The position numbers and the translations under genes were made by a program. A DNA stretch of 32,156 nucleotides. Source: Chloroflexota bacterium. Its GTDB lineage: Bacteria; Chloroflexota; UBA5177. The stretch is from positions 1 through 32,156 of the forward strand of contig JAICWV010000024.1 in assembly GCA_025966365.1 (NCBI GenBank). Direction: 5' to 3'. A model generated the notes under the pieces. The model was not told the DNA's origin and did no database searches. It was given only the letters and a program-made list of their open reading frames with translations. Within the stretch, counting starts at the first letter, position 1, and the number at the start of each line of letters is the position of its first letter. Of this stretch, positions 1-32,156 are shown piece by piece.

Positions 1-39
1 CAGGTTCCAGCAACGCAGGTTTCGGCAACGCAGATCTCG
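1..39 (+). repeat. Short 15-bp tandem repeat inside the TPR gene
   Basis: Two near-identical 15-bp units (CAGGTTCCAGCAACG, then CAGGTTTCGGCAACG) and a decayed third unit open the window. They are in frame with the downstream TPR gene and encode QVPAT, QVSAT and QISVN. The repeat may continue left of the window. It looks like a low-complexity linker ahead of the TPR domain. Confidence 0.6.
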
Positions 40-717
40 GTCAACAACGACCCCCAAAACCCGTACACAGCCGGGATGAAAGAGCTTCGCGGGCACAACT
101 TTTCGGCGGCGGCACGGCACTTCCAGCAAGCCATCAATAAGCATCAGAACACGGCTGGAGCCTATGCCGGCCTCGGCAACGCGGATCTCCGGCTCGGAAA
201 GTACGCGGACGGGTACAAAGCGTACGTGAAAGCAGCGGCCATGCAGCCGAACAACGCCAACAACCTCTACGGAGCGGCGCTGGCCGCCTACACCTCCAAA
301 CAATTTCCGGACTCCATCCGCTACGCCACGCAGTACATCCATCTCCGGCCGCGGATCGCCGCGGGGTACCACCTGCGCATGCTGGCCAACGACAGTCTGG
401 CCCGCCCGAAGCCACAGCTGGCAGATGCCCGGGCCATCGCGCGCCTGGATCCCAGGGATCCGCAGGCCTATAACGATCTCGGCATCGCCTATGGGAACAA
501 CAAGAAGTACACGAAATCCATGGCAGCCTTCGCCAGGGCTATCGCTCTCGACCGCAAAAACTACAGCTTCTACTTCAACCGTGCCGTGATTGAAAACATC
601 ATGAAGGACCGGGCCGCGGCTCTTGCCGACATGCAGAAGGCAAAGAAACTCGCACCGACCGCTTCGACCAAAGCCGCCATCAGCGCCCTCGAGCGCCGGA
701 TTCAAAAGGGCAAGTAG
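1..717 (+). CDS. TPR-repeat protein (5' partial)
   Basis: The reading frame is open from base 1, so the gene almost certainly starts left of the window. The first internal ATG, at 76, falls inside a TPR helix (YTAGMKELRGHNFSAAARHF) and is unlikely to be the true start. At least four tetratricopeptide units can be read, with the usual pattern of small and aromatic residues (AYAGLGNADLRLGKYADGY, AYNDLGIAYGNNKKYTKSM, FYFNRAVIENIMKDRAAAL). TPRs form helical scaffolds that bind other proteins; no catalytic domain is visible. The next five genes all encode exported proteins, so this one may also act at the cell envelope, but its N-terminus and any signal peptide are outside the window. The partner is unknown. 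Confidence 0.85.
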   Translation, partial: QVPATQVSATQISVNNDPQNPYTAGMKELRGHNFSAAARHFQQAINKHQNTAGAYAGLGNADLRLGKYADGYKAYVKAAAMQPNNANNLYGAALAAYTSKQFPDSIRYATQYIHLRPRIAAGYHLRMLANDSLARPKPQLADARAIARLDPRDPQAYNDLGIAYGNNKKYTKSMAAFARAIALDRKNYSFYFNRAVIENIMKDRAAALADMQKAKKLAPTASTKAAISALERRIQKGK

Positions 718-771
718 TCGACCGCTGTTACACCCGGCCCGATGCGAGCGTTAAGTACAAGGAGTCCATTG

Positions 772-1659
772 TTGTCCAGGTCCTTTGCTGCCCTTACCTT
801 CGTTCTGTTTGCCGCCGTGGCGCTTTCCGCGTGCGGCAACCCCGTGTCTGCCCAGAATCCAGCGGCCACCGTCAACGGCACCGATGTGTCCATGGCCGCC
901 TACAACAAAGAGCTGCGGTTCGAGCTGAACCAGCAGGAAGACAAGCTGGGCCTGAATCCCTGCCGGGCCAAAGGGCTGGGTCCGGTCTGCGACCAGGTGA
1001 AGAAAACCGCACTCGACACCCTGATCGACGTCGTTCTGGTCAGAGACTACGCTGTCAAACATCACCTGGTCGTGCCTCAGTCCTCCATAGATCGGCAGTG
1101 GGCCATCATCTACAAGCAGGACTTCCACAATCAGCACGCGGTGCTGGTCGCCTATGCCAAGCGATTCGGCTGGACGCCGGCCGACGTCAAGCGGAAGACG
1201 GCGGAGCAGCTGCAACAAGACGCGGTCATGGTGCAAATGACCAAGAACATGCCGGTGCATGCTCCCGCCGTGCGTCTGAGCAAGATCGATGTGAAAACGC
1301 AGGCAGACGTCAGCGCCGTCAAAGCCGCGCTTGCACATGGACAGAGCTTCACGCAGGTAGCGGCCACACTGAGCCGGGACAAGAAGTCCCTATGCAGCCA
1401 GGTGGGTTGCGGCGATACCGGCTGGCTTCCGACCGCGTTCGTGCCCCCCGGGGATAAAGCGGTGCTCACCGCCCGGATCGGCCAGGTCGTCGGCCCGTTC
1501 GCCGGTCAGCAGCTCTACGAGCTGATCCAGGTCACGGGGCGCAATCCCCACTACGCTCTCACGGCGCAACAGATTCTTCGCTTCCGGCAGCAAAAGCTGG
1601 TGACCTGGCTCAGCAAGCAGGAAAAGCGCTCCAGCATCCAGCGGAACGTGAGCGTGTGA
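772..1659 (+). CDS. Parvulin-like peptidyl-prolyl isomerase lipoprotein
   Basis: The protein has 295 aa from TTG 772. An AAGGAG ribosome-binding site at 759-764 lies 7 nt upstream of this TTG, and the start gives a clean lipoprotein signal peptide with lipobox LSAC and Cys21. An ATG at 742 is in frame but sits upstream of that ribosome-binding site. After the signal comes a SurA/PrsA-type N-terminal helical region (NGTDVSMAAYNKELRFEL), then a parvulin-like region at about residues 164-265 (GQSFTQVAATLSRDK, GDTGWLPTAFVP, GQVVGPFAGQQLYELIQV). Family role: folding of secreted proteins outside the membrane. Odd features are two close cysteine pairs (Cys64/Cys73 and Cys208/Cys213), the second inserted before the GDTGW motif and possibly disulfide-bonded. 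Isomerase activity is inferred from family only. Confidence 0.8.
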   Translation: MSRSFAALTFVLFAAVALSACGNPVSAQNPAATVNGTDVSMAAYNKELRFELNQQEDKLGLNPCRAKGLGPVCDQVKKTALDTLIDVVLVRDYAVKHHLVVPQSSIDRQWAIIYKQDFHNQHAVLVAYAKRFGWTPADVKRKTAEQLQQDAVMVQMTKNMPVHAPAVRLSKIDVKTQADVSAVKAALAHGQSFTQVAATLSRDKKSLCSQVGCGDTGWLPTAFVPPGDKAVLTARIGQVVGPFAGQQLYELIQVTGRNPHYALTAQQILRFRQQKLVTWLSKQEKRSSIQRNVSV

Positions 1660-2396
1660 GCGGACGGAGACTGGGAAGAAGGATCGCGCGTCTCCTGGCG
1701 GCGGCTGTGCCGATGTGCCTTCTTGCGTCCGGGTCCGCCTCGGCAGGCCGCGGGAGCTCGTTGTCTCAGTTGCACGTCACCCCGGCCGAGGGACATGCAG
1801 GGAATCTCATCGACCTCTCCGGGTCCGGCTTCCCTGCCTTGACGCACCTGAACATACTCATGGCCTGCCCGAGCTACCAGGCAGAAAACGCCGTCCGGCT
1901 GGGAAACGTGGTCATCATGGCGGGTCCCACCAGCAACGCCCGGGGCCAGTTCTCGGGGTTCCTGTTTCGCGCCATCCATCTGCATGGGATCCCATTTTCG
2001 ACCTGCCTGATCCAGGCAAGCGTGGGAGATAATCCCTTCGGTGTGGACGTCCCGGCCGTGTACTTCATCCAGCAGTTCGGGAAGGCGCTCAAGCTCACCC
2101 ACTGCCAGCAGCGGCTTTGTGTCCAGCAACTTCGCGTGCAGCCGCATCAAGTGCGCTCGGGGTACGATGAAACGATCAGTCTGCGGACCTGGCCGGGAGC
2201 CACGGTAACCACCACCTACACCTATCCCGACAACCGGCAGACAGTCGACTACCACCGCGCCGGCTGGACGGGCGCTATCCGCTGGACCAAGCGGATTGCA
2301 GCCCCCACTGCAACGGGGGCAGTGGAGGTCAGGGCGACTGCCGCGCTCGGCCCCATGACAGGCGTCAAAACTGTAAAGTTCACCATCGTTCACTAG
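1656..2396 (+). CDS. Secreted protein of unknown function
   Basis: The protein has 246 aa. Its GTG start at 1656 overlaps the stop of the upstream isomerase gene (GTGA, 4 bp), so the two are probably translationally coupled. The N-terminus is a Sec-type signal peptide: Arg-rich, then a hydrophobic stretch LLAAAVPMCLLASGSASA. The mature start (HVTPAEGHAGNLIDLSGSGF) resembles an IPT/TIG-type or other Ig-like beta-sandwich, where such 'G..v.l.GsGFp' strings are common. Four mature cysteines (in MACPSY, FSTCLIQ and HCQQRLC) could form disulfides. I do not recognise the family and no catalytic motif is visible. Confidence 0.75.
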   Translation: MSGRRLGRRIARLLAAAVPMCLLASGSASAGRGSSLSQLHVTPAEGHAGNLIDLSGSGFPALTHLNILMACPSYQAENAVRLGNVVIMAGPTSNARGQFSGFLFRAIHLHGIPFSTCLIQASVGDNPFGVDVPAVYFIQQFGKALKLTHCQQRLCVQQLRVQPHQVRSGYDETISLRTWPGATVTTTYTYPDNRQTVDYHRAGWTGAIRWTKRIAAPTATGAVEVRATAALGPMTGVKTVKFTIVH

Positions 2397-2412
2397 GAAA
2401 GGGGAAGGAATA

Positions 2413-4281
2413 GTGAGAAACACGTTCACGGGAAGAAAACGATACGGCCTGATTGCCGCGGCGCTGGCAGTCATCGCGGGCCTCGTCGGCGCGCCTGGAT
2501 TCAGCTCTGCTCAGACCACGGGATCATGGCCGACGTTTCACGGCAACGCATCGAGGGACGGCACCTTGGGTATCAGCGGTCCCACTACCTCCTCGGTGGT
2601 TGTCAAGTATCTACTGGGAGCGATCACCGGGCGCGCTATCTCTGCCTCGCCCGTGGTAGACAGCCACGGCGTCGCCTACGTCGCCGACAGCAAGGGGACC
2701 GTCTACGCCCTCGACCCGGCCGCACACTCGATTAAGTGGCAGACCGCATCCAGCACCGGAGGGGCGGTCGTCGATAGCCCGGGCCTCTCCCCCGACGGCA
2801 ACACTGTATACGTCGGGTCCAACGACGGAAACCTGTATGCTCTCAACACCTCCAACGGAAGCCTGGCGTGGCAGGTGTCTCTGGGCGTGGCAGTCGTGTC
2901 GTCCCCGATCGTGTCCTCGGACGGCTCCACGGTATACACGGCAACCAACAACGGAACCGTTTATGCGATCAGTACCTCGTCGCACAGCGTGAGCTGGAAG
3001 TACAACCTTCCCGGAGCGGTGACGGGCAGCATCAGCCTCGGCCAGAACAACACCGTCATTTACGCCGCCAGCGGGTGGTTTATCTACCCCATCCCTTCGA
3101 GCGGTCCCTCGTCGACGGCCAACCTGGGCGTCTACTACCTGAGTGGAGCAGCGGCGAGCTCGCCGGCGGTGGACAGCAATGGAAACTTTTACGTCGGAAC
3201 AGTGGGCGGCACGGTGGACGCGTTCCAGCCCGGCACGGCGGCTCCCAAGTGGACCTTCCATGATGCCGGTCTCGCTCCCATCACCACGACCCCGGCCATC
3301 TTCAATGGCACGGTCGTCGTCGGGGCAGACAACAAGTACGTGTACGGTCTCAATGCGTCCAGCGGGCAGCAAGCCTGGCAGCAGCTAACGGGAGGGCCGG
3401 TTGACTCATCGCCGGTTATCGCCACCGGCAACGGCACGGTCTACGTGGGCTCAGGTGACGGGAAGCTGTATGCCTACAACATCACCAACGGAAACGCCGT
3501 GTGGAACGCGTCGATGGGCCCCGCTGTCAATGCCGGCCCGGCTCTGAGCCCGGACGGCTCTGTCTGGGCGGTCACCTCGGCGGGAGATGTGTGGGACTTC
3601 AACGCGCTCCCATCTCCCCCCACTCCGGCCGCCGGACCCACGAACACGCCCGGACCGACCAATACGCCCGGACCGACCAACACGCCCGGTCCCACCGCCA
3701 CGGCGACCACATCGCCCGTCAGCATTTCACTCAGGGCCTCCGGTGGCACTCCCGGCAAGAAGGTGACGCTCACCGCAACCACGGCCGCCAATCAAACAGT
3801 CCACTTCCTGGTGACGTACCCCAACGGTGATCATCACTCGGCGACCGCGAAAAGTGGCACTTCCGGAAAGGCCGTGACCAAGTTCACCCAGCCGGCGAGC
3901 AAGATCACGCACAATAACTTCACCGCTTCAGTGACCGCACGGGTGACGGTTAACGGTGCAAATTCCACCGCATCTGCCCATTACAAAATCAAACTCGGCA
4001 AGATCGATATCTCGGTCGAGCCGCGTAGTGCGACCGCGGGGGCCACCGTGAACATCTACCTGCATACCCGGGCGCGCACCCGCACCGTCCTTGCGGTCAA
4101 CTTCCCGAACCACACGGTGCAGCACAAGCACGGGAACACCAATGGCAGCGGTTGGATTCACTGGAAATACAAAGTCCCGAAGGGACGAACGACATCGTCG
4201 AGCAAGACCGTCCAGCTGCGCGGCAGCACAGTCAAGCTGCATCCCAACGTGACGACCAAGACATCGTTTAAAGTCACATAG
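2413..4281 (+). CDS. Secreted PQQ-type beta-propeller protein with Thr-Pro-Gly linker
   Basis: The protein has 622 aa from GTG 2413, with purine-rich GGGGAAGGAA just upstream. Signal peptide at about residues 1-34 (LIAAALAVIAGLVGAPGFSSA). Residues of about 40-400 carry at least six beta-propeller blades with the PQQ/BamB-like signature G-x-V/L-Y-A-[LIY]-x(6-8)-W (for example GTVYALDPAAHSIKW, GNLYALNTSNGSLAW, GKLYAYNITNGNAVW). A PTNTPG repeat linker follows, then two probable Ig-like beta domains of about 100 aa each (VSISLRASGGTPGKKVTL and KIDISVEPRSATAGATVNI). Such propellers may bind PQQ in dehydrogenases or act as binding scaffolds; no dehydrogenase motif is seen, so a structural or ligand-binding role is more likely. 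It is probably surface-exposed and in the same transcription unit as its upstream neighbours. Confidence 0.85.
   Translation: MRNTFTGRKRYGLIAAALAVIAGLVGAPGFSSAQTTGSWPTFHGNASRDGTLGISGPTTSSVVVKYLLGAITGRAISASPVVDSHGVAYVADSKGTVYALDPAAHSIKWQTASSTGGAVVDSPGLSPDGNTVYVGSNDGNLYALNTSNGSLAWQVSLGVAVVSSPIVSSDGSTVYTATNNGTVYAISTSSHSVSWKYNLPGAVTGSISLGQNNTVIYAASGWFIYPIPSSGPSSTANLGVYYLSGAAASSPAVDSNGNFYVGTVGGTVDAFQPGTAAPKWTFHDAGLAPITTTPAIFNGTVVVGADNKYVYGLNASSGQQAWQQLTGGPVDSSPVIATGNGTVYVGSGDGKLYAYNITNGNAVWNASMGPAVNAGPALSPDGSVWAVTSAGDVWDFNALPSPPTPAAGPTNTPGPTNTPGPTNTPGPTATATTSPVSISLRASGGTPGKKVTLTATTAANQTVHFLVTYPNGDHHSATAKSGTSGKAVTKFTQPASKITHNNFTASVTARVTVNGANSTASAHYKIKLGKIDISVEPRSATAGATVNIYLHTRARTRTVLAVNFPNHTVQHKHGNTNGSGWIHWKYKVPKGRTTSSSKTVQLRGSTVKLHPNVTTKTSFKVT
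3634..3687 (+). repeat. Three 18-bp tandem repeats encoding PTNTPG
   Basis: Three consecutive 18-bp units of the form GGACCSACSAAYACGCCC begin at 3634, 3652 and 3670, and a partial fourth follows. They encode the linker GPTNTP repeated, joining the beta-propeller to the C-terminal Ig-like domains. Repeat number could vary between strains. Confidence 0.85.
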
Positions 4282-4302
4282 CCGCGACAAAGTCAGCGTG
4301 GA

Positions 4303-4337
4303 GGAACCGGGGGCGAGCATCCGCCGCCCCCGGTTCC
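4303..4337 (+). terminator. Strong hairpin after the beta-propeller gene
   Basis: Perfect 13-bp inverted repeat, 4303-4315 with 4325-4337 (GGAACCGGGGGCG and its complement), around a 9-nt loop, starting 21 nt after the stop codon. The position fits transcription termination. No T-run follows, so termination might be Rho-dependent or the hairpin may simply protect the mRNA end. Confidence 0.6.
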
Positions 4338-4421
4338 ATGATTCGCCAAAGTGGCGGCGGCGGGAAATGTGTGATATGGTGGCGGGAACTGGCCGTTTCT
4401 CCGCTCGGGGAAGGAGTGAGG

Positions 4422-5492
4422 ATGCGCAGAACAGCTGTTGTGATGCTGCTTGCCGCGGTCATCGTGGCCTGGCTGGCGCCGGTCACCGCGGCGCGTGGCG
4501 CGGGATCGAATCGTAGCCACTGGCGTATTTCGGAGACGAAGAAGCATGGCGCCCACGGGAAAAAGACGCCGACCCCGGTACCGCATCACAAGACCAGGAA
4601 ACACAAGAAGCATAAGGCGCGAAAACCCACGCCGCGTCCCACTGCGCGTCCGCACAAGACTGCGACTCCGAGACCCAGAGCGACCAATACGGCGCTGCCG
4701 GCTCCAGTGATCACGGCCACGCCCACGGCAACCGCCACCCTGATACCGACACCGACTCTCACTCCGACTCCGGTCCCGCTCACGGCGTCGCTCGCTCTCC
4801 AGTCCGACGTGTCGTCCGGGTATACGGCGGCCTTTTTCGTGTGTGGGCTTCCGCCGGGAGCCACGGCTACCTTTTCGCCAAATCCCGCAACATCCCGGTC
4901 CGACATGACCTCGCCCACATACGCCTCCGTGCAGACGGTGGCAACCGTGAGCGTTCCCTTTACCGTGACGCCAAACTCATACGGACTGACTTTCTACGCC
5001 TACTATCGCGACGGTCGCGGTATGATCCCCGCCACGCCTCCTGGTGGAGTCATAACGCCCCGCTATGCAGTGTTAACCGTCCAGCACACTGCAGTGTCGC
5101 TTCAGCCGGCAGCCGCCGTGCCCGCCGACAGTGGGCAGGGCTGCTCGAGCATCCCAGCCGGCTATCAGCCCAGTCCGGAGCCGACACCCGGAACAGCCGA
5201 TTACTCCCTGACCACCTGGGTCTCCGACTCCCATCCGGCGCCGGGAGAGACGGTGACGGCGTACGGGCAGTTGACGTTCCACGGCCAGCCGGTATTCGGC
5301 GCGGCCATGAACTTTGATTGGTACTCCTACGGCGTAACACGCGCCCCCTGCCATGTGGTTACCGACGCCACCGGCACGGCCTCGTGCTCCGTGGTCAACA
5401 GCTACCCATTGGCGGGCGTGCCTGTCACCATTCAGGTCACGGCCCTCTACAACAATCTCACCTTCAACGGGTGGACGTCCTACACGATGTAG
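4422..5492 (+). CDS. Secreted Lys/Thr/Pro-rich protein of unknown function
   Basis: The protein has 356 aa. I chose ATG 4422 because AAGGAG (4411-4416) lies 5 nt upstream and a signal peptide follows at once (MRRTAVVMLLAAVIVAWLAP). An in-frame ATG at 4338 would add 28 hydrophilic residues and sits directly behind the preceding hairpin. After the signal comes a very basic stretch (HHKTRKHKKHKARK), then a Thr/Pro-rich linker (TPTLTPTPVP) at about residues 70-125, then a beta-rich C-terminal part with Cys in FFVCGLPPG, GQGCSS and APCHVV...ASCSVV. The last roughly 100 residues (SDSHPAPGETVTAYGQLTFHG) look like an Ig-like or Big-type sandwich. The basic linker could contact a polyanion such as cell-wall polymer or DNA; that is speculation. 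Family not recognised. Confidence 0.75.
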   Translation: MRRTAVVMLLAAVIVAWLAPVTAARGAGSNRSHWRISETKKHGAHGKKTPTPVPHHKTRKHKKHKARKPTPRPTARPHKTATPRPRATNTALPAPVITATPTATATLIPTPTLTPTPVPLTASLALQSDVSSGYTAAFFVCGLPPGATATFSPNPATSRSDMTSPTYASVQTVATVSVPFTVTPNSYGLTFYAYYRDGRGMIPATPPGGVITPRYAVLTVQHTAVSLQPAAAVPADSGQGCSSIPAGYQPSPEPTPGTADYSLTTWVSDSHPAPGETVTAYGQLTFHGQPVFGAAMNFDWYSYGVTRAPCHVVTDATGTASCSVVNSYPLAGVPVTIQVTALYNNLTFNGWTSYTM

Positions 5493-5506
5493 CGGACTTT
5501 GGTCCG
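5493..5506 (+). terminator. Small hairpin abutting the stop codon
   Basis: CGGAC-TTTG-GTCCG, a 5-bp perfect stem with a 4-nt loop, starts right after the TAG and is followed by TTGATG. It is a weak terminator candidate and may only be chance. Confidence 0.3.
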
Positions 5507-5549
5507 TTGATGCCGTGCGCTCGACTCCATCACTTCCACAGGTATTCCC

Positions 5550-6107
5550 GTGCGCATTTCTCGTTCTATACCGGTCCTCGGCATTGTTCTTCTCGCAGCC
5601 GGGTGCGGCAGCACATCTCCCGGACGGGTGGCTCAGCGTCTGGCCACGCCAACGCTCGAAACCGGCCATATCGTCCGGGTGCCTATGGGTCCGGCGAAGA
5701 AGGCCACCGCCTTTCCCACCCTGGCTCCGGGCGTGCCGACGCCCGTCCTGCCCACCGTGGTTGCCCGCACGCCGAAACCGTACGTCTGGCCGGCCTCAGC
5801 CTACAGGGCTCACATCACCGGCACGATAACGGATGCCCGTACTCACGCGCCCGTTCCGGGAGCCCGGGTGGCGGTCGCGCGGGGCCAGCGTGTTGCGGTC
5901 AGCAACGGAAACGGCCACTACTCCATTGCCTTTCCGGTGGGCGGGATGATCACAGTAGAAGTGTCGAAGAGAGGCTACATCGCTCAGCCGGGAGTCGGCA
6001 TGCTTTCCACGGGGCAGACAACCCACGTGAACTTTTCCCTGCAGCCTCTCGCCCACTCGGGAAAGGGGCCGCCGTCCTTCCCGGTCATCATCGGCAAGCC
6101 CCAATAA
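5550..6107 (+). CDS. Lipoprotein with carboxypeptidase-regulatory-like domain
   Basis: The protein has 185 aa from GTG 5550, with only a weak ribosome-binding site (AGG at 5540-5542). The N-terminus is a lipoprotein signal with lipobox LAAGC (Cys19). A Pro-rich spacer follows, then one CarboxypepD_reg-like beta-sandwich at about residues 88-175, with the signature ITGTITDARTHAPVPGARV, then SNGNGHYSI and VEVSKRGYI. Such domains are transthyretin-like folds that act as adhesion or assembly modules, not enzymes. It ends the run of exported proteins and its 3' end faces the glycosyltransferase gene. Ligand unknown. Confidence 0.8.
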   Translation: MRISRSIPVLGIVLLAAGCGSTSPGRVAQRLATPTLETGHIVRVPMGPAKKATAFPTLAPGVPTPVLPTVVARTPKPYVWPASAYRAHITGTITDARTHAPVPGARVAVARGQRVAVSNGNGHYSIAFPVGGMITVEVSKRGYIAQPGVGMLSTGQTTHVNFSLQPLAHSGKGPPSFPVIIGKPQ

Positions 6108-6108
6108 C

Positions 6109-6124
6109 CCGACATTATCGTCGG
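6109..6124. terminator. Possible two-way hairpin between convergent genes
   Basis: CCGAC-ATTATC-GTCGG forms a 5-bp stem with a 6-nt loop exactly where the convergent lipoprotein and glycosyltransferase genes meet. It includes the stop codon of the - strand gene. Placement suggests a bidirectional terminator, but the stem is short. Confidence 0.3.
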
Positions 6125-7581
6125 CGGCTGTATATCACGGTTCCGGCCGCATGGCCGATGTCGTGGTAGTGCCTCCTGACCCAGGGGACATACCCGGCCG
6201 CCTGGGTGAAGATGCCCCCCGGAGCCGTGGCCACCAGCACGGCATGATAGTCACGCGTGGCCGCAACCAATTGTCGCGTGCTTGCGTACCCGGTCTGGAA
6301 ACGGACGTTCGACAGGTCGCACAGCGGCGCGGGCACCAGGCGACTGGCCAGGTCGGCCGCTTCCAGGTTGTCGGAGGCGACAATGGATCCGGGGGCGGAG
6401 TGCATTCGAATCATTGCCGCAACGTGAAGATCTGACGCCGGAAGGCCCGGGATCAGCACATGCCGGTCGGCATGGGCGAGGCGCGGGACCATCGCGACGT
6501 AAACAAGGCCGGCGGCGGCCAGCGGGGCAGCTGACAGCCAGCGGTGCGAGCGAAGCTGCTCCACCAGCACGGTGACTCCGACGCCGGCACACACTGCCAG
6601 GCCCGGGAGGAGGATCACCGCGTGATGGGGAAAGAGGGGCCGAAATGCAAGGAGCATAACCGCGGTTCCACCCACCCACAGCAGGAGGAAAATCAGATCA
6701 TCCCAGACACCAAGCACTGCCAGCGTCAACAGCCCGGCGATGGCGAGCACCACCAGTCCCGGGTCGGTGGCGGCGAGGTCGCGCAGAATCTGAAGCGGCG
6801 GCAGCATGCCAGGCAGTCCGATGCCGGCCGCCCGCCCGTGCATGGTCACCACCTGGTCCCACTGCGCGGCGGGGTTGATAAGCAGGAAGTTCCCGGCGAC
6901 GGGGATGATGGCGGACGCCAGGAAGGCGCCGATCGAGCGCAGGCTGAGATATCGGTTTCCGGGCAGCCAGAGGATCCAGATCGCCGGAGCAAGCGTTTCC
7001 AGAGCGAAGAGCTTGAACAGGACCGCAGCGGCGAGGGCAAGCCCTGCGAGCACGGGGAGAATGGCAAGGCGAGAACGGCGAAATCCCACGGCGAACGCCA
7101 GTGACAGCGTGGCGAGCGCCATCATCGGCCCTTCCGCCTCGATGGCACGGCTGTACACGAGAAAGAGGGGCGATATCGCCAGGAGCAGGCCGGCGGCCCC
7201 GGCGGCGACGGGACCGGTCAGCAGCCACGCCAGGACCACGGTGGCGACCAGGCAGACCAGGCCGAAAAAAATCTCCATCCAGCGTGCTCCACTGATCGTG
7301 TCCCCGAAGAGATGCATGCTCCCCGCCAGAGATGCAAAGAGGAGCGGAGGCTGCGCCGAAAAGACCTGAGTGAACATGGAGTAGCCATGTTCGACCAGCC
7401 TGCTGCATGCCGTGTAGCGCCATTCGTCGGCATCGTCGAGCGGGAAGATGGAGGCGTCGTAGTGAAAATCCCCGCGATGGGCAAGCTCCCAGGCGAGGAA
7501 AAAAGTCCCGCCGGCCAGAAGCCCCAGGATTCCAGCCAGCGGTCCCATGAGTCGCCGGTATCCGTTGGTAGATGGCGTCAA
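6115..7581 (-). CDS. GT39/ArnT-like membrane glycosyltransferase
   Basis: The protein has 488 aa. The TTG start overlaps the stop of the upstream PAP2 gene (TTGA, 4 bp), which supports it over the in-frame ATG at residue 12. About ten membrane segments are visible. After the first, the extracytoplasmic loop has the acidic pattern FPLDDADEWRYTACSRL followed by SAQPPLLFASLAGSMHLFG, the layout of PMT_2/ArnT-type (GT39/GT83) enzymes, where an Asp-Glu pair is catalytic and the donor is a polyprenyl-phosphate sugar. A soluble C-terminal part follows the last membrane segment. Coupling to a PAP2 phosphatase suggests lipid-linked sugar transfer at the membrane, with the phosphatase perhaps recycling the lipid carrier. 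The acceptor is unknown. Confidence 0.8.
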   Translation of the reverse strand: MTPSTNGYRRLMGPLAGILGLLAGGTFFLAWELAHRGDFHYDASIFPLDDADEWRYTACSRLVEHGYSMFTQVFSAQPPLLFASLAGSMHLFGDTISGARWMEIFFGLVCLVATVVLAWLLTGPVAAGAAGLLLAISPLFLVYSRAIEAEGPMMALATLSLAFAVGFRRSRLAILPVLAGLALAAAVLFKLFALETLAPAIWILWLPGNRYLSLRSIGAFLASAIIPVAGNFLLINPAAQWDQVVTMHGRAAGIGLPGMLPPLQILRDLAATDPGLVVLAIAGLLTLAVLGVWDDLIFLLLWVGGTAVMLLAFRPLFPHHAVILLPGLAVCAGVGVTVLVEQLRSHRWLSAAPLAAAGLVYVAMVPRLAHADRHVLIPGLPASDLHVAAMIRMHSAPGSIVASDNLEAADLASRLVPAPLCDLSNVRFQTGYASTRQLVAATRDYHAVLVATAPGGIFTQAAGYVPWVRRHYHDIGHAAGTVIYSRRR

Positions 7582-8531
7582 GCAGGAACGGACTCCACCG
7601 TCCTGTCTCCAGTCTGGTTGACACCCCCGTCCGCCGGATTGGAAGTCCAGGCGGGTGCGATGACGTGCGCCATCACGATGTAGGTAACCGTCGCGTAGGC
7701 CACGCCGGCAATCACGTCAGTAGCGTAGTGCTCGCCAAGGTAAATAACTGCGACCCAGACGCAGGCGCAGTAGGGCAGGATCAGCATGGCGAGCCGGGGC
7801 CAGACCCGGCGCGCGTAGAAAAAGCACAGCAGCGGGAAGGCGGCGTGCTCCGATGGGACGGCGCCGAAGAGGTCCCAGCCGCCGTGCTGCCACATCCACT
7901 TATAGAGGAAGCTGAAGGACTGTTGAGGGCCGATGGCATGTGTCGCAATCGAGAAGATTCGATACACGTGCGGAAATTTATGCCACCAGTCAGCCGCGAT
8001 CCAGGGCGGCGCCGCGGGGAAGAGGACAAAGGTCGCGAAGCCGGCCAGACTTAGAATCAAAAAAGCGACCATAAACTCCAGGAACACCGGACGGCGCCAG
8101 TACCAGAGCGCGAAGGCTATGATCAGCGGAAAGGCGAAGTGCATCATGTACAGCACGGTCGCCCCGATGTCGTACCAGTGAATCTGCCCGGGGGTATAGA
8201 AGTGGTGTTGCAGCCACAACGTCGGGAGGTGCCCACCAAATATCAGGCGGTCGACGTTGATCATCTCCGTCACGTGGGGCTTGATATGGCCGATGTTCCG
8301 GCTCATCCCGCTCAGGATCTGCCAGGCCAGCAGAATGATCAGGAAAATGGACCAGTCTTTGAGAAACTGGCGGACGCGCCCGGTGGCGAGAGCCGCGATC
8401 GCGATCAACAACACGACCCGGTCGGGGCTGAGCGAGATGCCGAAGTGGAAACTGACGACGACGACGATCGCGATATACACGGCGACGACGACTGCGACAA
8501 CGCGCGAACGACGAGTCACCAGTCTTGCCAA
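7578..8531 (-). CDS. PAP2-family membrane phosphatase (inositol-phosphorylceramide-synthase-like)
   Basis: The protein has 317 aa with TTG start; GGGGAG (8538-8543) lies 6 nt upstream. It has six or seven membrane segments. PAP2 motifs are visible: PSEHA (226-230) for the PSxH motif and GEHYATD (266-272), in which His268 and Asp272 fit the third motif H-x3-D. The FPAAPPW string (171-177) is typical of the PAP2_3 subgroup that includes inositol-phosphorylceramide synthases and mycobacterial relatives. These enzymes hydrolyse or transfer phosphate esters of lipids at the outer face of the membrane. It is first in a two-gene unit with the GT39-like enzyme. Substrate uncertain: polyprenyl pyrophosphate or a phospholipid head group. 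Confidence 0.85.
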   Translation of the reverse strand: MARLVTRRSRVVAVVVAVYIAIVVVVSFHFGISLSPDRVVLLIAIAALATGRVRQFLKDWSIFLIILLAWQILSGMSRNIGHIKPHVTEMINVDRLIFGGHLPTLWLQHHFYTPGQIHWYDIGATVLYMMHFAFPLIIAFALWYWRRPVFLEFMVAFLILSLAGFATFVLFPAAPPWIAADWWHKFPHVYRIFSIATHAIGPQQSFSFLYKWMWQHGGWDLFGAVPSEHAAFPLLCFFYARRVWPRLAMLILPYCACVWVAVIYLGEHYATDVIAGVAYATVTYIVMAHVIAPAWTSNPADGGVNQTGDRTVESVPA

Positions 8532-8548
8532 AAGAGTCTCCCCGGAGC

Positions 8549-8554
8549 AATATA
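8549..8554 (-). promoter_or_regulatory. Candidate -10 box for the PAP2 operon
   Basis: On the - strand the hexamer TATATT lies about 18 bp upstream of the TTG start, in the only AT-rich patch of this intergenic gap. No good -35 is seen at the right distance, so this is weak. Confidence 0.3.
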
Positions 8555-8570
8555 ACCCGTGATTTTAACA

Positions 8571-8594
8571 GAGCACCGGGACGGTCCGGTGCTC
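8571..8594. promoter_or_regulatory. Inverted repeat in a divergent intergenic region
   Basis: Perfect 9-bp inverted repeat GAGCACCGG / CCGGTGCTC around a 6-bp spacer, between the divergent PAP2 and membrane-protein genes and immediately upstream of a TATAAT box. Its position fits an operator for a dimeric regulator controlling both directions. Confidence 0.45.
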
Positions 8595-8596
8595 GG

Positions 8597-8602
8597 TATA
8601 AT
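8597..8602 (+). promoter_or_regulatory. Perfect -10 box placed for a leaderless transcript
   Basis: A consensus TATAAT ends 5 nt before the GTG-GTG start of the downstream membrane-protein gene. Transcription would begin at or next to the start codon, giving a leaderless mRNA. No -35 consensus is seen; the 9-bp inverted repeat occupies that place. Confidence 0.5.
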
Positions 8603-8607
8603 GCTCG

Positions 8608-9528
8608 GTGGTGCGATTGTCAGGATGGCGTGACGCTCTACCCCGCGGACACGCGTTGATCGGACTTGTCCTGATCCTGTTGGGTGAATCCATGGTTGCC
8701 TTCAGGCATCGGCCCTGGACCGATTTTTACTTTCCCATCGTCTGGCTGGGATATGTCTTGTTGCTGGACGGAACCATCGAGCGCGTGGCCGGCGCCTCGC
8801 TCTATCGCCACAGTCGCCCGCTGTTCCTGGCCATGCTGCCGATCTCGGCCCTCTTCTGGTGGCTCTTCGAGCTCTTCAACGTTGCCGTCCGGAACTGGAC
8901 CTACGTGGGAGCGGAAGCGTACACCGGCCTGTCGTATGTGACCTTTGCCACCGCGTGTTTTGCGTTCGTGCTGCTTGCCGTCTGGCTAACGGCAATCTTT
9001 CTCCACCTCTTGTTGCCCGCTCACGGGCAGGTGAAATCAGCGGGATCCCCGCCGGGATGGCTTCTGGTGCTCATGGGCGCTCTCGGCCTGCTCTGCCTGG
9101 TGCTACCTGTTCTCTTCCCACGCTATGCCTTTGGGTTGATCTGGGGCTCCATGTATCTGATTCTCGACCCCATCAACGACCGACTGGGACGGCCCTCGAT
9201 GATCGGCGCCGTCTGGGGAGGACACTGGCGCCTGCCGGTCTGTTTCGCCCTGGCGGCGCTCACCTGCGGCTTCTTCTGGGAAGGCTGGAACTTCTGGGCC
9301 CTTCCCAAATGGACCTACTCCATTCCCTATGTCAACCACTGGCACATATTCGAAATGCCGTTGCTGGGCTGGATCGGCTACCTGCCCTTCGGACTCGAGC
9401 TTTTTGCCATGACTAATTTCGTGCTGCCACTCCTGGGCTTCGAGCCGCTAACTCTGGAACTCCCGGCTCGAAAAGTGCAGGTCACTGCCGAGCACGCGGT
9501 TCATCCCGAGCCGGCTACGTCTTCATAA
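8608..9528 (+). CDS. Multi-pass membrane protein with two repeated halves
   Basis: The protein has 306 aa and about eight hydrophobic segments. The start is GTG 8608 or the adjacent GTG 8611; no ribosome-binding site is present, but a TATAAT box lies just upstream, consistent with leaderless translation. I do not recognise the family. The two halves share motifs: W47-LGYVLLLDGTIERV and W179-GSMYLILDPINDRL; then E88-LFN-VAVRN-W97-T-Y and E225-GWN-FWALPK-W235-T-Y. This indicates an internal duplication and a pseudo-twofold fold, as in many transporters and some membrane enzymes. Conserved acidic, Asn and Trp-Thr-Tyr residues in each half are likely functional. It is divergent from the PAP2/GT39 pair, so a role in lipid or glycolipid metabolism is possible but unproven. 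Confidence 0.75.
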   Translation: MVRLSGWRDALPRGHALIGLVLILLGESMVAFRHRPWTDFYFPIVWLGYVLLLDGTIERVAGASLYRHSRPLFLAMLPISALFWWLFELFNVAVRNWTYVGAEAYTGLSYVTFATACFAFVLLAVWLTAIFLHLLLPAHGQVKSAGSPPGWLLVLMGALGLLCLVLPVLFPRYAFGLIWGSMYLILDPINDRLGRPSMIGAVWGGHWRLPVCFALAALTCGFFWEGWNFWALPKWTYSIPYVNHWHIFEMPLLGWIGYLPFGLELFAMTNFVLPLLGFEPLTLELPARKVQVTAEHAVHPEPATSS

Positions 9529-9544
9529 GGCCACACCATGCAGG

Positions 9545-10480
9545 CTACTGCGTTGGCCTCCAGGGCACCAGCACGCGCTCCAGCAGCACCATCAGGCCGA
9601 AGAAAAGCATGCACAGAATCGATACTGCCAGGACCGAAGCGAAGATTCCGGGCTTATCCAGCTTGAACTGGAAAATGCTCAGCAAGTAGCCGATGCCGGC
9701 CCCGTTGGCAGGGTTGGTCTCGAAACCGAAGATACTGTTCACTCCGACCGCCTGGAGCGCCTGACCCAGCGGATTGAAACCGCTGGCTGCCATCCATTCG
9801 CCGACGATCGCGCCCACGAAGGCCAGCGTCGACGTGATCTTGAGCGAGGAGAACAGGAACGGAATCGCGGACGGAAAGCGGACCTTGAGGAAGATCTGCG
9901 TCCGTGACGCATTGAGCAGCCGCATGAGCTCGAGCACCCGCGGATCCACCGACTTGAACCCGACGGTCATGTTGACGAGGGTGGGGAAGAAGGCAATGAG
10001 GACGGTCACAGCGACCACCGCCGCGGCATCCGGTGCCGCATTGAGGACCGCGGTTTTGAAAAACAGGATGCGGAGCAAAGGCACGTAGACGATGATGGGA
10101 ACGGTCTGTACCAGAATGGCCACCGGGTAAAAGGCGCGCTCCATGTTCACGGAGTAGGCAAAGCTGGTGGCTCCCAGGACGGCCAGCGCATTCCCGATCA
10201 GGAACCCCACCAGCGCGTCCTGAAATGTAATCAGGAGCCCGGTTCCGATGTCGGGCCAGTCTGCCTGCAGGCCGGAAATTGTCTGGCTCAGGTTGGGAAG
10301 CTCGTAGGGCGGGATGCCGAGCCAGGGCGGCACGAACTGCCAGATACCGAGAAAGGCAAGGACCACGAGCGTCGGCAGAACGTACTGGAGGACGCGTCCA
10401 CCATCCCCCCTGGGGCCGGCAGGCCGCAGAGGCGGGGCGATATCCGCTTCGTCAGCGACCTGCTCAGCTCGCGACGCCAC
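9545..10480 (-). CDS. ABC transporter permease, SsuC/TauC/ThiX-like
   Basis: The protein has 311 aa from GTG; it overlaps the upstream ATPase gene by 17 bp and is the last gene of the purine operon. Six or so membrane segments follow a hydrophilic N-terminus of about 30 aa. The EAA-type coupling loop for the ATPase lies around ELMRLLNASRTQIFLKVRFP, with the usual pattern of the BPD_transp_1 family found in taurine, sulfonate and pyrimidine-precursor importers. It forms the membrane channel for the NMT1-type binding protein encoded two genes upstream. Genomic position suggests a purine base or related heterocycle as substrate; the sequence alone does not fix it. Confidence 0.9.
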   Translation of the reverse strand: MASRAEQVADEADIAPPLRPAGPRGDGGRVLQYVLPTLVVLAFLGIWQFVPPWLGIPPYELPNLSQTISGLQADWPDIGTGLLITFQDALVGFLIGNALAVLGATSFAYSVNMERAFYPVAILVQTVPIIVYVPLLRILFFKTAVLNAAPDAAAVVAVTVLIAFFPTLVNMTVGFKSVDPRVLELMRLLNASRTQIFLKVRFPSAIPFLFSSLKITSTLAFVGAIVGEWMAASGFNPLGQALQAVGVNSIFGFETNPANGAGIGYLLSIFQFKLDKPGIFASVLAVSILCMLFFGLMVLLERVLVPWRPTQ

Positions 10481-11243
10481 CGGCGGTCCTTCCTTCCAGC
10501 GCCTGCAGGACGTGAAGCTCGGTCTCGTAGAACAGCTGCATGTGTTTCATGGAAGGGTCGCGCGGCCGCTCCAGGGGCACCAGGACGGTGTCCACGATTC
10601 GGCCGGGACGTGGGCTCAAAACGACCACGCGGTCGCTCAGGTAGATCGCTTCAGAAATGCTGTGGGTGACGAAGATGACCGTGGATCGCCGCTCGCCCCA
10701 GATCCGCAGCAGCTCGTTGTTCATCTCATCCCGGGTGATCTGGTCCAGTGCGCCAAACGGCTCGTCCATGAGCAACAGGTCCGGATCATAGGTGAGCGCG
10801 CGGGCAATGCTGACGCGCTGCCGCATTCCGCCGGAGAGCTGATCCGGGCGCTTGCTGCCGAAGTCCTCCAGTCCCACAAGACGCAGTAACTCCGCCACCT
10901 TCTGCCGCCCGCCCTCTCCGCTTCGTTTCATGATCTCCAGTGGGAGCCGCACGTTTTTTTCCGAGCTCCGCCACGGCAACAGGGCGGGTTCCTGAAACAC
11001 GAATCCGATCTCCCGACCCTGCCGCGCCCGGCTGCAGGACGCGCCGTTGATCAGGATACGGCCGGAGGTACTGGGGAGCAGATCGGCGATGAGTCGCAGC
11101 AACGTCGATTTCCCCGACCCTGACGGACCGATGATCGAGACGAACTCGTTATCGCCTACCTCAAACGTTATGTCGCGCAGCGCCTCGACCGGCTCATCTC
11201 CGCCGTAGGTCAGGGATACGCTGCGAAACTCAACTGTCGCCAT
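10464..11243 (-). CDS. ABC transporter ATP-binding protein, SsuB/TauB-like
   Basis: The protein has 259 aa. ATG 11243 is chosen because AAGGAG (11249-11254) lies 5 nt upstream; a TTG one codon earlier would leave only 2 nt. Walker A GPSGSGKST, Q-loop FVFQEPALLPW, ABC signature LSGGMRQRVSIARAL, Walker B LLLMDEPFGALD and H-loop FVTHSISEA are all present and intact. It powers import through the permease encoded downstream. The family (nitrate/sulfonate/taurine type) fits the NMT1-like binding protein upstream. A strong hairpin precedes this gene and may lower its expression relative to the binding protein. Confidence 0.93.
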   Translation of the reverse strand: MATVEFRSVSLTYGGDEPVEALRDITFEVGDNEFVSIIGPSGSGKSTLLRLIADLLPSTSGRILINGASCSRARQGREIGFVFQEPALLPWRSSEKNVRLPLEIMKRSGEGGRQKVAELLRLVGLEDFGSKRPDQLSGGMRQRVSIARALTYDPDLLLMDEPFGALDQITRDEMNNELLRIWGERRSTVIFVTHSISEAIYLSDRVVVLSPRPGRIVDTVLVPLERPRDPSMKHMQLFYETELHVLQALEGRTAGGVAS

Positions 11244-11264
11244 CAAGGCTCCTTACCGACAGGA

Positions 11265-11291
11265 GTGGGGGGACGACAAGCGTCCCCCCAC
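11265..11291 (-). other. Intercistronic hairpin between binding-protein and ATPase genes
   Basis: Perfect 11-bp inverted repeat, 11265-11275 with 11281-11291, GC-rich, with a 5-nt loop. It lies in the 66-nt gap after the substrate-binding-protein gene. No T-run follows on the transcribed strand. In ABC importer operons such hairpins often stabilise the upstream mRNA or partly terminate transcription, so that the binding protein is made in excess; that role is inferred. Confidence 0.7.
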
Positions 11292-11309
11292 CGGTAGCCG
11301 GTTGTGTTG

Positions 11310-12374
11310 CTATTTGTACGGATTGAACTGATTGGTGTAAATCGTGGCCGCGTTCGGCTTTTTGGTGATCTCGTGGTACTTGAAGAGCGTGTTGATGCTC
11401 AGCTGCCACTGCCGCGTATTCATCGTGCCGGCGTACTTGTTCTTGCCGGTCTGCGAGAACGGTTTGAACGCCTTCAGCTCTTCAGTTTGCTGCGCCAGAT
11501 TCGTCTTCGCGCTCACGCCCTTGCCAGCCTGGGAGGCGGGGAAGTACTTGGCGACCGTGAGCCTGGCGGCCTGCTGCGGGTGGCTGTGCGCCCACTGGAA
11601 TCCGCGTGCCACGACTCCCGTCACCTTGCGCACCAACGCCGGGTTACTGGAGATGAGGTTCGTTGTGGTGAACATGACATCGTCGTAGAAGTGGAAGCAG
11701 TAATTCGCGGCCGGGAAGGTGCGCGTCTGCACTCCCTGCAGCTTCAGGGACACCGGCTCGTTCATGACGAACGTCAGGTATGCATCCACCTGGCCCGCTG
11801 TAAGCGGAGTTGTGTCATAGAGCACCGGTACCGGCTTCCAGTCGCTGTCCGAGAGACCCGGGTTAGGCGTGCAGGACATCATAGTCGACGGAACGTAAAG
11901 CTCGTGGGGCTGGTAGCCGATACGCTTGCCCTTGAGTTGCTTCAGGCTGGTGATGCCGCTCTTCTTGAGCACTGTCAGGCCGAAGACGGACTTCTGCGTA
12001 TCGCTGTAGAGCGCCCGGATGGGCACTCCCTTGGAAACGGCAATGGCAATGGCAGCTCCGCTCTGGAAGCCGAAGGTGTTGCCTCCCCGAGCAGGGACAT
12101 CCGTCTCGGGGAACACGCCCTGGGCATAGGGCTTGAATCCCAGGTTAATCCCGGCCTTTTGCCACCATCCCTTCTCTTTCGCCACCCACAATCCAGCAAA
12201 CTCCACATTGGGGAGCCAATTGAGGATGAAGTAGACGTTTGTCATACTTTTCCTCGGGTGCGTTGGGGACACGGACTTCGCCTGGGTAGACGTCCAGGCG
12301 CTGAAGATCATGGACAGAGCCACGACCGCGGTCGCGGCGCCAATCATAGCGCGGCGCCTCACATCGAACGGCAC
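11310..12374 (-). CDS. NMT1/THI5-like ABC substrate-binding protein
   Basis: The protein has 354 aa from GTG 12374, which has AGGAGG 5 nt upstream; an in-frame TTG at 12410 lacks a ribosome-binding site. The N-terminus DVRRRAMIGAATAVVALSMIF is a signal peptide with a possible weak twin-arginine motif. The mature part opens with NWLPNVEFAGLWVAKEKGWW, the signature of NMT1/THI5-like periplasmic binding proteins, then has DTQKSVFGLTVLKKSGI and LKGKRIGYQP, typical of this two-lobed fold. Relatives bind hydroxymethylpyrimidine, riboflavin, taurine or nucleobase-like compounds. Placement behind adenine and 8-oxoguanine deaminases and a xanthine dehydrogenase suggests a purine ligand. The Cys-rich motif of yeast THI5 enzymes is absent, so this is a binding protein and not a pyrimidine synthase. 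Confidence 0.88.
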   Translation of the reverse strand: MPFDVRRRAMIGAATAVVALSMIFSAWTSTQAKSVSPTHPRKSMTNVYFILNWLPNVEFAGLWVAKEKGWWQKAGINLGFKPYAQGVFPETDVPARGGNTFGFQSGAAIAIAVSKGVPIRALYSDTQKSVFGLTVLKKSGITSLKQLKGKRIGYQPHELYVPSTMMSCTPNPGLSDSDWKPVPVLYDTTPLTAGQVDAYLTFVMNEPVSLKLQGVQTRTFPAANYCFHFYDDVMFTTTNLISSNPALVRKVTGVVARGFQWAHSHPQQAARLTVAKYFPASQAGKGVSAKTNLAQQTEELKAFKPFSQTGKNKYAGTMNTRQWQLSINTLFKYHEITKKPNAATIYTNQFNPYK

Positions 12375-12514
12375 ATTCTCCTCCTGGGCTTCACTGTTCT
12401 CGGTGTGCAAATGGACCGCGTCCGGCCCAGCGCTAGACGTGGCTACTCCTTCTAGAGGTGGGGAGCCTCAGGGACCGTTTCGATGGTTCAGCTTAACGGA
12501 GGCACCCGCCGAAA
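12375..12514 (-). promoter_or_regulatory. 140-nt leader ahead of the transporter genes
   Basis: This is the longest gap inside the operon. On the - strand it contains several short self-complementary stretches (GAGG/CCTC, GGAC-GCG-GTCC) and ends in the AGGAGG ribosome-binding site. It may hold a secondary promoter or a structured leader. I could not fit it to a known riboswitch class. Confidence 0.3.
12380..12385 (-). promoter_or_regulatory. Ribosome-binding site fixing the binding-protein start
   Basis: AGGAGG on the - strand, 5 nt before GTG 12374. It shows that the reading frame upstream to TTG 12410 is not part of the protein. Confidence 0.75.
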
Positions 12515-13876
12515 TCAATCGAGTCCTGCGCGGGTGAGGAGTCGGCGAGATGCTTCGTTCTGCAGCCGGGTGAGGACTTCATCATCGTGGTGGACAAGAC
12601 GTCCCTCTTCGACGACCACCTTTCCGTTGACTATCACCATCGTCGGCTGGGTGGCCCCGAGGACAACCGCGGCGAGGAGGTCTTGCTCACCCCCGGCGCA
12701 CGCCAGGGTGCTGGTATCGAACATGACCACGTCGGCCGCTTTACCTGCCTCGATACTTCCGATGTCGTTTCGGCCCAGCGCGGCGGCGCCTCCACGAGTC
12801 GCCAATCTCACCGCATCTCGCACCGGCATCGCTCCCGCTCCGTCTCGCACGCGCGCCGCCAGGACCGCCTGTTTCACTTCCTGGCGCATGTCGTTGGCGT
12901 CGTTGGACGCGCTCCCGTCCACGCCCAGTCCGACGGAGATTCCGGCATCGAGAAAACGTCGAACCGGCGCGAGACCGGATCCAAGGAGCATATTGGACGT
13001 GGGGCAGTGGGCCACGGACGTCCCGCTCCCTGCCAGGCCCGTGACGTCATTGTCCGTGGGATGAACGCAGTGGGCCACCCAGACGTCCGGCGCCAGCCAT
13101 CCCAACGAGCTCAGAAGCTGGACCGGAGACACGCCGAATTCTGCGCGGCTGTAAGCATCCTCGTCCAGCGTCTCGGCGATGTGCGTATGCAGCCGGACCC
13201 CGGCTCGCCGGGCCAGGTCGGCGCTCTGTTTCATAAGCTCCGGGGTGACCGAAAACGGGGAGCACGGAGCCAGTCCGATCCGTACCATGGCGCCCGGGGC
13301 AGGGTCATGATACGCCGCGATCACCCGCTCCGAATCGCTCAGAATTTCGTCAATGCTCTGGACAACGGAATCGGGAGGGAGACCGCCATCCTTCACGCTA
13401 AGGTCCATGCTTCCCCGCGTCGGGTGAAAGCGGACGCCGATGTCACGCGCCGCTTCCACCTGGGCATCCAGGAAATGCTCGCTCCCGGGCGGGAAGACGT
13501 AGAGATGGTCCGCACTGGTCGTGCAACCGGACAACACCAACTCGGCAAGTCCCGCCCGCGTGGAAACCGCGACCATGTCCTGGTCCAGCCCGGCCCAGAT
13601 GGGATAGAGCTGCTGCAGCCACGGGAAAAGCGGCTGTCCCCGGCTCTCGGGAAAGGCCCGGGTGAGGGTTTGATAGAGGTGGTGGTGTGTGTTGATGAAA
13701 CCGGGAAGCGCAATAAAATTTCGGCAGTCGACGCGCCGTTCGAACTCCCCGCTTACATTCGGGCCAACCTCGTCAATCCAGCCGTCGCGGATGGCGATAT
13801 CGGTATCGGCCGATTCCGCCCCGGCGTCGTCCATGCTTGCCACCAGGCGGCAGCCTTCCAGAAGGATGGAGGTCAT
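12515..13876 (-). CDS. 8-oxoguanine deaminase-like amidohydrolase
   Basis: The protein has 453 aa from ATG 13876, which overlaps the adenine deaminase stop (ATGA). It belongs to the amidohydrolase superfamily: first metal site in NTHHHLYQTLTRA (His64, His66), HTHIAE for the third His, WVAHCVHP for the fourth, and the catalytic Asp in LGVDGSASND. The strings WLQQLYPIWAGLD and RGSMDLSVKDGGLPPDSVV are characteristic of the 8-oxoguanine deaminase/hydroxydechloroatrazine-hydrolase branch. Reaction in that family: 8-oxoguanine plus water to urate plus ammonia. In this operon it would funnel oxidised guanine into the same pool as xanthine dehydrogenase. Related guanine or isoguanine deaminase specificity is possible. 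Confidence 0.88.
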   Translation of the reverse strand: MTSILLEGCRLVASMDDAGAESADTDIAIRDGWIDEVGPNVSGEFERRVDCRNFIALPGFINTHHHLYQTLTRAFPESRGQPLFPWLQQLYPIWAGLDQDMVAVSTRAGLAELVLSGCTTSADHLYVFPPGSEHFLDAQVEAARDIGVRFHPTRGSMDLSVKDGGLPPDSVVQSIDEILSDSERVIAAYHDPAPGAMVRIGLAPCSPFSVTPELMKQSADLARRAGVRLHTHIAETLDEDAYSRAEFGVSPVQLLSSLGWLAPDVWVAHCVHPTDNDVTGLAGSGTSVAHCPTSNMLLGSGLAPVRRFLDAGISVGLGVDGSASNDANDMRQEVKQAVLAARVRDGAGAMPVRDAVRLATRGGAAALGRNDIGSIEAGKAADVVMFDTSTLACAGGEQDLLAAVVLGATQPTMVIVNGKVVVEEGRLVHHDDEVLTRLQNEASRRLLTRAGLD

Positions 13877-15597
13877 GTGATGCCGAGCGGCACAACCTGG
13901 AAGCTGCGAACGTCGACGATCCCCTGGTCCGTGACACGCATCTCCGGAATAACCGACAGCGCCAGAAAGCTGAGGTACATGAAAGGCGTGTCGATAGTCA
14001 CGCCCAGGTCCCGAAGCGCCGCTTCGAGGCGCTCCAGATCGCGAACCACTTCGTCCCCGGGAGCGGTGCTCATCAGACCGGCAATCTCAAGCGGCAGCTC
14101 CCCGACAATCGTGCCGGTGTCGCAGACCACCAGCCCGCCGCCGATCTCGGCAACTCGACTTACGCAGCACGCCATGTCCTCATCGTCGACGCCGACCACG
14201 GCGACGTTGTGGGCGTCGTGAGCGACGGTTGAGGCGAAGGCGCCGCGGCGGAGGCCGAAACCGCGGACGAAGCCGATCCCCGTTCTGCCACTGGCGTGAT
14301 GCCGCTCGACCACTGCTAGCTTGGCCAGGTCCCGATCCGGATCGGCGACGATCTCCCCACCGTTGATTGTTGGTACGTCTGATGTTGCGCGGGTGATGAC
14401 CTGATCGGGTACCAGCTCCACAATTCGGATCCGCGTTTCCCCGCGAGCGTTGACGGCAAAGTGTTCGGCGCCGGCATGGCCGAGATGCACCGAGTTGCGC
14501 ACGCCGTCCGGCACTGGCGCTGCCGTGAATGGCAGCGCCCGGCCCGCGCGCGCAACCTCGTGCCCTTCCCGATAGACGATTTCGGGCTCGAACGTTTCGA
14601 GGTCGCCCAGGACCAGAATGTCTGCGATGTAACCTGGAGCGACGGCGCCAAGATCGTGGAGTCCGTGATAGCGGGCCACGTTGATGGTTGCGAGTTTGAC
14701 AGCGTCGGCCACCGACAGGCCGTTCTCGACCGCCTTCCTCACCATCGAATTCATGTGGCCTTCACCGAGCAGGGTGCCCGCTTCCCGGTCGTCGGTCACG
14801 AACATGCAGTTGTCCGTCCCGAAGTCCCGGATCATGGGAAGCAGATCGACCAGGTTTCGGATCATCGACGCTTCGCGAATCATGATCCACATGCCCAGAC
14901 GTCGCTTTTCGATGGCCTCAGCCAGGTCGCTGCACTCGTGGTCGCTGCCTGGACCCGCCATCAGATAGGCGTTCAGCTCCCTACCTTTGATGCCGGGCGC
15001 GTGGCCGTCCACATGGCGGAATCCGGTGAGCTCCATCTTGTCCAGCAGCGCCTGATCCCCGGCAACCGCCCCCGGATAATTCATCATCTCGGCAATGCCG
15101 ATCACCCGGGGCTCGAACAGCAGAGGGGCGAGCTGCGTCGCTTCCAGCGCTCCCGCGGCCGATTCGAACGGACTTGCGGGGACGCAGGAGGGAATGGCGA
15201 CGAAGACCTGGAGCGGAAGGCCCTCGCTCGCCTCCAGCACGTAGCGGATGCCCGCGACTCCCAACACATTCGCCAGCTCGTGCGGATCAACCACCGCGGA
15301 TGTCGTCCCCCGCGGCACAATCGCGCGGGCAAACTCGTCAACGTTGAGCTTCGAGCTTTCGATATGGCAATGACCGTCAATGAATCCGGGGACGACGAAT
15401 TTGGCGCTGACGTCTTCAGTGCGCGGGCCATCGTACGATCCGACACCGACGATGCGCCCGTCGGCGATAGCCACGTCAGCTTCGAACAGCTCGCCGGTGA
15501 AGACCGACAGCACCGTGCCACCCTTCAGAACCAGGTCTGCGGGCTCGTCTCCGCGGGCAATGGCAATCCAGCGGCTACGCATCGGGCGGCGCGCCAC
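13873..15597 (-). CDS. ade: Adenine deaminase
   Basis: The protein has 574 aa from GTG 15597, with GGAGG 5 nt upstream; it overlaps the carbamoyltransferase gene by 23 bp. An in-frame ATG five codons later is an alternative. It matches Ade-type adenine deaminase: metal site PGFIDGHCHIESS (His76, His78), then RGTTSAVVDPHELANVLG, GIAEMMNYPG, GHAPGIKG and MFVTDDREAGTL, with a long C-terminal domain including VVAHDAHN-type residues (TVAHDAHNVAVVGVDDEDM). Reaction: adenine to hypoxanthine plus ammonia, using two divalent metals. Its product is a direct substrate for the xanthine dehydrogenase encoded upstream. Length fits the family. Confidence 0.95.
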   Translation of the reverse strand: MARRPMRSRWIAIARGDEPADLVLKGGTVLSVFTGELFEADVAIADGRIVGVGSYDGPRTEDVSAKFVVPGFIDGHCHIESSKLNVDEFARAIVPRGTTSAVVDPHELANVLGVAGIRYVLEASEGLPLQVFVAIPSCVPASPFESAAGALEATQLAPLLFEPRVIGIAEMMNYPGAVAGDQALLDKMELTGFRHVDGHAPGIKGRELNAYLMAGPGSDHECSDLAEAIEKRRLGMWIMIREASMIRNLVDLLPMIRDFGTDNCMFVTDDREAGTLLGEGHMNSMVRKAVENGLSVADAVKLATINVARYHGLHDLGAVAPGYIADILVLGDLETFEPEIVYREGHEVARAGRALPFTAAPVPDGVRNSVHLGHAGAEHFAVNARGETRIRIVELVPDQVITRATSDVPTINGGEIVADPDRDLAKLAVVERHHASGRTGIGFVRGFGLRRGAFASTVAHDAHNVAVVGVDDEDMACCVSRVAEIGGGLVVCDTGTIVGELPLEIAGLMSTAPGDEVVRDLERLEAALRDLGVTIDTPFMYLSFLALSVIPEMRVTDQGIVDVRSFQVVPLGIT

Positions 15598-16585
15598 CCT
15601 TTCCTCCCATGGTCAGCGCCATGATGGCCTTGCCCGTGTGGAGGCGATTCTCCGCCTCGTCGTACACGACTGACCGCGGCCCGTCAATAACTTCATCAGT
15701 CACCTCGTACCCGCGGTCGGCGGGCAGGCAGTGCATGTAGATTGCTTGCTTGCCGGCCAGTTTCATCCGGCGCTCGTCGGCGATCCAGTCCTTGTAGCGC
15801 GCCGATATGGCGAGCGCCTCCTCCGGCCGGGAAAAGAGCTCCTCGATTCCCCAGCTCTTGGGATAGACGATGTCGGCGCCTTCAAACGCAGCGTCCATGT
15901 CATTGACGACCGTAAACTTTCCTCCGGACTCCTCGGCATTGTGACGCGCTTCGTCCACCACGTTCTGCATCAGGGTGTACTCCGGTGGATGCGCCAGGGT
16001 CACGTCCAGCCCGAAACGGGTCATGAGCGAAATCAGACCCTGGGGAACGGACATGGGTTTGGCGTAACTGGGCGCGTAGGCCCAGGAGACGGCGATCTTG
16101 AGTCCCTTGGTATTCTGCCCGAATTTCTCCCGAATCGTCATGAGGTCGGCGATAGTCTGGGTGGGATGATCGATGTCCGATTGCAGATTGATGACCGGCG
16201 CATCGGCAAAGCGCGCCACCTCGCGCATATAGCTCTCTCCCGCGCCCGGCTCCAGATCGTGGCGGATGGCGAGGCCGTGGCCGTAGCGAGAGAGGATGAT
16301 GCCGGTGTCTTTGGCGCTTTCACCGTGCGAGATCTGCATGACGTCGGGCGTGAGGTCATGGGCGTGGCCACCGAGCTGCGTCATGCCTGCCTCGAACGCG
16401 TTTCGGGTCCGGGTTGACTTGTCGAAGAAGATCATGAAGAGGGTCTTGTCAGGCAGTAGACGGGTGGGCTCACCCAGAGCAAACTTGCGCTTGAGGTCAT
16501 GTGCCACGTCGAGAAGCGTGTCCAGCTCTTCTCGCGACCAATCGGCGGTCGCAATGTAGTCCCGGCCCCGAAGCGTCGTAATCAA
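15575..16585 (-). CDS. ygeW: YgeW-like carbamoyltransferase
   Basis: The protein has 336 aa from TTG 16585, with AAGGAG (16592-16597) 6 nt upstream. It belongs to the aspartate/ornithine carbamoyltransferase fold: carbamoyl-phosphate motifs STRTR (57-61), HPTQ (140-143) and HCLPAD (285-290) are intact. The ornithine-binding SMG motif of OTCases is missing; the position reads YPKSWGIEELF, and the segment VSWAYAPSYAKPMSVPQGL matches the knotted YgeW group. E. coli YgeW is about 60 residues longer. YgeW genes occur in purine-degradation clusters, where the enzyme is thought to remove or transfer a carbamoyl group on a ureido intermediate; its true substrate is not well established. Context here is fully consistent: between the PLP enzyme and adenine deaminase. 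It is not an arginine-pathway OTCase by motif. Confidence 0.85.
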   Translation of the reverse strand: MITTLRGRDYIATADWSREELDTLLDVAHDLKRKFALGEPTRLLPDKTLFMIFFDKSTRTRNAFEAGMTQLGGHAHDLTPDVMQISHGESAKDTGIILSRYGHGLAIRHDLEPGAGESYMREVARFADAPVINLQSDIDHPTQTIADLMTIREKFGQNTKGLKIAVSWAYAPSYAKPMSVPQGLISLMTRFGLDVTLAHPPEYTLMQNVVDEARHNAEESGGKFTVVNDMDAAFEGADIVYPKSWGIEELFSRPEEALAISARYKDWIADERRMKLAGKQAIYMHCLPADRGYEVTDEVIDGPRSVVYDEAENRLHTGKAIMALTMGGKGGAPPDA

Positions 16586-16624
16586 AAGCGTCTCCTTTGT
16601 GCGCGGGGGTGATTCAGGCTCCAG

Positions 16625-17671
16625 TTACCGGATCACGGCCAGCCGGCTGCTCTCCAGCCTCTCGGTGTCCTGCTCGCTGGTCGGATGGTCACGGTCGGGT
16701 ACCTCAAGCTCTTTCGGCGCCCCGCATAGCTCGGTGGAAAGATAGCGCAGCCCGTTGTCATTCACCATAGTCAGGATCCTCTGTAGCCGCGGCCGTGCTC
16801 GGGCCAGCTTGAGCGCCCCGACCACGTTACAGCCAGAGGAGATGCCGCAAAAAATTCCCTCCTCGCGAGCCAATCTGCGCGCCATCTCAATGGCCTCGTC
16901 CGAGCTGACTTCGATGACACCGTCAAGCAGGTCGAGGTGCAGGTTGTCGGGAATAAACCCATCACCGATTCCCTCGATGCGATGCGGTCCCCACCCACCC
17001 CCGGCCAGAATGGGGCACTCTTCGGGCTCGACCGCGAAAACTTTGATCGCTTCCCACATCTGCCGGAGGTAGGTAGCCACGCCTGTCAGCGTCCCTCCCG
17101 TACCCTGGGCGTCCACGAAGGCGTCGAGCCGGCCCTGCATCTGGTCCCAGATCTCCGGTCCCGTGGTCCGCCGATGGGCCTCGATGTTGTCAGGGTTGGA
17201 GAACTGCGACACCTCCCAATACTTCTCGGGCCCGGCATCCTTGAGCTGCTTGACCTTCTCCAGCACCAGGTCCACATCGCTCTCGGCGCCGGGAGTGAGA
17301 ATGAGTTGCGCGCCGTAGGCCTGGATGGTCTTCTTGCGCTCGTCGCTCATCCCGGACGGCATCACGATTACCACCGGATAGCCTCGCGCGGCGCCGGTCA
17401 TGGCGGTAGCAATGCCGGTGTTCCCGGTGGTTCCCTCGATAATGGTCATGCCGGGCCGAAGATCACCTCGCTCCTCCGCGCCCGCCACCAGGAACGGCAG
17501 GATGCGGTCTTTCACGCTCCCGCTGGGGCCGTAATACTCGAGTTTGACGTAGATCTCGGCATCCACATCCGACGCGGTGCGGCTCAGCCGGACCACCGGG
17601 GTAAATCCGGCGGTGGCGAGCACGCTCTGAGCCGGGATCTTTCGTGCGGACCAATCGACCACTTCGCTCAC
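16625..17671 (-). CDS. Cysteine-synthase-like PLP enzyme of the purine operon
   Basis: The protein has 348 aa; the GTG start overlaps the xanthine dehydrogenase stop (GTGA). Fold-type II PLP protein: Schiff-base lysine Lys54 in PSGSVKDR, substrate loop TTGNTG (81-86) where CysK has TSGNTG, phosphate loop GTGGTLTG (190-197), HRIEGIGDGFIP (230-241), GISSG (277-281) and DNGLRYLST near the C-terminus. Overall it resembles O-acetylserine sulfhydrylase or cystathionine beta-synthase catalytic domains, not diaminopropionate ammonia-lyase by length and motifs. No sulfur gene is adjacent. Because YgeX, another fold-type II PLP enzyme, fills this place in E. coli-type purine clusters, I infer beta-elimination or beta-replacement on a ureido- or amino-alanine. 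A plain cysteine synthase is the alternative. Confidence 0.85.
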   Translation of the reverse strand: MSEVVDWSARKIPAQSVLATAGFTPVVRLSRTASDVDAEIYVKLEYYGPSGSVKDRILPFLVAGAEERGDLRPGMTIIEGTTGNTGIATAMTGAARGYPVVIVMPSGMSDERKKTIQAYGAQLILTPGAESDVDLVLEKVKQLKDAGPEKYWEVSQFSNPDNIEAHRRTTGPEIWDQMQGRLDAFVDAQGTGGTLTGVATYLRQMWEAIKVFAVEPEECPILAGGGWGPHRIEGIGDGFIPDNLHLDLLDGVIEVSSDEAIEMARRLAREEGIFCGISSGCNVVGALKLARARPRLQRILTMVNDNGLRYLSTELCGAPKELEVPDRDHPTSEQDTERLESSRLAVIR

Positions 17672-19977
17672 GATTGTTGCTTCTCCTCCAGCGCCGCCAG
17701 TACCTTTTCGGCCGTCATGGGAAGGGAGTGGAGACGGATGCCGACGGCGTCGTAAATGGCGTTGGATACGGCAGGTGCCGGACCGTTGATTGCGATTTCC
17801 GCCACGCTCTTGGCGCCAAAGGGTCCGGTCGGCTCCTCGGCCTCGACCAAGATCGTGGTTAGACGAGGCATGTCGGCGGCACAGAAAATCTTGTAATCCA
17901 TGAAGGAGGGGTTCAGCACCTGTCCGTCCGGTCCCACCTGGATCTCCTCGGTGAGCGCGTAGCCGAGCCCCTGGGCCACTGCCCCCTCGACCTGGCCCTC
18001 ACATATATCCGGATTGAGCGCCTTGCCCACGTCCACTGCCGAGACCACCTCTACCGGCCGGACCTGCCCGGTTTCCGTGTCTACCTCGACCTCAACAAAC
18101 ATCGCGACGAACGGCGGTGGGCTCTCCTTGGTCGCGTGCGTGCCCTTGCCGATGACGACCGTCTTGTCTTCCCCGTACAGACACTCCAGCGCGATCTCCT
18201 GCAGGGTCACGCTCTTGCCCGAGAGCGAGCGCACCGCGCCCTCATGGACCAGGAGACCTTCGGGGTCCTCCTGCAGCATTCGGGCCGCCTGATTCACGAT
18301 CTGGTTTCGCGCATCCTCGGCCGCCTTCAACACGCAGGTGCCGGTGATATATGCGGTACTGCTGGCGTAGGCGCCGTAGTCAAAGGTGATGTCGTCGGTG
18401 TTACCGGATCGGATGACGATGTCCTCGATGGAAACGCCCAGGACTTCTGCCGCTATTTGACACAGCGTCGTGTCGCTGCCTGTTCCGATGTCGGCCGAGC
18501 CCACGTGGAGATTGAACGAGGCGTCTTCGTTCATGCGAATCGTGGCCGCGGCCAGTTCGTCACCGGCCACGCCGCTGCCCTGCATCAGAATTGCCATGCC
18601 TACTCCACGCTTGATGGGGCCGTCTCCCGGCTTGCCTCGCTTCTCGTGCCAGCCGATGGCGGCCGCGCCGCGCTCAATGCACTCGGGGAGGCCGGATGAA
18701 TGAATCACGCGCGCCTTCTTGCCGGCACCTTCGCCCGCGGCCGCACTCATGAGATCGGTGTCACCCTGACGGATGTGGTTGAGCTTCCGGAATTCGAGCG
18801 GATCCATGCCCGCCGCTTCAGCTACCTCATCCATCTGCACTTCCATCGCGAAGAAACCCTGTGGCGCGCCGTAGCCCCGAAACGCCCCGGCAATCGGCAG
18901 GTTGGTATACACGATGTCGGCGTAGAACTTGACGTTCGGAGAGCGATACAGGGGCAGTGGCTTGGTACCGGTGTTGCCGGTCACCGTGAGCGCGTGCGTG
19001 CCGTAGGGGCCGGTATTGGTCAGGACGTTGAGCGAGTTGGCCAGGATGGTTCCGTCTCGTCGAATGCCGGTGGACAGTCGAATGTGCTGCGGGTGTCGGT
19101 TGCGCGCGATCGTGAACTCTTCCAGGCGGGTGTACTCGAGCTTGACCGGCCGGCCCGTTCGCATGGCCAGTACCGCGGAGATCGGTTCGGTAACCACTTC
19201 CTGCTTGTTTCCGAATCCACCTCCCACGCGCGGCTTGATCACGTGCACGTCCTTGACCGGAATTTCGAGAGCAAACGCGATCATGCGGCGGCAGTGATAT
19301 GGGATCTGCGTGCTTGTCCGCAAAACCAGGCGGCGATCCTCGTCGAATAGGGCGATGGTCACGTGCGGCTCCAAACACGTGTGCTGCTGGTACTGAACGA
19401 AGAACTCGTTTTCCACCACGATATCGGCCTCGGCGAGTCCCCGGGCCACGTCCCCGTGCTCCACGTCGATGTGGGCCGCGACGTTATGGGCCGGGTCGTA
19501 GATTCCGTAACTTTCCGTTTCGTCGTGGATCAGCGGAGCTCCATCGTTCATGGCATCGTGGAAGTCGAGAACCGCTGGAAGCGGCTCGTACTCGACGCGG
19601 ATGAGCTGGGTCGCACGCTCTGCGATCTCCGGTGTTTCGGCGGCAACTGCCGCAACCGCGTCTCCGATGAAGCGCACCTTCCGGTCGAGCACGTACATGT
19701 CGTACGGCGACGGCTCGGGCCACGATTGGCCCGCGCTCGTATACGGGATCCGTGGCACATTCTCGTGGGTGATCACGGCGCGGACGCCGGGAAGCGCTTC
19801 CGCCTCGGAGGTGTCAATTGAAATGATGCGGGCGTGCGCGTGCGGGCTCTTCAGGAGCTTGGCATGGAGAAGCCCCCGAATGTGAATATCGTCAGTAAAG
19901 GTCCCCCGGCCGGTCGCCAGCTTGACGCCGTCCACTCTGCGGGCGCGATGTCCGACCACGGACAACTGAGACTTCAT
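17668..19977 (-). CDS. xdhA: Xanthine dehydrogenase-type molybdenum subunit
   Basis: The protein has 769 aa from ATG 19977, overlapping the 2Fe-2S gene stop (ATGA). It is the molybdopterin-cytosine-dinucleotide or molybdopterin-binding large subunit: N-terminal GRGTFTDDI hammerhead domain, then PRVGGGFGNKQE (Q-loop glycines), AFRGYGAPQGFFAMEVQ (the Arg is at the place that orients xanthine in XDHs), SADIGTGSDTTLCQIAAEVLG, and GPFGAKSVAEIAING with the catalytic Glu. It oxidises hypoxanthine or xanthine by hydroxylation; electrons pass to the 2Fe-2S and FAD subunits encoded just upstream. Neighbouring purine deaminases support a purine substrate, although nicotinate- or aldehyde-type relatives share these motifs. 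Confidence 0.92.
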   Translation of the reverse strand: MKSQLSVVGHRARRVDGVKLATGRGTFTDDIHIRGLLHAKLLKSPHAHARIISIDTSEAEALPGVRAVITHENVPRIPYTSAGQSWPEPSPYDMYVLDRKVRFIGDAVAAVAAETPEIAERATQLIRVEYEPLPAVLDFHDAMNDGAPLIHDETESYGIYDPAHNVAAHIDVEHGDVARGLAEADIVVENEFFVQYQQHTCLEPHVTIALFDEDRRLVLRTSTQIPYHCRRMIAFALEIPVKDVHVIKPRVGGGFGNKQEVVTEPISAVLAMRTGRPVKLEYTRLEEFTIARNRHPQHIRLSTGIRRDGTILANSLNVLTNTGPYGTHALTVTGNTGTKPLPLYRSPNVKFYADIVYTNLPIAGAFRGYGAPQGFFAMEVQMDEVAEAAGMDPLEFRKLNHIRQGDTDLMSAAAGEGAGKKARVIHSSGLPECIERGAAAIGWHEKRGKPGDGPIKRGVGMAILMQGSGVAGDELAAATIRMNEDASFNLHVGSADIGTGSDTTLCQIAAEVLGVSIEDIVIRSGNTDDITFDYGAYASSTAYITGTCVLKAAEDARNQIVNQAARMLQEDPEGLLVHEGAVRSLSGKSVTLQEIALECLYGEDKTVVIGKGTHATKESPPPFVAMFVEVEVDTETGQVRPVEVVSAVDVGKALNPDICEGQVEGAVAQGLGYALTEEIQVGPDGQVLNPSFMDYKIFCAADMPRLTTILVEAEEPTGPFGAKSVAEIAINGPAPAVSNAIYDAVGIRLHSLPMTAEKVLAALEEKQQS

Positions 19978-20438
19978 TCGCTCCTCTCCCCACGCGCGGC
20001 CTGGAGAACGGCTTCCACCGGCTTCTTATAGCCCGTACAGCGGCAGAGATTGCCGACCAGAACGTGGCGAATCTCGTCCTCGGTGGGGTCCGGGTTCTCT
20101 TCCAGATAGTTGGCGGCGGTGACCACCATGCCTGGAATGCAAAAGCCGCACTGGATTGCCCCATTCTCGGCGAACGCTGCTTGCACCGGGTGCAGCTCTC
20201 CGTTCGACTCCAGACCCTCGACTGTGGTGATCGAGCATCCGTCCGCTTGCATCGCCAGCTGAATGCAGCTGTCTACCGCCAGGCCGTCCACGATCACGGC
20301 GCATGCGCCGCACTCGCCCGACTCACAGACGCGCTTGGCGCCCGTGTATCCTCTATCCCTGAGCACATCGAGAAGCGTTTGACGCGGCTCGACCTCCCAC
20401 TCCTGCTGTTCTCCGTTGACCGTCACCGACAATTTCAC
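19974..20438 (-). CDS. xdhC: Xanthine dehydrogenase-type 2Fe-2S subunit
   Basis: The protein has 154 aa from GTG 20438, overlapping the FAD-subunit stop (GTGA). Two 2Fe-2S sites are visible: plant-type CESGECGACAVIVDG with a fourth Cys in DSC, and the helical-domain pair CGFC...CRCTGY. Length is typical for the small subunit of three-part molybdenum hydroxylases. It relays electrons from the Mo site to FAD. All eight cluster cysteines are present. Confidence 0.95.
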   Translation of the reverse strand: MKLSVTVNGEQQEWEVEPRQTLLDVLRDRGYTGAKRVCESGECGACAVIVDGLAVDSCIQLAMQADGCSITTVEGLESNGELHPVQAAFAENGAIQCGFCIPGMVVTAANYLEENPDPTEDEIRHVLVGNLCRCTGYKKPVEAVLQAARGERSE

Positions 20439-21289
20439 CCGGCTACTCCCGTTTCTAGTCCAGCGAATAAGCTCTGGAGAGCCCGGCGGACGAGCACGCC
20501 CGCCATTCTTGATCGGTACTCCGCGCTCGCTCTCCAGTCCGAAATGGGAGCGATGCCGTCACGAACCGCCTTCTCGACCCGGTCGAGATCGACATCGGCG
20601 GGGGCGTGGCCCTCGACCAGGGCCTCGGCCCCGGTTGCCCGCACGGCTGTCGGAGCCACCGCGCCCACTGCGATCCGCACGTCTTTGACCAGATCACCGT
20701 CGTCTATATAACTGACCGCCATGTTGACCTGGGCAATATCCGAGTGGCTGCGAGCCAGCTTCTTGAATATCCCGCGCCGGCGAATGACCGACTGCGGGAT
20801 GCGAATTTCACGAATCAAGCGGTCTCCCAGAGTCGTCTGGTGGGGGCCCACGAGCACGTCGGAGAGCATCACGCGCTCCTCCCGATCTCCAAGCACGAGC
20901 AGCTCCGCATCGACAGCGAGAAGCGCGGGAACGCTGTCGGCGGCAGGAGATGCGTTTGCAATGTTCCCGGCTACGGTGGCGGAGTTGCGGATCAGCCACG
21001 GAGCTGTATCGCGAAAGGCAAGGGCCAGCATATTGCCTGTCAGTCCGGCTACAGCGATTTCGGCGTCGCGCAGGAGCGCCGCCCCCCCAATCACCAGGTC
21101 ATCTCCGCCGTCAAGCACGTAGCCGAGGTCGGCGTGCAGGATGTCGACGGCAACTTCCACGTGCGGAGGGCGATGGACGAGGAGGTCCGATCCGCCGGCA
21201 AGATAGACCGCGCGGCGGCCGTACTGCTGCTTCATGCGCACCGCCTCGGTGGCTGAGCCCGGACGCAGATACTCCTTGAGGTTCTGCAT
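20435..21289 (-). CDS. xdhB: Xanthine dehydrogenase-type FAD subunit
   Basis: The protein has 284 aa from ATG 21289, only 3 bp after the SsnA-like gene stop. FAD-binding PCMH-type fold: YLAGGSDLLVH binds the FAD pyrophosphate, and RNSATVAGNIANASPAADS matches the second conserved loop (ATIGGNIANASPAAD in relatives). A CO-dehydrogenase flavoprotein C-terminal domain follows at about residues 170-275 (FKKLARSHSDIAQVNMAVSY). It accepts electrons from the 2Fe-2S subunit and passes them to NAD+ or another acceptor, which the sequence does not reveal. Confidence 0.93.
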   Translation of the reverse strand: MQNLKEYLRPGSATEAVRMKQQYGRRAVYLAGGSDLLVHRPPHVEVAVDILHADLGYVLDGGDDLVIGGAALLRDAEIAVAGLTGNMLALAFRDTAPWLIRNSATVAGNIANASPAADSVPALLAVDAELLVLGDREERVMLSDVLVGPHQTTLGDRLIREIRIPQSVIRRRGIFKKLARSHSDIAQVNMAVSYIDDGDLVKDVRIAVGAVAPTAVRATGAEALVEGHAPADVDLDRVEKAVRDGIAPISDWRASAEYRSRMAGVLVRRALQSLFAGLETGVAG

Positions 21290-21292
21290 TCC

Positions 21293-22579
21293 TTACAACG
21301 ACTCCATTCTCTGCCATAGCTGCCGCGCCTGCTCGCGAGCTTCGGCGCGGATCTTCTCTTCGTCGACGGCCACGAACGCCCGGTTTCGAATCACCCACTC
21401 ACCCCCAACCATCACATCGCGAACCATCCCGGCATCGAACGCGAACATCCAGTGCCATGCCAGGTTATCGGATGTGAGCGGCGTAGGCGGCTCGTACTCC
21501 AGAACGACCACGTCTGCCACGGCGCCAGGTTGGAGGGAACCGAGGGGCAGGCCGAACGCGTTGCCGACCAGTTGGGCGCCGCGAGCGAGGAAATCGGTGA
21601 ATTGCTCGGCATGGGCGCCGAGTGAATCTTCTCGCGCCCGGAAGTACGCGGTGCGGCTCTCGGCGAACATGTCCCCGTCTATTCCGTCGGTGCCAAGCGC
21701 GCTCCTCGCTCCGAAGTGCAGCACCGGAGCGCGGCCAACTGAATTGTTCATATTGGAGCGGCAATTGTGGACCAACCAGGTGCGCGACGAACGAAGTGTT
21801 TCCAGCTCGCCGGGCTGAAGATGGACGCCGTGGGCTGCGATTGAGCTGTCGCCGAGAATCCCTGCACTTTGAAGCCGCCCGGCCACTCGCTTCCCGCTTC
21901 TGCGCAGCGAGTCCTCCTCATCGAACACATCCTCGGCCACGTGGATGTGAACCCCGGTTCCCGTGCGGCCCGACATGGATGCGAGAGCGTCCAGCGTGCC
22001 GTCCTCAAGGGTGAAGCTGGCGTGGGCTCCTACCATTCCTCGCGCCAGAGGCCGCGCGTTATCTCGAATAAAACGTTCGTTCTCACGCAGGCCCGCGTCT
22101 CGGCGCGCCGGCCCTCCACGATCCGTCACCTCATAGCAGACGATCGACCGCGCGCCGGCTTCGCCGATACTGTCAGCCAGGACGTCGAGCGATCCGTCGA
22201 TCCACTCCGGAGAGGCGTGGTGATCGACCAGGCTGGTGGTCCCGCTTCTGAGCGCATCGAGTGTCCCGACCAGTGCCGAAGACCGAATGCTGTGTTCGTC
22301 GAGCGCGCGATCCAGGCGCCACCAGACCAGCTCGAGGATTTCCGGAAAGTTCCGGGGTGCGCGTGGGGGCGCGGGCATGCCCCGAGCAAGGGTTGAGTAG
22401 AGGTGCGTGTGGGCGCAGGCATTGCCCGGAACGACCAGGCACCCCGAGCAATCCACCGGCTCCGCCTGACTGATGTCGCCTTCTCCGCGTATGAGCCCGT
22501 GTTCGACCCACAGCTCTCCCGTCTGGACTTCCAACGGGTTCAGGCATGCCAATCTCCCGCCTGCAAGAACCGTCGCCAA
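21293..22579 (-). CDS. ssnA: SsnA-like amidohydrolase (putative aminohydrolase)
   Basis: The protein has 428 aa from TTG 22579, with GAGGAG 5 nt upstream; a TTG ten codons earlier (22609) lacks a ribosome-binding site. Amidohydrolase superfamily: HTHLYSTLARGMP (His57, His59), HIHVAED, IAAHGVHL, and catalytic Asp in LGTDGIDGDMFAE. The string LVHNCRSNMNNSVGRAP is a hallmark of SsnA, a protein of purine-degradation clusters. Its exact reaction is not settled; a purine deaminase (guanine to xanthine) role would fit the gene order here. It is the first gene of the purine operon and is divergent from ruvA. Confidence 0.88.
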   Translation of the reverse strand: MATVLAGGRLACLNPLEVQTGELWVEHGLIRGEGDISQAEPVDCSGCLVVPGNACAHTHLYSTLARGMPAPPRAPRNFPEILELVWWRLDRALDEHSIRSSALVGTLDALRSGTTSLVDHHASPEWIDGSLDVLADSIGEAGARSIVCYEVTDRGGPARRDAGLRENERFIRDNARPLARGMVGAHASFTLEDGTLDALASMSGRTGTGVHIHVAEDVFDEEDSLRRSGKRVAGRLQSAGILGDSSIAAHGVHLQPGELETLRSSRTWLVHNCRSNMNNSVGRAPVLHFGARSALGTDGIDGDMFAESRTAYFRAREDSLGAHAEQFTDFLARGAQLVGNAFGLPLGSLQPGAVADVVVLEYEPPTPLTSDNLAWHWMFAFDAGMVRDVMVGGEWVIRNRAFVAVDEEKIRAEAREQARQLWQRMESL

Positions 22580-22660
22580 CGCATCTCCTCTGGCCTGTGC
22601 AGTTCTCAAATACTACGGAAACGCTTGCACTCTCTACAAAGAGCTGAGCCATGGAAACGA

Positions 22661-22690
22661 AATATTGCCTGGTGCATGCGTTCTAGTAAA
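22661..22690 (-). promoter_or_regulatory. Candidate promoter of the purine operon
   Basis: On the - strand, TTTACT (22685-22690) and AATATT (22661-22666) are separated by 18 bp; each matches 4 of 6 consensus bases. Transcription would start near 22654, leaving a leader of about 75 nt before TTG 22579. Other weak hexamer pairs exist in the gap, so this is tentative. Confidence 0.3.
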
Positions 22691-22704
22691 CCGGGGTGCT
22701 TGCG

Positions 22705-22724
22705 GTTTGCACGTCGCTACAAAC
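22705..22724. promoter_or_regulatory. Candidate operator (imperfect palindrome)
   Basis: The arms GTTTGCA and TACAAAC (6 of 7 symmetric positions) are separated by 6 bp, in the divergent gap between the purine operon and ruvA, just upstream of the candidate purine promoter. Spacing fits a dimeric repressor or activator. No regulator gene is present in the window to pair with it. Confidence 0.3.
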
Positions 22725-22748
22725 GCATCACTGGATACGGCATTTTCC

Positions 22749-22777
22749 TTGACTGGAAGCCATTTTTCTGGCACACT
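22749..22777 (+). promoter_or_regulatory. Candidate promoter of ruvAB-recD2
   Basis: TTGACT (22749-22754), 17-bp spacer, CACACT (22772-22777). The -35 is good and the -10 poor. Transcription would begin near 22784, leaving about 23 nt before the ruvA start at TTG 22807. An alternative upstream TTG at 22777 would then be untranslated, which supports the chosen start. Confidence 0.45.
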
Positions 22778-22806
22778 TGGGGGACTTCACAGCGGCAGGC
22801 AGATCT

Positions 22807-23442
22807 TTGATTTCGTACCTTAGTGGAACACTTAAGCGAAAATTGCCGGATCGCGTCGTGATAGACGTGGGTGGCGTGGGCTACGATGTCTTCCTACCTC
22901 AGTTTGTCATGCGCTCTCTAGCCGACCGTCCCGAGGGTGACCCACTGGAGCTGGAGATTTACTATCACGTGACCGACCGACAGCTTCGGCCCACCCTCAT
23001 CGGCTTCAACAATGGGTACGAGAAGCGATTTTTCGAGAAGTTCATCACTGTTGAGGACATAGGTCCGCAGAAAGCGGCACGTGCACTCGCGCTGTCCGTC
23101 TCCAAGATCGCGCAAGCGATAGAGGCCGAAGATGTGGCGCTCCTCCGGAAGTTGCCCGGCATCGGAGAGAGGACGGCCCGGAAAATGGTCGCAACCCTCC
23201 GCGGGAAGGTCGCCGAGGAAGCCCTGCTTCAGGACGAAGGATTCGGCGTGGTGCAGGCTCCTGAGGTGGAAGAGAGCTCATCCGAACTGCGAGAGGACGG
23301 GGTCCAGATCCTGGTCAATCTCGGTCACAGACGGCCCGAGGCGGCGGCCAAAGTCGAGGGGGCACTGAAGCGAAACCCCGACATCACCACGCCCGAAGAG
23401 CTTATTCGGGAGGTGTACCGTGGTGAACGGCCCTCTGCATAA
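22807..23442 (+). CDS. ruvA: Holliday junction branch-migration protein RuvA
   Basis: The protein has 211 aa from TTG 22807, giving MISYLSGTLKRKLPDRVVID, which aligns with the normal RuvA N-terminus (MIxYLxGxL); the frame extends 10 codons further up to TTG 22777, but that adds non-family residues. OB-fold domain at about 1-65 (DVGGVGYDVFLP), two helix-hairpin-helix motifs (VEDIGPQKAARAL and LPGIGERTARKMV), and domain III at the C-terminus (VQILVNLGHRRPEAAAKV) that contacts RuvB. RuvA tetramers bind four-way DNA junctions and load RuvB. It is 18 bp upstream of ruvB. No ruvC is in the window. Confidence 0.96.
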   Translation: MISYLSGTLKRKLPDRVVIDVGGVGYDVFLPQFVMRSLADRPEGDPLELEIYYHVTDRQLRPTLIGFNNGYEKRFFEKFITVEDIGPQKAARALALSVSKIAQAIEAEDVALLRKLPGIGERTARKMVATLRGKVAEEALLQDEGFGVVQAPEVEESSSELREDGVQILVNLGHRRPEAAAKVEGALKRNPDITTPEELIREVYRGERPSA

Positions 23443-23460
23443 CCGGAAAGGATAGCAACC

Positions 23461-24495
23461 ATGACACGAACGCCAGCACTGACGGCCGAGAGCGGATCCG
23501 GTGCGTACGAGGGTAATCAGGAGGAGCAGTCTTTCATTGTCAATCTCCGTCCCCGCACTCTGGGCGAGTACGCGGCGGCCGGACAGCGATCAGTGGTGGA
23601 GAATCTGTCAATTGCCATCCAGGCCGCGACCAAACGCGGCGAGCCGCTTGACCATATGCTGCTTCACGGTCCGCCTGGTCTTGGGAAGACGACCCTGGCT
23701 CATATCGTAGCTTCAGAGATGGGGACGGAGCTGGTCAGCACCTCGGGACCGGCGCTGGAGCGTCAGGCAGACCTGATGGGAATCCTGACCGGACTGGAGA
23801 CCGGAACGGTTCTCTTCGTGGACGAGATTCACCGCCTTCCGCGAGCCGTCGAGGAGTTCCTGTACTCAGCAATGGAAGACTTCAAAGTGGACTTCGTTCT
23901 GGAGAAGGGAACCCACGCGCGGACGGTCAAGTTTCCACTCGCCCGCTTCACCCTGGTCGGCGCCACCACTCGAACCGGAATGATCAGCGCCCCATTGCTG
24001 GATCGTTTTGGACTGCAGTATCACCTGGACTTCTACGGGCCGGAAGAACTCGCCCGGATCGTTGTGCGCTCGGCAGAGATCCTGGGCACGCCCATCGACG
24101 CGGAGGGCGCCTTCGAGATTGCTCGCCGTTCTCGGGGCACACCCCGCATCGCCAACCGACTCCTCAAGCGCGTTCGGGACTATGCCGAGGTGCGCGGTGA
24201 CGGCAGCGTCACGCGGCCGATTGCCCACGAGGCGCTCTTGCGCGAGGGCGTGGACGCCGAAGGACTTAACGGGCTGGACCGCCTGTATCTGCACACGATC
24301 ACCGAGTACTACAATGGCGGGCCGGTGGGAATCGAGGCACTGGCGGCCACCATCAACGAGGATAAGGACACCCTGGTGGACGTGATCGAGCCGTATTTGC
24401 TCAAGCGCGGATTGGTTGTGCGAACGGCAGGGGGACGGAAGATTGGCAGCGGGTATGCCTCTCCCCAACCCAGCCAGGATCGTCTATTCGACTAG
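23461..24495 (+). CDS. ruvB: Holliday junction helicase RuvB
   Basis: The protein has 344 aa from ATG 23461, with AAAGGA upstream. AAA+ motor: [10 protein letters not shown]-terminal signature, Walker [10 protein letters not shown] (70-78, Lys76), Walker B FVDEIHR (DEIH 121-124), sensor 1 ATTRTG, sensor 2 region [19 protein letters not shown], and a C-terminal winged helix ([28 protein letters not shown]). It drives branch migration with RuvA during recombination repair. One oddity: the usual PLRDRFG reads APLLDRFG, so the first Arg is Leu180, while Arg182 of DRFG is kept. The stop is immediately followed by the recD2 ATG. Confidence 0.97.
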
Positions 24496-26700
24496 ATGGC
24501 GACGGTCTCCGGGTCGGTCGACCGCATCGTCTTCAGGAATGCGGACAGCGGATTTTGCGTGGCGCGCTTCCGCCTCACCGACCCTGAATCCCGCCAGGAT
24601 TCCACTACGATCGTGGGTGAAATGCCGGCGGTTCGCGTCGGCGAGGTGCTTCGGCTGACCGGTGAGTGGCAGGTGCATCCTGTGCACGGGCGCAATTTTC
24701 GCGTGGAGCGATTCGAACCGGAGCTTCCCTCGACGCGTGACGGCATCGAGCGCTATCTCGCGTCCGGAGCGATCCGTGGCATCGGTCCCGTAACCGCCGC
24801 TCGCATCGTCGATCTGTTCGGGGACGAATCCATGAACGTCCTTGACCAGTCGCCTGAGCTCTTGCGTGAAGTGACCGGTATCAGCAAGGGGCGGCTGGCG
24901 GTCATTGAGGAATCATGGCAGACGCAGAAACAGATCCGGGACCTGTCCATGTTCCTTCAGGATCACGGCATCAGCGTGGGCCTGGCTGCGCGCATTCACG
25001 CTGCGTACGGGGACGAGGCCATGGACGTGATCAGCCGCGATCCGTACCAGCTTGCACATGACATCCACGGCATCGGATTCCGGACGGCGGATTCGGTTGC
25101 CGCGCACCTCGGCATTCCGCGCACCTCACCATCGAGGTATGTGGCCGGCCTCAAATATGTCCTCTCCGAGGCCACCGAGAGCGGCCACGTCTTCCTCCCC
25201 CGAGGCGAGCTCTTGACCCGGGGGGCCAAACTCCTCCAGGCCCGCCGCGAAGAGCTCGAGCCCGCCCTCCTGGAGATGTTGCGGCGCGGCGACGGCGTGG
25301 TCGAGGGCGATACCGTGTACCTGACGCCGTTTTACAAGGCGGAGGCGGGAGCGCAGCGCCTCCTTCGCCGGCTATCCGAAACCCCAAGTGCCCTGTCGCT
25401 CGACCCGCGCATCGACCCGGAGCTCGAGGTTGTCAGGGCGGGCGAGTCCCAGGGACTGCAGCTGGCCGCCCGGCAGAGCGAGGCTGCGATCCAGGCACTG
25501 CGGGAAAAAGTCAGCGTGCTGACCGGCGGGCCGGGGACCGGAAAGACCTCGACACTTCGCACCATCATCCACGCGCTCGAAGCCCTCGATATCTCATATG
25601 CCCTCTGTGCTCCGACCGGCCGGGCGGCAAAGCGAGTGGCGGAAACGACGGGACGCCCGGCTTCGACCATTCACCGGTTGCTGGAGTATCAGCCGGGCAC
25701 CAACACCTTCGGCTACGACCACGTGCGACCATTGCCGGCGGACTTCGTGATCGTGGACGAGGTCTCGATGCTCGACATCCTGCTCTTCTACCATCTGCTC
25801 AAGGCTGTTCCGCCTGAGTCGCATCTGGTCCTGGTCGGCGACGCCGATCAGCTTCCAGCGGTGGGCCCCGGGAACGTCCTCCGTGATTTGATCGCCAGCG
25901 AGACCATTCCGACCGTCACTCTTACCGACCTGTTCCGCCAGGCCCGGGGTTCGCAGATCGTGCTGGCGGCCCACCAGGTGAATCGGGGAGAAGAACCTTC
26001 CATCGCCAACGAGGCCGATCACGACCTGTTCTTTGTCCAGGCCGACACGGATGAACGGGTGGTGGAGGCTATCAAGACTCTGCTGCGCGACCGGATTCCG
26101 GCCAGGTTCGGGCTGGATCCGGTGGAAGATGTTCAGGTGATCGCGCCGATGCACAACGGGAGGGCGGGCGTAATCTCCCTCAACACCGAGATTCAGGGCC
26201 TGCTCAATCCGCCACGCCCCGGCGTGCCCGAGCTCAATCGTGCCAACCGGATCTTTCGGCTGGGCGACAAGGTAATGCAGATTCGCAACAACTATGACAA
26301 GGACGTCTACAACGGGGACCTGGGCCGTATCGCCGAAGTGTCTCCGGAGGAAGGAGCGGTCAGCGTCATGTTCTCGGGCGACGAGGGCGCGTTCCCCATC
26401 GAGTATTCGGCGTCGGACCTTGATGAGCTGGTCCTCGCCTATGCCGTATCCGTGCACAAGGCGCAGGGCAGTGAGTTCCCGTGTGTCGTGATGCCGGTGG
26501 TGACCCGCCACTTTATGCTGCTTCAACGCAATCTGCTGTACACGGCGATCACCAGGGCACGTCGCCTGTGCGTCCTTGTCGGGTCCCGAAAGGCGCTTGG
26601 GATTGCCGCCGCCACCGACCACGGGGACCGGAGATATACCGCGCTGGCCGATCGCCTGGTGGGCAAGATGCCCGAGCCGGAGCAGGCAGAGTTATTCTGA
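24496..26700 (+). CDS. recD2: RecD2-type ATP-dependent DNA helicase
   Basis: The protein has 734 aa; its ATG directly follows the ruvB stop with no gap. The N-terminal OB-like part (SGSVDRIVFRNADSGFCVARF) and the helix-hairpin-helix region (IRGIGPVTAARIVDLFG, IHGIGFRTADSVAAHLGI) are diagnostic of RecD2 and not of RecD in RecBCD. SF1 helicase core: Walker A GGPGTGKTS near residue 343, Walker B VIVDEVSMLD near 417, motif III LVGDADQLPAVGPG, motif V YAVSVHKAQGSEF near 652 and motif VI LLYTAITRAR near 680. It is a 5'-3' helicase in DNA repair in other bacteria. Placement in the ruvAB operon suggests joint expression in recombination repair. Confidence 0.95.
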   Translation: MATVSGSVDRIVFRNADSGFCVARFRLTDPESRQDSTTIVGEMPAVRVGEVLRLTGEWQVHPVHGRNFRVERFEPELPSTRDGIERYLASGAIRGIGPVTAARIVDLFGDESMNVLDQSPELLREVTGISKGRLAVIEESWQTQKQIRDLSMFLQDHGISVGLAARIHAAYGDEAMDVISRDPYQLAHDIHGIGFRTADSVAAHLGIPRTSPSRYVAGLKYVLSEATESGHVFLPRGELLTRGAKLLQARREELEPALLEMLRRGDGVVEGDTVYLTPFYKAEAGAQRLLRRLSETPSALSLDPRIDPELEVVRAGESQGLQLAARQSEAAIQALREKVSVLTGGPGTGKTSTLRTIIHALEALDISYALCAPTGRAAKRVAETTGRPASTIHRLLEYQPGTNTFGYDHVRPLPADFVIVDEVSMLDILLFYHLLKAVPPESHLVLVGDADQLPAVGPGNVLRDLIASETIPTVTLTDLFRQARGSQIVLAAHQVNRGEEPSIANEADHDLFFVQADTDERVVEAIKTLLRDRIPARFGLDPVEDVQVIAPMHNGRAGVISLNTEIQGLLNPPRPGVPELNRANRIFRLGDKVMQIRNNYDKDVYNGDLGRIAEVSPEEGAVSVMFSGDEGAFPIEYSASDLDELVLAYAVSVHKAQGSEFPCVVMPVVTRHFMLLQRNLLYTAITRARRLCVLVGSRKALGIAAATDHGDRRYTALADRLVGKMPEPEQAELF

Positions 26701-26703
26701 GCA

Positions 26704-27336
26704 GTGGCTTACTTCGCCGCCGCTCTGGCGACAATTTTCAGCGTGATCGATCCGGTCGGGATCTCGCCGCTCTTTCTAGCTCTCACGCCGGATCTGGACT
26801 CGAAGCAGAGGTCCTCGGTCATGCGGCGTGCAACGCTTGTGGCCGCGGCCATACTCTTTGTCTTCGCCTTCGTCGGGCGGTACCTGTTGTCTGCTCTGGG
26901 GATCACAGTACCCGCCTTTTCCATCGCCGGGGGCATCCTCCTCCTGTTGATCTCCATCGACATGCTCTTCGGCCGCACATCCCGGACCAAGGAGACGCCG
27001 GAGGAAGGGATGGAAGCGCTTTTAGGCAGCGATATCAGCGTCTTTCCGCTCGCCATTCCGATCGTGGCGGGACCTGGAGCGATCGCAACCGTGGTGCTCT
27101 ATATGTCTCAGGCGGGAACGGATGCCTCGAAAGTGATCTCCGTCCTCGCTGCTCTCACTATTTCTCTGGTGGCAGTCTATCTCTCCATGCGGCTGAGCGG
27201 CGTGGTGCTCGTTCTGCTACGAGAGACCGGAGTGCACGTGGTCGGCCGGGTGATGGGAATCCTGCTGGCTGCGTTGGCGGTGCAATTCATCCTGAACGGG
27301 ATCGGGACCTACTACCACCACAGCCTGGTTCACTAG
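26704..27336 (+). CDS. MarC-family integral membrane protein
   Basis: The protein has 210 aa from GTG 26704, 3 bp after the recD2 stop. Six membrane segments; family signatures are FSVIDPVGISPLFLALTP near the N-terminus, AFSIAGGILLLLISIDML, and FPLAIPIVAGPGAIATVVL. MarC/UPF0056 proteins are often annotated as multiple-antibiotic-resistance or amino-acid-transport proteins, but a real transport substrate is generally not known. Its stop codon overlaps the stop of the convergent Fe-S scaffold gene by 4 bp. No functional link to the repair genes upstream is evident; it probably rides on their transcript. Confidence 0.92.
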   Translation: MAYFAAALATIFSVIDPVGISPLFLALTPDLDSKQRSSVMRRATLVAAAILFVFAFVGRYLLSALGITVPAFSIAGGILLLLISIDMLFGRTSRTKETPEEGMEALLGSDISVFPLAIPIVAGPGAIATVVLYMSQAGTDASKVISVLAALTISLVAVYLSMRLSGVVLVLLRETGVHVVGRVMGILLAALAVQFILNGIGTYYHHSLVH

Positions 27337-27731
27337 ACAGCGGCTCGCTGCTTGCGCAGGAGGTCGTCAGCTGCGTTCTTGGCAACGGTCAATGCCAGAG
27401 TTGCGCAGCGTGTGCGGGTAGCCACGACCTCCTTGCCCATCTCGTCGACCACGTCCTCGTAGCTCATGCCGCGCACCTCGTCCAGCGTGCAACCGACCAG
27501 CCCTTCAGTCAGCATTGACGCCGCCGCCTGGCTGATGGTGCAGCCCTCGCCCTCGAATGAGGCTTCCTCGATGCGGCCGTCCTCGCCCAGGCGCGCGAAC
27601 ATCACCACGACATCGCCGCATCCGGGATTGCCACCGCTCGCCTCAATGTCGGCATTCTCGATCCTGCGCTTGTTCCGTGGATTGTCATGGTGATCGAGGA
27701 TGTTCTCGATATAGTCCTGCCGGCTGAGCAT
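27333..27731 (-). CDS. sufU: U-type Fe-S cluster assembly scaffold (SufU/IscU-like)
   Basis: The protein has 132 aa from ATG 27731 (MLSRQDYIENILDH), the normal family start; the frame runs 16 codons further up but that overlaps the upstream sulfurtransferase gene. The three cluster-ligand cysteines are Cys38 in GNPGCGD (with Asp40), Cys64 in GEGCTISQAAASML and Cys109 in RTRCATLAL. The CTIS-x-ASML and RCATLAL strings are SufU-like. However, only 45 residues separate the second and third cysteines, as in IscU, so the insertion typical of SufU is missing, and the IscU chaperone motif LPPVK is also absent. Function: scaffold or sulfur acceptor in Fe-S assembly. No SufS cysteine desulfurase gene is adjacent; a sulfurtransferase gene lies 2 bp upstream. 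Confidence 0.88.
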   Translation of the reverse strand: MLSRQDYIENILDHHDNPRNKRRIENADIEASGGNPGCGDVVVMFARLGEDGRIEEASFEGEGCTISQAAASMLTEGLVGCTLDEVRGMSYEDVVDEMGKEVVATRTRCATLALTVAKNAADDLLRKQRAAV

Positions 27732-27733
27732 GG

Positions 27734-28609
27734 CTATTTCTCGATCGGCGCCTCGACCAGATTGCCCCATTCGGTCCACGAGCCGTCGTAGTTTCGAACC
27801 TTGGGGTAGCCAAGAAGGTACTTGAGCACGAACCAGGTGTGCGAAGACCGCTCGCCGATACGGCAGTACGAGATAACCTCGGTGTCCGGGGCGACGCCCG
27901 CGTTCTGCTCGTAAATCACCCTGAGCTCGTCGGCGGATTTGAAGGTGCCGTCCTCGGGATTCGCCGCTGTGCCCCAGGGAATATTCAGCGCAGTGGGAAT
28001 GTGTCCGCCGCGCTGCGCTCCCTCCTGAGGGTAGTCGAGCATGTGGAGGAGCTCTCCACGGTACTCGGCGGGGCTGCGCACGTCGATCAGAGGACGGCCT
28101 GCCTCCAACTGCTCCAGGACATCGTCTCGGAATGCCCGGATCTCTTCATCGCGCTCTTCCGCCGAATAATTTTCCGCCCGGTACGTCGGTACGTCCCGCG
28201 TCCAGGTTCGGCCCTCCTGCTCCCACTTGAGCCTTCCGCCGTCCATGATGCGGACGTCTTCGTGCCCATACATTTTGAACAGCCAGAACGTGTACGTGGC
28301 GTACCAGTTGTTCTTATCCCCGTACAACACAACCGTCGTGTCGTTTGAGATGCCCTTCTCCTCCATCAGTCGCTCAAAGCCCTCGCGGTCAACGAAGTCC
28401 CGCTCAACTGGGTCCTGAAGCTCCGAGTGCCAGTCCACCTTAACTGCCCCGGGAAGGTGCCCGACCTCGTAGAGAAGCACGTCTTCATCAGCCTCCACGA
28501 CTCGCACCTTGGGGTCGGACAGATGATCCGCGACCCAGGCGGTGCTGACGAGAACTTCGGGATGGGCGTAGGCTTTCGCCTTCGTGTCAAATTCAGTCAT
28601 TGCTGCCAT
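27734..28609 (-). CDS. Thiosulfate sulfurtransferase (two-domain rhodanese, CysA/SseA type)
   Basis: The protein has 291 aa from ATG 28609, with AAGG 6 nt upstream; an ATG three codons later (28600) is also possible, and the long upstream extension of the frame has no family similarity. Two rhodanese domains. The N-terminal one is inactive ([14 protein letters not shown], no Cys). The C-terminal one carries the persulfide Cys249 in [13 protein letters not shown], the CRxGxR active-site loop of thiosulfate sulfurtransferases as in mycobacterial CysA2/Sse[12 protein letters not shown] and [13 protein letters not shown] are the usual rhodanese entry motifs. It moves sulfane sulfur from thiosulfate or a similar donor to an acceptor. 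Being just ahead of an Fe-S scaffold gene, it may supply or manage sulfur for cluster assembly. Confidence 0.93.
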
Positions 28610-28672
28610 ATCACACCTTGCTGGGAGTGCTCGGGCGTCTGGTGCGCCCGCCGCATCCTTCTCCCCCGCCAC

Positions 28673-28701
28673 ATCATAGCTATAGTGCGGGAGCGTGCCG
28701 A
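28673..28701 (-). promoter_or_regulatory. Candidate promoter of the sulfurtransferase-sufU unit
   Basis: On the - strand, TCGGCA (28696-28701), 17-bp spacer, TATGAT (28673-28678). The -10 matches 5 of 6 and the -35 4 of 6 consensus bases. Transcription would begin near 28666, about 57 nt before the ATG at 28609. Confidence 0.45.
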
Positions 28702-28902
28702 AGCCGCAAGCGGACTGTCGCGGATAGTGAGATATGATTGGGTTGATAACGCCAGCAATGGGAGTTTGCATGGCAGAGGCCGGTCTCTTTCTCCTACTGA
28801 GTTTGCTTACCGTGATCACGAGCACCGCTCGGGCAGCTTGTCTGCGCCGGTTCGATCATGGCCTGGCCCCTGTCTCACACTCCTTTCCATCCATTCGCTG
28901 TC

Positions 28903-28929
28903 GAGCCTCCGGGGCGTTGCGGGAGGCTC
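28903..28929 (+). promoter_or_regulatory. Hairpin next to a ribosome-binding site
   Basis: Perfect 8-bp stem GAGCCTCC / GGAGGCTC (28903-28910 with 28922-28929), 11-nt loop, ending 4 nt before the GGAGG ribosome-binding site at 28934-28938. The CCTCC of the left arm is also complementary to that site, so two mutually exclusive pairings are possible. It may alternatively be a terminator of an unseen upstream transcript. Confidence 0.4.
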
Positions 28930-28942
28930 CTTGGGAGGAGTC

Positions 28943-29299
28943 ATGCCAAAGGAGAAACGGCAGAGTCCCAGCACTCTGCTTTGGTTCATCCGTCATAAGT
29001 CGTATGTCCCGATCTCTGAAATCAGGCGCCGGTTTGCTATCGACACAGAGGACGGCGCCTTTATTGCTGGCGGAAACCACCGCCGGGTGTACGTAGGATT
29101 GCCGGAAGGCACAGCTCAGTCGCTGGAGAAGCTCTGGAAGCAGGGAAAGATCGGTCTCGAACTGTCCGCCGAGTTTGATGCCAGCGTCCTCATCGGCGTC
29201 TATCCCATGAATCCAGCCAGGGAAAATGGTGTAGCTGCGGGCGAGTCGCACGTGTCTGGGGCAGAGCGCGAAGCGATACCGGTTACCCAGAATCAGTAG
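28943..29299 (+). CDS. Small protein of unknown function upstream of the Sdh genes
   Basis: The protein has 118 aa from ATG 28943, with GGAGG (28934-28938) 4 nt upstream. It is soluble by composition, without signal peptide or membrane segment. The first 85 residues look folded (TLLWFIRHKSYVPISEIRRR, then FIAGGNHRRVYVGLPEGTAQ), and the last 30 are polar and probably disordered. The N-terminal part might be a small winged-helix or beta fold (the VPISEIRRRF string is helix-turn-helix-like), but this is weak. It lies 15 bp ahead of the Sdh membrane-anchor gene and is likely in the same operon. A small gene also precedes the Sdh1 genes of mycobacteria; whether the two are related is untested. Confidence 0.7.
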   Translation: MPKEKRQSPSTLLWFIRHKSYVPISEIRRRFAIDTEDGAFIAGGNHRRVYVGLPEGTAQSLEKLWKQGKIGLELSAEFDASVLIGVYPMNPARENGVAAGESHVSGAEREAIPVTQNQ

Positions 29300-29314
29300 A
29301 CGAGAGGGGGAAGC

Positions 29315-30115
29315 ATGACGGTCGAGCGGTTAGAGGCTCCAGGCGTCCGGAATCCGCCACCCAGGACCATGCCGGGACGCGGGGACTGGTGGGTGCAGCC
29401 GGTTGCAATTGCGGTCGGATTCACCCTGTTTATTATCTACTCCACAATCTCGGTCGTGTTCCTGGACAGCTCTCACGAGTGGCAGGCGGGCCCGTACCTG
29501 TCTCCGTTTTACTCCCCGCTCCTACGTTTCGGGTGGTGGCCTCTATCCTCCGCGATCCTGGTGGCCTGGGTACCGCTGGGGTTTCGGGCCACGTGCTACT
29601 ACTACCGCAAAGCGTACTATCGGTCCTTCTTCTGGGACCCGCCTGCCTGTGCCATTCGAGAACCGCCGGGAGGGATCGCTCATCTCCGGACCCGGTACAC
29701 CGGGGAGCGGCGCCTGCCGTGGATCCTCAACAATTTTCACCGTTTCTTCCTGTACCTTGCGCTTATTGTCCTCGCCATCCTGTGGTTTGACACCATCAGC
29801 GCCTTTTACTGGAAGGGCGGGCTGTACGTCGGCCTCGGCTCAATCTTCATGCTGCTCAATGTGATTTTGCTGACCGGATACACATTCTCCTGCCACGCCC
29901 TCAGGCATCTCGTCGGCGGAAGCGTCGACTGCTTCTCGTGCAGCTTTGCGGGCCATCAACGTCACGCGGTGTGGAGAGCAGTATCGCGGATCAATCCCTA
30001 TCACGGGACCTTTGCCTGGTTTAGCCTGGTGTCGGTTGCTGCGGTTGATCTTTACATCCGTCTGGTTGCGGGCGGCGTGTTCGGTCACTGCATCGGCACG
30101 CACCTGGGATGCTGA
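29315..30115 (+). CDS. sdhC: Succinate dehydrogenase/fumarate reductase membrane anchor, Sdh1-like
   Basis: The protein has 266 aa from ATG 29315, with GAGGGGGAA upstream. Five membrane segments: WVQPVAIAVGFTLFIIYSTI, the WWPLSSAILVAWVPLGF region, FFLYLALIVLAILWF, GLGSIFMLLNVILLTGYTF and AWFSLVSVAAVDLYIRLVAG. Conserved-looking histidines (NNFHRFF, SCHALRHLVGG, NPYHGTF) are candidates for heme or quinone contact. Length, topology and the order anchor-flavoprotein-iron-sulfur resemble the mycobacterial Sdh1 complex more than the E. coli SdhCD pair. It anchors the catalytic subunits to the membrane and passes electrons to quinone. The last residues are Cys/His-rich (GHCIGTHLGC), which is unusual. 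Confidence 0.8.
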   Translation: MTVERLEAPGVRNPPPRTMPGRGDWWVQPVAIAVGFTLFIIYSTISVVFLDSSHEWQAGPYLSPFYSPLLRFGWWPLSSAILVAWVPLGFRATCYYYRKAYYRSFFWDPPACAIREPPGGIAHLRTRYTGERRLPWILNNFHRFFLYLALIVLAILWFDTISAFYWKGGLYVGLGSIFMLLNVILLTGYTFSCHALRHLVGGSVDCFSCSFAGHQRHAVWRAVSRINPYHGTFAWFSLVSVAAVDLYIRLVAGGVFGHCIGTHLGC

Positions 30116-30116
30116 G

Positions 30117-31838
30117 ATGCTCGATCAGTACGAGACGCACGAGCACGACGTCCTGGTGATCGGCGCTGGAGGCGCCGGTTTGCGGGCGGCCATTGCCGCG
30201 GCCGAGGAAGGCGCCTCCGTGGGCGTCATCTGCAAATCCCTGCTGGGAAAGGCCCATACGGTCATGGCAGAAGGCGGGATGGCGGCAGCGCTGGGCAATG
30301 TGGATCCTGCCGACAACTGGATGGTTCATTTTGGCGACACCGTGCGCGGCGGGCAGCTCATCAATAACTGGCGCATGGCCGAGATCCATGCCAAGGACGC
30401 GCCGAAGCAGGTCTACCAGCTCGAGCGCTGGGGCGCCCTGTTCGATCGGACGCCGGAAGGGAAGATCATGCAGCGACCATTTGGCGCGCATACCTACCGG
30501 CGACTAGCGCATGTCGGCGATCGAACGGGTCTGGAGTTGATCAGAACGCTCGAGGATCGAAGCATTCATTCGGGGCTCTCGGTGTATATGGAGTGCGTTG
30601 TCACGCGACTACTCACGGACGGCGACCATATCGCGGGAGCCTTCGGTTACTGGCGGGAGGACGGCCGCTTTGTCCTGTTCCGGGCCCGCGCCATTATCCT
30701 GGCTACGGGCGGCTGGGGCCGGATGTACAAGGTCTCGTCGAACTCCTGGGAAAGTACGGGCGACGGCGTCGCCATGGCTTACGAGGCGGGCGCCGTGCTT
30801 CGCGACACCGAGATGGTCCAGTTCCACCCGACCGGCATGGTCTGGCCACCGGGCGTGCGCGGAATTCTGGTAACGGAGGGCGTCCGAGGCGAGGGCGGCA
30901 TCCTCCGGAATTCAGAGGGAGTCCGCTTCATGGAGCACTACGATCCCAAGAAGTTAGAGCTCTCCTCACGCGACGTGGTCGCCCGGTCCATCTACAAAGA
31001 AGTACAGGCGGGACGGGGCAGTCCGCACGGTGGCGCGTTTCTCGACATCAGCCATCGGCCGGCCGAGTTCGTCAAGGGCAAGCTGCCGTCCATGTACGAG
31101 CAATTCAAGGTGCTCGCGGACGTGGATATCACCAGGGAGCCGATGGAAGTCGCGCCTACCGTCCACTACGCCATGGGCGGAGTGGACGTGGTTGCCGAGA
31201 CAGCGGAGACAAGCCTGCCAGGGCTCTATGCGGCGGGCGAGGTGGCTGCGGGGCTTCACGGGGCAAACCGACTGGGTGGAAACTCACTCAGCGATCTGGT
31301 TGTGTTCGGCAACATCGCCGGCAAGTGCGCGGCGGACCATGCGCAGTCGCAGAGCGAATGGCCGGATGTCGACGAACGGCAGGTGGAGGAAGAGAAGGAA
31401 CTACTGCTGCGGCCTTTTTCCTGCCATGGTCAGGAGAACCCCTACATGCTGCACGAGGCGCTTCAGGATGTCATGTCAACCTACGCCGGTATCGCCCGCG
31501 ACGGGCAGGGCCTGGCGCAGGGGCTGCGAGCGGTGCTGGACCTTCAGGAGCGGGCCAGGAACATCAAGGTGCAGGGCACACGATTTTTCAATCCGGGCTG
31601 GCATATGGCGCGGGACGATCTCTTTATGCTGACGGTGGCTGAGGCGGTCATGCGCGCGGCCGCCGCCCGCAAAGAGAGTCGCGGCGCGCACTGGCGGTTG
31701 GATTATCCCGAGAAGGACCCGGAGCTGGGAATGGTGAACTACAAGGTCCACAAGTCCGAGGAAGGCATGCAGCTGAAGCCGGTGCCCGTCGCGCCCATGC
31801 CTCCAGATCTGCAAGAGCTGGTGAAGGAGACGAAGTAG
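30117..31838 (+). CDS. sdhA: Succinate dehydrogenase/fumarate reductase flavoprotein subunit
   Basis: The protein has 573 aa from ATG 30117, 1 bp after the anchor stop; the frame is open for 57 more codons upstream, but those overlap the anchor gene. FAD-binding GAGGAGL near residue 16; His47 in KAHTVMAEGG is the covalent-FAD histidine position (SHTVAAQGG in relatives). Active-site strings FHPTG, TEGVRGEGGILRN, VHYAMGGVDV and GANRLGGNSL are intact. It interconverts succinate and fumarate. MAEGG instead of the common AAQGG occurs in Sdh1-like and fumarate-reductase-like branches. Direction of the reaction in vivo cannot be told from sequence. Confidence 0.95.
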   Translation: MLDQYETHEHDVLVIGAGGAGLRAAIAAAEEGASVGVICKSLLGKAHTVMAEGGMAAALGNVDPADNWMVHFGDTVRGGQLINNWRMAEIHAKDAPKQVYQLERWGALFDRTPEGKIMQRPFGAHTYRRLAHVGDRTGLELIRTLEDRSIHSGLSVYMECVVTRLLTDGDHIAGAFGYWREDGRFVLFRARAIILATGGWGRMYKVSSNSWESTGDGVAMAYEAGAVLRDTEMVQFHPTGMVWPPGVRGILVTEGVRGEGGILRNSEGVRFMEHYDPKKLELSSRDVVARSIYKEVQAGRGSPHGGAFLDISHRPAEFVKGKLPSMYEQFKVLADVDITREPMEVAPTVHYAMGGVDVVAETAETSLPGLYAAGEVAAGLHGANRLGGNSLSDLVVFGNIAGKCAADHAQSQSEWPDVDERQVEEEKELLLRPFSCHGQENPYMLHEALQDVMSTYAGIARDGQGLAQGLRAVLDLQERARNIKVQGTRFFNPGWHMARDDLFMLTVAEAVMRAAAARKESRGAHWRLDYPEKDPELGMVNYKVHKSEEGMQLKPVPVAPMPPDLQELVKETK

Positions 31839-32156
31839 ATGGCGGACGTTCTGTTTAAAGTGTGGCGCGGCGACGCCAACGGCGGCGAGGAGCACGAGTA
31901 TCGGGTACCGGCGATTCCCGGCATGGTGGTCCTGGACGCGGTCCATTACATACAGGCACATATGGATGGGGATCTGGCGGTGCGGTGGAACTGCAAAGCC
32001 GCAAAATGCGGATCATGTAGCGCCGAGATTAACGGCTTTCCACGCCTGATGTGCAAGACGCGGCTTGATGCGCTGCCTGCGGACGAGCCGGTTCACGTGC
32101 ATCCCATGCGCACCTTCCCGGTCATCAAGGATCTGGTGACAGACGTGCGGTGGAAC
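31839..32156 (+). CDS. sdhB: Succinate dehydrogenase/fumarate reductase iron-sulfur subunit (3' partial)
   Basis: ATG 31839 follows the sdhA stop directly; 106 codons are present before the window ends. The visible part is the N-terminal ferredoxin-like domain with the 2Fe-2S ligands in WNCKAAKCGSCSAEINGF and a fourth Cys in RLMC. The C-terminal half with the 4Fe-4S and 3Fe-4S clusters is beyond the edge. It carries electrons from the flavin to the membrane anchor. The family is clear from the motif and position. Confidence 0.95.
   Translation, partial: MADVLFKVWRGDANGGEEHEYRVPAIPGMVVLDAVHYIQAHMDGDLAVRWNCKAAKCGSCSAEINGFPRLMCKTRLDALPADEPVHVHPMRTFPVIKDLVTDVRWN

Follow-up and report, generated by a model that had tools for sequence, protein, structure and literature searches.

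An internally duplicated membrane protein family of Chloroflexota and its CarH-type neighbour in one clade

The gene, its surroundings and its relatives

The window analysed here, 32,156 nucleotides of contig JAICWV010000024.1 from a Chloroflexota genome (assembly GCA_025966365.1), carries at 8608-9528 of its forward strand a conserved open reading frame for a membrane protein with an internal duplication. The frame, its coordinates and both copies of its repeated motif are as given in the preliminary description, which was made from the sequence alone. The gene and the features on its upstream side are as follows.

6115-7581, minus strand: gene for a PMT_2-type glycosyltransferase (Pfam PMT_2, 3.1e-10); same cluster in relatives L002, L003 and L087
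7578-8531, minus strand: divergent gene for a PAP2-superfamily protein (Pfam PAP2_3, 8.8e-22); same place in L002 and L003
8571-8594, no strand: inverted repeat of 9-bp arms GAGCACCGG and CCGGTGCTC with a 6-base spacer, shortly before the hexamer
8597-8602, plus strand: TATAAT, a -10-like hexamer read by eye, five bases before the GTG
8608-9528, plus strand: the open reading frame, 306 amino acids with a GTG start; an eight-helix duplicated membrane protein, judged by relatives and predicted helices

Similar hexamers, also read by eye, precede a possible start by 5-6 bases in L002, L003 and L087. Because of this spacing, the sequence suggests a leaderless transcript in these four members of family-level group f1; a consensus scan reported no promoter. 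The inverted repeat has perfect arms, lies in the divergent promoter that separates the PAP2 and family genes, and is a possible operator. No inverted repeat of this kind was found in L003 or L087, and L002 has a different one of 7 bp. The best NCBIfam match of the PAP2 protein is phosphoinositol dihydroceramide synthase (E 4.8e-16), far below the cut-off (59 vs 480 bits).

In the window, L002 and L003, ABC import genes lie on the other side of the gene from the PAP2 and PMT_2 genes. Positions 9545-15597 and 17668-19977 of the window hold an ABC transporter with an NMT1/THI5-like binding protein, two amidohydrolases, one of them adenine-deaminase-like, and a molybdopterin oxidoreductase, which together may serve purine salvage. 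L002 has ABC and amidohydrolase genes like these.

One genome scan gave four homologous loci, and homologues were present in 17 of 101 genomes, the window's own counted. Across the window's phylum the family occurs in 53 of 400 Chloroflexota genomes, a count that includes the window's own and one distant match (G008, E 1.8e-6), and it occurs in 6 of 296 genomes of Bacteroidota, the phylum of Mariniphaga. Chloroflexota is the main home of the family, which was found in two phyla. No relatives were found among viral contigs, in which nine stretches fit a pattern, and plasmids gave no matches with the L004 protein as query.

The window protein has no Pfam or NCBIfam match above cut-off. Its sub-threshold matches are to DUF2070 (E 0.38) and DPM3 (0.71) in Pfam and to Opp4B in NCBIfam (E 0.012, 14.9 bits against a cut-off of 450), all weak and at chance level. 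Among 19 family members, weak Pfam matches were scattered and none exceeded a stated cut-off, the best being DUF308 at E 0.0016 in one member, and Opp4B appeared at 0.012 in one. PDB sequences gave nothing convincing and no match below E 0.024 (for the window protein, 6z2i at 0.027). The preliminary description could not place the protein in a named family, and the Pfam, NCBIfam, PDB sequence and fold searches agree with it. In the portions of the literature reached by text search, a method ill-suited to an unnamed family, we recognised neither a described family nor a CarH partner of this kind. By the libraries searched, these appear to be undescribed internally duplicated membrane proteins: the family is found in two phyla and has 39 positions conserved at 90% or more among 58 members, yet it has no entry there.

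Duplication, conserved residues and predicted structure

The alignment behind these counts comprises 58 different member sequences from the fetched loci, and member counts exclude fragments such as L023. Within the gene, the following features are distinguished, all on the plus strand.

8647-9012, plus strand: first half, residues 14-135 of the AlphaFold2 model, forming a repeat with the second half
8857-8904, plus strand: motif copy 1, W84-W85-x-F87-E88-x2-N91-x4-N96-W97-x-Y99, from the 58-member alignment
9055-9432, plus strand: second half, residues 150-275 of the AlphaFold2 model, forming a repeat with the first half
9277-9318, plus strand: motif copy 2, W224-E225-x-W227-N228-x4-P233-K234-W235-x-Y237, from the 58-member alignment
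9352-9399, plus strand: second-half signature E249-M-P-x2-G254-x2-G257-Y-x-P260-F-x2-E264, from the 58-member alignment

A duplication had been proposed from repeated motifs, and profile comparison of the 58 members bears it out. The hhalign score of half 1 against half 2 is 40.8 (P 2.6e-6, probability 88.6%), compared with 16.0 for the reversed second half and with a mean of 12.1 and a maximum of 18.7 over 60 column shuffles; the hhalign controls in this study are few, at 60 to 100 shuffles. In the window protein alone the halves are weakly similar (a single blastp comparison, 65 columns, 31% identity, E 0.019). When 35 members are used, hhalign locally pairs residues 20-83 with 154-219, and its global and maximum-accuracy alignments cover the half in full, placing F87-E88, N91, W97 and Y99 against W224-E225, N228, W235 and Y237. 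The single-domain homologues envisaged at the outset did not appear when the second half was searched against 201 genomes, except for two short fragments (G031:C62 and G099:C78). That search was positive in 27 genomes, and 27 of the 29 matches listed lie in open frames of at least 288 residues.

Copy 1 of the motif region (residues 46-99) reads WLGYVLLLDGTIERV...FELFNVAVRNWTY and copy 2 (residues 179-237) WGSMYLILDPINDRL...WEGWNFWALPKWTY. The pattern [WF]-E-x2-[ND]-x(4,8)-W-x-[YFW], chosen after alignment, occurs exactly twice in all 58 members. The core that is conserved reads W...D...G-x-S...[FW]E-x2-N-x(5,6)-W-x-Y; the '[E/D]-R' element of the first motif as initially described (residues 58-59 and 191-192) varies. 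The claim of paired conserved polar residues also holds: E88 and E225 are each present in 58/58 members, N91 in 57 and N228 in 58. The aromatic pairs W46/W179, F87/W224, W97/W235 and Y99/Y237 are likewise invariant, with 58/58 at each position. Further pairs are S64 (56/58) with S197 (54/58) and D54 (56/58) with D187 (39/58, Glu in 18).

Elsewhere in copy 1, W84 and N96 are found in all 58 members and W85 in 53; in copy 2, W227 is found in 57, P233 in 52 and K234 in 49. The second-half signature is similarly constant (M250, P251, G254, G257, P260 and F261 in 58, E264 in 56, Y258 in 54 and E249 in 53). Its P260-x3-E264 is complete in 56/58 members and has a first-half counterpart at 123/127 in 35/58; the window protein has Leu at both 123 and 127, so it lacks the first-half copy. 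Overall, Glu, Asn, Trp, Tyr, Phe, Gly and Pro are prominent in the conserved set. No column of the 58-member alignment has His in half or more of the sequences, and the only mostly-Cys column is 220. This combination of invariant acidic, amide and aromatic residues with no mostly-His column and one mostly-Cys column argues against di-iron or haem chemistry. A di-iron or other histidine-based membrane oxygenase or desaturase was considered and rejected, as conserved His clusters are absent from the 58 members.

AlphaFold2 models were built from the window protein with L002-L005 (five sequences; pTM 0.79, mean pLDDT 76.9) and with a Bacteroidota member first (pTM 0.76, mean pLDDT 76.5). Both have four long helices per half, the second and third being separated by a short one. 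In the first half the helices are 14-31, 42-61, 70-93 and 108-135 (broken at 120), with the short one at 65-68; in the second they are 150-169, 175-192 (broken at 179-180), 208-230 and 246-275, with the short one at 198-203. From their length and hydrophobicity, we infer that the long helices span the membrane. In the window model pLDDT falls below 50 at 233-235 and 243-252, the latter including the conserved E-M-P. A pseudo-symmetric fold had been anticipated, and in the models the order helix, helix, short helix, helix, W-x-Y loop, helix is indeed the same in each half. Because the number of helices per half is even, the two halves of the predicted structure should face the same way. The earlier interpretation is supported in part, as regards the duplication, the paired invariant polar residues, the lack of a named family and the repeated order of elements.

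Foldseek returned no fold match (best E 1.2 for the window model and 0.72 for the second model), and the best hit of a BFVD structure search had E 2.6. In VIA-align, the window model matched the bacterial Insig homologue MvINS (PDB 4xu4 and 4xu6) with Z 5.4, beside a V/A-ATPase subunit with 5.6 over 57 residues. MvINS has the broadest overlap among the top rows (137-163 residues, rmsd 4.4-4.8), at a Z within the range of common helical arrangements, and has no sequence match to the family. With the second model the top places go to receptors and designed proteins, and the best 50 rows do not include MvINS. The similarity to the six-helix Insig fold, seen for one of two models, is not taken as evidence.

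A CarH-type regulator upstream of the gene in one clade of relatives

Unnamed duplicated membrane families are common, and the interest of this one therefore rests on its pairing with CarH. We searched 51 loci in all frames and recovered the member in 51/51; 49 were counted, leaving aside L140 (the same gene as L004) and L125 (a distant relative). The flanks of these neighbourhoods differ from locus to locus, some stop at contig ends, and Pfam annotation was made for chosen neighbours. In 14 of the 49 neighbourhoods, L095 and L117 among them, a MerR/B12-binding regulator, the chief recurring neighbour outside the window's own gene arrangement, lies directly upstream on the same strand; by family-level group these are f11 (4), f18 (5) and f37 (5). 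Measured from the matched family-profile stretch, the regulator's stop is at -44 to +32 bases in 13 of the 14 and at 169 in L092.

Pfam MerR_1, B12-binding and B12-binding_2 all score above cut-off in three of three regulators scanned. The motifs Wx9EH, E-x-H and R-x-WERRY are present in 13/13 full-length copies, the fourteenth (L123) being cut by a contig end, and the long B12 motif, in a relaxed form, is present in 10 of 11 regulators tested. As far as the consulted portions of one source go, an intact Wx9EH distinguishes AdoCbl-dependent CarH from CarA in myxobacteria, many CarH proteins have a His after the Trp, and carotenogenesis is regulated by CarH (PMC9304148). A His following the Trp occurs in none of the 13 full-length regulators here. 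By its domains and Wx9EH, the neighbouring gene is a predicted CarH-type B12 light sensor, and it is predicted to respond to light. CarH/LitR sensors are a partner gene of the family and not a relative.

In a tree of 49 members, all 14 CarH-linked members fall in one clade of 20 with support 99/97, made up of groups f11, f18, f34 and f37. The CarH label requires 7 changes on this tree; 500 shuffles of it required 12.5 on average and always more than 7. The window protein and its f1 and f2 relatives form a separate group (100/99) near the CarH-linked clade. The simplest reading is one early pairing with CarH followed by losses; several gains also fit. At 35 of the 49 loci, the window included, the stretch searched holds no CarH-type gene, and 6 of these loci lie within the linked clade of 20. 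The search of the window's 32 kb found none, and in the window's genome we found no clear CarH, with one weak match (E 2.5e-4) in a frame of 1173 residues; control of the gene there must therefore differ.

In a post hoc comparison, CarH operator-like repeats gave a weak signal: at 4 of 11 loci, the four-repeat score was reached by at most 3% of 200 shuffles. Such repeats upstream of the window gene were rejected, as the best three-repeat score, 8/12, was reached by 0.335 of 200 shuffles. The pairing in 14/20 members of one clade offers a handle on the function of the family, which may be part of the light response in the CarH-linked branch, and it predicts light-raised expression in those hosts.

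Isoprenoid association and possible functions

Phytoene/squalene synthase (PF00494) is found in 39 of 53 carriers of the family and in 167 of 347 non-carriers (Fisher P 6e-4, ignoring shared ancestry). Like the other co-occurrence tests, this one includes some incomplete genomes. PF00494 is absent from 14 of the 53 carriers, 5 of them at least 90% complete, and from the Bacteroidota carrier G400, so the product of phytoene/squalene synthase is unlikely as a general substrate. No carotenoid genes were recognised among the annotated neighbours, and in the one case compared (G357) the family gene and PF00494 are about 0.48 Mb apart.

Two types of carotenoid enzyme invite comparison. To our knowledge, both CarR-type lycopene cyclases, with two similar domains, and CruF-type carotenoid hydratases, of similar length to the family, are membrane proteins with no described cofactor. 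In a 101-genome set, and ignoring shared ancestry, the lycopene cyclase TIGR03462 occurs in 7/17 carriers and 12/84 other genomes (P 0.017), and CruF in 4/17 and 30/84 (P 0.41). The idea that the family replaces lycopene cyclase is not supported, given the cyclase's occurrence in 7/17 carriers as against 12/84 others. Kinship with CruF (PF04240) was also rejected: the hhalign score against 11 CruF sequences, 12.3, is below that of the reversed control, 18.0, and there is no Pfam match. CarR-type lycopene cyclase domains occur as two pairs in the window's genome, at C125:1267-1841 (L065) and C221:22298-22845; a gene for phytoene/squalene synthase lies about 3.6 kb from the second pair.

We suspect that the family may be a membrane enzyme that needs no cofactor and has an isoprenoid or similar lipid as its substrate, with a reaction of the cyclase, hydratase or isomerase type. 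We put the probability of this at about one in three; it is favoured because of the conserved residue set, the CarH pairing and the isoprenoid association. In this scenario, each half would contribute a cluster of Glu/Asn and aromatic residues to a pocket inside the membrane. An acidic residue would protonate a double bond of the lipid, and Trp, Tyr and Phe would stabilise the resulting cation on its way to a cyclised, hydrated or isomerised product. At loci with CarH in front of the gene, the repressor would come off in light, and the gene would then be expressed for photoprotection. The chemistry would be comparable to the cofactor-free chemistry of lycopene cyclases, carotenoid hydratases and sterol isomerases. 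If this reading is true, a light-controlled membrane enzyme joins the cofactor-free isoprenoid cyclases and hydratases. The fuller proposal is unlikely: a new superfamily of duplicated cofactor-free isoprenoid-protonating enzymes, turned on in light by a B12 photoreceptor in one Chloroflexota clade and making an undescribed photoprotective lipid.

Other functions deserve consideration. A transporter, channel or scramblase-like protein, whose parallel repeats would enclose a central path with E88/E225, N91/N228 and K234 along its walls and so move a small solute or lipid, seems to us rather doubtful. Both models have eight helices in two parallel repeats, a layout also known from some transporters, with conserved polar residues within predicted helices, and ABC import genes are among the window's neighbours. 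However, no search of Pfam, NCBIfam, PDB or folds gave a convincing match to a transporter family, the conserved set is aromatic-rich, and the even number of helices in each half of the predicted topology misfits inverted-repeat transporters, whose two repeats are oppositely oriented and each have an odd helix count. The tight, often overlapping gene order with CarH at 14/49 loci could instead point to a membrane sensor or signal relay of the photo-oxidative stress response, a non-enzyme acting as partner of CarH or responding to the same signal; in Myxococcus, the membrane proteins CarR and CarF take part in light signalling. We consider this quite unlikely, since 35/49 loci lack the neighbour and the window's genome lacks a clear copy, no Pfam signalling domain scores above cut-off, and the E/N/W/Y residues are equally invariant (58/58 or nearly) in members without CarH. 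As a transporter or a sensor, the family would still be a new conserved partner of a B12 photoreceptor.

A very remote relationship to the CarR-type lycopene cyclases, with the same two-domain layout, is improbable, although by eye the order of motifs is alike. Each cyclase domain (TIGR03462/PF18916; CrtYc-CrtYd) has an acidic residue, an aromatic loop and a Pro/Glu helix, with D-N-x7-W-W-Y and D-x2-A-x5-W-x-I each followed by P-x-E-E. The P-x-E-E at the start of each domain's last helix, which defines these cyclases, is absent from the family, where the P-x3-E pairs stand instead, and the cyclases have about three helices per domain compared with the four predicted per half here. Against seven cyclases of the phylum, hhalign gave 22.4 (P 0.033, probability 1.5%, reversed 15.5), which is not significant. 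Block shuffles of the cyclases reached the score in 1/100 cases for the family, in 5/100 for half 2, a borderline value, and in 74/100 for half 1, which is no better than shuffles; an unrelated PMT profile scored 19.7 against the family and 20.2 against half 1. Neither TIGR03462 nor PF18916 matches the window protein or the 19 members. In the window's genome, the ordinary cyclase genes matching TIGR03462 are elsewhere, on C125 and C221 and not on the window contig (C75). On the profile comparison and the lack of TIGR03462/PF18916 matches, this kinship is not established. Least probable of all is a role in membrane lipids or lipid-linked glycans together with the divergent PAP2 and glycosyltransferase genes; the PAP2 gene is divergent in the window, L002 and L003, and PMT_2 is found there and in L087, but this gene order occurs only in f1 among the neighbourhoods listed.

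Several other genes adjoin members of the family. Immediately before the member in L093 and L119 stands a gene for an ICMT/PEMT-type methyltransferase, which speaks in favour of the enzyme reading, and a CYTH-domain gene adjoins the member in the same two Chloroflexota loci (L093 3964-4497 and L119 7974-8483) and in a Bacteroidota locus (L139 5905-6414). An FHA-domain gene directly follows the member in L005 (FhaA_N), L107 and L109 and is at most five genes away in L111 and L126. In L102 (6463-8881, genome G157), the member separates a diadenylate cyclase gene (PF02457) from a YbbR gene, two genes that are usually adjacent.
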